Source of the DNA: Methylomarinum sp. Ch1-1
GTDB taxonomy: Bacteria > Pseudomonadota > Gammaproteobacteria > Methylococcales > Methylomonadaceae
Direction of reading: 5' to 3'
Assembly (NCBI RefSeq): GCF_030717995.2
Contig: NZ_CP157743.1
Span: 496,001 to 560,000 of the forward strand
DNA length: 64,000 nucleotides
Shown here piece by piece: positions 1-64,000 of the stretch; the first letter of the stretch is position 1, and each line of letters begins with the position of its first letter. The position numbers and the translations under genes are program-made. Below the pieces are notes generated by a model. That model was not told the DNA's origin. It saw nothing but the letters and a program-made list of their open reading frames with translations, and did no database searches.

Positions 1-951
1 GGCGGTGTGGTCGGCCCGCATACCACTTACGCCCTGCCCGGCCGCATGATGATCACCGGCCTATCCAATAACAAGGACCACGGCGGCCGCACAGGCTTGG
101 TCGAATACAGCAACAGCGGCGACTATATCGCCACCCATTGGACTCCGACCGATAGCGACCTACGAGGCGCCGTCAAAACCGGCAAATACGCCGACGGCTA
201 CGGTTACGACGTGCGGGTGCTGCCTCGCCGCAACGCGATGTTCTCCTCATCGTTCACCGGCTGGTCGAACTACATGATGGATTTCGGCAAGATGCTGAAC
301 GATCCGGAAGCGATGAAACGCTTCGGCAACACCGTCGTGCAGTGGGATCTGCATGCTCGCCAGCCGAAAAAAGTGCTCGACGTGCCCGGTGCACCACTGG
401 AAATCCGCTGCGCATGGGGAGCCAATCATAATTACTGCTTCACCACTACGGCCCTGACCTCGAAAATCTGGTTGATTTATGAAGACCAGCAAGGCCAATG
501 GCAAGCCAAGGATGTCGCGGACATCGGCGATCCCAGCAAAATTCCGCTGCCGGTCGATATCTCTATACAAAGCGACGACAACATGCTGTGGGTCAACACC
601 TTCATGGACGGCAAAACCCGCGCCTTCGACATTTCCGACCCGTTCAACCCCAAGCAAGTTCTCGAACAGAAAATCGGCGCCCAGGTTAACATGGTCTCAT
701 CGAGCTGGGACGGCAAACGCCTCTATTACACGTCTTCGCTGTTGGCTAATTGGGATAAAAAAGGCGAGGACAACGAACAATATCTAAAATTGTTCAGCTG
801 GGACGGTCAGAAACTGACTGAACAGTTCAGCATCGATTTCATCAAGGAAAAACTGGGCAGAGCCCATCAAATGCGCTTTGGCGCCTATTCCCTGTATGCT
901 CGGCAACAAACCGACAAACCGTTGGATTTATTGGCCAAACTGAGCCGCTAA
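1..951 (+). CDS. mtoX: Methanethiol oxidase / SBP56 selenium-binding family, 3' part
   Basis: The frame is open from base 1 to the TAA at 949-951, so this is the C-terminal ~316 residues of a protein usually 430-470 residues long; the start and any signal peptide lie outside the window. Recognisable SBP56 stretches are PHTTYALPG near the edge, TGWSNYMMDFG, NTVVQWDLHARQP and HQMRFGAYSLYAR. The family is a beta-propeller; its bacterial methylotroph members oxidise methanethiol to formaldehyde, hydrogen sulfide and hydrogen peroxide. A SCO-MauG gene starts 94 bp downstream on the same strand. SCO and MauG genes next to mtoX are a known arrangement, thought to serve metal loading or maturation, which favours methanethiol oxidase over an unspecified selenium-binding protein. 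Confidence 0.88.
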   Translation, partial: GGVVGPHTTYALPGRMMITGLSNNKDHGGRTGLVEYSNSGDYIATHWTPTDSDLRGAVKTGKYADGYGYDVRVLPRRNAMFSSSFTGWSNYMMDFGKMLNDPEAMKRFGNTVVQWDLHARQPKKVLDVPGAPLEIRCAWGANHNYCFTTTALTSKIWLIYEDQQGQWQAKDVADIGDPSKIPLPVDISIQSDDNMLWVNTFMDGKTRAFDISDPFNPKQVLEQKIGAQVNMVSSSWDGKRLYYTSSLLANWDKKGEDNEQYLKLFSWDGQKLTEQFSIDFIKEKLGRAHQMRFGAYSLYARQQTDKPLDLLAKLSR

Positions 952-953
952 AC

Positions 954-1032
954 GTAGGTCGGGTGGAGCACAGCGAAGCCCGGCTTGATTATGCTAATGC
1001 TGGGTTTCGGCTTACGCCTCCACCCAGCCTAC
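954..1032. repeat. Inverted pair of GTAG-headed REP-like palindromes
   Basis: Begins two bases after the mtoX stop. A GTAG head is followed by GTCGGG...AAGCCCGGC, and the right end read on the minus strand again starts GTAGGCTGGGTGGAGG, so two related units face each other (BIME-like). It fills nearly the whole gap and ends 13 bp before the next ATG, displacing any clear ribosome binding site. Confidence 0.7.
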
Positions 1033-1045
1033 CCCTGTCATCATC

Positions 1046-2923
1046 ATGAAAAAGATCATTATCCTGTTAATGGCCGGATTGCTGTGCAGCCAAAGCCTAA
1101 ATGCCGACACGGCGCCCGCTCAGGAGATCCTGCCACCCGGCTACGGTCCGCTGCAATTCGAGCCTCCTGCTCCCGGCAGTTATGCTTTGCCGGTCATCGG
1201 CCCGGCCGCCGACGGCACGGTGCTGACCAGCGACAATCAGAGCATACAACTGCATGAACTGATGGGCGACAGAATCGTCTTGCTCAGCTTCATTTATGCG
1301 ACCTGCAGCGATGTCAGCGGCTGCCCGCTAGCCACTGCGGTGTTTCATAAGATCAACCGGCGCTTGCAAAAAGAACCGCGCCTGGCAAAACAGCTGCGTC
1401 TATTGACGCTGAGCTTCAACCCCGAACACGACACTCCCGAGGCGATGCGTCATTACGGCGCCGGCTTCGCCAATGACACGGTCGATTGGCGTTTCCTGAC
1501 CACCGCGACGGAACGGCAGTTGCAGCCGATATTGGATCAATACCAGCAGAGCATCCAGAAAATTTATGATGCCGACGGCCAATTCACCGGCACTTTTTCC
1601 CATATCCTGCGCGTCTATCTGATCGACCAAAATAAACGCCTGCGCAATATCTACAGCGTCTCGTTCCTCCATGCCGACACCTTGATCAACGACATCAAGA
1701 CTCTGCTCGCAGAAAGCGATGAAATAAAGCCCCAAACGGACCAGCCAGCCAGATTTCAGGCCGGCGACAACAAGCAGCGCTACGAACAACCCGACTATCA
1801 AACTCAATCGATCGCCCTGAACCAACGTCGTGGCCAGGAAACGGATTTAATCGCCTACGCTGAAAACCCGCCGCTAGGCCTGCCAGACGTGCCGGTTCCT
1901 GCCGACAATCCGCTCACGACAGAAAAAATAGCCTTGGGCAGAAAACTGTTTTACGACCGCCGCCTGTCGTTGAACGACACCTTCTCCTGTGCAATGTGCC
2001 ATATCCCCGAACAAGGCTTCAGCAGTAACGAAATGGCCACCGCAGTCGGCATCGAAGGCCGCAGCGTAAGGCGCAACAGCCCGACCCTCTATAATGCCGC
2101 CTATGCGCCACTGCTGTTTCACGACGGCCGTGAAAGCACGTTGGAACAGCAGGTCTGGAGCCCCTTGCTGGCGCACAACGAAATGGGCAACCCGTCGATA
2201 GGCTACGTCATCGACAAAATCAACGCGCTGCCGGATTACGACGGCCTGTTCGAAAGCATTTTTGACCGGAAAGCGGGCATGGAAACGATAGGCCAGGCCA
2301 TCGCCAGCTACGAACGCACGTTGAATTCGGCCGACTCGCCTTTCGACCGCTGGTATTACGGCAAGCAGCAAAATGCGATCGATGCGGCCGCCAAACGCGG
2401 CTTTGATCTGTTCAACGGCAAAGCCGGCTGCAGCGCTTGCCATCGTGTGGAAAAATCCCACGCCTTGTTCAGCGATTATCGATTGCACAACACCGGCATC
2501 GGTTACCGGGACGCGATGCAGAAAACCCCGGCCAAACAAAAAATCCAGTTGGCGCCCGGCGTGTTCGTCGAAGTCGACAGCGACACGATCAAGGCCGTAT
2601 CCGAGTCCAAGCCTAACGATTTAGGCCGCTACGAAATCAGCCAGAATCCGGATGACAGTTGGAAATACAAGACGCCAAGCCTGCGCAATATCGCGCTGAC
2701 CGCGCCCTATATGCATAACGGCTCCTTATCGAGCCTGAAAGAAGTGCTGCGCTTTTACAATCAGGGCGGCATCGCCAACGAAAACCTCGATCCATTGATC
2801 AAACCGCTGCAATTAACGGATGATGAAATCACCGACATCCTGGCGTTTCTGCAAACTCTGACCGGCGGCAACGTCGACGAGCTGGTCGGCGACGCCTATG
2901 CCGCACCGGTGGGCGACCGCTAA
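1046..2923 (+). CDS. SCO domain fused to di-heme MauG/cytochrome c peroxidase
   Basis: This 625-residue protein has a signal peptide (MKKIIILLMAGLLC...), then a SCO/thioredoxin-like domain (about residues 45-225) with paired cysteines in TCSDVSGCPLA (about C87 and C93) and the downstream histidine of GTFSHILRVYLI near 185. This is Cx5CP instead of the usual Cx3CP. A linker of about 50 residues leads to a MauG/CcpA-type di-heme domain (about 270-610) with heme motifs CAMCH near 315 and CSACH near 463, and APYMHNGSL near the end. SCO proteins handle copper or thiols; MauG-type enzymes oxidise partner proteins or peroxide. Lying directly after mtoX, it probably serves methanethiol oxidase maturation in the periplasm (inference). 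In mtoX loci these functions are normally described as separate genes. Confidence 0.88.
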   Translation: MKKIIILLMAGLLCSQSLNADTAPAQEILPPGYGPLQFEPPAPGSYALPVIGPAADGTVLTSDNQSIQLHELMGDRIVLLSFIYATCSDVSGCPLATAVFHKINRRLQKEPRLAKQLRLLTLSFNPEHDTPEAMRHYGAGFANDTVDWRFLTTATERQLQPILDQYQQSIQKIYDADGQFTGTFSHILRVYLIDQNKRLRNIYSVSFLHADTLINDIKTLLAESDEIKPQTDQPARFQAGDNKQRYEQPDYQTQSIALNQRRGQETDLIAYAENPPLGLPDVPVPADNPLTTEKIALGRKLFYDRRLSLNDTFSCAMCHIPEQGFSSNEMATAVGIEGRSVRRNSPTLYNAAYAPLLFHDGRESTLEQQVWSPLLAHNEMGNPSIGYVIDKINALPDYDGLFESIFDRKAGMETIGQAIASYERTLNSADSPFDRWYYGKQQNAIDAAAKRGFDLFNGKAGCSACHRVEKSHALFSDYRLHNTGIGYRDAMQKTPAKQKIQLAPGVFVEVDSDTIKAVSESKPNDLGRYEISQNPDDSWKYKTPSLRNIALTAPYMHNGSLSSLKEVLRFYNQGGIANENLDPLIKPLQLTDDEITDILAFLQTLTGGNVDELVGDAYAAPVGDR

Positions 2924-2989
2924 TCCGCTGACCCGCTGCAGCAAAGCGGAATCCGGAAACTGGTTTCCGGTCCTTCGTGATAATCAGTC

Positions 2990-3640
2990 GTAGGGCGGAT
3001 CAAGCGCAGCAGGTCCGCCTAAAGGCAGTAGGTCATGTTTCCGCGCTAGCGGTTACATGACACTGCAAGGTCTCTGAGTAGTATTGCTGGCCTATCTCAT
3101 TAAATGAATGAGTGGCAAAACAGAAAATTAACTACCGGATGTGGGTAGGGTGCGCTGACAAGAGGAAGCGCACCGGTTTTTGATGCATTTCACGCAGTTC
3201 AGCACATCCGAAGGCAAGACTACATTGGCATCGCAACCGTAGGGTGGATTCGCCGCCAAACAATCCGCCTGGATACGCACAACGGCCAATTTTGCCCCGG
3301 TGGCGGTTTTTGGCGGCTTGCTTCGCGAAGCCGCCCTACGTTGGCGGATCCGCTGCGCTTGATCCGCCCTACCGGTGCGGGTAGGGTGTGCTGACGATAG
3401 GAAGCGCACCGGTTTTGATGGGCTTCACGGTGCTCGACACATCCGAAGGCAAGACGGTGCTTTGCGTAGGAGCGCCGCCCTCGGTGCGAAAAACAAGTAG
3501 TCCGCCCAGAGAGACAGTAGGTCATGTTGCCGCGCTAGCGGTTACATGACACTGCAAGGTCTCTGACGTAGTATTGACAGTGAACTCCGTGTCTCTGCGG
3601 TGAGACATTCAGCACAACCACCCCGTTTATCTAGGAGCGC
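2990..3640. repeat. Cluster of REP-like palindromes between SCO-MauG and apbC
   Basis: Roughly nine GTAG-headed units in mixed orientation fill this 813-bp gap. Examples: GTAGGGCGGATCAAG at 2990; GTAGGTCATGTTTCC at 3028 and a second copy with TTGCC at 3509; GTAGGGTGCGCTGAC at 3145 and a near copy at 3380; GTAGGGTGGATTCGC at 3239; a minus-strand GGCGGCTTGCTTCGCGAAGC unit at 3312-3339; a minus-strand GGCGGATCCGCTGCG unit at 3343-3372; and GTAGGAGCGCCGCCC at 3467. The short reading frames across the block are translations of the repeats, not genes. The last 100 bp before apbC hold the stem GGCGCGGA-tgt-TCCGCGCC (about 3699-3717), a possible weak terminator for apbC without a clear T run. Confidence 0.75.
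3092..3132. mobile_element. Possible IS terminal remnant (ISAs1-like end)
   Basis: The stretch CTATCTCATTAAA...AGTGGCAAAACAG closely matches 31541-31580 (CTACCTCATTAAA...AGTGGCAAAATAG), where it precedes an ISAs1-like transposase N-terminus. Here no coding remnant follows; a REP unit starts about 13 bp later. Probably a solitary IS end left by deletion. Confidence 0.4.
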
Positions 3641-3736
3641 CATACCCGGCACGATCGCCATGAGAGCTCCCACGGAAAAACGAAAACCGGAGAGGGTCTG
3701 GCGCGGATGTTCCGCGCCCTTCCGATTCCGTGCGGA

Positions 3737-4828
3737 CTACGAGTTTTGAATGACGATATTGGGAAATTTACTGCTGTAATCCTTGCTTTTCAGCGCCAGC
3801 TTGGCGGCCATCTTGCGGGCGATGGAACGGTAAATCTCGGCCGCGCGTCCGTCCGGGTCGGCAACGACCGTCGGCCGACCGGAATCGGCGAACTTACGGA
3901 TGTTGATGTCCAACGGCAATGAACCCAGCAATTCGACATTGTTTTTCGCCGCCATCGCCTCGCCGCCGCCTTCACCGAAGATCGCCTCCTCATGACCGCA
4001 GTTGCTGCAGATGTGAATGCTCATGTTCTCCACCAACCCCAAGACCGGCACATTGACCTTGTTGAACATCGACAGGCCGCGCTGGGCATCGAGCAAGGCG
4101 ATGTCCTGAGGCGTCGTGACGATAATCGCGCCGCTGACCGGAATCTGCTGCGCCAGGGTCAACTGGATATCGCCGGTGCCGGGCGGCAAGTCGATGATCA
4201 AATAGTCGACATCGCTCCAATTCGTGTCCTTCAACAACTGCTGCAAGGCATTGGTCACCATCGGACCGCGCCAAATCATCGCCTGATCCTCATCGATCAG
4301 ATAACCGATGGAATTGGTTTGCACACCATAGGATATTTTCGGCAACATGGTCTTGCCGTCCTCACTGGCCGGATAACCGGACAAGCCCATCATCGTCGGC
4401 ACGCTGGGACCGTATATATCGGCATCGAGCAGGCCGACATTGGCCCCTTCCGCCGCCAGCGCCAAAGCCAAATTGACCGAAGTGGTCGACTTGCCGACCC
4501 CGCCTTTGCCGGAGGCGACGGCAATGATGTTTTTTACATTCGGCAACGGTTTTAACGATTGTTGTACCGCATGAGCAACGATATTGACGGTCACGTCGAC
4601 AGTCACCTTGCCCACCCCGTCCAGTTGCCGCAGTTTCTTCTCGACTGCCGTCTGTAACTCCGCCAAATAACTCTTGGCCGGATAACCCAGTTCCAAACTG
4701 ACGCGGATATCCGCCCCATCCACGGCGATGTTCTTGACCGCCTTGGATGACACCAGATCGGCGCCGACATTGGGATCGATAAAGGTTTTAAGCAGGTTTT
4801 CCACATCCGCTTTGGCAATTTCTGTCAT
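3737..4828 (-). CDS. apbC: Mrp/ApbC iron-sulfur cluster carrier ATPase
   Basis: This 363-residue protein has an N-terminal MIP18/DUF59 domain (about residues 1-85) followed by a deviant-Walker P-loop NTPase domain. Visible motifs are the P-loop SGKGGVGKST near residue 107, DADIYGPSVP, DLPPGTGD and the CSNCG cysteine pair near 273-276 used to bridge a [4Fe-4S] cluster between subunits. Length and order match Mrp/ApbC, a cytosolic dimer that transfers Fe-S clusters to apoproteins. It is divergent from metG, a common neighbour in proteobacteria, with 171 bp between the starts. Confidence 0.96.
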   Translation of the reverse strand: MTEIAKADVENLLKTFIDPNVGADLVSSKAVKNIAVDGADIRVSLELGYPAKSYLAELQTAVEKKLRQLDGVGKVTVDVTVNIVAHAVQQSLKPLPNVKNIIAVASGKGGVGKSTTSVNLALALAAEGANVGLLDADIYGPSVPTMMGLSGYPASEDGKTMLPKISYGVQTNSIGYLIDEDQAMIWRGPMVTNALQQLLKDTNWSDVDYLIIDLPPGTGDIQLTLAQQIPVSGAIIVTTPQDIALLDAQRGLSMFNKVNVPVLGLVENMSIHICSNCGHEEAIFGEGGGEAMAAKNNVELLGSLPLDINIRKFADSGRPTVVADPDGRAAEIYRSIARKMAAKLALKSKDYSSKFPNIVIQNS

Positions 4829-4999
4829 TTATGACTCCGGTTCTAAAGAAAAATAATAACCTAGTATTTATGTCAGGATATAATACCACTTTCAATAATA
4901 TCAACAACACAGCTGATTTTATCGTCCGACATCATGAAAATCATGCCATTATATGCAATAATGCTCGGTTCGTTTTTGTCATGCTAACCATTGAACTTC

Positions 5000-7018
5000 A
5001 TGTCTGATAGAAAAATTCTTGTTACCAGCGCCTTGCCTTATGCTAACGGCCCCATCCATTTGGGCCATTTGGTGGAGTATATTCAAACCGATATCTGGGT
5101 GCGCTTTCAGAAACAGCGCGGCAATCAATGTTATTACGTTTGCGCCGACGACACCCACGGCACTCCGATCATGCTGCGCGCCGATCGCGAAGGCATCACG
5201 CCGGAACAGCTGATCGCCGATGTCGAACAACAACATCGGGCCGATTTCGACGAATTCGGCGTCGACTTCGATAATTACCACAGCACGCATTCGCCGGAAA
5301 ACAAAGAATTATCGGCCTTGATCTATACCCGCTTGCGTGAAGGCGGCCATATCAGCCAACGAACCATCACTCAGGCCTACGATCCGGTCAAAAACATGTT
5401 TCTGCCGGACCGTTTCATCAAAGGCGAATGTCCGAAATGCGGCGCCCAGGATCAATACGGCGACAGCTGCGAGGCCTGCGGCGCCACATATGCGCCGACC
5501 GATCTGAAAAACGCCGTCTCGGTCATCTCGGGCGAGAAACCGATCGAAAAAGATTCCGAACATTATTTTTTCAATCTGGACGACTTTACCCAAATGCTGA
5601 AGGATTGGACCCAGGAAGGTCATCTGCAACATGAAGTCTATAACAAGATGGCGGAATGGCTGGAAAACGGCCTGCAGCAATGGGATATTTCCCGCGATGC
5701 GCCTTATTTCGGCTTCGAGATACCGGATGCGCCAGGCAAATATTTCTATGTCTGGCTGGATGCGCCGATCGGCTATATGGCCAGCTTCAAGCATCTGTGC
5801 GAAAAGCAAGGACTGAACTTCGACGAATTCTGGGGCGAAGACAGCGATGTCGAGCTCTATCATTTCATCGGCAAAGACATCATCTATTTCCACGCCCTGT
5901 TTTGGCCGGCGATGCTGAGCGGCGCCAAGTTCAGAACTCCGAGCGCGATTTTCGCCCACGGTTTCTTGACCGTCAACGGCGAAAAAATGTCCAAATCGCG
6001 CGGCACCTTCATCAAGGCCCGCACCTATCTCGACCACCTGAACCCGGAATATCTGCGCTACTACTTCGCCGCCAAACTCAGCGCCGGCGTCGAGGACATC
6101 GACCTGAGCTTCGCCGACTTTACCCAGCGCGTCAACTCCGACCTGGTCGGCAAAGTCGTCAATATCGCCAGCCGCTGCAGCGGCTTCATCAAGAAACGCT
6201 TCGACGGCAAACTGTCGTCTAACTGTGCGGAACCCGAATTATTCCAGCAATTTGTCGACGCCAACGACAAAATCGCCGAACTCTATGAAAAACGCGAATT
6301 CGGCAAGGCCATGCGCGAAATCATGGCATTGGCCGACAAAGCCAACCAATATATCGACGAGAAGAAGCCATGGATCATCGCCAAGGAAGAAGGTCGCGAC
6401 GCCGAATTGCATGAGATCTGTTCGATGGGCATCAACCTGTTTCGCCTGTTAGTGGCCTATCTGAAACCGGTGAATCCTAAGCTGGCCGCAAATGCCGAGA
6501 GCTTCCTGAATATCGAAGCGCAAGCCTGGCCATCGGAGACTCAGCCGCTGCTGGATCACGGCATCAACAAATTCAAGCCGCTGATGACCCGGGTCGAGGC
6601 GGACAAAATTGACGCCATCATCGAAGCCTCCAGGGAAAACCTGGAAAAAGAAGCGCCGGCGCAGCCCGTGAAAAAATGCGAACCCATCGCCGAGACCATC
6701 GAATTCGATGACTTCGCCAAAATCGACCTGCGCATCGCCAAGATTATCAAGGCCGAACACGTCAAGGGAGCCGACAAGTTGCTGCAATTGACCGTGGACA
6801 TCGGCGATGAAACGCGCAACATCTTCGCCGGCATCAAATCGGCCTATGCGCCGGAAGACCTGGAAGGCAAGCTGACCGTCGTCGTCGCCAACCTGAAGCC
6901 GCGCAAAATGCGTTTCGGCTTGTCCGAAGGCATGGTATTGGCTGCCGGCCCCGGCGGCGAGGATTTATGGATACTGAGTCCCGAACAAGGCGCGCAACCG
7001 GGCATGCGGGTTAAATAA
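5000..7018 (+). CDS. metG: Methionyl-tRNA synthetase
   Basis: Charges tRNA-Met with methionine in the cytosol. I take the ATG at 5000 ([17 protein letters not shown]); an in-frame TTG lies nine bases earlier, and no strong Shine-Dalgarno separates them. The protein has 672 residues, close to E. coli MetG. Visible are the HIGH-type motif PIHLGHL (residues 18-24), a four-cysteine zinc knuckle CPKCG...CEACG near 143-159, the KMSKS motif GEKMSKSRG near 333, an anticodon-binding helical region, and a C-terminal EMAP-II/OB-fold tRNA-binding domain from about residue 570 ([19 protein letters not shown]). All key elements are intact. Confidence 0.98.
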
Positions 7019-7025
7019 TCAGTTG

Positions 7026-7082
7026 CCGTAGGTTGGCTAGAGCACAGCGAAACCCAACATCGACACTCACCCAGCCTACGAC
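7026..7082. repeat. REP-like palindrome between metG and hcp-like gene
   Basis: GTAGGTTGGCTAGAGCACAG followed by CGAAACCCAAC forms an imperfect hairpin behind a GTAG head. The right end (CACCCAGCCTACG) is an inverted GTAG head of a degenerate second unit, resembling the pair at 954-1032. Confidence 0.6.
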
Positions 7083-7123
7083 GCCTAAAGCATGGCCAAC
7101 AAAAAGCATTAGAGAGATAAAAA

Positions 7124-8800
7124 ATGTTTTGCTATCACTGTCAAGAAGCCAAAAAAAACAAGGTCTGTGATACAGCTGGAATTTGCGGCAAGAAAGCCGA
7201 TGTCTCCAGCCTACAGGATCTGCTGATGTTCAGCCTGAAAGGCCTGGCCTTTTACAGCTCCCGCGCGGAAGCATTTGATTTGGTCAGTGACAAAACCCAT
7301 CATTTCATGGCCAAGGCGCTGTTTTCGATGGTCACTAATGTTAACTTCGACCCGGCGGATTTCGTCAATCTGATCGACGTAGCAGTCAGACGCCGCAACT
7401 CCATCAGGAAAAAATTCCTCGCCGCCTATCAACTGAAGCATGGCGCGGAATTCGACGAGACGTTACCAGAAGAAGCCTCTTGGCAATATGACGAAGCTAG
7501 CGATAAAGACTTCATCGCCAAAGGCGAAACAGTCGGCGTCGAAAAAGACAAGGAAGGCCTGGACGAAGACGTCCATGCCTTGCAGGAATGCCTGCTCTAT
7601 GCCGTCAAAGGGCTAGGCTCGCTGGCCGTACACGCGCTGGAAATGGGCGTCGAGGAAACCGAACAATACCGCTTCATGCAGCAAGCGCTGGACTTCACAC
7701 TGTCCAAGAACAATACGCAGGATGAAGTCCTGAACATGCTGCTGCGTTGTGGCGAACTCGGTCTTGCGGCGATGGGCCGACTGAACCAAGCCAACAGCGA
7801 CAAATTCGGCGAGCCTGAACCGACCACCGTTTACCTGGACACCTGGGATAGACCCGGCATACTGGTCAGCGGCCACGACCTGCACGATATCGAAGACTTG
7901 TTGGCACAGACGGCCGGCACCGGTGTCGATGTTTACACCCACGACGAAGCGATCGCGGCCCATGCCTATCCGGCGCTGAAGAAGTATTTCAATCTAGTCG
8001 CCAACTACGGCGGCGCCTGGCAAGACCAAAAAACCCAGTTTCCTAAATTCAACGGCCCGGTGCTGGTCACCACCAACAGCATCCAACAACCGAAAAAAAC
8101 CTACCAGGAAAAACTGTTCAGCACCGGCATGGTCGGCTGGCCCGACGTGCCCCATATCGAGGACCGCAAACCTGGACAGCGCAAGAACTTCAGCGCGATC
8201 ATCGAATTGGCCAAACAATGCGAGCCGCCCGAGCCGCTGACCGACGGCGCGACCACGACAGGTTATGGCTTACAAGCCCTGACCGCGCTCAGCGATCAAA
8301 TCGCTACGGCGATCGAAGCGAATAAAATCAAACGCATCATCGTGCTGGCCGGTTGCGACGGCCGTCATAAAGAACGCCGTTACTACACCGAGCTGGCCGA
8401 GGCTTTGCCGGAGGACGCCCTGGTGATCACCTCGGGCGACACCAAATACCGCTTTCAGCACATGGACTTCGGCATGATCGATGACATTCCGCGACTGCTC
8501 GACGCCGGACAGATCAACAACTTTCACGGCATCATCGCTTTCCTGCAAACATTGCAACAAAAAATGGGTCTCAGCGAATTGCGTCAATTGCCGGTCTCCT
8601 TCGACATCGCCTGGTACGAACAGACGACCATTCTGATGATGTTGGCGCTGTTTGCGTTGGATTTCAAACACATGCGCGTCGGCCCGACGCTGCCGCCGTT
8701 CTTCACCGCTAACATCCTGGACTTGCTCGATCGGCGCTATGGCCTGAAAGGCATCGACACGCCCGAAAACGATGTCGCCGCGATGATGGCCGGAGAATAA
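7124..8800 (+). CDS. Hybrid-cluster-protein homologue lacking hybrid-cluster ligands
   Basis: This 558-residue protein aligns along its whole length with Hcp (hydroxylamine reductase / NO-stress protein). The N-terminal cubane-binding motif is intact with class I spacing: C3-x2-C6-x8-C15-x5-C21. Hybrid-cluster positions are mostly changed. The His of [12 protein letters not shown] and the Glu of THDEA remain, as do the persulfide-type Cys in LAGCDG and the Glu of AWYEQ. The expected Cys of TxNC is Ser (TTNSIQQP), the Cys before KYRF is Asp (SGDTKYRF), the Cys of AGQC is Ile (AGQINN), and the conserved Lys after WYEQ is Thr. A normal 4Fe-2O-2S cluster therefore seems unlikely; it may carry only the cubane or a different site. 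An RnfB-like ferredoxin follows 8 bp downstream and is a plausible electron donor. Database pipelines would call it hcp. Confidence 0.85.
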
Positions 8801-8808
8801 TTAACACG

Positions 8809-9375
8809 ATGAACAGCCGGTCTTTAGCCGAAAAAATCGACGCCCTGCTGCCGCAAACCCAATGCACAAAATGCGGCTATGCCGGCTGCAGGCCCTATGC
8901 GGAAGCGATCAGCACAGGAGCGGCGGACATCAACCAATGCCCGCCGGGCGGCGAGGCCGGCATCCGCAAACTGGCCGAATTGCTGAGCGTCAAACCGAAA
9001 CCGCTCAATCCCGATTATGGCAGCGAACAACCCCGCAAAGTCGCATTCATCATCGAACAAGACTGCATCGGTTGCACCAAATGCCTGCCGCCATGCCCTG
9101 TCGACGCCATCCTGGGCGCCAACAAACACATGCATACCGTGATCGAAACGGAATGCACCGGCTGCGAACTCTGCATCGCGCCTTGCCCGGTCAATTGCAT
9201 CATCATGCAGGACCCGGTCCAGCCATTTACCTGGAACCATCAAGCCGCGGACCACGCCCGTAAACGCCATCAGGCCAAACAACGGCGCCTGGAAAAACAG
9301 CAACAGGAAAAAGCCGAACGCCTGAAAAAACAAAAGCAGATGCTGGCTAAACTAAAGGCCAAAAAAAATACCTGA
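8809..9375 (+). CDS. RnfB/RsxB-like ferredoxin without membrane anchor
   Basis: This 188-residue protein starts with the RnfB-type Fe-S domain (CTKCGYAGC at residues 19-27, then CPPGG), followed by two ferredoxin [4Fe-4S] motifs, [12 protein letters not shown] and [12 protein letters not shown] (about 86-128). The tail from 150 is highly charged, Lys/Gln-rich and probably helical. RnfB proteins pass electrons within the Rnf/Rsx membrane complex, but the usual N-terminal hydrophobic helix is missing and no other rnf gene is nearby. Only 8 bp separate it from the hcp-like gene, so the two are almost certainly co-transcribed and this is probably its dedicated soluble electron carrier (inference). 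Confidence 0.85.
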
Positions 9376-9401
9376 CCCGCGCATTTTTTTTCAATTTCCA
9401 G

Positions 9402-9407
9402 TATAAT
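9402..9407 (+). promoter_or_regulatory. -10 element of the tRNA-Arg promoter
   Basis: TATAAT lies 18 bp before the mature tRNA 5' end, giving a short leader. The -35 region (around 9379-9385, in CCGCGCATT) is weak. Confidence 0.5.
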
Positions 9408-9425
9408 CAGCTGTCACATCGCCAA

Positions 9426-9502
9426 GCGCCCGTAGCTCAGCTGGATAGAGCGCAGCCCTCCGGAGGCTGAGGTCAGAGGTTCGAATCCTCTCGGGCGCGC
9501 CA
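9426..9502 (+). tRNA. tRNA-Arg (anticodon CCG)
   Basis: A 77-nt cloverleaf including an encoded CCA. The acceptor stem is GCGCCCG (9426-9432) with CGGGCGC (9492-9498), discriminator G and CCA at 9500-9502. The anticodon arm is CAGCC-CTCCGGA-GGCTG, reading CCG, and the T arm is AGAGG-TTCGAAT-CCTCT. It decodes CGG. The mobile-element nest begins about 50 bp downstream, so this tRNA may mark an insertion-prone site, although no integrase or att duplication is seen. Confidence 0.97.
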
Positions 9503-9554
9503 TTTCGACATCACTCCCCAAACAGCCATTTTTGCTCTGCGCCCTATCCGAAAA

Positions 9555-9947
9555 ATGAAAAAGGGGACAGATTTATTTTCCATGTTCTTAAGTTTCTTTT
9601 CGCGGCCTTCCCCGCCCCCTGCTCTCGATCCTCTTTCCAATGATCTTTTCAATCTGATCGCTAAAACGATTAGTGCCGGTAAGCTGCCCTCGTTGAACTG
9701 CCTCATGGATGAGTGTCCATTCCCCTTCCGGTATCGCTCCATAAACAAACTCAGTGTAACGTGAAGTTCGTTCGGCTTCAGTATTTCCCAACGCGTTGCA
9801 ACAAGGGTCGATGTCTAACCAATCAAATTCCCTGTTTCGTCCTGCATGGCGCTGAAAACTAGACCATGGATAAGCCGCCGGATCATCTGCTATCCCAGCT
9901 CGAACAGGATTTAACTCCACATAACGGCAACAGGCCAACAAGAGCGA
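9555..9947 (-). pseudogene. Y1 (RAYT-type) transposase remnant, C-terminal half only
   Basis: The frame ends at 9588-9590 and covers about 118 residues homologous to the C-terminal half of the full copy at 9977-12365, including the catalytic-tyrosine region CCRYVELNPVRAG and the basic tail GKRIESRGRGRPRKET. The N-terminal half is lost; the break follows the bases CCAACAAG at about 9941. Its 3' flank carries the element end AAAAAGGGGACAGATTTATT. This copy is not interrupted by the IS66-type element and therefore preserves the empty target site (CCCTCGTTGAACTGCC near 9691-9706). Confidence 0.85.
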
Positions 9948-10102
9948 AAAAAGGGGACCGAAAAAAGGGGACAGATTTATTTTCCATGTTCTTCAGTTTC
10001 TTTTCGCGGCCTTCCCCGCCCCCTGTTCTCGATCCTCTTTCCAATGATCTTTTCAATCTGATCGCTAAAATGATTAGTGCCGGTAAGCTGCCCTCGTTGA
10101 AC

Positions 10103-11772
10103 GTAAGTATTCACACACCCTAGCTGAAAATACAAAATAATTGACAAACCGACACAAGAACATTGTACAAATCCATTAAGAAGCCTTAGTATTTATCCCA
10201 TGCAACTCAGTAACCAGGACCTAAGCCAAATCGATGAAGACGAGCTTCTCAATTTACCGGAAGAGGAATTACGTTACCTATCGATTAAGTTACTTAACGA
10301 CCTAAAAGAAGCGCGTGAGCGCTTAAGCCAAAATTCGCGCAACAGCTCTCGTCCACCTAGCAGCGAAGCGCCTTGGGATAAAGCAGCTACAGATAATACA
10401 AACGATCAAGAACAAACGGAGATCGATAAGTCTGCTGAAACGGAAGACACCGTCACCCCCCCGTCGCCTTCTAAAAAAGATCAGCAACAGTCCGCTGATC
10501 CTAACAATGAACATCAAGAACCCCGCAAACCCGGCAAACAACCAGGCGCACAAGGCTTTGGCCGAACACAAAAGCTAGCCATTACCCACTATCAAGATCA
10601 TTACCCTGAAATATGTGCCTGCTGCCATCAAACATTAGAGCCGCGTCATGCTATCGCCTATGCCGCGTATGAAACAATCAATGTCGAATGGGGCGATGTT
10701 GAGCATCCAGGCATTCTAGTCACCCATACCAAGCACACTCTCTATGAAGTAGTGTGCGCCAATGGACATATCACGCGCAAAGAAGTCAGTCGTAGCAGTC
10801 ATGCTCAATTGCCGGGTATTAGCCGAACTGAATGGCGTTTAGTGGGGCCTGGACTGGCAGCAATGATTGTTTGTCTTGCCTACCGTATGCGCCTATCGCG
10901 TGAGCGTATTCAGGAATTTTATATGACTGGTTAGGTATTAAATTAAGTGTTGGCACCATCAATAATACCCTGCATGAAGTGGCGCAGCGGCTATGCCGCT
11001 TGAAGATGAGTTTGCACAAGAAATCATTAACAGCGAATTGCTGCATGTAGACGAAACCTCCTGGATGGAGCACACGACTTTTCTTTGGTTATGGGTGTTC
11101 AGTACGAATCGCGTCACAGCCTATTGGATTGCTACGCGTAGCGCTGAATTATTGGAAAATCTTTAGGCGACGACTTTAATGGTTGGTTAATGAGCGATGG
11201 CTACACGGTTTATCGCAAATATCTGAGTCGGTTACGTTGCTGGGCTCATCTTCTGCGTAAAGCGAAAGGGCTCAATGAAAGCTTAAACAGAGACGCCCAG
11301 CTTTTTGGTCAACAAACGCACGATTTACTGGCTGTGTTGATAGGTGCGGTACGCAAAGCGCGAATAACACCACCTGATACGCCACTTTCTGAAACTTATC
11401 GCCTGCAATTACTGCTCTATCAGCAGATGTGTATACAAATGAAAACCCATGAACATAAGAAAACAGCAGCATTAGCCACGGAAATGCTAAATGACTGGAC
11501 AGCTATTTTTCAAGTTCTGGATCAACCGCATCAGCCCTTAACGAATAATGAAGCGGAGCGAGCGTTGCGCCACTGGGTTATTTTACGCGGCATTTGCTAT
11601 GGCACGCGCTCGGAAAATGGGACGCGTGTGTTCGCTATTTTAATCAGCGTCATTGAAACCTGCCGCAAAAGAAATCAGTCACCGTGGATTTATTTGGCAC
11701 AAGTGATCGCAAGTCAGCGGTCAGGCTTGCCGGTACCGGCCTTGCCAATTGTTAGGGTGTCTGAATAATTAC
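10103..11772 (+). mobile_element. IS66-type element (ISBst12-like, transposase only), 1,670 bp
   Basis: The ends are imperfect inverted repeats: GTAAGTATTCACACACCCTA on the left, and GTAATTATTCAGACACCCTA on the right read from the minus strand. It is flanked by an exact 8-bp target duplication, CGTTGAAC, at 10095-10102 and 11773-11780; 8 bp is the IS66 family norm. Only a TnpC-like transposase is present, with no accessory tnpA/tnpB, as in the ISBst12 subgroup. The uninterrupted target survives in the neighbouring RAYT remnant near 9695. Confidence 0.9.
10200..11768 (+). pseudogene. IS66-family transposase with multiple frameshifts
   Basis: The N-terminal part (10200-10934) shows a leucine-rich coiled start, the SQNSRNSSRPPSS motif typical of IS66 transposases, an acidic linker, and a zinc-finger-like CACC...CANG region. 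Homology then moves to a second frame (DWLGIKLSVGTINNTLHEV from 10925), to a third (ELLHVDETSW, with a catalytic Asp, near 11032), and back to the first from about 11165 (DDFNGWLMSDGYTVY, WAHLLRKAKG, and NNEAERALRHWVILR with the catalytic Glu). At least three frame changes separate conserved blocks, so the enzyme is dead despite intact ends. Confidence 0.88.
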
Positions 11773-12487
11773 CGTTGAACTGCCTCATGGATGAGCGCCC
11801 ATTCCCCTTCCGGTATCGCTCCATAAACAAACTCAGTGTAACGTGAAGTTCGTTCGGCTTCAGTGTTTCCCAACGCGTTGTAACAAGGATCGATGTCTAA
11901 CCAATCAAATTCCCTGTTTCGTCCTGCATGGCGCTGAAAACTAGACCATGGATAAGCCGCCGGATCATCTGCCATCCCAGCTCGAACAGGATTTAACTCC
12001 ACATAACGGCAACAGGCCAACAAGTATGTTTCTGTTTCGATCGGACTGGAACGATACCGCCCCTCCCAAAGCGTACCCGACCTTGACTCCTGACGATTCA
12101 CAAACCGGGTCTGTCTTCCAGCCAAACGTTTCATCAGTTGCCCCAAACCAGCAACTTCTTCCCCTGGCTGCAAAATCAAGTGCACATGATTAGTCATCAA
12201 ACAGAAGCCATAGACCTTGACATCATAGAAATCCTTGAACTCCTTTAAAGTATCGAGGTAGTAAAGAAAATCGGCCTCTTCCGCAAACACAACTTGTCTA
12301 TTGTGCCCTCGTTGGACCACATGATGGGGATAGTTCGCAAGTACTATTCGTCCGAGTCTTGGCATTCTCTTTAGGGTCTATTCAGAGAGTTCCAGAGAAG
12401 AATAATACTCTATCGCTAAAGTGTCAAAAAATAAATCTGTCCCCTTTTTCCTTTTTCTCACAAATACTCAAATCGTTTTCCGTGACA

Positions 12488-12515
12488 TTGTCGTCATAAG
12501 CGTGTTAACTATAAC
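12488..12515 (+). promoter_or_regulatory. Candidate sigma-70 promoter of the hupE-like operon
   Basis: TTGTCG at 12488 and TATAAC at 12510 are spaced by 16 bp, ending 22 bp before the ATG. The -10 overlaps an imperfect inverted repeat, GTGTTAACTATAACGC, loosely like a Zur-type half-site pair; that reading is speculative. Confidence 0.4.
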
Positions 12516-12537
12516 GCATCATTTTTAGGTTCAACAC

Positions 12538-13239
12538 ATGACTTCAACCAAACAAACAGCCGGATGGCTGATGATTTTGCCGCTGCTTTTATTACTCTTT
12601 GCGCCAAGCGTCCAGGCTCACGGCGTCGATGCCAACACCGAACGCTTTTTACTGGAAAATCAAGGCATGGCCATCGGGCCGTTTCTGTATATCGGCGCCA
12701 AACACATGGTCACCGGTTACGATCATTTGCTGTTTCTGGTCGGCGTTATTTTCTTCCTATTCCGCACCCGCGATGTGTTGATCTACGCCAGTCTATTCAC
12801 ATTGGGACACAGCCTGACCTTGTTGTTCGGGGTATTGAGCGACATCAAGGTCAATCCCTACCTGATCGATGCCATTATCGGCCTTTCGATCGTTTACAAG
12901 GGTTTCGACAACTTGGGCGGTTTCCGTCGTTTGTTAGGCTTTCAACCGAACACCAAAGTCGCGGTGATGATTTTCGGCTTGTTTCACGGCTTCGGACTGG
13001 CCACCAAGCTGCAGGAATTTTCCCTGCCGCAAACCGATCTGTGGAAAAACCTGCTGGCCTTCAATATCGGCGTGGAACTGGGACAGTTTTTAGCCTTGAT
13101 GTTTATTCTGATCGCGCTCGATTTCTGGCGCCGGCATCGCAGTTATTATTCATTCTCCACCACGACCAACACCTTGTTAATGTCTAGCGGACTGATCCTG
13201 TTCGGCTACCAAATCACCGGTTACCTGATAATCTCATGA
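12538..13239 (+). CDS. HupE/UreJ-family membrane protein
   Basis: This 233-residue protein has a signal-like first helix ending at the A-H-G junction (VQAHGVDANTE) and about six further membrane segments. Family marks are GAKHMVTGYDHLLFLVGV near residue 52, TLGHSLTLL near 96 and FGLFHGFGLA near 147, with conserved histidines likely to bind metal. HupE/UreJ proteins are linked to nickel or other metal uptake; no hydrogenase or urease gene is in the window, so the metal is unknown. Its stop overlaps the start of the next gene by 4 bp, so the two are translationally coupled. Confidence 0.85.
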   Translation: MTSTKQTAGWLMILPLLLLLFAPSVQAHGVDANTERFLLENQGMAIGPFLYIGAKHMVTGYDHLLFLVGVIFFLFRTRDVLIYASLFTLGHSLTLLFGVLSDIKVNPYLIDAIIGLSIVYKGFDNLGGFRRLLGFQPNTKVAVMIFGLFHGFGLATKLQEFSLPQTDLWKNLLAFNIGVELGQFLALMFILIALDFWRRHRSYYSFSTTTNTLLMSSGLILFGYQITGYLIIS

Positions 13240-13868
13240 ACGATAGCAATCCCCCCATCCAGTCATTACGTTCTCTGTTCATCGCCAGCGGCGTCGCCAC
13301 CCTGATCGCCGGCTTCGTGCTGACCGTTTTCGTGTTGCCCGCCGAATACGGCATCGACCCCACCGGCATCGGCAAAAAAATGGGATTGACCGTATTAGCT
13401 AAACAGACAACGGCTCCGGAGCCAGTACAGGCCATGGCGATTTCATTGCAACCACAACAAACAGCCGAAATCACCTGCCCTGAACCCAGCGATTCAGAAC
13501 AGAACAGTGTAAAAACTTCGCAAAATAGCGCATCGGCAGCAGCCCCGCAATGGCAGGATACGGTCAAGATCATCGTGCCAGCAAAACAAGGTTTGGAATA
13601 TAAATTTCATCTAAAAAAAGGCGCGTCACTGGAATATTCCTGGGCGACCGATGGCGCGAAACTTTATTTCGATTTTCATGGCGAACCCAAGGGCGACAAA
13701 ACCGGTTACTTCAAAAGCTTTAAGGTAAGCACCGATCAACAATCCAGCGGCGCATTGACGGCGCCGTTCGAAGGTTCTCACGGCTGGTATTGGGAAAATA
13801 ACACCCGCTCCCCGATAACGGTTATTTTAAATACCAAAGGAACCTATCGGATTTTGGGATTGATGTGA
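13236..13868 (+). CDS. Single-span membrane-anchored periplasmic protein, partner of the HupE-like gene
   Basis: This 210-residue protein has one N-terminal transmembrane segment (about residues 15-35, SGVATLIAGFVLTVFVLP), a low-complexity linker rich in Gln/Ser/Ala (about 50-105), and a C-terminal folded domain (about 108-210) with aromatic-rich stretches such as SLEYSWATDGAKLYFDFHGE and GSHGWYWENN. It resembles proteins annotated only as transmembrane anchor protein, found beside metal-transport genes. Coupled to the HupE-like gene through an ATGA overlap, it probably acts in the same periplasmic metal-handling step; the biochemical role is unknown. Confidence 0.75.
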   Translation: MNDSNPPIQSLRSLFIASGVATLIAGFVLTVFVLPAEYGIDPTGIGKKMGLTVLAKQTTAPEPVQAMAISLQPQQTAEITCPEPSDSEQNSVKTSQNSASAAAPQWQDTVKIIVPAKQGLEYKFHLKKGASLEYSWATDGAKLYFDFHGEPKGDKTGYFKSFKVSTDQQSSGALTAPFEGSHGWYWENNTRSPITVILNTKGTYRILGLM

Positions 13869-13943
13869 TGAATGGGGCGTAATTAATCGCTTAAATGACG
13901 AAGATATGCGCGAAGCCTGCAATTCCTAATATGGATAACAAAG

Positions 13944-14024
13944 AGGGCTTGGGGTGAGTATAGCGTGGAAGTCGGCGGCAGAGATACCGACGCCAAGCCC
14001 CAAGGATGGGCTTACTCAGGTCCT
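13944..14024. repeat. Palindrome-containing repeat shared with 31465-31540
   Basis: The block GGGCTTGGGGTGAGTATAGC...GTCGGCGGCA...CAAGCCCCAAGGATGGGCTT matches about 31465-31540 in order and spacing (TGGGGTGTGTTTGGCGAGGA...CAAGCCCCCAGGGATGAG). GGCTTGGGG pairs with CCAAGCC, giving a long hairpin. It has no GTAG head, so it is a separate repeat family. No cobalamin riboswitch is recognisable in this gap although cbiZ follows. Confidence 0.6.
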
Positions 14025-14042
14025 AAACACTAAACACCACTA

Positions 14043-14726
14043 ATGGATCATTTTCTAACAAAGCAGATTTCTTATCAGCATACCCCTCGACATCTTCGCC
14101 TGAATTTCAATCGTCCCCATTTAAGTCTCAGTTCTGCGGTATTGAACGGCGGTTTAATATCAGCCAATGGCTTCGTCAATTTAAAAGTAGACCAAAGCCC
14201 AGACAGTACCGAATCACCCGCACAAACACTCGCCCGCTATTGTCAGCAACAGGCGTGGCAAGGCACAACGGTCGGCATGATGACTGCTGCATCGATGAGC
14301 TCCTTGCGCATTGCTAAAAAACGCCATCAAAACATCGATATTGTCGTAATGGTCACGTCGGGTTTATCAAATCCAAGAAGAGCCGGTGACAAGGCCGAAT
14401 ATCAGCTGATGTCGACGGCTGAATATGAGATAGGCACAATCAATATGCTCGCTCTAACGTCCGCTACATTAACCGAAGCGGCCATGGCGGAAGCTTTAAT
14501 GATGGCAACGGAAGCCAAAACAGTCGTCCTACATGCGCATGAAATTAAAAGCTCAATTTCAAACGCAATTGCCACCGGCACCGGAACAGACTCCTGTGCG
14601 ATTGTTTCTGCATATGATGGCCAGCCGGTTACATATTGCGGAAAACATGTCATGTTTGGCGAAATCCTGGCGCAATTGGTCATCGAGGCGCTTTCCGCGT
14701 CTATAGCTTGGAAAAGTGCAAGATGA
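14043..14726 (+). CDS. cbiZ: Adenosylcobinamide amidohydrolase
   Basis: This 227-residue protein has CbiZ-family motifs: GTTVGMMTAASMSSL near residue 77, VVMVTSGLSNPRRAGD near 101, GTINMLALTSATLTEAA near 135 and TGTGTDSCAI near 178. CbiZ cleaves the amide side chain of adenosylcobinamide to give adenosylcobyric acid, so that salvaged cobinamides or pseudo-B12 can be re-fitted with the right lower ligand. Bacterial cbiZ genes are thought to come from archaea and often sit with cobalamin transporters; here none is adjacent. No clear Shine-Dalgarno precedes the ATG. Confidence 0.9.
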   Translation: MDHFLTKQISYQHTPRHLRLNFNRPHLSLSSAVLNGGLISANGFVNLKVDQSPDSTESPAQTLARYCQQQAWQGTTVGMMTAASMSSLRIAKKRHQNIDIVVMVTSGLSNPRRAGDKAEYQLMSTAEYEIGTINMLALTSATLTEAAMAEALMMATEAKTVVLHAHEIKSSISNAIATGTGTDSCAIVSAYDGQPVTYCGKHVMFGEILAQLVIEALSASIAWKSAR

Positions 14727-14892
14727 CGATTAATCGACCGCTGTCGCCAACTTTAAGGCCAAGAGTGTCACCGACTTTTTTGCGATATATACCAATTTTC
14801 AGCCCAATAGCTGCCTCGACCTGTTTTTTATGAAGTAATTATTCAGCGTAGGTATAGAATGAAGTCGTCCTAGTTTGATAACTGGAGTCATC

Positions 14893-16971
14893 ATGACGCT
14901 TGACATCTACTTATCGATTTTCACGCTGCTGTTGATCGCTCTCGGCATCAATGTTCTGTCACAGAAAACACGACTTCCCTATACGGTTTTATTGGTGATC
15001 GCGGGTTCTTTACTCGTTCCGATCTCCGAATTCGAGACCCTGTCGTTCGTCACCAGTTTTCAATTGACGCCCGAATTGTTATTTTTTGTATTCCTGCCGA
15101 TCCTGATCTTCGAATCGGCTTATCACATCAATGTCCGGAACATTAAGGAAAACAAGCTGGCAATCGGCATGCTGGCGATTTTCGGCTTGTTGATATCGAC
15201 CTTTTTTATCGGCTTTGTCGGCCATTGGGTTTTTCAACTGCTGGGATTCGAAATACCGTTTCTGGTCACATTACTCTTTGGCGCCATTATTTCCGCAACC
15301 GACCCGGTCGCCGTTCTGGCCTTATTTAAGGAATGCGGCGCTCCTCATCGTTTGACGCTGATTTTCGAAGGAGAAAGTTTATTCAACGACGGCACGGCAT
15401 TTGCGATGTTTCTGGTTTTTTTGCAAATCATAGCCCACGGCTATCACGGTTATCCAACGCTTTTAGAAGGCGTCAGCGATTTCAGCATCATGATCCTGGG
15501 AGGCATTGTGTTCGGTCTGTTGATGGGCGTCCTGTTCTCCAAACTGATCGAATGGGTCAAAGGCTATGCCCATCTCGAACTGACGCTAACATTGCTAGTG
15601 GCTCATTTCACCTTCTTGCTGACGGAACTTATCTCCGAATCTTGGGTGATCGCCGGCCAGCCCATTCATCTATCCTCGATCATCGCGACCTTGTTTTCAT
15701 CGCTGGTGCTGGGCAATTACGGACGCTACAAGATGTCATCCGATGTCGAACAATATATGGAAAAATTCTGGGAGTATTTCGCCTTTCTGGCCAACTCCTT
15801 GGTGTTTATTTTAATGGGCTTGCTGTTTACCAGCCTGTTTGTTTCGATAAACATCCCGATTGTTCCGGTCTTAGCCATCGTCTGCGTGGTCGTGCTCGCC
15901 AGAGCGGTATCGATTTACTTAGCGATCGGCGTCGGCAATCTGACTCGCGTCGAAGAACACATACCGCTGAGCTGGCAACATTTATTATCCTGGGGTAGTC
16001 TGCGCGGTTCCTTGGCCGTCATCATGGCGCTACTGGTTCCGAATGACATCACGCTACCCGGTTGGCCCTATGAATTCTCGATCAAGGAATTCATCATCGC
16101 GATTACGATCGGCAGCATTTATTTTTCTTTATTGATCAAGGCACCGACCATCAAAAAAATGGTGCGCTGGTTACAAATCGATCATCTGTTGCCGCACGAA
16201 GAACTAAGTTATTACAAAAGCAAAGCGATGATTTATCACGAGATCAGCGATCGCATTGAGAACCTATTCAACCACCATCAGATCAGTAAAAAGCAGTACG
16301 AAGCCTTTAAAGCGGATTATCAGAGGCTTCATGACGAAGTGTGTAAACAATGCCGGGAAAAAACGGTCGATTCCAGTCATGTCGTGGAAAATGTATTGCG
16401 CATTTATACGCTGGGGCTGCAAAAAAGCGAACTGAAAAAAATGTTCCGCCGCGGTGAAATCACCGAAAGCGTTTATTTAAGAAATTTGGATATTCTGGAA
16501 ATTCAAACGGAAAAAGTCGAGAAGGATAAACCCAAGATCAAGTCTATCAACGCCTATTTGGTCACCTGGGTCGAAGTGATCAAAAAACTCTACCATCGGC
16601 TGCTTTCCTTGCCATTCAACCGGGAGGAAAAGCAAGAGCTTTATCTTTATTATCGAACGCAAAACAAACTGATCGGCCTGGTGCTCGATAAGCTCAACTA
16701 CTTGGAAAAATCACCGTTAAGCGAGATTTTCGACAGTAAAGAAGCGCTACAAAGCGTCATCGCTATTTACCAGGCGTTAAAAGACAAGGCAATGCAGGAA
16801 ATGAAAAAGGAACTCAGCGCCAACCAGGGACTGTTGGATGAATTAAACGAACAATCCGCAAAGGCGATTTTTCGCTCTGCTCAGGATGAGAAATTAAAAG
16901 AATTGCTGGAAAACGAAATCATCTCTGACAAATTATATTTTCTGCTGAAGAATGAGCTAGATCAATCATGA
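14893..16971 (+). CDS. CPA1-family sodium/proton antiporter with long cytosolic tail
   Basis: I place the start at the ATG at 14893 because GGAG lies five bases upstream (14884-14887); the open frame extends back to a TTG at 14875. The protein is about 692 residues. The first ~420 form some 12-13 membrane helices with NhaP/CPA1 signatures SATDPVAVLALFKECGAP and FEGESLFNDGTAFAMF, the latter holding the ND pair of the transport site. The remaining ~270 residues are hydrophilic and helical, rich in Lys/Glu, with no recognised nucleotide-binding domain. It exchanges sodium or another monovalent cation for protons at the inner membrane; the substrate cannot be read from sequence. Confidence 0.9.
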   Translation: MTLDIYLSIFTLLLIALGINVLSQKTRLPYTVLLVIAGSLLVPISEFETLSFVTSFQLTPELLFFVFLPILIFESAYHINVRNIKENKLAIGMLAIFGLLISTFFIGFVGHWVFQLLGFEIPFLVTLLFGAIISATDPVAVLALFKECGAPHRLTLIFEGESLFNDGTAFAMFLVFLQIIAHGYHGYPTLLEGVSDFSIMILGGIVFGLLMGVLFSKLIEWVKGYAHLELTLTLLVAHFTFLLTELISESWVIAGQPIHLSSIIATLFSSLVLGNYGRYKMSSDVEQYMEKFWEYFAFLANSLVFILMGLLFTSLFVSINIPIVPVLAIVCVVVLARAVSIYLAIGVGNLTRVEEHIPLSWQHLLSWGSLRGSLAVIMALLVPNDITLPGWPYEFSIKEFIIAITIGSIYFSLLIKAPTIKKMVRWLQIDHLLPHEELSYYKSKAMIYHEISDRIENLFNHHQISKKQYEAFKADYQRLHDEVCKQCREKTVDSSHVVENVLRIYTLGLQKSELKKMFRRGEITESVYLRNLDILEIQTEKVEKDKPKIKSINAYLVTWVEVIKKLYHRLLSLPFNREEKQELYLYYRTQNKLIGLVLDKLNYLEKSPLSEIFDSKEALQSVIAIYQALKDKAMQEMKKELSANQGLLDELNEQSAKAIFRSAQDEKLKELLENEIISDKLYFLLKNELDQS

Positions 16972-16981
16972 AGTCATAACG

Positions 16982-17251
16982 TCATGTTCTTAACGCGGCA
17001 ACTCTTATCAAAATATCAAAAGGGTCAGACTCGATTGTTTTTTGCGCCATACAAACTGACGCCGGGAATACCTTCCAGTAGAGTTTCGCGGTATCGCTGA
17101 CCGAAGAGCGCATTCTGATAATTTCCGCCGCATCCATATCCATCGAGTTGATGGACTTCATCACCTCGCTTTCCTTGGAAATCACCATTTTATCGAACGT
17201 CAACAAATCCTGGCTCTGACCTGCTGCGTCTTCATTTCCTTCTGCCGCCAC
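16982..17251 (-). pseudogene. Unrecognised small ORF, possibly a truncated gene
   Basis: An 89-codon frame with ordinary codon use and many Met/Ile/Ser residues (EVMKSINSMDMDAAEI), starting only at a GTG and with no homologue I recognise. Its 3' part runs through a transposon-end-like sequence (AAAAGGGTCAGACTCGATTG at 17016-17035), so the C-terminus may be foreign. It could be the remains of a gene truncated by a small element. Confidence 0.25.
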
Positions 17252-17728
17252 AGTAGAGGCTACTAGACAAAGGGAATCACCTTACATAGCTGGTAAAACC
17301 AGATCCACTTTCCTGCTGAGAGGTTTGATGTGGAACATAAATGCTTGTAAAAATCTGCTTCATTAATATTTTCTGCCTTAATTAAAGTAACTGAAGTTTC
17401 CCAGTTTTTAGGGGGGTATCCTGACTTGTAGGGGTATTTTTTAATGGATTTGCCATGTTTCACGCAAACCCTGTTAAAAATAATGTCGCTCTAGACGCTA
17501 CAACGGATTACTTCCGAATTATTAGGAAACTTCAGTTAAAGTAAGAAAGCTTTTTCCAAAACCAGATTAATAAGCACATATCATTCCAATAAATTTGTTT
17601 TTAACAACAGATACTTGCGTTAAAGCAACAGCCAGATTAAATTAAACTATAATATTTAGCCAACATAATTGTGTGATATGACGTACCAGTAAGCTGATGC
17701 CACAAAGGGCCGGACAATGTGACCTGCG
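17252..17728. other. AT-rich gap without recognisable gene
   Basis: This stretch contains a 66-codon minus-strand frame (17263-17463) that I do not recognise and that has no convincing ribosome binding site, plus AT-rich sequence to 17660. It separates the antiporter from the molybdenum-enzyme operon and looks like decayed mobile DNA. Confidence 0.4.
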
Positions 17729-17998
17729 GTGACTGAGATGGAATTTGCGATGATCGCTTACCTGTTACTCAAACGGCTAAACAACCTGAGGACGCTGCAA
17801 CTCTCGTTACAAGAACCGACCCGACTGATTGCCGCGAATCTTGGTCAACGCAGCACAAACGAAAACCGGATCAATCAAGCGCTGTCAGGCAGAATGAGAT
17901 TCAATTTGCTTAACCGAACAGTAGCGAAGCGGAAGGAAAAGGGAACAAAAGCGTCAAATGTAAGGCCTGACCCTCCAGGCATTTCAGTTTTGCCATAG
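17729..17998 (+). pseudogene. Transposase C-terminal fragment (IS4-like)
   Basis: The frame contains EFAMIAYLLLKRLNNLRTLQ, which resembles the helix after the catalytic Glu near the C-terminus of IS4-type DDE transposases; no DDE residues remain. The downstream flank GTAAGGCCTGACCCT is an inverted, imperfect match to AGGGTCAGACTCG at 17020, suggesting ends of one decayed element of about 1 kb. Confidence 0.4.
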
Positions 17999-18061
17999 AC
18001 GTTTTAAGGCAGAACCCGGATAATCGCAATATATGACAATCGTCCGCCACTGCCAAATGAT

Positions 18062-19198
18062 ATGACGACCAATAAAATCAATCACCTGATCGATGCCTAC
18101 CGGCGATTGCGGCAACAGGCCGAACCTCTCGTACTGGCCAGCATCATCGAAACCCGCGGCTCGACCTATCAAAAGGCCGGCGCCCGGATGCTGATAGCGA
18201 GGAACGGCGAAATGACCGGTCTGCTGGGCGGCGGCTGTTTCGAAAACGATTTGCTGGAACAGGCCCGGTCGGTGTTCGAGACCGGCCAGGCCAAAACGCT
18301 GTTTTACGACATGCGCGCCCCCGATGACGTGATCTGGGGCTTGGGATTAGGCTGCAACGGCGCAGTCAAAATATTGCTGCAATTGCTGAGGCCGGAACAA
18401 GATTTCAGCCCCTTGAATTTGTTTGTCGAGGCTGCCGATGGCGATGCGACCGGCGTTCTGGTGACCTTCTATGAATCGGGTCACCCCGATTACCTAGCAG
18501 GCAGCAGCGTGTTCCTGCCCGCCTCAACCATTGATCATACTAGGACATTAACGACGGATGCTTCACGGTTCCAGCCGACTGCCGAACAAGCCTTGTTGCA
18601 ACTAAAACCTCATCACGAAACACATCGAATCGATGGCCACCGGGTCCAGGCCTTTTACGCCCCGATACGGCCGCCGTCCCGATTGCTGGTAGTGGGCGCC
18701 GGCGCCGATGCCCAGCCGCTGGTGCAATACGCTGCATCGTTGGGCTGGCGGGTCAGCGTGGTCGACTACCGGCCCAACCATATCAAGCACGAACGTTTCT
18801 CCGAAGCCCAGCGTCTAATGTTACTGACGCCGCATGAACTAAACGCTAAGCTGGCATTGAATCGCTTCGACGCAATGGTGTTGATGACGCACAATTTCGA
18901 TTACGACCGGCGTTATCTGCAGCAGATCGCCGGCAGCTCTATTCCTTTCATCGGCTTGCTGGGACCTGCACTACGCCGCGACATGCTGCTAAAAAGCCTG
19001 GGGACCGAGGCCGAGAAAATCAGGGACCGGGTCTACGGCCCGGTCGGCCTGGATATAGGTGCGCAGAACCCCGAGGAGATCGCGTTGTCGATCATGTCAG
19101 GCATCCATGCCGCGCTGAATCGGTGCGACGGCGGTCAGCTCGACCGCAAAACTGTAGCCGCTGCTGACCAACAAAGCGATGACTGCTTCGTCTGCTGA
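18062..19198 (+). CDS. xdhC: XdhC/CoxI-family molybdenum cofactor maturation protein
   Basis: This 378-residue protein has an N-terminal XdhC/CoxI domain (about 15-90) with ETRGSTYQKAGARM and GLLGGGCFENDL, then WGLGLGCNGAVKI. A C-terminal Rossmann-type XdhC_C domain (about 200-345) has LLVVGAGADAQPLVQYA and DAMVLMTHNFDYD. XdhC proteins receive and sulfurate molybdenum cofactor and insert it into hydroxylases of the xanthine dehydrogenase family. It is the first gene of a four-gene operon with mocA-like, iorA-like and iorB-like genes, whose product is its obvious client; it overlaps the next gene by 20 bp. Confidence 0.93.
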   Translation: MTTNKINHLIDAYRRLRQQAEPLVLASIIETRGSTYQKAGARMLIARNGEMTGLLGGGCFENDLLEQARSVFETGQAKTLFYDMRAPDDVIWGLGLGCNGAVKILLQLLRPEQDFSPLNLFVEAADGDATGVLVTFYESGHPDYLAGSSVFLPASTIDHTRTLTTDASRFQPTAEQALLQLKPHHETHRIDGHRVQAFYAPIRPPSRLLVVGAGADAQPLVQYAASLGWRVSVVDYRPNHIKHERFSEAQRLMLLTPHELNAKLALNRFDAMVLMTHNFDYDRRYLQQIAGSSIPFIGLLGPALRRDMLLKSLGTEAEKIRDRVYGPVGLDIGAQNPEEIALSIMSGIHAALNRCDGGQLDRKTVAAADQQSDDCFVC

Positions 19199-19787
19199 TA
19201 TTTACGCAATCATCCTCGCCGCCGGCGCCTCCAGCCGCTTGGGCCGGCCCAAGCAATTGCTGCGCTGGCAAAACCGATCCCTGCTCGAACAGGCGATAGC
19301 AAACGCCACATCGCTATTGCCCGGGCGCGTCCTCGTCGTATTGGGGGCGCATGCCGAGGCGATAGAAACCGACACTGCATTGGCTAACGTGCATGTCGTC
19401 TATAACCCGGACTGGCGCGAAGGCATCGCTTCATCGATACGCGCCGGCATCCATGCCCTGCCGGCATCGACCGAAGCGGCGCTGATGCTGCTTTGCGACC
19501 AACCCTTGCTCGCACAGAGTCACCTAGAAACGCTCATAAACGCTTGGAGGCGGGAACCGTCCCGAATCGCCGCCAGCCATTATCATGATGCGCCGGGCGT
19601 ACCGGCGCTGTTTCCGGCCGCTTATTTCGGCGAACTGCTGAAGCTTCAGGGCGATAAGGGCGCCAAACGGCTGCTGCATCAACACCGGCAAACGCTGGCG
19701 GCGATTCCGCTTCAGGCCGCGGCGCTCGATATCGATTGCGCCGATGATTTCAATCAATTACGCGGGCATTATCATGCCGAGGAGTAG
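19179..19787 (+). CDS. MocA/MobA-like molybdenum cofactor nucleotidyltransferase
   Basis: This 202-residue nucleotidyltransferase has the signature LAAGASSRLGRPKQLL (residues 13-28) with the nucleotide-binding GxxxRxGxxK pattern, DWREGIASSIRAGI near 86, and LLCDQPLLA near 106, whose Asp binds metal. MocA adds CMP to molybdopterin cofactor for hydroxylases of the xanthine oxidase family; MobA adds GMP for the DMSO reductase family. Linkage to xdhC and the molybdenum hydroxylase favours the MocA (CTP) role. It overlaps xdhC by 20 bp and is followed 3 bp later by the small subunit. Confidence 0.9.
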   Translation: MTASSADIYAIILAAGASSRLGRPKQLLRWQNRSLLEQAIANATSLLPGRVLVVLGAHAEAIETDTALANVHVVYNPDWREGIASSIRAGIHALPASTEAALMLLCDQPLLAQSHLETLINAWRREPSRIAASHYHDAPGVPALFPAAYFGELLKLQGDKGAKRLLHQHRQTLAAIPLQAAALDIDCADDFNQLRGHYHAEE

Positions 19788-19790
19788 ACC

Positions 19791-20255
19791 ATGACCACCT
19801 TGTTGATTAATGGCGAAAGCCACGAAATAGAAGCCGAGGACGACATGCCGCTGTTATGGGCGATACGCGACGTCATCGGCTATACCGGCACCAAATTCGG
19901 TTGCGGCATGGGCTTGTGCGGCGCCTGTTCCATCCACCTCGACGGCCAGGTCACCCGTTCCTGCATCACCCCGGTCTCCGCCGCCGAAGGCAAGGCCATC
20001 ACGACGATAGAGGGGCTAGGTTCGGAACAGTCATTGCACCCGGTGCAGCAGGCCTGGATCGACCAGGAGGTGTCGCAATGCGGTTACTGCCAGTCCGGGC
20101 AAATCATGGCGGCCGCGGCGCTGCTCGCGGAAAATCCGAATCCCAGCGACGAGGAAATTCGCGCCAAGATGGTCAATTACTGCCGCTGCGGCACCTATCA
20201 ACAAATCTTCGCGGCGGTCAAACGCGCTGCGCAACATGAAGGAGGTCAGTCATGA
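19791..20255 (+). CDS. [2Fe-2S] small subunit of molybdenum hydroxylase (IorA-like)
   Basis: This 154-residue protein has a plant-type [2Fe-2S] motif CGMGLCGACSIHLDG (about residues 42-56) and a second [2Fe-2S] site, CGYCQSGQIM...CRCGTY (about 102-146). It passes electrons from the molybdopterin subunit encoded just downstream. The two-subunit layout without a FAD subunit matches isoquinoline 1-oxidoreductase/aldehyde dehydrogenase types, which send electrons to a cytochrome or another carrier. It shares a 4-bp ATGA overlap with the large subunit. Confidence 0.94.
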   Translation: MTTLLINGESHEIEAEDDMPLLWAIRDVIGYTGTKFGCGMGLCGACSIHLDGQVTRSCITPVSAAEGKAITTIEGLGSEQSLHPVQQAWIDQEVSQCGYCQSGQIMAAAALLAENPNPSDEEIRAKMVNYCRCGTYQQIFAAVKRAAQHEGGQS

Positions 20256-22417
20256 GCAAGATCCTGAATTTATCGATGACGCGGCGGAAATTTCTCGGTG
20301 TCGGCGTGGCCTCATCCAGCGTCTTTCTGCTGGGCATGTCGCTGCCGCCGTTCGGCCGCTTCTTTTCCGACGACCAGGAAGACTCGGACATCAACGCCTT
20401 CATCGGCATCGACGAAGACGGACTGGTGACCTTTCAGAATCCCTTCATCGAAATGGGTCAGGGCACCTACACCTCGATCCCGGCGATCATGGCCGAGGAA
20501 CTGGACATCGAAATGGCCAGACTGAAGGTCGTGCAGGCGCCACACGGCCCTGAATACCGCATCATGTTCAACAACACCACCCGCTTTACCGGCGGCAGCC
20601 TCAGCGTACGCTCGTCCTATATGACGATGCGCAAGGCCGGCGCCACCGCCCGGGCAATGCTGATCAGCGCCGCCGCCGAGCAATGGGGTATCGCGGCGTC
20701 GGATTGCACGACCGAACCCGGCGCCGTCGTGCACAAAGCCAGCGGCAACAAACTGGGCTACGGCCAGCTGGCGCCGCTGGCGGCCAAACTTGAACCGCCC
20801 GCCGAGGCGCCGCTGAAGGACAACAGCCAATTCCGCTTGATCGGCAAGCCGGTCAAACGCACCGACAGCCTGGCCAAAGCCACCGGCAGCGCCGAATTCG
20901 GCATCGATACCCAGGTCGACGGCATGCTTCATGCGGCGGTCAAGCAAGCGCCAGTGTTCGGCGCGAAACTGAACTCGGTGGATAAAGCCGCCGTATTGGA
21001 CATGCCCGGCGTCGTCGCGGTCGAGGAAATCCCCAACGGCGTCGCGGTCATTGCCGATCATTACTGGCATGCGAAGAAGGCGCTGGAGCAACTACCGACG
21101 ACTTTCGATCCCGGCGATAATGCCGGCTTCTCATCGCAAGCCTACCGGGAAGAACTCCAGGCCGCGCTGAAACACAGCGGAGCCGCGGCGGAAAACGTCG
21201 GGGATGTGGATCAGGCCCTGGCCGGCGCCGCCAAGGTGATCGAGGCCGAATACCATGCCCCCTTCCTGGCCCATGCGACGATGGAGCCGATGAACTGTAC
21301 CGCGTTGGTGGAAGACGACCACTGCACGGTCTGGGCGCCGAACCAGGGCGCCGACCTGGTCGCCAATGCCGCCGCCAAGATTACCGGCTACGACTTGGAC
21401 GCGATCGAGGTCAACACGCCGTTTTTAGGCGGCGGGTTCGGCCGCCGTTTCATCATGGATTATGTCATCCAGGCGGTGACGCTGGCCAACAAACACCGCG
21501 GTAAGCCGATCAAGGTCATCTGGACTCGCGAGGAAGACACTCAACACGACCATTACCGGCCGATGGCGGCGGCAAGCCTGCGCGCAGGCTTCGATGCCGA
21601 CGGCAAACCCGTCGCGCTGCACATCACCACCGCCGCCGAAGGCCCGATGGGACGACTAAACCCGGAGTGGCTGAAAGATCCGAAAGTGGATGACAGCATT
21701 TTCGAGGGCACAGCACACCAGCCCTATGCGATCCCGAACAAACGCGCCGATGTCGTCGCCGTTCCGGTCGACCCGGTGCCGATCGGTTATTGGCGCTCGG
21801 TCGCGAACTCGCAGAACGGCTTCTTCAAGGAATCCTTCATCGATGAAATGGCGCATGCGGCCGGCGACGATCCGGTCGAATTCCGCCGCAAGCTGTTGAC
21901 CGACCAGCCGCGTTTTAAAAAGGTCTTGGACACCGCAGTGGCAATGGCGGGCTGGAAGAGCGGAACCTGGCAGCAAAATGGCCGCAAGCATGCGATGGGC
22001 GTCGCCCTGCATGAATCGTTCGGCAGCATCGTCGCCCAGGTCGCCGAAGTGGCGCTGGACGACGGCGATATCCAGGTCGTCCGCGTCCATTGCGCGGTCG
22101 ATTGCGGCTTTGCGGTCAACCCGGCAATCGTCAAAATGCAGATGGAAAGCGGCATCGCCTATGGTTTGTCGGCGGCGCTGGCGGAGGAAATCACCTTGGA
22201 GCAAGGCCGCGTCCAGCAAACCAATTTCGATACCTATCCGATTCTGCGCCCCGATCAAATGCCCGAAGTCGAGGTCGAGATCATCAACAGCGGCGAGGCC
22301 CTAGGCGGCATCGGCGAACCGGGCACGCCGCCGATCGCCCCGGCGGTGTGCAACGCGCTGTTTGTGCTCAGCGGCCAGCGGGTGCGCAGCCTGCCGTTAT
22401 CGCAATATAGTTTCTAA
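20252..22417 (+). CDS. Molybdopterin-binding large subunit, Tat-exported (IorB-like)
   Basis: This 721-residue protein starts with a twin-arginine signal (MTRRKFLGVGVASSSV, about residues 9-24), so the complex folds with cofactor in the cytosol and is exported. Family stretches include EMGQGTYTSIPAI near 66, RFTGGSLSVRSSY near 111, TMEPMNCTALVED near 345, GGGFGRRF near 395, and GEALGGIGEPGTPP near 680 with the active-site Glu of the xanthine-oxidase family. It hydroxylates an aldehyde or N-heterocycle; the substrate is unknown. The signal peptide and the missing FAD subunit indicate periplasmic electron transfer to the respiratory chain. Confidence 0.93.
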   Translation: MSKILNLSMTRRKFLGVGVASSSVFLLGMSLPPFGRFFSDDQEDSDINAFIGIDEDGLVTFQNPFIEMGQGTYTSIPAIMAEELDIEMARLKVVQAPHGPEYRIMFNNTTRFTGGSLSVRSSYMTMRKAGATARAMLISAAAEQWGIAASDCTTEPGAVVHKASGNKLGYGQLAPLAAKLEPPAEAPLKDNSQFRLIGKPVKRTDSLAKATGSAEFGIDTQVDGMLHAAVKQAPVFGAKLNSVDKAAVLDMPGVVAVEEIPNGVAVIADHYWHAKKALEQLPTTFDPGDNAGFSSQAYREELQAALKHSGAAAENVGDVDQALAGAAKVIEAEYHAPFLAHATMEPMNCTALVEDDHCTVWAPNQGADLVANAAAKITGYDLDAIEVNTPFLGGGFGRRFIMDYVIQAVTLANKHRGKPIKVIWTREEDTQHDHYRPMAAASLRAGFDADGKPVALHITTAAEGPMGRLNPEWLKDPKVDDSIFEGTAHQPYAIPNKRADVVAVPVDPVPIGYWRSVANSQNGFFKESFIDEMAHAAGDDPVEFRRKLLTDQPRFKKVLDTAVAMAGWKSGTWQQNGRKHAMGVALHESFGSIVAQVAEVALDDGDIQVVRVHCAVDCGFAVNPAIVKMQMESGIAYGLSAALAEEITLEQGRVQQTNFDTYPILRPDQMPEVEVEIINSGEALGGIGEPGTPPIAPAVCNALFVLSGQRVRSLPLSQYSF

Positions 22418-22539
22418 ACGAGCGATTTGGTCGTCTTTCCCCGGCCATGGAATGCCGGGGGCCAATTTGATGATTACTGCATTCGCAGTTGACCGGACAG
22501 ACAAAATCGCCAACTCTGAGGCTTGTGTTCACGAAGACT

Positions 22540-22940
22540 TCGGTTCAGCACATCCGAAGGCAAGGCTACATTGGCATGCAACCGTAGGGTGATTCGCCGA
22601 CAGGCAATGCGCTGGATACCACAATGACCAATTTTGCCTCCGGTGGCGGTTTTTGGCGGCTTGCTTCGCGAAGCCGCCCTACGTTGGCGGATCCGCTGTG
22701 CTTGATCCGCCCTGCTGCGGGTAGGGTAGGGTGTGCTGACGATAGGAAGCGCACCGGTTTTGATGCGCTTCACGGTGTTCGACACATCCGAAGGCAAGAC
22801 GGTGCTTTGCGTAGGAGCGCCGCCCTCGGCGCGAAAAGCAAGTAGTCCGCACCGCTGCAGGTCAACGAGGTCCTAAACAATTCAACCGTGACTAGAGTAA
22901 GTTAAACGTTCGGGGCGGGTTAAATAACCCGCCCCGCCCA
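22540..22940. repeat. REP-like cluster between iorB and cysQ-like gene
   Basis: Contains a degenerate GTAGGGTGATTCGCCG unit, inverted GGCGGCTTGCTTCGCGAAGC and GGCGGATCCGCTG units ending in CTAC or a decayed head, GTAGGGTGTGCTGACGATAG near 22729, GTAGGAGCGCCGCCC near 22811, and the palindrome GGGCGGGTTAAATAACCCGC near 22915. Composition and order echo 3145-3500, so whole blocks, not only single units, have been copied. Confidence 0.7.
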
Positions 22941-22991
22941 GGCGCCAAACAAATGCTGCGGATAACATGCAACTGACGGCCCTGCGCCGTG

Positions 22992-23873
22992 TTACGTCTG
23001 CAAGTTCTCGTAAAGCATGCCGACCCGCCTCGCTAATTCAGCATCGGAGCTGTATAACACGCCGCGATGATTCATGAAGGTCGAGTCCGAGCGGTTCAAC
23101 TCCAGCGGTTGACCGTGGATATCGCTGACCGGCAGGCCGAGTTCAGAAAACAGACAGGCGGTCGCCGCATAATCCCAAAGGCTGCCGCCGCCCTGATTTG
23201 CCTTGGGGTATTTGAAATAACAGGCCGGCGGTTTGTTCAATACCTGACAGGCATTCATCGCTGCGCCGCCCTGCAGCACCAATCGCGATCCCGCGTAGCC
23301 CAAGTCTTTAGCGATATGCTCAAGTTCGCTCAGCGTCGGTCGATAAAGCGGATCCTCGGCAAAGCTTTTATCGGTGATGAAGGTCAGCGTGTGTGGCTTC
23401 GATGACGGCATTAAAGATTTACCATTACGCATAGCGCCGCCGCCTTTAACCGCCTGATAAAGTGTTTGTTCGACCGGATCGTAGACCACCCCTAGCTGCG
23501 AAACGCCGTTACGAGACACTAGCGCGATCGACACCGAATACCCAGGCACCGATTCGATGAAAGGCAAGGTGCCGTCCAACGGATCGATGCTCCAGAAGAA
23601 ATCCTTGCGCAAACGTTCGCGGTCATCGGGACTTTCTTCCGACAGCAAAGCCAGATCGAATATCTTGCAGGTAGGCTGAAGCGTCTGCAGGATGATTTCC
23701 TGGCTCAAGTGATCGACTTCGGTGACCACCTGCGCAGCCAGACTGGTCCCGCCCTGCTTGCTTTGCACGGCGACCGAACGTTTCGAATGTTTGCTAATGA
23801 TCTGGCCGGCCTGGTAGGCGGCCGAGACGGCGCATTGGCTCAATAAAAACAAATCATCGACAGTTAAATTCAT
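22992..23873 (-). CDS. cysQ: Inositol-monophosphatase-family phosphatase, CysQ-like
   Basis: This 293-residue protein has the metal-binding motifs of the family: LLSEESPDD (about residues 76-84), WSIDPLDGTLPF (about 93-104) and SLWDYAATACLFSELG near 232. CysQ removes the 3' phosphate of 3'-phosphoadenosine 5'-phosphate made in sulfate assimilation; related enzymes act on inositol or other sugar phosphates. GTLPF in place of GTxxF-plus-Ile variants of strict inositol phosphatases, and length, favour CysQ, with moderate certainty. A kinase-like gene lies 78 bp upstream on the same strand. Confidence 0.8.
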   Translation of the reverse strand: MNLTVDDLFLLSQCAVSAAYQAGQIISKHSKRSVAVQSKQGGTSLAAQVVTEVDHLSQEIILQTLQPTCKIFDLALLSEESPDDRERLRKDFFWSIDPLDGTLPFIESVPGYSVSIALVSRNGVSQLGVVYDPVEQTLYQAVKGGGAMRNGKSLMPSSKPHTLTFITDKSFAEDPLYRPTLSELEHIAKDLGYAGSRLVLQGGAAMNACQVLNKPPACYFKYPKANQGGGSLWDYAATACLFSELGLPVSDIHGQPLELNRSDSTFMNHRGVLYSSDAELARRVGMLYENLQT

Positions 23874-23951
23874 GCTCTCTCCTTGTTAATCATTAATGGC
23901 TATTAACTTACCGCAGGCTGTTTCAGGTAACCTGTGATTTACAGATGCCAT

Positions 23952-24929
23952 TTAATCATTTAACCGGTCGATCACTTCGCGCGCCAGGCGTTCGCTATAA
24001 CCGTGGATTTTCCAATGACCGGGACTCCAGCCTTTCAGGAAGCGATGAAAGTCGGTCCATGCGAACGGGTAAAGCGCGCGCCAATCCTGTTCGACGGCCT
24101 CGGCGTCGACGGCTTTATGTCTTGTTTTTAGTGCAAGTTTCAGCGCCTGAAAGTAAAAATCCAATAACGACGATTCCTGGTGTTGGCATGCTTCCTCATC
24201 CAAACAGCTGCCGATAAAATAAGCCACATCCTTGATGCCGCAGCCGCCGCCGACATATTGAAAGTCGACCGCCGCCACCGTCTTGCCGTCGCGGGAAAAG
24301 CAGAAATTGGCCAGCTTGGCGTCGCCGTGGACGAAGGTTTGATAGGGGCTGTCGCGCAGTCGTTGATCGATCGACATGGCGGCGTTTTTCAACGCAAAAT
24401 CGTCTAATGCCCGCCATTCATCGGGCCGGGTTTGCAGATGCCAATAGGTGCCGGTAGGCCATAAGTCCTCCGGATTCTCGCCGATGAAGGCGGCGTGAAA
24501 ATTGGCCAGCCATGACAAACAGGCGCGTAATTCAGCTTCGCCCACTTGCGATTTGCGCTGCGGAAAGCCGCTGGCGTCGAGGTCTTCAAGCACGATCAAC
24601 ACTTCGTCGCCCATCGTTTCGATGGCTAGACAAACCGGCACCCGGCAAGTCGAATCGCAACGCTTGCTCCAGTATCGATACCAAGCCGTTTCGACCTGAT
24701 AGGATTGCATTTTTCGTCGATGAGATAAATCGGTATTCCAGCCCCGGGGATGACTGCCCTGGCCGGACAAATCGACATGCTTGACAATCACGCTGTCGAT
24801 TGCACAGCCGCGCAACCCATAACGGACGATAGCGCCATAACCGCTCCACAGGCTCTGTATCACGTCGATTTGATAACATGAGTCGGCGCCGGTGGCCTGG
24901 TTTATGATGTCGCGTAAGTCGTTGTTCAT
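23952..24929 (-). CDS. APH/ecdysteroid-kinase-like phosphotransferase
   Basis: This 325-residue protein belongs to the aminoglycoside-phosphotransferase/EcKinase fold. The catalytic loop [12 protein letters not shown] (about residues 199-210) and the DFG-equivalent [19 protein letters not shown] (about 219-237) are intact, as is [13 protein letters not shown] near 113. Such enzymes phosphorylate small hydroxylated molecules, and the bacterial members with GGGCGIKD are uncharacterised. It probably shares a transcript with the CysQ-like phosphatase. Substrate unknown. Confidence 0.8.
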
Positions 24930-25107
24930 TTGACGGCTTGTTGTTCAGCCTATAATTTGCAAGGATGTGTGGGAAGGCAATGTCTCTTTAAAGATTGATG
25001 CGCCTCCTTCGTCGGCACATCCTACATGACGTTCATTTTCCGAGGGTAGCATAACGAATTACGGGATTTTTCGCCATCGAACATAAATCAAGAACCTCCC
25101 GCTTCCA

Positions 25108-25265
25108 TGTCGGGTGGATCAAGCGCAGCGGATCCCTCAAAAGCAAAGAGATGGAACCGCGTTGCTTGTTCCATCCTACAGAACTTTCGCGCCGAGGGTT
25201 CGGCGCCTGCGAACTACACAAATTCGCGTAGTTTCATGTAGGGCGGATCAAGCATCGCGGATCCG
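25108..25265. repeat. REP-like units before the DNA ligase gene
   Basis: Units of the GGTGGATCAAGCGCAGCGGA type occur at about 25110 and 25237 (GTAGGGCGGATCAAGC), with an inverted GTTCCATCCTAC half-unit near 25170-25180 and CGCCGAGGGTTCGGCG near 25190. An open frame extends into this block from the ligase gene, but it is repeat text and not the real N-terminus. Confidence 0.65.
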
Positions 25266-25305
25266 CCAATTTACTTGTCGCCAACCACTCTATCGAGGAA
25301 ACAGC

Positions 25306-26157
25306 ATGAACAACGCCAATCGTCATAGCCTAGTCCGCTTGCCGGTCATCCTGTTATTTTTGTTTGTTGCAAGCGCTGCGGCCAAAGAAAAACCGGACAT
25401 CATGCAGGCCAAGATTTTCCGTCCGTCGATCGATGTCACGGAATATTGGGTCAGCGAAAAGCTTGATGGGGTCCGGGCGCGCTGGAACGGAAAACAGCTG
25501 ATTTCCAAAAACGGTCATCTGTTCCATGCTCCCGCCTGGTTCACCGAAGGCTTTCCCGATGTGACGCTGGATGGCGAGCTGTGGTTGGCGAGAGGTCAAT
25601 ATCAGCAAACCATTTCCATCGTCAGCCGCAAGACCCCTCATTCCGGCTGGCGGAAAGTCAAATTGATGGTCTTCGACCTGCCCGACAAGCCAAAGCCGTT
25701 TTCGGGACGGGTCTCCGCAATGCGGCGCATGGCAAAACAGCTACATGCGCCCTATCTCGGCTTCATCAAACAATTCCGGGTCGTTTCCGGCGACGAATTA
25801 AAGCAAAGACTGGATCAAATCGTGGCCGGAGGCGGCGAAGGCCTGATGCTGCATCGCCAAGACAGTCTCTATCAATATGGCCGTAGCGATCGCTTGCTTA
25901 AATTAAAACCCTACCACGATGCGGAAGCGGTCGTGATCGGCTATCGTCCCGGCAAAGGGCAATTTACCGGCAAGATGGGCGCGCTTAAAGTCCGAACCGA
26001 GAACGGTAAGGAATTTTACATCGGCACCGGCTTCAGCCATCGGGAGCGGAAAAATCCGCCGCCTCTGGGCAGCCTTATTAGCTTTCGTCATCAAGGCTAC
26101 ACCGATAACGGCATCCCCCGTTTTGCCGTGTTCATCAGGATACGCGAGGAGCCTTGA
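25306..26157 (+). CDS. Exported ATP-dependent DNA ligase (LigE-type)
   Basis: The ATG at 25306 has AGGAA about seven bases upstream and gives a 283-residue protein with a clear signal peptide (LPVILLFLFVASAAA). The nucleotidyltransferase motif I is SEKLDGVRARW (KLDG, adenylated Lys near residue 48), with motif III-like LMVFDLPDKP, motif IV EGLMLHR and motif V LLKLKPYHDAEAV. A C-terminal OB fold follows (KVRTENGKEFYIGTG). No DNA-binding insert is present, matching minimal periplasmic Lig E enzymes of gram-negatives, suggested to act on DNA during uptake. No competence gene is nearby. Confidence 0.9.
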   Translation: MNNANRHSLVRLPVILLFLFVASAAAKEKPDIMQAKIFRPSIDVTEYWVSEKLDGVRARWNGKQLISKNGHLFHAPAWFTEGFPDVTLDGELWLARGQYQQTISIVSRKTPHSGWRKVKLMVFDLPDKPKPFSGRVSAMRRMAKQLHAPYLGFIKQFRVVSGDELKQRLDQIVAGGGEGLMLHRQDSLYQYGRSDRLLKLKPYHDAEAVVIGYRPGKGQFTGKMGALKVRTENGKEFYIGTGFSHRERKNPPPLGSLISFRHQGYTDNGIPRFAVFIRIREEP

Positions 26158-26175
26158 GTTTCTGTCAGTCCACCT

Positions 26176-27585
26176 CAGCAATTCCCAATTTAAAACCTTA
26201 CGTTTTCCTGGGTATTAGATTTTCACCATATAGCATGAACCGCATCAGATGCTGCCAATTATCAAAAGGCATGAACTGAAGCAAGGTTCGGAATTGTTCG
26301 AAGAAAGTGCGCCTGGAGGGCGCCGCATGGCGGACGGCCCGGTAAGCCTCGTCCAACCATTCAAGCGCGGTATGAGCGAGGAAAGCCAATAAGTTAAGGG
26401 TCGCCAAGAAGTTGGACAAATGCTGCTTGCCGTGGGCAAAGTTATGCTCGAAATGATAGCCGTGATTCTTGAGAACATTGTTGTTTTCGTTCTCTATTTT
26501 CCAGCGCGCGCGGCCTGCAGCGACCATGTCGATCACATTGTGTTCGTCGAGGGTGTGTGATGTCGCCCAGGCATTACGGTAGACCACTTCTTGTTTGGCA
26601 TTGAGGATCGTCATTTCGCACCAATTGACCATTAACGCATCGTCGCTGTTGCGGAGCGGGACTTGATTGAGGTAACGGTAGCGTTCGGTCAGGCGTTGTT
26701 TGCCGTTCCAACGGCTTTTTTCGAGCGTTTGGACCTCGCCGGTCCGGGTAAAATCGTCGAGCCATTCGTACAATAACGCATGGGAATCAGGCTTGCAGAC
26801 GAACAGAAAATCCAGGTGCTGCGCACGCACGGCCTCACAAAACGGCTGGTGACAATACAAATCATCGCCCAGCACGGTGATGCCTCGAGGAGCGTAATGA
26901 GCACCCCACGTGGTGAGCCAGCGCTTGGCCGCCGCCAATTCGCAGTCTTGTTTGTCGACGCCGTCTTGGACGCGAACAAATTCCGGCGGCAAAGGCACCA
27001 CGCAGCTTTGCCCGGGGGCGACAATCACCGGTGTCACGACGGTGTGACGGTATAAGGTTTGGCCGTTTTTCAGCGTTTGTTGAGTACAGCACGGACAGGA
27101 AATCTTTTCCGAGCTGAAGGAATCGGTGCCGTCCATCGCCACCAACAAGGTGCCGCCAACACTCATGAACGGCTTCAGACAACCCTGCGTGTAAAGCTGG
27201 TCACCCACCTCGGCCAACACCGGATAGAGTGTTTCCGGTGCAATCGGATCCAGCAGGTTGCCGATTTGGCTGGTCGAAGGAATTTGATGGACACCAAAAA
27301 TTGATTGCGCATTATTTCGATTGTGAAGCTTTTGCATTCGCTGCTGATAGTCCAGAAAAGACGGGCTTTGCGTAAAGAAGACCGAGAAGGCGCTCAGGGC
27401 GGCATCTTCCACCGCATATTTCCGATTGTTGCCGGGTTTGCGGTGGTCAGGCAGGTTTTCGAAGGTAGTGCGAATCTGGTTAATTATTTCCAAGTCCATT
27501 TGAATTGACCTATGGGATTATGGGGGGTGATTTACAGGTTTAAAATTGCCACTATTTTACCAGGGTTTTAAATTGGGAATTGCTG
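26176..27585 (-). mobile_element. Complete 1,410-bp insertion sequence with 10-bp target duplication
   Basis: Its terminal inverted repeats match perfectly over 22 bp, beginning CAGCAATTCCCAATTTAAAA. The flanks carry an exact 10-bp duplication, CAGTCCACCT, at 26166-26175 and 27586-27595. One intact transposase gene fills it. Intact ends, intact gene and exact duplication indicate recent and possibly active insertion. The 10-bp duplication fits the IS4 superfamily or an unclassified (ISNCY) group. Confidence 0.92.
26198..27499 (-). CDS. DDE transposase of the 1,410-bp IS
   Basis: This 433-residue protein starts MDLEIINQIRTTFENLPDHR. Likely catalytic residues are the Asp in LVAMDGTDSF near residue 144, the Asp in ITVLGDDLYCHQPF near 230, and the Glu in RWKIENENNNVLKNHGYHFE near 333, giving a DDE triad with RNase-H fold. 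A CPCC motif follows the first Asp, an unusual cysteine pair. I cannot name the IS family with confidence. The frame is intact from start to stop. Confidence 0.88.
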   Translation of the reverse strand: MDLEIINQIRTTFENLPDHRKPGNNRKYAVEDAALSAFSVFFTQSPSFLDYQQRMQKLHNRNNAQSIFGVHQIPSTSQIGNLLDPIAPETLYPVLAEVGDQLYTQGCLKPFMSVGGTLLVAMDGTDSFSSEKISCPCCTQQTLKNGQTLYRHTVVTPVIVAPGQSCVVPLPPEFVRVQDGVDKQDCELAAAKRWLTTWGAHYAPRGITVLGDDLYCHQPFCEAVRAQHLDFLFVCKPDSHALLYEWLDDFTRTGEVQTLEKSRWNGKQRLTERYRYLNQVPLRNSDDALMVNWCEMTILNAKQEVVYRNAWATSHTLDEHNVIDMVAAGRARWKIENENNNVLKNHGYHFEHNFAHGKQHLSNFLATLNLLAFLAHTALEWLDEAYRAVRHAAPSRRTFFEQFRTLLQFMPFDNWQHLMRFMLYGENLIPRKT

Positions 27586-27649
27586 CAGTCCACCTTCTTT
27601 CGCGCCAAAGGCAGCGCTACGAACATCAGGCAAGAGACTCCCGTTTCCA

Positions 27650-27815
27650 TGTAGGGCGGATCAAGCGTAGCGGATCCGCCAAAATGCAAAGAGATGGAAG
27701 TGCGTTGCTTGCTCCATCCTACAGAACATTCGCGCCGAGGGCGGCGCTCCTACGAACATAAAGCAAGAACCTCCCGCTTCATGTAGGGAGGATCAAGCGT
27801 AGCGGATCCGCCAAA
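27650..27815. repeat. REP-like units between IS and lipid-transport operon
   Basis: Two GGATCAAGCGTAGCGGATCC units (heads at about 27654 and 27784) flank an inverted TTGCTCCATCCTAC half-unit and a CGCCGAGGGCGGCGCTCCTAC unit. The last ends about 5 bp from the stop codon of the PqiC-like gene, where it could act as a 3'-end stabilising hairpin. Confidence 0.65.
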
Positions 27816-27818
27816 AAG

Positions 27819-28418
27819 CTATCGGTTAAGCTGGCGCAGGGATTGGGCGATATCCTCGCTCAGACGATCCAAACAATCGTTCAACGCGGCGACCATGAGG
27901 CGGTAATCGCTGTTCGACGCCTCGACGCGATAAGACATTTGCCTGTTCAATAACAATTTTCTATCGCTGCTGACGGTCCATTGCGCAGCTAAAACGGCCT
28001 GCCCTTGCGGGTCGATATGGAATTGATGAATATCGACGGCCAGACGGAAAGCCGCTTGTTGCGCGAACCTGGACGAGCGGGTCAGCCATACATCGGCCGG
28101 CGTCAACACAGTCAAATTGCGCGCCAATACACGGGTGATGTTGTAATCCAACGCTTCCGCCCAGCGGTTGAATTCGCTCAGATGATAAGCGTTTTTATCG
28201 GTCGCGGTAACGAGCTGCGGCCTGTCGACATAATCGGGTATCCCGACGGGTCGCAAGCCTATCGAAATGCGCGCGTCATCCGAAGGCCCCGGCTGCTTGG
28301 TTTCGGTAACCGGCTCCAACAAATAAAAATTCGAGGCCGGCGAAGTGCCGCCGCCGATGCAGCCGCTCAGCATCAGCGCCAATAATGCCGACAACAGCTT
28401 GAGTCTGTTTAGATGCAT
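27819..28418 (-). CDS. PqiC-like lipoprotein of an Mla-type transporter
   Basis: This 199-residue protein has a lipoprotein signal (LLALMLSGC, lipobox Cys at residue 20) and a domain of the ABC-transport auxiliary family: NFYLLEPV near 31, ISIGLRPVGIPDYVDRPQLV near 51 and FNRWAEALDYNITRVLARNL near 83. PqiC/YmbA-type lipoproteins sit at the outer membrane and complete intermembrane lipid transport systems. It is the last gene of the mlaE-mlaF-mlaD operon, starting 2 bp after mlaD. Confidence 0.88.
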   Translation of the reverse strand: MHLNRLKLLSALLALMLSGCIGGGTSPASNFYLLEPVTETKQPGPSDDARISIGLRPVGIPDYVDRPQLVTATDKNAYHLSEFNRWAEALDYNITRVLARNLTVLTPADVWLTRSSRFAQQAAFRLAVDIHQFHIDPQGQAVLAAQWTVSSDRKLLLNRQMSYRVEASNSDYRLMVAALNDCLDRLSEDIAQSLRQLNR

Positions 28419-28420
28419 GA

Positions 28421-29422
28421 TTAATCTTCCTTACCCGACAACAAGGATTCCGGATGACGTTGTAGATAATCGCTTAGATCCCTGATCGAACGCGTCGCTT
28501 GCTGCAAGGAATGCAGGGTTTCATTCAAGGCCGATTCAGGACCGACCGCATCGCCGAAATTCTCCATCGACTGCTGCGTCGTCTTTAACGCGACATTGGC
28601 CGTCGTCATCGCTTGTTCCATCGAGGCCAATAAGGGCTTGATTTCCCGATTCACATTGACCACCAAATCATTGGTGTTGTTTAGCGTCCGGTCGGTATCC
28701 TTCAGTAGCCTGTCCAAATTGCCATTCAGGGTCTTAAGGGTCTGGTCCATCCCGGCCAGAGTGCTTTTCAACGTCGCCGTGGATTCCTTGACATCGGCCG
28801 ACTTCAACAATTTTTTAACCTCCCTCAGGCTATCGCTGAAATCAGTAACCATTTGTTCCAACGGCAGATCGCGTATTTTTCCAATCACCTCCTCCGCGAT
28901 ATTGCGGATTTCCTCGGTGGTGGTCGGCACGCCCGGCAATTCCTGCAGTCCCTGATAATCCAGGCCGGCATAAACAGGCGCCTTATCGGGATAAATATCG
29001 AAATCGACATACAACAGACCCGTCAACAGGCTTTGTATTTCCAGGCGCGCCCGAAATCCCGCCTCGACCAATTGGTCCCGAACCACCTTCTCCTTATCGC
29101 TCTTGATGCCGGGAACATCGCTGCGCTCGGTGCCGGCCAAACTCTCCCGGTCGATTTCGATGACGACTGGCTTATAGATTTTGCCGGACTTCGGATCCAA
29201 CAATAAGGCGATATCGGTCACCTCGCCGATTTTGACGCCCTGCATCTTCACCGGCGCGCCGATATCCAGGCCATTCAGCGAAGAGTCGAAAAATACCACA
29301 TAACGCACCCTGTCGGCATTGAAGAGCTGGCCGCCGCCAAATACAAAAAGACCGGCGACCAACAGCAGCAAGGCGCCGATGGTAAAGCTGCCGATTGCCA
29401 ACGGACTGACGGGTTTACTCAT
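28421..29422 (-). CDS. mlaD: MlaD/MCE-domain lipid transport protein
   Basis: This 333-residue protein has an N-terminal membrane anchor (residues 9-29) followed by an MCE domain (about 38-150) with SSLNGLDIGAPVKMQGVKIG and SLLTGLLYVDFDIYP. The C-terminal half is a long helical region with heptad-like repeats (KSTLAGMDQTLKTLNGNLDR), longer than E. coli MlaD (183 residues) and more like proteins that form extended channels across the periplasm. It acts with the permease and ATPase encoded upstream. Direction of lipid movement is not readable from sequence. Confidence 0.92.
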   Translation of the reverse strand: MSKPVSPLAIGSFTIGALLLLVAGLFVFGGGQLFNADRVRYVVFFDSSLNGLDIGAPVKMQGVKIGEVTDIALLLDPKSGKIYKPVVIEIDRESLAGTERSDVPGIKSDKEKVVRDQLVEAGFRARLEIQSLLTGLLYVDFDIYPDKAPVYAGLDYQGLQELPGVPTTTEEIRNIAEEVIGKIRDLPLEQMVTDFSDSLREVKKLLKSADVKESTATLKSTLAGMDQTLKTLNGNLDRLLKDTDRTLNNTNDLVVNVNREIKPLLASMEQAMTTANVALKTTQQSMENFGDAVGPESALNETLHSLQQATRSIRDLSDYLQRHPESLLSGKED

Positions 29423-29439
29423 AAACTATGCCTTTATGG

Positions 29440-30207
29440 TTAAGCCTGATGACGGCCATGACCCTTCCCACGGGTCAAGAACTCGATCACCTTGGCGTTT
29501 TTCGATTCGTGTAATATCGTCGTCGGGTTTCCTGTCGCCAACATTGTTTTCGATTCGTTATCCAGAAAAACCGAGTTGGTGCCGATCGCGAAAATGCTTT
29601 CCAGTTCATGGGTGATGACGACGATCGTCGTTTTCAGCGTTTCACTGAGGTTGATGATCAGATCGTCCAACATCTTGGCGCTGAGCGGATCCAGTCCAGC
29701 CGAAGGTTCATCGAAGAAAAGGATTTCCGGGTCCAGCGCCATCGCCCTCGCCAAGCCCGCGCGTTTTTGCATGCCGCCGCTGAGTTCGGACGGATAATAA
29801 TCCTCGAATCCGGCCAAGCCCACCAAGGCCAGTTTGTACGAAACCAGGTCAGCGGTTTCGGCGCGGCTTAAATCGCTGAATTCATCCAGCGGCAAGGCCA
29901 CATTCTCGGCCAGCGTCATCGAACTGAACAAGGCGCCGCTTTGATAGGCCACCCCCAAACGCTGCAGAATAGCCACCCGCTCGGCTTCGCTCGCCCGCCA
30001 AAAATTTTGTCCGTCATACAGCACCTCGCCTTGCGCCGGGCTTTTCAAACCGATCAGATGTTTCAGCAAGGTGCTTTTGCCGCAACCGCTGCCGCCCATG
30101 ACGATGAACACATCGCCGCGGTTTATCGTGAAATTCAAATCCCGCTGCACCAGGAAATCGCCATAAGCCATGGTCAGATTCTGCACGGTAATATGGGGCC
30201 TATTCAT
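29440..30207 (-). CDS. mlaF: ABC transporter ATPase, MlaF-type
   Basis: I take the ATG at 30207 (MNRPHITVQNLTMAYG), which overlaps the mlaE stop by 4 bp (ATGA), in preference to an in-frame start 18 bases upstream inside mlaE. The 255-residue protein has Walker A GGSGCGKST, the ABC signature LSGGMQKRAGLARAMALDP, and Walker B ILFFDEPSAGLDP. The MQKR variant of the signature is typical of MlaF. It powers lipid transport together with the MlaE-like permease. Confidence 0.94.
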   Translation of the reverse strand: MNRPHITVQNLTMAYGDFLVQRDLNFTINRGDVFIVMGGSGCGKSTLLKHLIGLKSPAQGEVLYDGQNFWRASEAERVAILQRLGVAYQSGALFSSMTLAENVALPLDEFSDLSRAETADLVSYKLALVGLAGFEDYYPSELSGGMQKRAGLARAMALDPEILFFDEPSAGLDPLSAKMLDDLIINLSETLKTTIVVITHELESIFAIGTNSVFLDNESKTMLATGNPTTILHESKNAKVIEFLTRGKGHGRHQA

Positions 30208-31376
30208 ATGTCCAGATGATTGCATAACAACGTGATCACCGAATCGGCCACGACGATATAAACGATACTGTTGACCACAGCCTTCGTGGTCGCATCACCG
30301 ACATCGGAAGCGCTGCGACCGCTTTGCAAGCCGCGCATACATCCCGCCGTTGCAATCAACACCGCAAACACCAGGCTTTTCGACAAGCCGATAAAAAAGT
30401 CGGTCAGATCCACCGCCCGGCCGGTTTCATTATAGTATTGCACCAATGACACATCGAAAATGCTGACGGTCACCAATGCCCCGCCCAGCATGCCGATCAA
30501 ATCTGCATAAAGACATAACAGCGGCATCATCAGGATTAACGCCAGCATACGCGGCATCACCAAAAACTCCATCGGCGAAATGCCCATCGTTTTAAGCGCA
30601 TCGATCTCGTTATTGACATTCATCGCGCCCAGCTGGGCGGCATAAGCCGCGCCGGTGCGCCCGGTCACGATCACCGCGGTCATCAGCGCGCCCATTTCCC
30701 TGACGGTGCCCAACCCCACCAGATCAGCGATGTAGATTTGCGCACCGAACATCGCCAACTGCACGGCGCCGACGAAAGCCAGTATCATGCCCACCAACAG
30801 ACTGATCAGCGTCACGATGCCCAACGCGGCGGGCCCGGCGTCCTGTATGCATAACCCCATATCGACGGCGCGAAACCTGGCCTTGCCCCGCAGCAGAGAC
30901 CAGATGGCCAGCACCATGTTGCCGACAAACATCAGCAGTTCGCGGCCATCTGTCAGCGCCGTTAACACAAGATTGCCGATTTTAACGACCAGCGATTTCC
31001 GCGATGTACCCGCGCTCTTAGCTTTTTCAGGCACCGCCCTGGCCAATTGAAGCAAGCTCCGCACCCCTTCCGGCAAACCGCTCGAATCGACTTCGATATG
31101 CCGGGCCCGGCAAAAATCGGTGATCTTCAGCAGATAAGTCGGCAGCCTGCTGTCCCACTGTTCCAGCGCCTCCGCCTGCAACACCAGCGTGCGCGGCAAT
31201 GGGGCCTGAGTCAGTTCGCTCAGCACTTGTTCGACCGGCTTGATTTCGGCGCCCTGCACCCAGCTGCCGCTAAAACGAATCGCCATAGTCGCGTCATCGA
31301 CCGCGGTCAAACCGACATCGCCCGTTACAACCCGCTTATCTATCGCCCCGTTAACCGCCATTGCTCTCTCACTCAA
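30204..31376 (-). CDS. mlaE: MlaE-type permease with N-terminal STAS-like domain
   Basis: This 390-residue protein is longer than E. coli MlaE (260) because residues 1-125 form a STAS-like domain (LPRTLVLQAEALEQWDSRLP, DSSGLPEGVRSLL). The permease domain has about five membrane segments and the family stretches GMILAFVGAVQLAMFGAQI, VTGRTGAAYAAQLGAMNV and NEIDALKTMGISP. The fused STAS may play the part of the separate MlaB regulator. First gene of the operon; the start could be Met1 or Met6. Confidence 0.93.
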   Translation of the reverse strand: MSERAMAVNGAIDKRVVTGDVGLTAVDDATMAIRFSGSWVQGAEIKPVEQVLSELTQAPLPRTLVLQAEALEQWDSRLPTYLLKITDFCRARHIEVDSSGLPEGVRSLLQLARAVPEKAKSAGTSRKSLVVKIGNLVLTALTDGRELLMFVGNMVLAIWSLLRGKARFRAVDMGLCIQDAGPAALGIVTLISLLVGMILAFVGAVQLAMFGAQIYIADLVGLGTVREMGALMTAVIVTGRTGAAYAAQLGAMNVNNEIDALKTMGISPMEFLVMPRMLALILMMPLLCLYADLIGMLGGALVTVSIFDVSLVQYYNETGRAVDLTDFFIGLSKSLVFAVLIATAGCMRGLQSGRSASDVGDATTKAVVNSIVYIVVADSVITLLCNHLDI

Positions 31377-31464
31377 GTCATCAGACTTACTTTATCAATA
31401 AATCATAGTCGACGCGATGAATAAGGTCAGCATCAGCAATTCCCATCAGTTTGGCGTTCAAAAA

Positions 31465-31540
31465 GGGCATGGGGTGTGTTTGGCGAGGATGTCGGCAGCA
31501 AGGATGCTGCCGTCAAGCCCCCAGGGATGAGTTTACGGGG
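31465..31540. repeat. Second copy of the palindromic repeat seen at 13944-14024
   Basis: GGCATGGGGTGTGTTTGGCG...ATGTCGGCAGCAAGGATGCT...CAAGCCCCCAGGG repeats the block upstream of cbiZ with conserved spacing. GGCAGCA pairs with TGCTGCC in the centre. It directly precedes the IS end remnant at 31541. Confidence 0.55.
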
Positions 31541-31728
31541 CTACCTCATTAAAAATTTTAGTGGCAAAATAGCAAATTTATAATCCCCCTTAGCGGACTT
31601 GATGAATGAAAACAGAAGAAATGGATTTTTTAGATGTCTTTGGTCAATTGGACGATCCCCGAATCGATCGCAAAAAGTTGCATCCGATGCCGAAAATCCT
31701 GCTGCTCACCTTATATCGCAACAGGGAG
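31541..31728 (+). pseudogene. ISAs1-like transposase remnant (end plus N-terminal 40 codons)
   Basis: An IS-end-like sequence (CTACCTCATTAAA...GGCAAAATAG) is followed at 31606 by an ATG frame, MDFLDVFGQLDDPRIDRK and HPMPKILLLTL, the conserved beginning of ISAs1/H-repeat transposases. Homology stops at about 31720, where a REP-like array takes over, so the remaining ~330 codons are gone. Only the 5' end of the element remains. Confidence 0.65.
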
Positions 31729-32095
31729 GATTCGCCGCCAGGCAATCCGCCTGGATATGCACAACGGCTAATTTCGCCACCGGTGCGGTTTTTTGGCGGC
31801 TTGCTTCGCGAAGCCGCCCTACATTGGCATCGCAGCCGTAGGGTGACCACCGTAGGGTGGATTCGCCGCCAGGCAATCCGCCTGGATACGCACAACGCCA
31901 ATTTTGCCCCCGGTGCGGGGTTGGCGGCTTGCTTCGCGAAGCCGCCCTACATTGGCATCGCAGCCGTAGGGTGACCACCGTAGGGTGGATTCGCCGCCAG
32001 GCAATCCGCCTGGATACGCACAACGCCAATTTTGCCCCCGGTGCGGGGTTGGCGGCTTGCTTCGCGAAGCCGCCCTACGATGCGGTAGGGTGTGC
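31729..32095. repeat. Tandem array of about 128-bp REP composite
   Basis: About 2.8 copies of a unit consisting of GTAGGGTGGATTCGCCGCCA, a spacer (ATACGCACAACGCCAATTTT) and the inverted GGCGGCTTGCTTCGCGAAGC unit. Repeat starts at 31731, 31862 and 31990 give periods of 131 and 128 bp. The right edge, GCGGTAGGGTGTGCT, is half of another REP class and stops exactly at the acnA stop codon. Confidence 0.75.
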
Positions 32096-34795
<2,700 letters not shown>

Positions 34796-34884
34796 CCCCT
34801 AATCCAATCCCGAATTTAACTGTGACAACAACGGCCTTCGTGGATTCCATTTTTCGGCATTTGAACAGAGTCTCTACGGCTTTA

Positions 34885-35450
34885 CGTAGGAGCGCCGCCC
34901 TCGGCGCGAAAAAAACCATTTGGCCCGAGGGCGGGACGGGTTATTCAACCCGCCCCGAACGTTTTGGTTTTTGTTTGGCATGGGATTGAAAAATTCAGGC
35001 CGGGGTTACAAACCCAGGCCTGCTCAAGGAAGCTAAGCATCGTAGGTCACGTTGCCCGTGCCCTTGCGCCACGGCATTTCAACCCTGCCGATCAAACCAA
35101 ACGCAAGGGCACGGGTTACGTGACAATCATCTGGAAATGGCTGTATTTCCAAGCCGGACGGAGTTTGCAACTCCGTCCGCAACCTTTCATCGGCTGCCTC
35201 ACCGGAGGATCTGGGCTGGGCCGGTTATTCAACCCGCCTCGAACGTTTTGGTTTTTGTTTGGCATGGGATTGAAAGATTCAGGCCGGGGTTACAAACCCA
35301 GGCCTGCTCAAGCTAAGCATCGTAGGTCACGTTGCCCGTGCCCTTGCGCCACGACATTTCAACCCTGCCGATCAAACCAAACGCAAGGGGACGGGTTACG
35401 TGACAACCATCTGGAAATGGCTGTATTTTATGTATATTCAAAACGAAAGA
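34885..35450. repeat. Two direct copies of a 283-bp palindrome-rich unit
   Basis: After a GTAGGAGCGCCGCCC unit at 34885, the block starting at TTATTCAACCCGCCCCGAAC (34941) recurs at 35224, a 283-bp period. Each copy carries GGCCGGGGTTACAAACCCAG and a large hairpin behind a GTAG head: arms of 23 nt, GTCACGTTGCCCGTG...TTGCG (35046-35068) and CGCAAGGGCACGGGTTACGT...(35102-35124), with two mismatches and a 33-nt loop. The first copy also has a GGACGGAGTTTGCAACTCCG palindrome near 35157. This fills the acnA-fumC gap; no gene is present. Confidence 0.75.
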
Positions 35451-35517
35451 AAACGGTTATAGTGAAAGCTCGTCTTATAAGGCGTCTCAGCACCTCCACC
35501 TTGTCCGGGAGCTTACG

Positions 35518-36924
35518 ATGACCGCACAGACAGCAGATTTTCGCAGCGAAAGCGACTCCTTAGGCGCCGTCTACGTGCCGGCCGATAAATATTGGGGCGC
35601 ACAAACCCAGCGCGCCTTGCGGCATTTCGCCATCGGCGAAGAACGTCTCCCCCGGCCGTTGATTCGCGCATTAGGCATCGTCAAGCATTGTGCGGCGCTG
35701 AGCAATATCGCGTTAGGTAACATCGATCCGAAAATCGGCCAAGCCGTCGCCGCCGCCGCGCAGGATGTCATTGACGGAAAAATGGACGAGCATTTTCCGC
35801 TCGTGGTCTGGCAAACCGGCTCCGGCACTCAATCCAACATGAACGCCAACGAGGTCATCGCCAATCTGGCCATCATCCGGCTCGGCGGCGTGATCGGCAG
35901 CAAAAAGCCGGTGCATCCGAACGATCACTGCAATCGCGGCCAGTCTTCGAACGACGTGTTTCCCACCGCGATGCATATCGCCACCGTCGAGCAATTGCAT
36001 CATCGTTTGATCCCCGCCCTGCAAAGCCTGCAACAAGCGCTGACGGATAAGTCTGTGGCATGGCAAGACATCATCAAGATAGGTCGCACCCATATGCAGG
36101 ATGCGACGCCGCTGACGCTGGGACAGGAATTTTCCGGCTACGCCGCGCAAATACAGCTCGGTCTCGATCGCATTCATGACGGCATGCAGCGCCTTTATCC
36201 CTTGGCCCAAGGCGGCACCGCGGTCGGCACCGGCCTTAACTCGAAGGCTGGCTTCGCCGAAACATTCGCCGGAAAAGTCGAAAAATTCACCGGCCTGCCA
36301 TTTATTTCGGCGGCGAACAAATTCGAGGCCCAGGCCGCGCACGACGCCCTGGTCGAAATATCCGGAGCGCTCAATACCGTCGCGGTCAGCCTGAATAAAA
36401 TCGCCAACGACATCCGCCTGCTCGGCTCCGGCCCCCGCACCGGTATCGGCGAGCTGTCGCTGCCGGCAAACGAACCGGGCTCATCGATCATGCCCGGCAA
36501 GGTCAATCCGACCCAATGCGAAGCGTTGACGATGGTTTGCGCCCAGGTGTTCGGCAATCACACGACGATCACTTTCGCCGGCGCCCAGGGGCAATTGGAA
36601 CTGAACACCTATAAGCCGGTGATCGTTTTCAATGTGCTGCAATCGATCCGACTGCTTGCCGACGCCGTCGCCAGCTTTACCGAGCATTGCGTCATCGGCA
36701 TCGAACCCAATCGAGAAAGGCTTGCCGAATTAGTCGAAGAGTCGCTGATGCTGGTCACCGCGCTGGCGCCGCATATCGGTTATGACCGCGCCGCCAAGAT
36801 CGCTAACTCGGCGCTGAAAAACCGGCGCACGCTGCGCGAGGAAGCCGTCGCCGGCGGCCATGTCAGCGCGGAGGAATTTGACCGCCTGGTCGATCCGTCT
36901 CTAATGCTGGCCCCGGATGATTAA
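35518..36924 (+). CDS. fumC: Class II fumarate hydratase
   Basis: This 468-residue protein has the fumarase/aspartase signature [15 protein letters not shown] near residue 321, the active-site stretches [20 protein letters not shown] near 100 and [16 protein letters not shown] near 186. It converts fumarate to malate without an iron-sulfur cluster, complementing the neighbouring acnA in the TCA cycle. GGGAG lies about six bases before the ATG. The ferritin-like gene follows after 35 bp and may share its transcript. Confidence 0.97.
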
Positions 36925-36959
36925 TTTACTATTTTGTCACTTAACGAGAGGAGCCGATC

Positions 36960-37247
36960 ATGGCAAACGAAGGTTATCATGAACCCATCGCCGAGCTTTC
37001 CGCCGAAACCCGCGACATGCACCGGGCGATCACATCGCTGATGGAAGAACTGGAGGCGGCCGATTGGTACAACCAGAGAGTCGACGCCTGCCGCGACGAA
37101 GAGCTCAAGGCGATACTGGCGCATAATCGCGATGAAGAGAAAGAACATGCGGCCATGCTGCTGGAATGGATACGCCGCCGGGACCCGAAGATGGACAAGG
37201 AATTGCGCGACTATCTGTTCACCGACAAGCCCATCGCCCACCGCTAA
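36960..37247 (+). CDS. Encapsulin-type ferritin (EncFtn), no cargo-loading tail
   Basis: This 95-residue protein closely follows the EncFtn family of half-ferritins that oxidise iron inside encapsulin shells. Counterparts of the Rhodospirillum rubrum iron ligands Glu32, Glu62 and His65 are E30, E60 and H63 (MEELEAADWY, HNRDEEKEHAAM); W36-Y37 and the entry-site glutamates E29 and E32 are also kept. It ends at LFTDKPIAHR, directly after the helical core, so the C-terminal encapsulation peptide of shell-associated members is missing, and no encapsulin gene lies within the window. GAGAGGAG precedes the ATG by a few bases. It may work as a free decameric iron oxidase, or in a shell encoded elsewhere. 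Confidence 0.9.
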   Translation: MANEGYHEPIAELSAETRDMHRAITSLMEELEAADWYNQRVDACRDEELKAILAHNRDEEKEHAAMLLEWIRRRDPKMDKELRDYLFTDKPIAHR

Positions 37248-37475
37248 TCCGGCGCGCCTCAAGATGAGTGCTCTACGCGGGAACGATAGGGCTGATCCCG
37301 GAAGTTATTTAACTGGGAATGGCTGCCGTGCCTGTGGTCGTGACATTATTTCGGAATGTCAGGGAACGCGGGCGCGCACCCTGACCTACTCGAGACCAGG
37401 GGATTGCTCGTTCCCACGGTCCTGAGACTATCAGACGCGCCCTACGATTCAGCCCTGCTATCCGGAAACATTCAG

Positions 37476-38828
37476 ATGACTCGATACGATTATGATCTGT
37501 TCGTGATTGGCGCCGGCTCCGGAGGCGTTCGCGCCGCCCGCATCGCGGCGAGGCTCGGCGTCCGGGTCGCGATCGCGGAAAATCGCGACCTCGGCGGCAC
37601 CTGCGTCAATGTCGGCTGCGTGCCCAAGAAATTGTTCGTCTATGCTTCGCATTTCCGTGAGGACTTCGAGGCGGCGAAAGGCTTCGGATGGTCGGTCGAT
37701 GATGCGCGCTTCGACTGGTCAGTGCTGATGGGGCAAAAAAACCGGGAAATTGACCGCCTGCAAGGCGTATACGGCGATTTGCTGAATGATGCCGGCGTCA
37801 CCGTATTCGAAGGCAGAGCCCGTTTGCTGGATGCCCACACCGTCGCCATCGGCGATAAGTCATGGCGCTGCGAACGCATCTTGATCGCCACCGGCGGTCG
37901 ACCTTTCGTGCCCGATTTGCCCGGCAAAGAACTGGCAGCGACCTCGGACGACATGTTCGCGCTGCAGCAGCTGCCCGAACGTATCCTGATCGTCGGCGGC
38001 GGTTACATCGCCGTCGAATTCGCCGGTATCATGCATGGACTGGGCGTAGCGACAACATTGTGTTACCGGGGTGACAAATTGCTACGCGGCTTCGATGAAG
38101 AGATCAGGACATTCGCGGCCGAGGAAATGCGCAAAAAAGGCATCGACATTCTCTTCAACACCGATATTCAAGCGATAGAAAAAAACGGAAACGTCTACCT
38201 CGCCGATATCGGTCAACACGAGCCGCTGGCGGCCGAGCTGATCCTGTACGCCACCGGCCGGAGTCCGAATACCGCCGATTTGGGTCTGGAAGCGATCGGC
38301 GTGAAACTGGCCGATGACGGCGCAATCAAGGTGGATAAGCATTATCAGTCCAATGTGCCGTCCATTTATGCGCTGGGCGACGTGATCCACAGCCTCAACC
38401 TGACTCCGGTGGCGATCGCCGAGGCTATGGCGCTGGTCAACGATCTCTACGGCGATCGTCCGACACCGGTCGATTACGAGCATATACCCAGCACCGTTTT
38501 CGGCCAGCCTAATATCGGCGCCGTCGGCTTGAATGAAGCCGAGGCGCGCAAGCGTTATCACGACATCGATATTTACAAGTCCGTATTCACCCCGATGAAA
38601 CACACGCTTTCCGGGCTCGACGACAAAAGCCTGATGAAGATGGTGGTCAGGCGCAGCACCGATCAGGTCTTGGGCGTCCATATGGTCGGCGCCGACGCCG
38701 GCGAAATCATCCAAGGCATAGCCGTCGCGATCCGCGCCGGGGCGAGCAAAGCCGTGTTCGATTCGACGATCGGCATCCATCCCACCGCCGCCGAGGAATT
38801 TGTCACCATGCGCAAATCCGAAGATTGA
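37476..38828 (+). CDS. gor: Glutathione-disulfide reductase
   Basis: The ATG at 37476 starts MTRYDYDLFVIGAGSGG, the usual N-terminus; the longer frame back to 37356 is not conserved. The 450-residue flavoprotein has the FAD-binding GAGSGGVRAARIAA, the redox-active disulfide GGTCVNVGCVPKKL, an NADP-binding VGGGYIAVEFAG and the C-terminal His-Glu pair in IGIHPTAAEEFVTMR. It reduces glutathione disulfide with NADPH in the cytosol. Its place behind the ferritin-like gene suggests an oxidative/iron stress grouping, although 228 bp separate them. Confidence 0.94.
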   Translation: MTRYDYDLFVIGAGSGGVRAARIAARLGVRVAIAENRDLGGTCVNVGCVPKKLFVYASHFREDFEAAKGFGWSVDDARFDWSVLMGQKNREIDRLQGVYGDLLNDAGVTVFEGRARLLDAHTVAIGDKSWRCERILIATGGRPFVPDLPGKELAATSDDMFALQQLPERILIVGGGYIAVEFAGIMHGLGVATTLCYRGDKLLRGFDEEIRTFAAEEMRKKGIDILFNTDIQAIEKNGNVYLADIGQHEPLAAELILYATGRSPNTADLGLEAIGVKLADDGAIKVDKHYQSNVPSIYALGDVIHSLNLTPVAIAEAMALVNDLYGDRPTPVDYEHIPSTVFGQPNIGAVGLNEAEARKRYHDIDIYKSVFTPMKHTLSGLDDKSLMKMVVRRSTDQVLGVHMVGADAGEIIQGIAVAIRAGASKAVFDSTIGIHPTAAEEFVTMRKSED

Positions 38829-38839
38829 TCCCGATACCA

Positions 38840-39720
38840 GCGTAGGGTGGATCAAGCGCAGCGGATCCACCAATGTAGGGCGGCTTCGCGAAGCAAGCCA
38901 CCAAAACCCACACTGGAGGCCAAATTAGCGTAGGGTGGCTTCGCGAAGCAAGCCGCCAAACCCCGCACCGGAGGCCAAATTAGCGTAGGGTGGATCAAGC
39001 GCAGCGGATCCACCAATGTAGGGTGGCTTCGCGAAGCAAGCCACCAAAACCCACACTGGAGGCCAAATTAGCGTAGGGTGGATCAAGCGCAGCGGATCCG
39101 CCAACGTAGGGCGGCTTCGCGAAGCAAGCCGCCAAAAAACGCCACCGGAGGCAAAATTGGCGTTGTGCATATCCAGGCGGATTGCCTGGCGGCGAATCCA
39201 CCCTACGGTGGTCACCCGACGGTTGCGATATAACGCGTAGGCGGCTTCGCGTAGGGTGGCTTCGCGAAGCAAGCCACCAAACCCCGCACCGGAGGCGAAA
39301 TTAGCCGTTGTGCGTATCCAGGCGGATTGCCTGGCGGCGAATCCACCCTACGGTGTTCACCCGACGGGACGGTTGCGATACCAATGTAGGGCGGCTTCGC
39401 GAAGCAAGCCGCCAAAAAACGCCACCGGAGGCAAAATTGGCGTTGTGCATATCCAGGCGGATTGCCTGGCGGCGAATCCACCCTACGGTGGTCACCCGAC
39501 GGTTGCGATATAACGCGTAGGCGGCTTCGCGTAGGGTGGCTTCGCGAAGCAAGCCACCAAAACCCACACTGGAGGCCAAATTAGCGTAGGGTGGATCAAG
39601 CGCAGCGGATCCGCCAATGTAGGGCGGCTTCGCGAAGCAAGCCGCCAGACCCCGCACCGGAGGCGAAATTAGCCGTTGTACGTATCGGAAGCTCAATGGC
39701 GCAATGCGCACCCTACCGGA
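38840..39720. repeat. Dense REP array (about 0.9 kb)
   Basis: Alternating units of two main kinds, GTAGGGTGGATCAAGCGCAG and GTAGGGTGGCTTCGCGAAGC (with GGCGG variants), are separated by a fixed spacer such as CCCGCACCGGAGGCGAAATT, with inverted GGCGAATCCACCCTAC units at intervals. A segment of about 250 bp around 39090-39340 recurs around 39380-39570. No coding potential beyond repeat translations; the array separates gor from the convergent diguanylate cyclase gene. Confidence 0.8.
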
Positions 39721-39766
39721 ATTCATGATCCTCGTGACAGCCGAACGGGTTTGTGTATCGCTTATT

Positions 39767-41629
39767 TCATGTCACACAAACCTGATCGCGCCCCTGGCTT
39801 TTAGCCTCGTAGAGCGCATCATCGGCCGCTTTGTATATTTTGTCGTAACTGGCGTCTTCATAATCGGAGACTATATTCAAGCCGACCGAAATCGTTAACA
39901 CCTTCTGAGGCGGATTATCCCGATGTTCGATCTGCTCGTCCTTGACCGCCCGGCGTATCGATTCCGCCAGAGTCACGATATCCTCGCTGGTTTCCGCCAA
40001 TACCAAGCAACAAAATTCCTCGCCGCCCACCCGGAAAGCTTGCTCGGTGCTCCGTCGCATTTGCCGACTGATGACCTTTGCGGTCGTCACCAAGGCCTGG
40101 TCGCCGGCCAGGTGTCCATAACGATCGTTGTAAGGCTTGAAAAAATCGATATCCAGGATCAACAAACCGAAAAACAGTTTCAAGCGTTTCGCCAGATTCA
40201 GGCGTTTATTAAACAACTCCCTGAAATGTCGCCGGTTATACAGCGAGGTCAACGGGTCGGTAATGGAAAGTCGCTTCACTTCACGCAGATAGCGTTTTTC
40301 TTTTTCCCGGGTTAACTTAAGATCGGCCTCGGTCCTCAAAAAATGCATGCTCAGGGCATAAAATTTGGCCAGCCTTTCCAATAACTGCTGGTCATGTTCA
40401 TCATAATCGCTTTGCTTGTTGGCAACGGCAAGCTGGCCGACCAATGCGTCGTTGAACATCACCGGCACACTGAGCACTCGCTGCAGCTTAAGCCGTTCAT
40501 TGATTCGATCACCGGCCAGCCATTCGCTTACCGGACGATTGACTTTGAAGGGTTCGCCGGTGTGCAGCGGGTGTCCCCATAACGCCGCATAACTGCCGTC
40601 TTCGTCGGGCGCCAAGACAAGATTGTCGATTAATGCGCTATCGATCTCAAACAGGCAGCGCAGGTCGGCATTGTCCGGATCTACTTCGCCGGCCAACGCC
40701 CAAGGACTGGCCGTCAATTGCTTGGCGTTGCTTAAGATTCTGCTTTTCAGTTTATCGACACTGTAATCGCTGCCGATCAGCAAGTTATAAAGTTCGGCGC
40801 GCATTTGCTGAAACTGCAGTTCATCACTCAGCTTTTTCTGCGTCTGTTCAAGACTGCGGGTGCGCTCGGCCACTTTAACATTCAATGATTCATTCAGTTG
40901 TTGTATGGCTCGTTGCCTTTTGCAGAGCGCATTGATCAAGCCGTACAAGGCCGCATAAATCAATACGGCAATAGCGGTAACAGAGATTATCGTGATTCGA
41001 GTCTGCCGTTCTATTTGTTGAATCTGGGCGTGCAACAAATCTGTGGGCACCGTGATGCGAATACCGCCATGGTTATCGCCAATTCGGTAGCCCTGCTGTC
41101 CGTGACACTGCAGACACTCCTCGGTGACCTGCAAGGCGCCCATGAAGTCCAGGCTCTTCAGGTTTTTCGCAAAACGAAAATAATATGGCTGGTTTTTATG
41201 CTCCCGAAAAAATTGCAGCGCCTCTATTTCGAATGCATCCGGTTTGTTCTCCGGGCTTAACGGCATCAGACTGGTAATGTTATAACGATAGCCAGGCTTA
41301 CCGGCGCCCAGCTCTCTCATCCTCTCGCGACTCATCCAAGCCGGAATCACCTTGACCAATTTATCGCCTTGATCGGTGGTAATTTGACCATTTTTAAGGT
41401 GCGGATTCGCTTCGACGCCATCCTGCTGACGCATGTAAACGCCGTCCAATTTGTTGTTCCAGCCGCGGGTCATGATTAAATTGTCAAACAGTGCGACCGC
41501 CTTATCCCGGTTGTTTTGTTTTGACAGCTCAATCAACTTTTGTTGAGAGTGCAGATAACCTCCCAAGCCGGCAAAAACCGCTCCGCCAAACAACAGCAAA
41601 AGAAACAACAACAAAAGATTCTTTTTCAT
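39767..41629 (-). CDS. Membrane diguanylate cyclase with periplasmic c-type heme sensor
   Basis: This 620-residue protein has a first membrane segment (residues 4-24), a periplasmic DUF3365/Tll0287-like domain (about 30-205) with a heme c motif CLQCH at 172-176, and a second membrane segment (about 211-235). A coiled coil (about 240-280) and a GAF-like region (about 290-430) follow, then a GGDEF domain. The active site is GGEEF at 535-539, so cyclase activity is expected. The inhibitory I-site, normally RxxD five residues before GGEEF, reads RSTE (526-529) and may be weakened. It likely couples periplasmic redox state or a gaseous ligand to c-di-GMP synthesis. Confidence 0.9.
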   Translation of the reverse strand: MKKNLLLLFLLLLFGGAVFAGLGGYLHSQQKLIELSKQNNRDKAVALFDNLIMTRGWNNKLDGVYMRQQDGVEANPHLKNGQITTDQGDKLVKVIPAWMSRERMRELGAGKPGYRYNITSLMPLSPENKPDAFEIEALQFFREHKNQPYYFRFAKNLKSLDFMGALQVTEECLQCHGQQGYRIGDNHGGIRITVPTDLLHAQIQQIERQTRITIISVTAIAVLIYAALYGLINALCKRQRAIQQLNESLNVKVAERTRSLEQTQKKLSDELQFQQMRAELYNLLIGSDYSVDKLKSRILSNAKQLTASPWALAGEVDPDNADLRCLFEIDSALIDNLVLAPDEDGSYAALWGHPLHTGEPFKVNRPVSEWLAGDRINERLKLQRVLSVPVMFNDALVGQLAVANKQSDYDEHDQQLLERLAKFYALSMHFLRTEADLKLTREKEKRYLREVKRLSITDPLTSLYNRRHFRELFNKRLNLAKRLKLFFGLLILDIDFFKPYNDRYGHLAGDQALVTTAKVISRQMRRSTEQAFRVGGEEFCCLVLAETSEDIVTLAESIRRAVKDEQIEHRDNPPQKVLTISVGLNIVSDYEDASYDKIYKAADDALYEAKSQGRDQVCVT

Positions 41630-41724
41630 GAACGCCGACCAATAGCAAATCCTTAATCGCAGATTAGCATAATCAAACCCGCCGCCGCTATTTTTTACTT
41701 GATCGCTGTTTTGGCGTTTTCCAG

Positions 41725-42895
41725 GGTTTAATGGCAGGCGGGACGGGATATTTATCCCGTTCCAATCTTTTGATATTTTTAAACGATAGCATGCCTTCGA
41801 GCGACATCGTCTCTTGAGCAGGACGGGGTTTGTAACCTCGTCCTGAACGATTCAACCGAGCCCATAGCAAGAGGAACGTTCGGGGCGGGTTAAATAACCC
41901 GCCCCGCATGGGATATTTATCAGGCGGGACGGGATATTTATCCCGTTCCAACCTTTTAATATTTTTAAGCGATAGCGATGCCTTCGAGCCGCATCGTCTA
42001 TAGCCTCGGCGCGGAAGATTCTGCATCATGCCGTTTTAGGTAGGGTGGAACAAGCAACGCGGTTCCATCCTTTGCTTATTGGCGGATCCGCTACGCTTGA
42101 TCCGCCCTACGGCGGGGATATCTAAGCAGGACGGGGTTTGTAACCTCGTCCTAAACGTTTCAACCGAGCCCACAGCAAGTGGAACGTTCGGGGCGGGTTA
42201 AATAACCCGCCCCGCATGGGATATTTATCAGGCGGGACGGGATATTTATCCCGTTCCAACCTTTTGATATTTTTAAGCGATAGCGATGCCTTCGAGCCGC
42301 ATCGTCTATAGCCTCGGCGCGGAAGATTCTGCATCATGCCGTTTTAGGTAGGGTGGAACAAGCAACGCGGTTCCATCCTTTGCTTATTGGCGGATCCGCT
42401 ATGCTTGATCCGCCCTACGGCGGGGATATCTAAGCAGGACGGGGTTTGTAACCTCGTCCTGAACGATTCAACCGAGCCCACAGCAAGTGGAACGTTCGGG
42501 GCGGGTTAAATAACCCGCCCCGCATGGGATATTTATCAGGCGGGACGGGATATTTATCCCGTTCCAACCTTTTGATATTTTTAAGCGATAGCGATGCCTT
42601 CGAGCCGCATCGTCTATAGCCTCGGCGCGGAAGATTCTGCATCATGCCGTTTTAGGTAGGGTGGAACAAGCAACGCGGTTCCATCCTTTGCTTATTGGCG
42701 GATCCGCTATGCTTGATCCGCTCTACGGCGGGGATATCTAAGCAGGACGGGGTTTGTAACCTCGTCCTGAACGTTTCAACCGAGCCCACAGCAAGTGGAA
42801 CGTTCGGGGCGGGTTAAATAACCCGCCCCGCATGGGTTCCACCCCTTTGCTTATTGGCGGATCCGCTACGCTTGATCCGCCCTACGACTGGGATA
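41725..42895. repeat. 308-bp tandem array of mixed palindromes
   Basis: The motif GGACGGGGTTTGTAACCTCG occurs at 41821, 42129, 42437 and 42745, exactly 308 bp apart: three full units and a partial fourth. Each unit strings together GGACGGGGTTTGTAACCTCG...TCC, GGGCGGGTTAAATAACCCGC, GGGACGGGATATTTATCCCG, GTAGGGTGGAACAAGCAACG and the inverted GGCGGATCCGCTACGCTTGA unit, all hairpin-forming. Units differ by few substitutions, suggesting recent amplification. The reading frames repeated at the same period are translations of the array. Confidence 0.88.
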
Positions 42896-43117
42896 TAAAA
42901 GGGCCGACAGATATGAATTCCTACCTGGCGACAGACGATCGGCCATCATTTGTCAGCTAAAGCTTACGAAAATTTCAGCGATAGCCGGCTTACTTTTTTG
43001 TTGAACTTTGAAATAATAGACCCATCGCCGATACAGAATATGGATTTTTTAGGACTTATCAATAGGAGGTTGCCAGGGATGGGGAAAAATGCCGACCAAG
43101 CGAAACAGGCGATAAGT

Positions 43118-43157
43118 AAAGCCCCCGAGACATTGAATGTTTCGGGGGCTTTTTTTT
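43118..43157 (+). terminator. Intrinsic terminator, possibly bidirectional with typA
   Basis: The stem AAAGCCCCCGA / TCGGGGGCTTT has a 13-nt loop and a run of seven to eight T on the plus strand. It lies 14 bp after the typA stop on the minus strand, where the T run is short. A strong AGGAGG with an ATG (43064-43081) starts a frame that runs through the hairpin, so it is probably not a real gene. Confidence 0.75.
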
Positions 43158-43171
43158 GGCAGTCGGCGCCG

Positions 43172-44989
<1,818 letters not shown>

Positions 44990-45035
44990 TTGATTTACTA
45001 ATTTAATGGTTGAATTTGTGTAGTTATTTAGCGTA

Positions 45036-45252
45036 CTTTTATCAGAGGGAGCGCATCCACCGGGTCGGCCTCTTTGGTGAATGCGCCCTTCAGGCTTATC
45101 CACCCTACATGCCCTGCCGCGTTCGATAAGTGGGCGAGCAGTTACCGAATTTGTTTGGTCTTGCTTCGCCCTCTTGAGGCAGTTTACGAATAAACAATTT
45201 TCGTTGGACGCGCCAGCCGTAGGTTGGGCTGAGCGCCAGCGAAGCCCAACAT
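45036..45252. repeat. REP block upstream of typA
   Basis: An inverted GGTGGATAAGCCTGAAGGGC-type unit (45036-45107), the non-palindromic module CCCTGCCGCGTTCGATAAGT (about 45112-45137), and the unit GTAGGTTGGGCTGAGCGCCA (45221-45252) fill most of the typA-rhodanese gap. The same module recurs at 46366, 49026 and 54145. Confidence 0.7.
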
Positions 45253-45372
45253 TGAGGCGGCTCTTCACTTTGTCGGTCTTCACAGCCAAACGCATGCGCC
45301 GATACCTGGCGCGGTTTATCCAGACGAGAGCATGCTCGTCGTTATGAACGAACTCCGCGCCTGTTTACCGCA

Positions 45373-45765
45373 TTAACTCTGCTCCCACGGCAGGCCATGA
45401 AAACGCCAGCCGCCCAGGTTGCCGCGATGTTTATGCTCGTCCAGCGGCCCTTCAAAACCCTCGACGATGTTGACCAAATGCTGATAACCTTCCGCCTCCA
45501 GCGCCTTCGCGGCGTCCAGGGATCGTTGGCCACTGCGGCACAGCAACAATACCGGCGCTTGTTTATCCGGCACGGCCTGCTTGACTTGCTCGACAAAGGC
45601 CGTGTTCAATTGCATCCCCGGAAATTCCTTCCAGGCTATCGGTATCGCGCCGAGCGGGTGCCCGACGAATGAATGTTCGATGGCGGTCCTGACGTCCACG
45701 ATGACCGCTGCGGGATCGTCCTGCATCAGCCGCCAGCATTGTTTTGGATTCAAATTTTCTATCAT
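45373..45765 (-). CDS. Rhodanese-domain protein
   Basis: Starting at the ATG at 45765 (MIENLNPKQCWRLMQDD), this 130-residue single-domain protein has the rhodanese active-site loop LLLCRSGQRS (Cys near 89) and VIVDVRTAIEHSFVGHPLGA near the N-terminus. The frame extends further upstream into the methyltransferase gene but that part is not conserved. It probably transfers sulfane sulfur to a thiol or cyanide acceptor. The start codon lies 11 bp after the upstream methyltransferase stop, so the two are co-transcribed. Confidence 0.88.
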   Translation of the reverse strand: MIENLNPKQCWRLMQDDPAAVIVDVRTAIEHSFVGHPLGAIPIAWKEFPGMQLNTAFVEQVKQAVPDKQAPVLLLCRSGQRSLDAAKALEAEGYQHLVNIVEGFEGPLDEHKHRGNLGGWRFHGLPWEQS

Positions 45766-45775
45766 AATCTTGCTC

Positions 45776-46357
45776 TTAAGATATTTTTTGTCCGATGAAA
45801 CGGGCTTCGTCCCTTGCGCCCTCGGCCAAATCGCCAACGCGGGCATTTTCGCGGTAATAGACCAACGCCAGAGAGGCAAACAGCTTGGGCAATTCGTTTC
45901 GTTGCAGCAGATAGGCGGGATTATTGGGGCCTTGGGAGGTTAATTTGTCTACCGTGTAGGTTTGATAAAACAACAGTCCGCCGCTTTTTAAACTGGCTAT
46001 TATCGCATCACACAGCGTGCGGTCAAGAAACCGACTGATTACAATGACATCGAAGGCGTTTTCCGGCAAGCTGTCGGGCCGCAGATCGACCGCTTGGGTC
46101 TGGATATTCAGCCCCTTTAGCTCTGCCTGCCGCTGCAAAACTTGCAGCGCAATCGGCGAGATATCCCAGCCCTGAACCCGCAAGCCCCGCTCGGCTAAAA
46201 ACAGCGCATTGCCGCCCAGACCGCATGCCAGATCCAGCGCGGCTCCCTGTTTGGGCAACAAAAACGCGTTTTCGCTCAATACCTCCGCCGGGCGCGGCAA
46301 TCGATTATTTTGCCGATAAATCGCATCCCACTTGTTTTGCATCGCCTTATCATTCAT
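45776..46357 (-). CDS. Class I SAM-dependent methyltransferase
   Basis: Starting at the ATG at 46357 (MNDKAMQNKWDAIYRQNN), this 193-residue protein has motif I ALDLACGLGGNALFLAERG (about 38-56), the acidic motif II in VQGWDISPIAL, and motif IV-like FDVIVISRFLDR. It resembles TehB/tellurite-type or thiopurine-type small methyltransferases; the substrate is unknown. The repeat module ends about six bases before the ATG, so no native Shine-Dalgarno remains. Linked to a rhodanese gene, it may act on a sulfur or metalloid compound (speculative). Confidence 0.82.
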   Translation of the reverse strand: MNDKAMQNKWDAIYRQNNRLPRPAEVLSENAFLLPKQGAALDLACGLGGNALFLAERGLRVQGWDISPIALQVLQRQAELKGLNIQTQAVDLRPDSLPENAFDVIVISRFLDRTLCDAIIASLKSGGLLFYQTYTVDKLTSQGPNNPAYLLQRNELPKLFASLALVYYRENARVGDLAEGARDEARFIGQKIS

Positions 46358-46365
46358 CAAACGTA

Positions 46366-46675
46366 ACTGCTCGCCCCACTTATCGAACGCGGCAGGGTGG
46401 ATAAGCCTGAAGGGCGCATCCACCAAAGAGGCCGATCCGGTGGATGCGCACCGCTTATCCATCCTACAAAGGCAAGGCTACATTGGCATCGCAACCGTCG
46501 GGTGGATTCACCGCCAGACAATCCGCCTTTGATACGCACAACACCAATTTTGCACCTGGCGACGAGGTTTGGCGGCTTGCTTCGCGAAGCCGCCCTACGA
46601 TGCGGTAGGGTGTGCTGACGACAGGAAGCGCACCATGTGTTGATGCGCTTCACGCTGTTCAGCACATCCGTTCTT
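46366..46675. repeat. Composite REP block, left copy flanking the Fic segment
   Basis: Order: CGAACGCGGCAGGGTGGATA module, GGGTGGATAAGCCTGAAGGG unit, GGGTGGATTCACCGCCAGAC unit, inverted GGCGGCTTGCTTCGCGAAGC unit, then GTAGGGTGTGCTGACGACAG. From about 46394 the same order and almost the same bases recur at 49198-49474 in direct orientation. Confidence 0.78.
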
Positions 46676-46707
46676 ACTTTGACCCCTAACTGAACTATTA
46701 ATAACCC

Positions 46708-48282
46708 TTAATTAAGTTCTAGAGTGCGAATATCCACACCAGAGTGTTTTTCTAAATCATCCATCAAATTAACAGCCTTATCTTCAACCATTTGTAGTAC
46801 TTGGTTATCTAAATATTTCAATACATAGTCACGTTTTTTCTGAGAAATTCGACCGCCATTGTTGATTAATATATTGACCAAGTTGTTCAGGTGATTTTCT
46901 GGGATATCTGCATTTTCATTCAGCAGCCGCTTAATGGCGTCAAAGGTCACCAAATAAACCACCTCACTCAGCAATTCAAACTTCGTACTTCTATCCATGA
47001 CGTCATAGATATACTTAACGTGCTCAGTGAAATCAGGATAACGGTAAAGATAGTGCAAATCATTGTGGATCTTAATCCGAAACTCGTTGTCCTCATCCAA
47101 ATCATAATCCAGTTGTAGCATTAACGGATGAGAAATAACGTTTAAAACTGTATCGTAGTCCTTAGAGTTTTTAAGTATCGTTGCTGAAATAGGAATGATA
47201 AATTCATGTCGCTTATCTCGTAGCTTGAAAACATCGTGAAGCAGATAGCGATGAGTACGCCCATTACCGTCATCAAAAGGGTGAATATAAACTAATCCAA
47301 AAGAAACCACCGTTGCGTGCATAAGGGGTGGCATATCGCTATCAGACATCAATGCATTATGAGTATCTAATAGCCCCTGCATCATTCCCTCAACATGAAC
47401 CGCTTTCGGACCAACAAAATGAATTTCTTCATCCATAAAAGAGCCAAACCGTTTGGTTTCACCCACATATATCTCTTCGGTGCGATAATCCTCAACCTTA
47501 GAATTATCGGCAACGATTTGGTTCTGAATATGAATTAAAGTTTGCTTACTCAAATGATACATGCCGGCATTCTTTAAAGTCTGGTTAAAACGACGTAACC
47601 GTTGTTTATCTGGTCGTTCACGTTCAATTTCAGAAGAGGTCTTTGATTCTTTGGTATAAAGATAGTTAATACATCGATCGACAATATTCGCATTAATGAG
47701 TCCATCAACCTCTAAAAAGGCCTGCATTTTTCCATAAGCCAACTCATAGACATCAATATCACATAACGCTTTAACGTCCTTTGTTTTGCGAACAGTCGGA
47801 CAGAATTCACGGCTACCTAACGCATTATTAACAACACGTGTACGCCGGCAGCGCGTCCCATTGAGGCGAGTGAAGTAATAACGGCTATCAAATAAGTCAA
47901 CATAACTGCCTATCGTTAAATCTGGCAAATCAAGACGCTTATCTAATAACCATTCATATAAGAACCAAATCACACGTGCATTTTTAGAAGTGGGTGTTTG
48001 AGAGATTTTATCCTCAAGAATTCCAGGATCCATGGTTTCAAAAATAACGTAGAGAGTTTGCAACCTAATGCCTTGATACTTAATCGCCAATTTAAGTTGT
48101 TCAAAAGGTGATTCTTCTACTTTTAAACGATTAGGGAGCAACTTTCGAACGCTATCACCAAACTCAACGGTTTTAATTCCAGAGTGATGATTACCTTGAT
48201 AGTATTCAACGGACATTTTTGGCAATGTCAGGCTGTAGTGTTTAATTAACCAAGTGTATCCAACAGGTATCATCTTGTTCAT
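46708..48282 (-). CDS. Fic-domain protein (class II-like AMP transferase)
   Basis: This 524-residue protein has the Fic core motif HPFDDGNGRTHR at 334-345 with catalytic His334. An upstream helix carries SSEIERE (216-222), similar to the SxxxE inhibitory motif of class II Fic proteins, with the following Gly/Asn replaced by Arg. The beta-hairpin flap region FMDEEIHFVGPKAVHVE lies near 282-298. Residues 1-170 have no domain I recognise. Fic enzymes usually move AMP onto target proteins. Codon use is distinctly AT-richer than in the neighbours and composite repeats flank the segment, so it looks acquired. AAAGGT precedes the ATG. Confidence 0.92.
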   Translation of the reverse strand: MNKMIPVGYTWLIKHYSLTLPKMSVEYYQGNHHSGIKTVEFGDSVRKLLPNRLKVEESPFEQLKLAIKYQGIRLQTLYVIFETMDPGILEDKISQTPTSKNARVIWFLYEWLLDKRLDLPDLTIGSYVDLFDSRYYFTRLNGTRCRRTRVVNNALGSREFCPTVRKTKDVKALCDIDVYELAYGKMQAFLEVDGLINANIVDRCINYLYTKESKTSSEIERERPDKQRLRRFNQTLKNAGMYHLSKQTLIHIQNQIVADNSKVEDYRTEEIYVGETKRFGSFMDEEIHFVGPKAVHVEGMMQGLLDTHNALMSDSDMPPLMHATVVSFGLVYIHPFDDGNGRTHRYLLHDVFKLRDKRHEFIIPISATILKNSKDYDTVLNVISHPLMLQLDYDLDEDNEFRIKIHNDLHYLYRYPDFTEHVKYIYDVMDRSTKFELLSEVVYLVTFDAIKRLLNENADIPENHLNNLVNILINNGGRISQKKRDYVLKYLDNQVLQMVEDKAVNLMDDLEKHSGVDIRTLELN

Positions 48283-48551
48283 CTTACCTTTACATTTATT
48301 AAACCAAGCTTATAATAAATGCAGTTATCTGAATAATCCCTGAAATATTCATTACATGCGCGCCCTATCAAGCTTACAAATTCAATTAATAAATTACAAT
48401 AACAGTTTTTATATTACAAAACCAGTTAAACTATTGCATAAAACAATAAAATCTTACAAAGCTGATTAGAAATGTAATTTATCGGAGGGATCACACAGAC
48501 AACTAGGCCTGCCGACATTTTTCTAAACGGTCTTTCTTCGAGTTTTCGTGG
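48283..48551. other. AT-rich leader region of the fic gene
   Basis: Very AT-rich with repeated short motifs (TTACAATAACAGTTTT, TTACAAAACCAGTTAAA, CTTACAAAGCTGATTA between 48394 and 48470), roughly 30 bp apart, each TTACAAxxCxGxT. They may be regulator-binding iterons for fic. Confidence 0.35.
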
Positions 48552-49030
48552 TCAATCAGCTTTAACATTAAACATTCTAACAAGCGCCTCATCCATCGTC
48601 ACCACCGGCTGCCAGCTTAGCAACTCTTGCGCTTTGGAGCTATCTACTTGTAAATTACCAAACAGTCGATCCGTCACCGCACCCTTGCCCAATACTCGTG
48701 CGGAAAATTTCATTAAACCGACTGGCACAGGAATCAATCGAGCCGTTCTACCCTGCGCATGCGCCACCTTGCGCAATAACTCGATGGTAGAAACATCATG
48801 GCCATCTGAGATTAAAAATATCTGATTCGCCGCTTTGGGAGAACGTGCGCTATCGGCACACAAAGCGATAAAATCGACCAGATTCTCTAACGCCACAAAA
48901 GAGCGTTGATTGTGTACCGCCCCTAAAGCAAAGGCATGCCCTTGCGCACCCACTTTGCCATAGTCGCAAAATTACCTTTTGCTCTTGGACCATAAACCAA
49001 AGGCGGACGAATAATCACTACATCCACTTA
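48552..49030 (-). pseudogene. NAD-dependent epimerase/4-reductase remnant (WbpV/GalE-like), 5' truncated and frameshifted
   Basis: The C-terminal part of a short-chain sugar-nucleotide enzyme: VVIIRPPLVYGPRAKGNF (from about 49020), then after a frame change near 48935 GAVHNQRSFVALENLVDFI, FLISDGHDVSTIELL, and FGNLQVDSSKAQELLSWQP. The first ~170 residues, with the NAD-binding and YxxxK motifs, are missing; the break falls at the repeat module (CGTTCGATAAGTGG). Such enzymes reduce or epimerise UDP-sugars in O-antigen pathways. A second, more decayed relative lies at 53881-54060. Confidence 0.8.
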
Positions 49031-49054
49031 TCGAACGCGGCAGGGCCGGTTTTT

Positions 49055-49480
49055 GCTCCTCGGCAATTGCTCCTGCATTGCTCTACTACACGCCCTCCAT
49101 GGCGTTATCGGCAATTGCTCCTGCATTGCTCTACTACATGCCATTCTTGGCATTATGGCAAAATCGGCATTTCCGCCATCCATGGCGGTCAGCATGTAGG
49201 GTGGATAAGCCTGAAGGGCGCATCCACCAAAGATGCCGACCCGGTGGATGCGCTCCGCTTATCCACCCTACAAAGGCAAGGCTACATTGGCATCGCAACC
49301 GTCGGGTGGATTCGCCGCCAGACAATCCGCCTTTGATACGCACAACACCAATTTTGCACCTGGCGACGAGGTTTGGCGGCTTGCTTCGCGAAGCCGCCTT
49401 ACGATGCGGTAGGGTGTGCTGACGACAGGAATCGCACCATGTGTTGATGCGCTTCACGCTGTTCAGCACATCCGAATGGG
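49055..49480. repeat. Composite REP block, right copy flanking the Fic segment, plus a 30-bp direct repeat
   Basis: At 49061-49090 and 49109-49138 a 30-bp sequence starting CGGCAATTGCTCCTGCATTG is repeated. From about 49196 the block GTAGGGTGGATAAGCCTGAA through GTAGGGTGTGCTGACGACAG repeats 46391-46670 nearly base for base in the same direction. Confidence 0.78.
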
Positions 49481-49525
49481 GGTGAGTAGTTACCATCAAA
49501 CGTCAGTTCATTGGAGCGTTGGCGC

Positions 49526-50428
49526 TCATGCACTCATGCCCACCCGATGCGGCAACCATTCCTGAATGAAGTCGACGAAGGAACGGACCTTGGCGGACAA
49601 ATACTTGCGATGCGGATAAACGGCGTGTATATCCAACGGCGCGATCGCATAATCCTCCATGATCGGCACCAGCTTGCCCTTTTCAATATCCCGGCCGACG
49701 ATGTATTTCGGCAACATCACCAAACCCAGACCGTTAACCGCCGCCACCCTGATCGGGTCGCCCATGTTGGCTTGCATTCTGCCGGTCACGGTCACTTCCC
49801 GTTCGCCCAGTATGCCTTTAAAACGCCATTTATTGCGCGGGGGGATCGCCCAGTTGATCAGGCAGCTGTGCTTTTCCAGATCTTCCGGATCCTCCGGCGT
49901 GCCATGCTCCTCCAGATAGGATGGCGAGCCGCAAACCACCAGCGAGGAACTGGCCAACTTGCGCGCCACCAGGCTGGTGTCGCTGATCGGCCCCAGATAG
50001 ATGGCGATATCGACGCCTTCGTCGATCAAATCGACCTGGCCGCCTTTTAACACCATCTCCACCGACAAGTCCGGATAACCTTTCAAGTATTCGGTCAGCG
50101 CCGGCGCGATATTGGTCGCGCCGATGACCGGCGGAGCGCTGATCTTCAACACGCCGCGCGGTTCGCGCTGCAGATGGGTGACGGCCGCCTCCATTTCCTC
50201 GACATCGAGCAAGACCTGCTGACAGCGTTCCAGGTATGACTGGCCGACCTCGGTCAGACTGATGCTGCGTGTAGTGCGGTTAAACAGACGGGTATTCAGC
50301 TCGCTTTCCAACTGCATGATATGCTTGGTCGCCATCGCCCTGGAAATCCCCAAATCCCGCGCCGCGCCGGCAAAACTGCCGGCCTTGGCCACGCGCACGA
50401 ACACATTCATACTGGTTAATTTATCCAC
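49526..50428 (-). CDS. LysR-family transcriptional regulator
   Basis: I choose the GTG at 50428 (VDKLTSMNVFVRVAKAGSF), preceded by GAGGG at suitable spacing, over an ATG 36 bases upstream. The roughly 300-residue protein has the LysR helix-turn-helix (about 18-37, FAGAARDLGISRAMATKHI) and a two-lobed effector domain (about 90-295). It belongs to the CrgA/AaeR-like group. It is divergent from the 50-codon gene at 50618, with 189 bp between; LysR proteins commonly regulate a divergent neighbour. Confidence 0.93.
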   Translation of the reverse strand: MDKLTSMNVFVRVAKAGSFAGAARDLGISRAMATKHIMQLESELNTRLFNRTTRSISLTEVGQSYLERCQQVLLDVEEMEAAVTHLQREPRGVLKISAPPVIGATNIAPALTEYLKGYPDLSVEMVLKGGQVDLIDEGVDIAIYLGPISDTSLVARKLASSSLVVCGSPSYLEEHGTPEDPEDLEKHSCLINWAIPPRNKWRFKGILGEREVTVTGRMQANMGDPIRVAAVNGLGLVMLPKYIVGRDIEKGKLVPIMEDYAIAPLDIHAVYPHRKYLSAKVRSFVDFIQEWLPHRVGMSA

Positions 50429-50470
50429 CGATTCACCCTCATAAAAACAGACCCTAACAAACAAAAACTA

Positions 50471-50500
50471 TTGACATTTTAATTGTTTCTTAAATAAATA
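50471..50500 (+). promoter_or_regulatory. Candidate promoter for the small membrane-peptide gene
   Basis: A consensus -35 TTGACA (50471-50476) is followed at 17-18 bp by ATAAAT/TAAATA (50494-50500) in AT-rich sequence. It points to the gene at 50618. Confidence 0.45.
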
Positions 50501-50563
50501 CAATCTATTTATCAAAAGCCATATTGTAAACTTTTATTATGTCTGTATCATATGCATCAATTC

Positions 50564-50580
50564 AGCAACAAATTGTTGCT
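50564..50580. promoter_or_regulatory. Perfect 8-1-8 palindrome, candidate operator
   Basis: AGCAACAA-A-TTGTTGCT is a perfect inverted repeat with one central base, 38 bp before the ATG at 50618 and downstream of the candidate promoter, a typical place for a repressor site. It could also be a 5' leader hairpin. Confidence 0.5.
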
Positions 50581-50617
50581 TCACTTTAACAGTCAGAAGG
50601 TTTAACGCACACAAAAT

Positions 50618-50770
50618 ATGAACGAAATAAACAAAGATATCTTTATCGGTTTAATGTTCATCATCGGGATCTGGAGTTTTATTTCAGGCCTGTTCATTTT
50701 TTCGACCCTTTCATTCTGCAGTGCTGCCCTGTTCAGCAACATTGCAATGCGAGCCCGGCTGAATAGCTAA
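50618..50770 (+). CDS. 50-residue hydrophobic peptide, unknown function
   Basis: The frame encodes MNEINKDIFIGLMFIIGIWS and continues hydrophobic to residue 42, ending RARLNS. One long or two short membrane segments (about 8-28 and 30-44) are likely, with a charged C-terminal end. Support for a real gene: a TTGACA promoter candidate, the palindrome at 50564, and a strong intrinsic terminator 78 bp after the stop. Against it: no good Shine-Dalgarno (AGAAGG is 18 bases away). I do not recognise a family. Confidence 0.5.
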   Translation: MNEINKDIFIGLMFIIGIWSFISGLFIFSTLSFCSAALFSNIAMRARLNS

Positions 50771-50847
50771 GCTCTAACAGTTGTAACTACCTCCTTGGTG
50801 TTGTAATAACAAGTGGAACCTCCTCATAACACTCCGCTTGATTTCTC

Positions 50848-50884
50848 AAGCCTCCCGTGCCCATGCATCGGGAGGCTTTTTTTT
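50848..50884 (+). terminator. Strong intrinsic terminator
   Basis: AAGCCTCCCG / CGGGAGGCTT stem, 11-nt loop and eight T. It follows the 50-codon gene and ends a short plus-strand transcript of about 370 nt. Confidence 0.85.
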
Positions 50885-50889
50885 GCCTA

Positions 50890-51172
50890 CAGGGATGTAG
50901 GTAAGGAGCGTGAGCAGGACGCGGAAGCTTTGCCTACAGGGATGGCCGATAATGGCTCCTGCGATATCGGCATTTCCGCCTTCCTTGGCAGTCATAGGTA
51001 AGGAGCGTGACCGGTTTTTGCTCCTGCAAAACCGGCATACATCACGTCCTTGTGAATAAGCAGGACGCGGAAGCTTTGCCTACAGAAATGTAAAAAACAC
51101 GTAGCCTGGATCAAGCCTTGCGGATCCAGGGAACTAAAAACACGCAGCCTGGATCAACCCAGCGACTCCAGG
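50890..51172. repeat. Mixed short repeats downstream of the polysaccharide cluster
   Basis: Contains duplicated GCAGGACGCGGAAGCTTTGC segments (about 50913 and 51060), GTAAGGAGCGTGA repeats at about 50901 and 51000, and GTAGCCTGGATCAAGCCTTG with its GGATCCAGG arm at about 51105, followed by a partial second unit ending 5-10 bp from the WbpM-like stop. No gene. Confidence 0.6.
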
Positions 51173-51177
51173 AAACC

Positions 51178-53118
51178 TCACCCCTTCCGCAACCACAACC
51201 AATCGCATATATCGCACTGCGGCGTATATCCGGACACGCCTTGCTGTAAAATTTCCCTGATCTCGGCGACATCATGGTTCTGAACGGCCGCCTCAAGCCT
51301 CGCGATCATACCCTGCAACTCCTCCCAGACAATCACCTCCTCCTCGGCCCGCATGATCCTCGGATGCTGGGTATCGGCGACATTATCGCCAATCAACAAC
51401 TCCTCATACAATTTCTCGCCCGGTCGCAATCCGGTCAACTCAATCTCTATATCGCCGTTCGGATTCACTTCATCCTTCACCGTCAAACCGCTCAAGTGAA
51501 TCATACGCCTGGCCAAATCCATAATACGCACCGGCTCGCCCATGTCCAACACAAACACGTCGCCGCCCCGCCCCATCGCGCCGGCCTGTATCACCAACTG
51601 CGACGCTTCCGGTATCGTCATGAAATAACGAATAATTCTGGGATCGGTCACCGTCACCGGACCGTTTTTGGCGATCTGCTCGCGAAACAACGGAATCACC
51701 GACCCCGACGACCCCAGCACATTGCCGAAACGCACCATCGTGAAACGCGTTTTATCATGCCTGTCATCCAAGCTCAGCGCCTGCAATATCAATTCGGCGA
51801 AACGCTTGGTTGCTCCCATCGTATTAGTCGGCCTGACCGCCTTATCGGTGGAAATCAACACAAAGGTCTCGACTTCCGCCTCTATCGCCGCCTGCGCCGC
51901 ACTCAATGTGCCGAGCACATTGTTGGCGATCGCCTCGCAGGGATTCCTCTCCATGATCGGCACATGTTTATAGGCGGCCGCATGATATATAGTTTGCACC
52001 CGAAAACCCTGACAAAACTTTTTTATGCGGTTGTTATTCGTCACCGAACCTATCACCGCAACGACTTCGACTCGGTTACCCCCTTTTACCTCCTGCAATT
52101 GCAGCAATTCCTTCTCTATCGCATATAGGGCAAACTCGCTTAATTCATATAACACAAGCGCCGTGGGTTTCAGCGAGATAATTTGCCGGCAAAGCTCCGA
52201 TCCTATCGAGCCGCCGGCTCCGGTCACCATCACCACCTTATCGGTGATATTGGCGTGCAACAGGGTTTGATCGGGTTCCACGGGGTCTCTGCCCAAGAGA
52301 TCGGCGATATCGACTTCCTGCAACGTATCGAAAGTCACTCTGCCCTCGGCGATGTCCGCCATTCCCGGCATCGAGCGCACATGAACCGGATAAATTTCCA
52401 GCAAACGGATGATTTCATTACGCCGTGCTCGAGTCGCCGACGGAATAGCCAATAACACATCTGTTAAATGATGACGCTCGATTAAATAATCCAGTGAAGA
52501 CAGCGGATAGATCCTGAGGTTATTAATCTTTTGTCTATGCAAAGAAGGATCATCATCGATGAACGCAACGGGATTGAACTCACGCCCATGCGCCAACGCC
52601 GAAGCCAATTGCACGCCGGCGCTGCCCGCCCCATAAATCACCACATTTTTTTTGCAACAAGCGGCTCTCTGGCCTTGGTTTGCTGTAAATCGCGCATAAC
52701 TTTCACTCAGCCACCAACGCGCAAAAAAACGACTGCTGGAAACCAGCAATAGCATAATCAACCAATTCAACGGCGGCACTGTCCTAGGCACCATCCCAAT
52801 GCCGGCCTGGAAGGCCAACGCGGAAAAGACTATGCCATACAACGTTGTCGCCTGCACTATCGTCCAAAATGCTCTGCCGCCGATATAACGGATGATGGCT
52901 CGGTATAAGCCCATTTTGATAAAAATGGGCACGGCAACGAAAGGAGCAACCACGAATAAATAACGCACATTCCCTTGCGGCACATAATACTCGCCCAAAC
53001 GTAGGGAGAAGGCTGACCACAGCGCAATAACCGCAAATAAGACATCAAATGTGATTAAAATAAAAGCCTTTGTGCGCCTGGAAAGACTTAAAAACCAATG
53101 AGCTAATCTTTGTTGCAT
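51178..53118 (-). CDS. wbpM: WbpM/PglF-type membrane UDP-sugar 4,6-dehydratase
   Basis: This 646-residue protein has four N-terminal membrane helices (about residues 18-130), a first Rossmann domain (VIYGAGSAGVQLASAL near 157), and a second, catalytic SDR domain (VMVTGAGGSIGSELCRQI near 303). The active-site region is STDKAVRPTNTMGATKRFAE, where Met replaces the usual Tyr, as in WbpM. It makes UDP-4-keto-6-deoxy-GlcNAc for QuiNAc/FucNAc-type sugars. It is the last gene of the minus-strand cluster, the usual place of wbpM in O-antigen loci. Confidence 0.93.
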   Translation of the reverse strand: MQQRLAHWFLSLSRRTKAFILITFDVLFAVIALWSAFSLRLGEYYVPQGNVRYLFVVAPFVAVPIFIKMGLYRAIIRYIGGRAFWTIVQATTLYGIVFSALAFQAGIGMVPRTVPPLNWLIMLLLVSSSRFFARWWLSESYARFTANQGQRAACCKKNVVIYGAGSAGVQLASALAHGREFNPVAFIDDDPSLHRQKINNLRIYPLSSLDYLIERHHLTDVLLAIPSATRARRNEIIRLLEIYPVHVRSMPGMADIAEGRVTFDTLQEVDIADLLGRDPVEPDQTLLHANITDKVVMVTGAGGSIGSELCRQIISLKPTALVLYELSEFALYAIEKELLQLQEVKGGNRVEVVAVIGSVTNNNRIKKFCQGFRVQTIYHAAAYKHVPIMERNPCEAIANNVLGTLSAAQAAIEAEVETFVLISTDKAVRPTNTMGATKRFAELILQALSLDDRHDKTRFTMVRFGNVLGSSGSVIPLFREQIAKNGPVTVTDPRIIRYFMTIPEASQLVIQAGAMGRGGDVFVLDMGEPVRIMDLARRMIHLSGLTVKDEVNPNGDIEIELTGLRPGEKLYEELLIGDNVADTQHPRIMRAEEEVIVWEELQGMIARLEAAVQNHDVAEIREILQQGVSGYTPQCDICDWLWLRKG

Positions 53119-53303
53119 GCACTTTATCTACTATAGCCGATGAAGTTCAAAACTCAGAGTCTAAAAACTTCACCCATGGCAAAATGAGAAGGGAGTAAAA
53201 ATCGAATTTTGAAGCACGAACTTCATAAAATATCTGCCGGGAATCCCAAACTAAAACAGTCATCCAAACAGATGAAAACTTTGTTGAAAATCCTATGAAC
53301 TAT

Positions 53304-53864
53304 TCAATGGGAAACCCCATCGCTTTTAAGCACTTTCAAAAAAGTCAGCCACAGAATCTTTAAATCAAATAGAAAAGAACGCCGTTGCAGATATTCCACA
53401 TCAAATGCCACTTTTTGTGGAATCGGCAATTCATCTCTCCCATTCACTTGAGCCCAACCTGTCAAACCAGGCAATAATTTTTCCACGCCATGCCGCGTTC
53501 TTAATTCAATCAGGTCATCCTGATTATATAAAGCCGGTCTAGGACCGACAAAACTCATATCCCCTTTCAAAATTGACCAAATTTGCGGCAACTCATCCAA
53601 ACTGGTTTTACGCAAGAAATTTCCGATCGGCGTCAAGAAGTTTTGAGGGTCCTGCAATAAATGCGTCGCCACCGCTGGCGTATCGGTCTTCATGCTGCGA
53701 AATTTCGGCATCTTGAAAATTTGATTATCAATGCCCACTCGATCCGACCAATAAAAAATGGGGCCTTTTGAGGTAAGCTTTACCAGCAGAGCAATGACGG
53801 CAATTGGAACAATCAAAACCAAACAAGCAATCATCGCCAGAATCAAGTCAAACAATCTTTTCAT
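53304..53864 (-). CDS. Monotopic phosphoglycosyl transferase (PglC-like)
   Basis: This 186-residue protein has a single N-terminal re-entrant hydrophobic helix (about residues 5-28) and the catalytic Asp-Glu dyad in RKTSLDELPQIWSIL, followed by DMSFVGPRPALY and LLPGLTGWAQVNGRDELP. It transfers a sugar phosphate from a UDP-sugar to undecaprenyl phosphate at the inner membrane, starting the repeat unit. In this context the donor is probably UDP-QuiNAc, UDP-FucNAc or a 4-keto relative supplied by the dehydratase next to it. Confidence 0.92.
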   Translation of the reverse strand: MKRLFDLILAMIACLVLIVPIAVIALLVKLTSKGPIFYWSDRVGIDNQIFKMPKFRSMKTDTPAVATHLLQDPQNFLTPIGNFLRKTSLDELPQIWSILKGDMSFVGPRPALYNQDDLIELRTRHGVEKLLPGLTGWAQVNGRDELPIPQKVAFDVEYLQRRSFLFDLKILWLTFLKVLKSDGVSH

Positions 53865-53880
53865 TCAAATAGGCATCCGC

Positions 53881-54060
53881 TGATTATTGTAATTGAGCTT
53901 CCATTGTAATCACCGATTTCCATTCTAAGTAGTCATTCTTTTTAAAACTATCCAACTGTAATAAACTAAACACACAATTAGTAATCACTGTTTTCTCGAT
54001 AAGTTTAGCTGCAAGACTCACAAAGCCAGGCGTCGAAATCAATAACGATAGCGTAACTAC
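53881..54060 (-). pseudogene. Second 4-reductase/epimerase remnant, C-terminal tip
   Basis: About 50 codons reading STPGFVSLAAKLIEKTVI, VFSLLQLDSFKKNDYLEWKS and VITMEAQLQ match in order the last part of the remnant at 48552 (GLMKFSARVLGKGAVTDRLF, LQVDSSKAQELLSWQP, VVTMDEAL). The rest of the gene is gone and the break is at a REP unit. Its place between a WbuB-like GT and the phosphoglycosyl transferase is where P. aeruginosa-like clusters carry a UDP-QuiNAc 4-reductase (WbpV). Confidence 0.6.
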
Positions 54061-54069
54061 CCCACCATT

Positions 54070-54182
54070 CGTAGGGTGGATAAGCGGAGCGCATCCACCG
54101 GGTCGGCATCTTTGGTGGATGCACCCTTCAGGCTTATCCACATGCCCTGCCGCGTTCGATAAGTGGGCGAGCAGTTACACGA
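54070..54182. repeat. REP unit plus module inside the polysaccharide cluster
   Basis: GTAGGGTGGATAAGCGGAGC with its GCATCCACC arm, a nested second pair, and the module CCCTGCCGCGTTCGATAAGT. It is the only GTAG palindrome inside the otherwise repeat-poor 51-64 kb cluster and coincides with the truncated reductase. Confidence 0.7.
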
Positions 54183-54258
54183 TAGCTTAGCTAACGCTTG
54201 CGATCGTCTTCTAGAGTGACTTAATAGGGACACATCTTCTGCAGCAATAACTGAGAAA

Positions 54259-55500
54259 TCATGAGCGTGCATCCCGTGTTTTCACGACCTCAACAAACCA
54301 ATGTTCTAATTGAGTAATCAACGTATCCCGATCAAACTCCCTTTCAGCATAAAACTTGGCATTCTCACCCAAACCCTTCAATTCATCATCACTTAGCCGA
54401 GACATCCGAACAATATTACTCGCCAACTGCTCATAATCACCAGAATCGGCAATATAGCCACATTTGGCCTCCTCAATCACACGAGAACCTTCACCTGACA
54501 ACATTGTCAAAATAGGTTTCCCGGCCGCCAAGTAAGATTGTACTTTACTTGGAATAGTCATTTTAAAGATGGGACTATTTTTTAAGGTAACCAACAATGC
54601 ATCAGCTGATGCGTAAAAATTTGGCATAGACTCAAGTGGATGACGGCCCAACAAATAGAGGTACTGTTCAAGACCACGCGTTACAACCTCAGACTGAACC
54701 CAATCATGCATCCGTCCATCGCCCACAATCAATATCTTGGCCTTAATTTGTTGATTTTTTAATTCCTGAGCCGCCTTTAAAATAGCTGGAAAGTCTTGAG
54801 CTTCACCTATATTTCCGGCAAACAATACTTTAAATGTATCTTGGCATTTCTCAATGTTACTTACAGGCTCGATATGCGATTGTGTAAATATTTGTTCGGA
54901 CCAATTAGGGAAATAATGAATTTTTGTTGCATAATCGCAATATTTTGCTATGCCGCGATGAAAAGCGCGGGATTGCCCCAGCACCAAATCACAGCGGTTG
55001 TAAATAAAGCGCACCAAGCATCCAACCAAGCTTAAAAGCTTTGGGGACTTCACGACGCCAATCGCTTGCAGCGTTTCAGGCCACAAGTCCTGAACCCAGA
55101 AGACGACTGGAATATGTTTGCATTTTTTGATGAAAATAGCCGGCAGGCAAACGGTCACGGGTGAAGGCTGATAAACAAAAATAACATCAAATTGCTTGTT
55201 TCTCAGCTCCCATCCCCCCCATAAAGACGCCGAAAACACATAGGAGATGTAATTGGAAAGCAATTTTATTGCACTGCCTTTACCTCTTGTGAGCATAGGA
55301 ACACGGACAATCCGGCAGCCTTTATAGCTTATAAAGGCTGATTTATTTTCCCGGTAATCTTTGAATACCTCTCCATCGGGATAGTTTGGTTTTCCTGTTA
55401 ATACCGTTACCTCATGACCCCGCTTAGCCAGTTCCGCACACAAATCGTTGATACGAAAATTCTCAGGCCAAAAATATTGAGTGACAACGAGGATACGCAT
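54259..55500 (-). CDS. wbuB: GT4 glycosyltransferase, WbuB-like (FucNAc transferase)
   Basis: This 413-residue GT-B enzyme starts MRILVVTQYFWPENFRINDL, with the WbuB-type stretches VLTGKPNYPDGEVF and FWVQDLWPETLQAIG. The C-terminal nucleotide-binding part has FAGNIGEAQDFPAIL and a variant EX7E-like region near GEGSRVIEEAKCGYIAD. WbuB proteins add L-FucNAc next to the first lipid-linked sugar. It starts 3 bp after fnlC, the gene completing UDP-L-FucNAc synthesis, which supports that donor. Confidence 0.88.
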   Translation of the reverse strand: MRILVVTQYFWPENFRINDLCAELAKRGHEVTVLTGKPNYPDGEVFKDYRENKSAFISYKGCRIVRVPMLTRGKGSAIKLLSNYISYVFSASLWGGWELRNKQFDVIFVYQPSPVTVCLPAIFIKKCKHIPVVFWVQDLWPETLQAIGVVKSPKLLSLVGCLVRFIYNRCDLVLGQSRAFHRGIAKYCDYATKIHYFPNWSEQIFTQSHIEPVSNIEKCQDTFKVLFAGNIGEAQDFPAILKAAQELKNQQIKAKILIVGDGRMHDWVQSEVVTRGLEQYLYLLGRHPLESMPNFYASADALLVTLKNSPIFKMTIPSKVQSYLAAGKPILTMLSGEGSRVIEEAKCGYIADSGDYEQLASNIVRMSRLSDDELKGLGENAKFYAEREFDRDTLITQLEHWFVEVVKTRDARS

Positions 55501-55503
55501 CTA

Positions 55504-56634
55504 TCAATACTTCTTCCAAACGACTCGGTTCACATAATCGGTATAGCTATGAATTATCCTCACGATTTTGTCAGACACATTCGGCATTGAATAATCATCG
55601 ACCAGTCGTAACAAACGCTTATCGCCTCGAGATTGCTTATCTAATACCGCCAATGCTTGTAACAACCTCTCGGAACTCAACCCAACCATCATTACAGCGC
55701 CTTCTTCCATTCCCTCGGGTCGTTCATAGGCTTCCCGCAGATTTAATGCTGGGAAATTTAGAATGGAGGATTCTTCATTAATCGTTCCACTATCAGACAA
55801 AACGGCTTTTGCGGAAACCTGCAACTGATTGTAATCGATGAAGCCAAGAGGCTTTAATAGATGCACCTCGGGATGAAAATTGACGCCCATGGCATCTACT
55901 CGCTTTTGAGTTCGTGGATGCGTAGAAACAATCACCGGCATTCGATAAGTTTCAGCGACCGTATTTAAAGCATCAACTAACTTTAAAAAATTCTTCTCCG
56001 AGTCGATATTTTCTTCCCGGTGCGCACTCACCACAAAAAACGAATGTTCCTGCAAACCTAACCGAGTTAAGACATCCGAACTATCAATTTCATTCTTAAA
56101 GGCTTCCAGCACTTCATACATCGGACTCCCTGTCTTGATCACCAAATCCGCCGGCAAACCTTCACGCAGCAAATATTCTCGCGCAATCGTGCTATAGGTT
56201 AAATTGACATCAGACATATGATCGATGACACGACGGTTTATTTCTTCAGGCACACGCTGATCGAAACAACGATTCCCGGCTTCCATGTGAAAGGTTGGTA
56301 TTTTTCTGCGTTTTGCGGGCATTATCGCCATGCCGCTATTGGTATCCCCTAATACCAACATCGCATCTGGCTTGACTTCCTCTAAAACCTTATCAATTGC
56401 AATAATCACATTGCCTATCGTTTCTGCGCTCCCAGCACCCGCCGCATTTAAAAAATAATCGGGTTTGCGAATGCCCAAGTCGGTAAAGAAAACCTCATTC
56501 AGTTCAAAATCGTAGTTCTGCCCGGAATGGACTAAAACATGATCACAAAATTCATCCAGCTTTTTAATAATTAACGATAATCGAATTAATTCGGGGCGCG
56601 TCCCCACCACTGTCATAACTTTTAATTTTTTCAC
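55504..56634 (-). CDS. fnlC: UDP-sugar C2-epimerase FnlC/CapG
   Basis: This 376-residue WecB-like protein starts with a GTG at 56634 and matches CapG/WbjD/FnlC: VGTRPELIRLSLIIKKLDEF, VHSGQNYDFELNEVFF, LGDTNSGMAIMPAKRRKIPT, FHMEAGNRCFDQRVPEEINR, VSAHREENID and SDSGTINEESSIL. It epimerises UDP-N-acetyl-L-pneumosamine to UDP-N-acetyl-L-fucosamine, the last step of the pathway begun by fnlA. The IS4-type insertion ends 42 bp upstream, separating it from fnlA and possibly altering its transcription. Confidence 0.93.
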   Translation of the reverse strand: MKKLKVMTVVGTRPELIRLSLIIKKLDEFCDHVLVHSGQNYDFELNEVFFTDLGIRKPDYFLNAAGAGSAETIGNVIIAIDKVLEEVKPDAMLVLGDTNSGMAIMPAKRRKIPTFHMEAGNRCFDQRVPEEINRRVIDHMSDVNLTYSTIAREYLLREGLPADLVIKTGSPMYEVLEAFKNEIDSSDVLTRLGLQEHSFFVVSAHREENIDSEKNFLKLVDALNTVAETYRMPVIVSTHPRTQKRVDAMGVNFHPEVHLLKPLGFIDYNQLQVSAKAVLSDSGTINEESSILNFPALNLREAYERPEGMEEGAVMMVGLSSERLLQALAVLDKQSRGDKRLLRLVDDYSMPNVSDKIVRIIHSYTDYVNRVVWKKY

Positions 56635-56676
56635 GACCTATATCCTTACTTATTCTACGGGGGGTACATTTTCTCC

Positions 56677-58108
56677 CATAAGCGCCAACTTAAGCTCACA
56701 ACCCTTTGATTAAACACGGCTAACTTCCAGTATTCTGCATTGCTGGATCAGTTCCGTAATCGGTTCAGGCAGGCATTGCAACGAACGTTTTCGCGGACGT
56801 TCAGTCACCGCTCTCAAATAATCTCTGTCAAACCGCTTTTGTCTCGGAAAGCACGCGTTCAGTCCAGATTTAATGTCTTCAGCGATCGTTTTATATAATC
56901 GCCACGGCGTCAGTTCACGGGGGCCATCCAGTTTCGTGAGCGCTCGCGCAAAACAGCGCTGCGCGATCTTCTCCGTAACTGCGGCATAAAGCAGTTTGCC
57001 ATGCAAATACAGTTCGGCCAATGCGCTGTCTTTACGGGCACGTAATTGATCGATCGCTAACAGACTTTTCATCCGTTTGATCACGAGTTCCACTTGCCAA
57101 CGCACCCGATAGAGCGCGGCGGCGGTTTTTGTATCAAGCAATTCAACCGGTACGGACGTCAAAATCAAGACCCATTCACTGAGGACCAGCGTTTTTTCCC
57201 GAGCCATACGACCCTTATTTTGTGCTCTAAGCTTCGCTTTGCGGCGAGCTTGTGCGGCTTTTCCCGCCGGTAACGGCACCGCATGCAGCGTGCAGGCTAT
57301 TCGTTTCTTATCATGGCACAAGTAGACCGGTATAGCTCCCGTTTGCTTTCCCAGACTTTGCAAACGCTTCTCCCAGTCGATTTTCATCATGCCACCTTGG
57401 CCGTCATCCTCGTATAAATTCATGCTGTGCGCGTTATAGCGCAGAACAATATCTCCGCCTCGATCGATGAAAGGCACCAACGACTTAGGCTGATTGTAGC
57501 CACGATCAATCAACACTACATCGCCCGATGCCAGCGCATAATGATCAAGGCTTTCGCCGACCTTATCCGTACTCACTTCGACCTGACGCAGCCTCAGGTT
57601 AATCAAGTCTATCGCTATATGTAGCCGATACGTGGTTTCTGTCGCCCCCGGTTCCTGGATGGTCGAGCCATCAATGACAACAAAGCTCAATGAACCGCTT
57701 TCGACAACCTGTTCCAACCCAAATACGCCGGACAGCAAAGATTTTACCCAAGGAACACAAGCCGCCAGTCTTTTTTTACCGCCGTGTCACTCAGGTAGCC
57801 CTGTAACTGAGCTACCTCGCCGGCACAGCCGCGCAAGGAGAAATCCAGACCACAGTAAAGCATCACCAGCTGTAACAGTTGTAACGGTGAGCGTATTTTG
57901 CGCGCACGAGCAAAGGCTTTGAAGTCATAGGCCTGTTGTTGGTAATCGGCTGGCAGTTCTTGCACAAATTGTTCAAAACGGGTATCTATTGAATGCGGTT
58001 GCTGCATAGGGTTTTTCACTTTCGTAGGTCAAAATACCCTATGTGGTGGCCGCACCTCCAACTTTCAACTGCTAATCAAGGACTTATCGCCTTAAGTTGG
58101 CGCTTATG
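56677..58108 (-). mobile_element. IS4-type insertion sequence, 1,432 bp, 11-bp target duplication
   Basis: The ends share an 18-bp perfect inverted repeat, CATAAGCGCCAACTTAAG. The exact 11-bp duplication ACATTTTCTCC flanks it at 56666-56676 and 58109-58119, within the IS4 family range. It is inserted in the last codons of fnlA, so the end of fnlA is now read from the IS terminus. Target reconstruction gives the original fnlA tail ENVPPVE and stop. Confidence 0.94.
56710..58019 (-). CDS. IS4-family transposase in two frames (frameshift at A7)
   Basis: The N-terminal frame (58019-57744) reads MKNPMQQPHSIDTRFEQFVQ and ends SDTAVKKDWRLVFLG. A -1 shift at the run of seven A (minus strand of 57771-57777) joins KKRLAACVPWVKSLLSGVFG and the main frame to 56710, giving about 436 residues. 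The DDE residues lie in VVIDGSTIQEPG, VVLIDRGYNQPKS and YRVRWQVELVIKRMKS. The shift may be a homopolymer mutation or a programmed -1 frameshift; both halves are otherwise intact. Confidence 0.82.
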
Positions 58109-59127
58109 ACATTTTCTCCACGTACAATCGCCTGCATAAATTCAAGTTTTAACAGTAATTGTTTCATACCATCCACATCCAGGCGCACCGTATTATGAGA
58201 ATTATAATCTTCGGCGCGTGAAATTCTTTCTTCACCTATATCAAAAAATTTTTCGTAATTGAGATCACGCAAGTCAGGGGGCACCCTAAAGTAATCCCCC
58301 AAATCTTCCGCACAAGCCATTTCTTCCCGACTTAATAACACCTCAAACAATTTTTCGCCATGGCGAGTACCAATAATATTAATAGGATGGTCAGGCAATC
58401 CCATCAATTCACGCAATGCCTTTGCGAGTGTTTCAATCGTCGCTGCTGGCGCTTTTTGCACAAATATATCGCCATTGCTTCCATGTTCAAACGCATATAA
58501 AACCAAATCAACCGCATCGGCTAAGGTCATCATAAAGCGGGTCATGTGTGGGTCAGTAATCGACAGAGGCTTGCCTACCCGAATCTGCTCTATAAATAAT
58601 GGAATGACCGAACCCCGTGAAGCCATGACATTACCATAGCGAGTGCCACAAATCACGGTTTTACGTTCGTCTATATTCCGAGACTTCGCCACCATAACTT
58701 TTTCCATCATGGCTTTAGAAATCCCCATCGCATTAATTGGATAAACCGCTTTATCCGTACTCAAGCAAATCACTCGTTTCACTTCATTCTGGATTGCCGC
58801 TTCAAGCACATTCTCTGTTCCAAGAACATTCGTATTGACGGCTTGCATGGGGTGAAACTCGCAAGATGGCACCTGCTTTAAAGCCGCCGCATGAAAAATA
58901 AAATCTACGCCACGGGTCGAATTCAAGACAGATCGATAATCGCGCACATCGCCGATATAAAACTTTAGCTTTGAATTAGCGTATTTTTTACGCATATCAT
59001 CTTGTTTTTTCTCATCCCGCGAGAAGATACGAATCTCCGCAATATCCGAGTCTAAAAAGCGTTTCAATACCGCATTCCCGAACGATCCTGTTCCACCAGT
59101 AATTAACAGCACTTTATTTTTAAACAT
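58084..59127 (-). CDS. fnlA: UDP-GlcNAc 4,6-dehydratase/5-epimerase FnlA/CapE, IS-altered tail
   Basis: This 347-residue SDR protein strongly resembles CapE/WbjB/FnlA: LLITGGTGSFGNAVLKRFLD, RIFSRDEKKQDDMRKKY, AALKQVPSCEFHPMQAVNTN, LSTDKAVYPINAMGISKAMM and CGTRYGNVMASRGSVIPLFI. It starts UDP-L-FucNAc synthesis from UDP-GlcNAc. The final residues ISANLRR and stop are read from the inserted IS; the original tail was PPVE. As the change affects only the extreme C-terminus after the conserved region, activity is probably kept. Confidence 0.93.
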   Translation of the reverse strand: MFKNKVLLITGGTGSFGNAVLKRFLDSDIAEIRIFSRDEKKQDDMRKKYANSKLKFYIGDVRDYRSVLNSTRGVDFIFHAAALKQVPSCEFHPMQAVNTNVLGTENVLEAAIQNEVKRVICLSTDKAVYPINAMGISKAMMEKVMVAKSRNIDERKTVICGTRYGNVMASRGSVIPLFIEQIRVGKPLSITDPHMTRFMMTLADAVDLVLYAFEHGSNGDIFVQKAPAATIETLAKALRELMGLPDHPINIIGTRHGEKLFEVLLSREEMACAEDLGDYFRVPPDLRDLNYEKFFDIGEERISRAEDYNSHNTVRLDVDGMKQLLLKLEFMQAIVRGENVISANLRR

Positions 59128-59138
59128 TTCTGCACTCT

Positions 59139-59996
59139 CTAACGCTTTTCATACATAAATTGAATCAGATCTGGCCAACTTTTAGGCGCATAACCCGTTG
59201 CCATTCTAAAACGATTGGAATCCAAAGAACGATCAATTTTCAAACTATCGTCCGGCAAAATCTCAAGAGATTTACCGTAAACCTGTTTAACAAAATTCAA
59301 TAACGAATATTTATCAATCGGCTCTGCGGATACATGATAAAGTCCAGACAAACCCGGGCTTGGCAAAACAAAGTAGTTAATCACCTGTGCCAACTCAGCC
59401 GTTGGCAAACCGGAAAATATCGCTTTTGTGAATCCCTTCACCTGCCCCTCTTGGGATAAAAACCAATCTACCAAAGACGCATTCGAATTTAATTCATGCC
59501 CAATTATAGAAGTCCTCAAAGTCACGCAATGCGAATAATCATGTAATTCACCAATGTACTTTGATTTACCATATAAATCTTTCGCATCAGACTCATCCGA
59601 CTCCAAATACATACCCTTATCACCGGAAAATACACAATCGGTACTGATATGAATCAGCCTGCAACCCTGCAATCCACACAACCTGGCTAAGCGATGTGGA
59701 AACATCGCATTAATCGGCAAAGCCACCAACGGATTTTTTGAATTGGGCAACTGCTTAATTAGCCCTACACAATTCACCACGACATCTGGCTGCACATTGA
59801 CTAACAAGTCAACCAGTGCATCTTGATCAAGTACATCAATACCTACAATCAATTTTTGCTGAAGTAAGTCTGAAAAAAAGCGCTTTGCGGAGCCGTTCCT
59901 AACTGTTCCATACACATCATGATGCATAGAAAGCGTTTTAAAAACGGCACTACCAAGCATCCCCGTCACACCTAAAACCAAAACCTTCATATCCAA
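59139..59996 (-). CDS. RmlD-like SDR, probable 4-reductase of the FucNAc pathway
   Basis: This 285-residue protein has a Rossmann nucleotide motif VLGVTGMLGSAVF, the conserved NCVGLIKQLPNSKNP, an IHISTDCVFSGDKGMY segment and the catalytic YGKSKYIGE (YxxxK). By position between the GT4 gene and fnlA, it likely does the C3-epimerisation/C4-reduction step done by FnlB/WbjC/CapF. CapF is about 370 residues with a C-terminal cupin; this protein lacks the cupin, so it is a different SDR or leaves the epimerisation to another enzyme. Confidence 0.82.
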   Translation of the reverse strand: MDMKVLVLGVTGMLGSAVFKTLSMHHDVYGTVRNGSAKRFFSDLLQQKLIVGIDVLDQDALVDLLVNVQPDVVVNCVGLIKQLPNSKNPLVALPINAMFPHRLARLCGLQGCRLIHISTDCVFSGDKGMYLESDESDAKDLYGKSKYIGELHDYSHCVTLRTSIIGHELNSNASLVDWFLSQEGQVKGFTKAIFSGLPTAELAQVINYFVLPSPGLSGLYHVSAEPIDKYSLLNFVKQVYGKSLEILPDDSLKIDRSLDSNRFRMATGYAPKSWPDLIQFMYEKR

Positions 59997-60001
59997 TCCA
60001 A

Positions 60002-61168
60002 TTACTTATTTTTGAAACGTTTGATAGCAAACTCAAATAGTGCCTTATTGTCAGCCACGTCTGCATCAGAATTGACTCTTGACGAAGCTCTTTCCATAAC
60101 TTGCTTACGCCAAATAGAACGCGCATCCCTGCTCATATTAGCGACCTGCTCAATTTTCTCTATAAATAGAGACTCGGACTCTAAGGGCAAATCCCACCCT
60201 AAGTTATCGTCCGATAAATTTAACCAAGGCGTTTGGTCACTGGTCAAAACCGGTGTACCAACTGATAGTGATTCCGCAATAACATGACCATAGTTTTCAC
60301 CACGTGTAGGAAAAAAAAACAAGTCGTAATGCGAAAAAATGTGACTCACTTGCGCTGGGTTAACTGCGCCACAATAATTAACCTTAATATACTTGGGAAG
60401 AGCATCAATCCACTTTAAACAAGACTGCCAATAATTTTCATCCTCTATAGGACCATAAATATCAAAAATTAAGCTGCTTTTAACATTCGATAACACTCGC
60501 AATGCAAAATTTAAATTCTTCATTGGTGAAATACGTGATAAAAAAACCAGTCTAACTTCAGAAAGCACTTGGTTATTTTGGTCGTTTGATACCCTAGACT
60601 TTTTTTCAGGCAAATCCTTGGCTATAAAAATTGAAGCAGGATCAACATTCAGAGCATTCAAGATATCTATCTTTTCAAGTTCACTAGAAGCTTGCCACGT
60701 TATATTTGTATAAAGCCCAAACCAATTGGCCAAATTTATATACAGTTTTTTCTTAAAGGCCTTTAATGCCAAAGCACCCTTAGAAAACTCACCGCGTGGC
60801 GCTAACACTAACGGACAAGGCTTAATTAAACCTAACCGCCTTGCTATTAAAGGCTTGATGGAAAAATTAACATCAAAAAAACTATTCAAGTACAAAACAT
60901 CAAAATTGGCATCGTTAATAACTTTTGCAAAAGATTTAACATTAAAGTGGTCAGGTGACAAATACAAAACTTTAGAAGAATCTAGCTCCATCCATTCATT
61001 CGGCTGTACTGAAGGATAGACCTCAGTATCACCAAGATCACGGTCCCTTGTCACAATCCAAAACTCTAAATCACCATCTAATTGCGTAACCATATTTTGA
61101 ATCGTTTTTATTGGCCCTCCGGCTTTAAATCCTGGTAAATAAAAAGCAACTGAGACATATACACGCAA
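60002..61168 (-). CDS. GT4-family glycosyltransferase
   Basis: This 388-residue GT-B protein has an N-terminal VAFYLPGFKAGGPIKTIQNM, a central RISPMKNLNFALRVL and the nucleotide-sugar-binding FFPTRGENYGHVIAESLSVG (EX7E-like). It adds a sugar to the lipid-linked repeat unit on the cytosolic face; donor unknown. It is AT-rich, starts 1 bp after the polymerase stop and is followed 5 bp later by the SDR gene, so it is tightly packed in the operon. Confidence 0.87.
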   Translation of the reverse strand: MRVYVSVAFYLPGFKAGGPIKTIQNMVTQLDGDLEFWIVTRDRDLGDTEVYPSVQPNEWMELDSSKVLYLSPDHFNVKSFAKVINDANFDVLYLNSFFDVNFSIKPLIARRLGLIKPCPLVLAPRGEFSKGALALKAFKKKLYINLANWFGLYTNITWQASSELEKIDILNALNVDPASIFIAKDLPEKKSRVSNDQNNQVLSEVRLVFLSRISPMKNLNFALRVLSNVKSSLIFDIYGPIEDENYWQSCLKWIDALPKYIKVNYCGAVNPAQVSHIFSHYDLFFFPTRGENYGHVIAESLSVGTPVLTSDQTPWLNLSDDNLGWDLPLESESLFIEKIEQVANMSRDARSIWRKQVMERASSRVNSDADVADNKALFEFAIKRFKNK

Positions 61169-61169
61169 A

Positions 61170-62435
61170 CTAAATCCTTCTTAAAATCATTAGAAAAACA
61201 TATAATAAAAAAATCGAAATACAAATATATGCTAAAAAAACAAAAGTTAAATATGCAAAACTTACTTGAGAAAAAGCATTAGCAATATTAAACGAAACAA
61301 ATGAAGATAATATTGGATTACAAAAAAGATTGCTTAAAATACGCTCAATGACAAAGCCAATTAATGACAATAATATCACTGATAAAAATATAATATAATA
61401 CGTTCCGGACATACCAACAATTCCGTAGTAACCTGGTAACGTTAAAAAAACAAAATCTTCATCAGCAACATATTTAGAATTAGAGGAGACTTGATAAAAA
61501 GAATTCACTCCTAGGCTTGCATCCTCCAATAACAGCTTAAAAAAAATATCTATAGATGCCAAGCTTTCACCGATACTCACCATAAGGGCTTCAGCACCTA
61601 TCCATCTATTGATAAATAAACTTAGGCTTTCTCTAAAATAGCCAATGTAAACGCCACTAATTGTTGAAGCGTTTATTGAGTACAATTCTATCCTATACAA
61701 ACTAACAAATATTAAAGAAAGGACTAACCCGAAAAACGAAAAATAAAAAATATTAAGATTTATTTTCAAAAAATGGCTTTTATGCAAATAAAAAATTGAT
61801 ACTAAAATAGGTAGCCAAACCAAAACGACAAAAATTCTAGAAGCTGTTGAAACAGAAGCTAGCAGAGAGAAGAAAAATATGAGAATCAATAAATTAGTCC
61901 TCACCATCCTTCTAGACAGAACGTCATATGAAAACAATGCTACTAATATTAATGGAATGCCAAACTTTATTAAATAGGCTATGTGAGCATTTAAATAAAA
62001 CGGTAGATCAATTTTGGATGGAACTCCAGTTACAAAAAAATTAAACTTAAAATTTAAAACATATGGAATAGATAAAAAAAACACTAAGACTACCCAAACA
62101 TGAATAGGCATCAACCTTGTAATTATAAATTTATTATCCTTGTTACCTTTAAAAGGTATCCCAAACAACCGCCCCAATAACAAACCCGCTATAATCATAG
62201 AAGAATAAAGCCAATAACGAGACCAATCTGTAAGAGAGAAATCAAATCCACCTGTTGGCTCTATCCAATCATAACTAAATACATAATGAATAATTGGCTT
62301 AAAAACCACACCAAGAAAAAAAAAGGCGAGCATATATAAAAAAAACCAGCTTACTTCCCCCTTATTTTTAATAAAAAACAGGGATACTATAAGCAATAGT
62401 ATAGTTAGGGAGAATCCTAGAGCTATCTCTATCAT
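61170..62435 (-). CDS. wzy: O-antigen polymerase, Wzy-like
   Basis: This 421-residue protein has about 10-12 membrane segments, large periplasmic loops (for example between about 260 and 330, with NRWIGAEALMVSIGESLAS) and very AT-rich codon use. Sequence similarity in this class is low, so the call rests on topology and on its place between GT genes and a flippase. It would join repeat units on lipid carriers in the periplasm. Its start overlaps the GT2 stop by 4 bp (ATGA). Confidence 0.75.
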   Translation of the reverse strand: MIEIALGFSLTILLLIVSLFFIKNKGEVSWFFLYMLAFFFLGVVFKPIIHYVFSYDWIEPTGGFDFSLTDWSRYWLYSSMIIAGLLLGRLFGIPFKGNKDNKFIITRLMPIHVWVVLVFFLSIPYVLNFKFNFFVTGVPSKIDLPFYLNAHIAYLIKFGIPLILVALFSYDVLSRRMVRTNLLILIFFFSLLASVSTASRIFVVLVWLPILVSIFYLHKSHFLKINLNIFYFSFFGLVLSLIFVSLYRIELYSINASTISGVYIGYFRESLSLFINRWIGAEALMVSIGESLASIDIFFKLLLEDASLGVNSFYQVSSNSKYVADEDFVFLTLPGYYGIVGMSGTYYIIFLSVILLSLIGFVIERILSNLFCNPILSSFVSFNIANAFSQVSFAYLTFVFLAYICISIFLLYVFLMILRRI

Positions 62436-63346
62436 GAATAATCTTTATAACGTCTTAACACACCTGAAGCTAAAGTTCTCCAAGTTTCTTTTTTAAATAA
62501 TTTCAAAGGATCATACTTAATTGACTTCAAAAGAAAAAAAAGTGACAAAAGGAAACGTTTTGATTGTGCTTGATTCTTACTAACCAATAAATATGATGTT
62601 GACTTAGATCGCATCATATCAAGCTTGGTGGCATACACTTTTGAATCAGTTAACCAAAACCTTTCTATGACATTACTAATTTCCTCTGCCCGAATTTTAT
62701 CCATAACTTTAAATGATGCTGATGATTCATGTATTCTATAACCACCTACAAGACAATCAACTTTATAAAAGGTTGTTACTGCCGACAATCTCAACCAAAA
62801 TTCAAAATCAGGAACTTGATGTAGGGCTTCATTCCAACCACCTACTTTTTCAAACAGTTCCTTGGCAAAAATGGCACCCAAACCAGGTTGACAAATTAGA
62901 TCAATTTGCAGCCTACTTTTAGAATATTTCTCCGGCTCAATCTTTTTTACAATTCTTCCAGATTGTGTAATGATATTAAAGCTTCCATAAAATACACCTA
63001 ATTTTTTAAGATCAGCTTCTTTTAAAGCATCAACTAAACATGATATTGCATCAGGATATAAGATATCATCTGAACTTAAATAGCCAATAAATTTGCCCTT
63101 AGCTATTGTCCATCCCTTATTAAGAGTAGCTGATTGACCCATATTTTCTTGTGTTATACAGGTAACTCTTTCACGGTATAAGTTTAATACCTCTTCAGTA
63201 TGATCAGTAGAACCATCATTGATTACAATATATTCAATATTTGGATAGGTTTGCGCAAGAATACTTTCAATCGTTTCAGCTAGATATTCTGCCTGATTGT
63301 AGGTTGGTGTTACAATTGTAACCAAGGGAAATTCTTCAGAATTCAT
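62432..63346 (-). CDS. GT2-family glycosyltransferase
   Basis: This 304-residue GT-A enzyme has VTIVTPTYNQAEYLAETIES at the N-terminus, VINDGSTDHTEEVL, the metal-binding DxD-type YLSSDDILYPDA and QVPDFEFWLRLSA near 180. It builds the repeat unit; donor and linkage unknown. It is AT-rich, consistent with the rest of the distal cluster. Confidence 0.92.
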   Translation of the reverse strand: MNSEEFPLVTIVTPTYNQAEYLAETIESILAQTYPNIEYIVINDGSTDHTEEVLNLYRERVTCITQENMGQSATLNKGWTIAKGKFIGYLSSDDILYPDAISCLVDALKEADLKKLGVFYGSFNIITQSGRIVKKIEPEKYSKSRLQIDLICQPGLGAIFAKELFEKVGGWNEALHQVPDFEFWLRLSAVTTFYKVDCLVGGYRIHESSASFKVMDKIRAEEISNVIERFWLTDSKVYATKLDMMRSKSTSYLLVSKNQAQSKRFLLSLFFLLKSIKYDPLKLFKKETWRTLASGVLRRYKDYS

Positions 63347-63358
63347 ATCAACAAGCCT

Positions 63359-64000
63359 TTAAATTACTAATCTGTTTTTAATCTGAAAGTATAATTTTAT
63401 TGCCGCATATGCAATTATCAATAACTCTACTGACGCTTTCCAAAAAATATCTATATTTAAAAAAATTAACAGAAGCATTACAGAAACAATAAAAATGTAG
63501 CTGCTTATGCTTGTGAGATTATTATTTTGTATAGCAGGCGCAACGCTGGAAAAGTAAAACATCAATACTGTATCTACAGACATTCTTAGAACCCAAGCCA
63601 ATGCTGCTCCTAGTGGGCCATAGACATTAACCAACCACACCAACAAGAGTAAGAAGAATGGAAATTCAGCAAGATGAATCAGTGCTGTTTTTTTCGAATT
63701 TCCCGAACTTTGTATTGCAGTAAAAGGAACATGAGCTAAGCTATTTATTAAAATCCCAAGCGCTAATAACGCAAAAATATAGCGACTTTCATTTGCAAAA
63801 TCAGAGCCAATCCAAAAACTTAATATCTCTTGTTCAAAAAGTATAAAAAAGCCACACAAAGGAAGCATAACAGCAAAAATTACTTCTATTGATTTTTCAT
63901 ATAAAAAACTCGATCGGTCTGTTTTTTCTAAAAATGCCGATGCAAAAACAGGAAATAATACAGCCGTTAGTGCGCCAGGTATAATCCAAAGCTTTGTTAC
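63359..64000 (-). CDS. wzx: Polysaccharide flippase, Wzx-like, cut by the window edge
   Basis: The frame is open to base 64000, so only the C-terminal ~213 residues are visible. They include WIIPGALTAVLFPVFASAF, FFILFEQEILSFWIGSDFAN and several further hydrophobic segments (about six membrane helices), typical of the MATE/MurJ-like oligosaccharide flippases. It would move the lipid-linked repeat unit across the inner membrane for the Wzy-like polymerase. Confidence 0.88.
   Translation of the reverse strand, partial: VTKLWIIPGALTAVLFPVFASAFLEKTDRSSFLYEKSIEVIFAVMLPLCGFFILFEQEILSFWIGSDFANESRYIFALLALGILINSLAHVPFTAIQSSGNSKKTALIHLAEFPFFLLLLVWLVNVYGPLGAALAWVLRMSVDTVLMFYFSSVAPAIQNNNLTSISSYIFIVSVMLLLIFLNIDIFWKASVELLIIAYAAIKLYFQIKNRLVI

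Follow-up and report, generated by a model that had tools for sequence, protein, structure and literature searches.

A Methylococcales clade of class I Hcp homologues in which the hybrid-cluster thiolates are replaced

Described relatives and the Hcp homologue of Methylomarinum

Hcps are defined by their cluster, in which one iron is held by Cys459, His244, and Glu268 (as given in PMC9311411) and another, as described for the Hcp of M. thermolithotrophicus, by the persulfide Cys402 and Glu490 (PMC10210160). According to the latter source, the cubane motif of class II Hcps is four residues longer than that of class I. A precedent for ligand change within the superfamily is CooS-V, a deviant Carboxydothermus CODH whose changed cluster is attributed mainly to a single exchanged CODH ligand (Cys to Glu), a change that goes with an altered activity; Cys338 and Cys480 hold the two irons of its [2Fe-2S] subsite (PMC9311411).

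For methanotrophs, the accounts of Hcp in PMC6977074 and PMC5563964 describe the canonical Hcp-Hcr pair. The pair of Methylobacter tundripaludum acts in NO reduction and hypoxia (PMC6977074), and for the Hcp of Crenothrix D3 six cluster residues were checked by the authors and found present (PMC5563964). In a study of Methyloprofundus, hcp was counted as a hydroxylamine reductase and was present in all four tabulated genomes, with the high transcription of one of the two hcp homologues of strain INp10 taken as a sign of hydroxylamine (PMC8788690). Searches of the main texts of the open-access literature turned up no account of Hcps that lack the cluster cysteines.

The DNA analysed here (the window) is a stretch of 64,000 nucleotides from Methylomarinum sp. 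Ch1-1 (contig NZ_CP157743.1, positions 496,001 to 560,000). It contains an intact open reading frame (7,124–8,800, + strand) for a 558 aa homologue of class I Hcp in which the hybrid-cluster thiolates are replaced, referred to below as the variant. The product matched TIGR01703 (hydroxylamine reductase, NCBIfam) over its full length (561.1 bits, above the cut-off of 360.8) and Pfam PF03063 (Prismane; 391.7 bits, cut-off 27). An AF2 model based on a 58-row alignment (pLDDT 91.6; confidence lowest over residues 1–20, where the cubane loop is modelled without its metal) aligned in Foldseek with D. vulgaris Hcp (1e2u) at a TM of 0.95, an rmsd of 1.7, and 42% identity, which predicts the Hcp fold. 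The short cubane motif C-x2-C-x8-C-x5-C (Cys3, 6, 15, and 21; 7,130–7,186, +) places the variant in class I.

The second Hcp of the same genome is of class II, the type described from methanotrophs. It belongs to the same Pfam family and shares 37% identity with the variant, but has the longer cubane motif C-x2-C-x11-C-x6-C and all of the ligands, and an Hcr-type flavoprotein gene adjoins it (locus L002, 433–3,925), whereas no Hcr gene lies beside the variant, whose neighbours are a presumed metG and a ferredoxin gene. This hcp-hcr pair comes with a divergent gene for a regulator of the Crp/FNR type (domains cNMP_binding and HTH_Crp_2).

Ligand positions and distribution of the variant clade

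Positions are given in the numbering of D. vulgaris Hcp (Dv) or, for residues of the window, in that of the variant's product. A full-length phmmer alignment with D. vulgaris Hcp (513 bits), gapless at every ligand position, paired Dv H244, E268, C312, C406, C434, C459, E494, and K496 with H, E, S, C, D, I, E, and T, and in place of the seven cluster ligands of Hcp (H, E, C, C, C, C, E) the window thus has H, E, S, C, D, I, E. The first-pass annotation, made from the letters of the window, had described three of the four cluster cysteines as replaced by Ser, Asp, and Ile, with the His, both Glu, and the N-terminal cubane cysteines present, and this description was exact.

For comparison, 52 rows were sorted as variant, of which 12 partial copies (<540 aa) and a contig-end fragment with Cys312 (L182) were omitted, leaving 39 that include one copy without its N-terminus (L164). 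The canonical set of 71 rows was reduced to 66 of at least 530 aa and, together with D. vulgaris Hcp, amounted to 67 sequences. All eight residues were kept in 67/67 canonical sequences, while the cysteines at 312, 434, and 459 were absent from 39/39 variants. Sequencing or assembly error, raised as a possible undoing by the first-pass annotation, is ruled out by these 39 distinct sequences of at least 540 aa.

The variants share with class I Hcps (D. vulgaris 1e2u and M. thermolithotrophicus 8cnr) their length, fold, and cubane spacing, and the old ligand positions differ widely in how strictly they are kept (all coordinates on the + strand; changes within the clade were counted on a tree made without the six varying columns). 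Glu275 (Dv Glu268; 7,946–7,948) and Glu499 (Dv Glu494; 8,618–8,620) are Glu in 39/39. Ser319, which replaces Dv Cys312 (8,078–8,080), is Ser in 38 and Asn in one, and Asp439, which replaces Dv Cys434 (8,438–8,440), is Asp in 33 and Glu in six, each position having changed once on the tree. His251 (Dv His244; 7,874–7,876) is mostly kept (35 His, two Ser, one Gln, and one Asn; at least four changes). Unlike in class I Hcps, the persulfide-site Cys411 (Dv Cys406; 8,354–8,356) is Cys in 22, Thr in nine, Tyr in four, Ala in three, and Gly in one (at least seven changes); Ile464, which replaces Dv Cys459 (8,513–8,515), stands in a column of 18 Ser, 14 Thr, two Asn, two Ala, and one each of Gly, Val, and Ile (eight changes); and Thr501 (Dv Lys496; 8,624–8,626) in one of 19 Lys, 18 Gln, one His, and one Thr (five changes). 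Ile464 and Thr501 are private to the window among the 39 variants. Two points of the first-pass annotation, the exchange of Lys for Thr and the retention of the persulfide-site Cys, accordingly describe the window correctly but do not extend to the clade.

Estimated site rates were zero at 275 and 499, as for ~20% of all sites, and lay at the 21st percentile for 319, the 25th for 439, the 42nd for 251, the 48th for 501, the 60th for 464, and the 65th for 411. Based on these rates and the change counts, part of the old site has been strictly kept in an oxygen-rich form and part has been released. Columns 459 and 496 changed in the same direction in two to three of only three independent pairs. 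Outside the cubane motif no column reached 90% Cys among the 39 variants of at least 540 aa, so that no other cysteines, as the first-pass annotation had allowed for, were found to take the place of the lost ligands; the highest were 209 (74%), 366 (64%; canonical Hcps, 56%), and 411 (56%). All four cubane cysteines are present in 38/39 variants, the exception being L164. The cubane region is invariant at residues 1–12 across 38 alignment rows and carries clade-specific residues (e.g., K10, D16, and K24). By descent and predicted fold the variant is a member of the Hcp family, but by its sequence at the ligands that define the family it is no hybrid cluster protein.

In a tree of 106 sequences (rows cut at 575 aa; quick search without bootstrap), the 39 variants, all of at least 540 aa and from Methylococcales, formed one side of a single branch (SH-aLRT, 100) with a stem of 0.45 changes per column, and a clade sharing the substitutions, which the first-pass annotation had proposed to look for, does exist and has a single origin. 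The nearest relative is a canonical class I Hcp with all ligands from another Methylococcales genome (support, 95). This sequence (L112, 4,258–5,937, genome G035) has 48–49% identity to the window's variant, and G035 also has a variant copy at a different place in its genome, which makes the two a natural control pair. The best 80 of 476 relatives comprised 34 variants and 46 canonical sequences, the latter from several phyla. Record titles for the 34 variants named Methylococcales, Methylococcaceae, Methylobacter, Methyloprofundus, and methanotrophic symbionts of mussels, a snail, and sponges; two MAGs bore the label Methylomonas and one simply that of Gammaproteobacteria.

Within the family sample, the variant occurred in 35/151 genomes and six genus groups. 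Beyond the family, the order sample contained 11 genomes of other families with matches, the best of which (475–520 bits) lay in the canonical range by score alone, compared to 910–1019 bits for variants. In the class sample, 16/369 genomes had a match and, besides the window's variant, all copies with readable ligand columns were canonical (the copy of G463 is split in two, each part canonical as far as it could be read, and G352 gave only a 35-residue piece). In the phylum sample, 38/398 genomes had a match, 37 of them besides that of the window; the ligands were read in 29 of these 37 and were canonical throughout (one, L229, is a fragment without column 244). Independent losses of the ligands may have occurred elsewhere.

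A canonical-type copy, defined as a full or nearly full match at 36–49% identity whose ligands were read in part and were canonical wherever read, was also found in 17/35 variant genomes and in 18/116 others (odds ratio, 5.1; p = 0.00015, uncorrected for kinship), and the variant as a replacement of true Hcp was rejected since the two are not exclusive. No full-length canonical-type copy was found in the other 18/35 variant genomes, several of which are incomplete assemblies and one of which (G100) has an additional 92-residue piece; in two genomes listed as 100% complete (G043 and G121) the variant is the sole Prismane-family match. Because a full-length true Hcp was not found in these 18 genomes, the annotation ‘hydroxylamine reductase’, which databases assign to the variants by default, is unsafe in such genomes, and entries for hcp or hydroxylamine reductase in these methanotrophs, mussel symbionts included, are unsafe evidence of NO or hydroxylamine detoxification.

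Candidate contents of the former cluster site

The lost cluster ligands and the long stem branch might be read as the marks of a decaying paralogue heading for loss, which is very improbable given the selection on the gene. By a simple counting method, dN/dS was 0.054–0.212 for the variant (nine close pairs), and 0.052–0.090 for canonical hcp (three pairs). In the comparison of the window with G043, the ferredoxin gave 0.115 and metG 0.060. None of the 39 variant copies of at least 540 aa has an inner stop, the variant spans six genus groups, and positions 312 and 434 show just one change each. The earlier view of a full-length and healthy gene fits these values, and its preference for a new role over decay proved the better reading, supported by purifying selection, a real clade, and the lack of substitute cysteines. 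Judging from these sequence patterns, the variant probably still functions, with a metal centre of another kind: on one Methylococcales branch a class I Hcp would have lost its hybrid-cluster thiolates and been kept for a new use.

What the pocket contains is less certain. The tentatively preferred candidate is that the hybrid cluster of this class I Hcp derivative has been replaced by a small oxygen-ligated metal centre that is fed by the cubane. The canonical Fe-S-O cluster presumably cannot be assembled in the variant, and the buried site of Ser319, Asp/Glu439, Glu275, Glu499, and usually His251 could instead hold the centre, most likely as one or two non-haem irons. Combined with the two invariant Glu, the Ser and Asp/Glu would surround an oxygen-rich pocket in which the path of electrons from the cubane ends. 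The two fixed swaps appear to land on the counterparts of the cysteines that hold the [2Fe-2S] subsite of CooS-V (PMC9311411), if Cys338 and Cys480 are equated with Dv Cys312 and Cys434 by motif order, via PMC10502027. Like the variant, CooS-V is a superfamily member with a changed ligand, but its cluster remains of the Fe/S/O type and includes cysteines and a persulfide, as described in PMC9311411, and its scaffold is that of a CODH. Two features temper the preferred candidate. Since His251 is replaced in 4/39, the metal would have to be bound mostly by oxygen ligands, which is unusual for redox iron, and the invariant Glu275 and Glu499 may be structural because a rate of zero occurs at ~20% of sites and both residues are invariant in canonical Hcps too.

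The same conservation pattern bears on a pseudo-enzyme with an empty pocket, in which the cubane alone would serve an electron carrier, a redox or NO/O2 sensor, or a protein-binding partner. The variation at columns 406, 459, 496, and 244 (seven, eight, five, and four changes) is in keeping with it, and the near-frozen cubane region with its clade-specific K10, D16, and K24 fits a docking surface. An empty pocket should let all of its positions drift, however, and two-tier conservation (268 and 494 fixed, one change at 312 and at 434, four to eight at the others) speaks against it, with Ser319, Asp/Glu439, Glu275, and Glu499 fixed in variants whose identity to the window falls as low as 55%. 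The variant cannot generally act as a partner of Hcp, since 18/35 variant genomes yielded no full-length true Hcp. Overall, an empty pocket is rated unlikely, behind the oxygen-ligated site and ahead of a modified Fe-S-O cluster. The last would be a hybrid-type cluster with Ser and Asp ligands, in an enzyme that would still reduce hydroxylamine or NO, though slowly. Ser and Asp can stand in for Cys as Fe-S ligands in some proteins, and the kept E268 and E494, the H244 of 35/39 variants, the persulfide Cys of 22/39, and the score on the hydroxylamine reductase model would all suit such a cluster. Against it, the persulfide position is occupied by Thr, Tyr, Ala, or Gly in 17/39 variants, which are thus left without any of the four cluster cysteines, and some variants have Ala, Gly, Val, or Ile at 459, residues unable to ligate, which makes a modified cluster improbable.

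For the preferred oxygen-ligated centre, a function can be sketched. Electrons would reach it through the cubane from a general soluble ferredoxin, and it would reduce a small oxidant such as an N-oxide, a peroxide, or O2, the choice among these being a guess. The wider proposal, in which a redox enzyme of aerobic methanotrophs, built on the Hcp/CODH scaffold, exchanged a sulfur-ligated four-iron cluster for a cubane-wired O/N-ligated site (Ser, Asp/Glu, Glu, Glu, and usually His), is put forward a shade more cautiously still. If true, such a site would represent a type of metalloenzyme not found described for the Hcp/CODH superfamily in the literature searched. In any case, the variants form a natural set of sequences that have lost cluster ligands but whose fold and point of electron entry are kept under selection, and offer a direct test of the scaffold's abilities without the cluster.

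A nitrogen role by way of HAO-type cytochromes was also considered. PF13447 matched in 9/35 variant genomes (six strong matches, and three weak and partial) compared to 26/116 others (Fisher p = 0.66), and hydroxylamine detoxification in place of HAO was rejected for this lack of a co-occurrence signal.

The RnfB-like ferredoxin and the surrounding genes

Downstream of the variant, after a gap of 8 bp, lies an intact open reading frame for a 188 aa soluble ferredoxin (8,809–9,375, +). Like RsxB/RnfB (NF003475 and NF005415), it has an FeS domain (PF04060) and two 4Fe-4S motifs (PF14697, a 4Fe-4S dicluster), and it scored 210.2 bits on NF003475 (cut-off 203). It differs from them in falling under the cut-off of NF005415 (262.9 bits compared to 281), in its position beside metG and the variant, and in the absence of the N-terminal membrane segment. 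The matches start at profile position 33 in TIGR01944 and 35 in NF003475, which bears out the earlier remark that the protein has no membrane helix.

The first-pass annotation had further taken this ferredoxin for a dedicated partner and suggested that the same neighbour be sought across the clade, and neither idea held. Of 41 distinct variant loci, two stop at a contig edge and 39 were counted by hand; the ferredoxin gene directly follows the variant in 16 of these 39 and lies ~1.7 kb away in two more, and the neighbourhood is neither conserved nor specific. The ferredoxin is present in 144/151 family genomes. Among the 30 best-scoring ferredoxin loci, the variant adjoins in 10, and of the 20 without it, metG adjoins in 13, while two of the other seven have <800 bp of upstream sequence. 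Given this prevalence, and the presence of metG beside it also where the variant is missing, the ferredoxin is a general gene of the family, and the simplest history is that the variant arrived within an old metG-ferredoxin pair. Gene neighbourhood does not establish the ferredoxin as the variant's electron donor. As the electron donor of class I Hcps is given as unknown in PMC10210160, the RnfB-like protein may still supply the electrons.

In 15 of 25 chosen loci, the gene after the variant belongs to a cluster of UPF0114-type membrane proteins (one member searched); this neighbourhood is stable in Methyloprofundus-type loci (L043, 7,720–8,256, and 14 others). A glutaredoxin-like gene occurs in nine of the chosen loci (one member searched).

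Upstream of the variant in the window are two genes that we take, by the look of their sequences, to be metG (4,991–7,018, +) and mrp (3,737–4,828, −). A scan for promoter-like sites (three, with 1.4 expected) and terminator-like sites (four, with 4.8 expected) gave no useful signal. The ferredoxin gene is followed by a tRNA-Arg (9,426–9,502, +) and then by what appear to be transposase genes, whose family names are our own presumptive assignments. A transposase of the REP-associated type is represented in 9,545–9,980 and 11,769–12,365 by a truncated copy (9,588–9,941, −) and a full copy (11,769–12,365, −), with a short repeat containing GGGGACAGATTTATTTTCC close to the truncated one. Between them (10,200–11,768), two open reading frames of 244 and 192 aa (+) are apparent pieces of a single transposase, presumably of the IS66 type.
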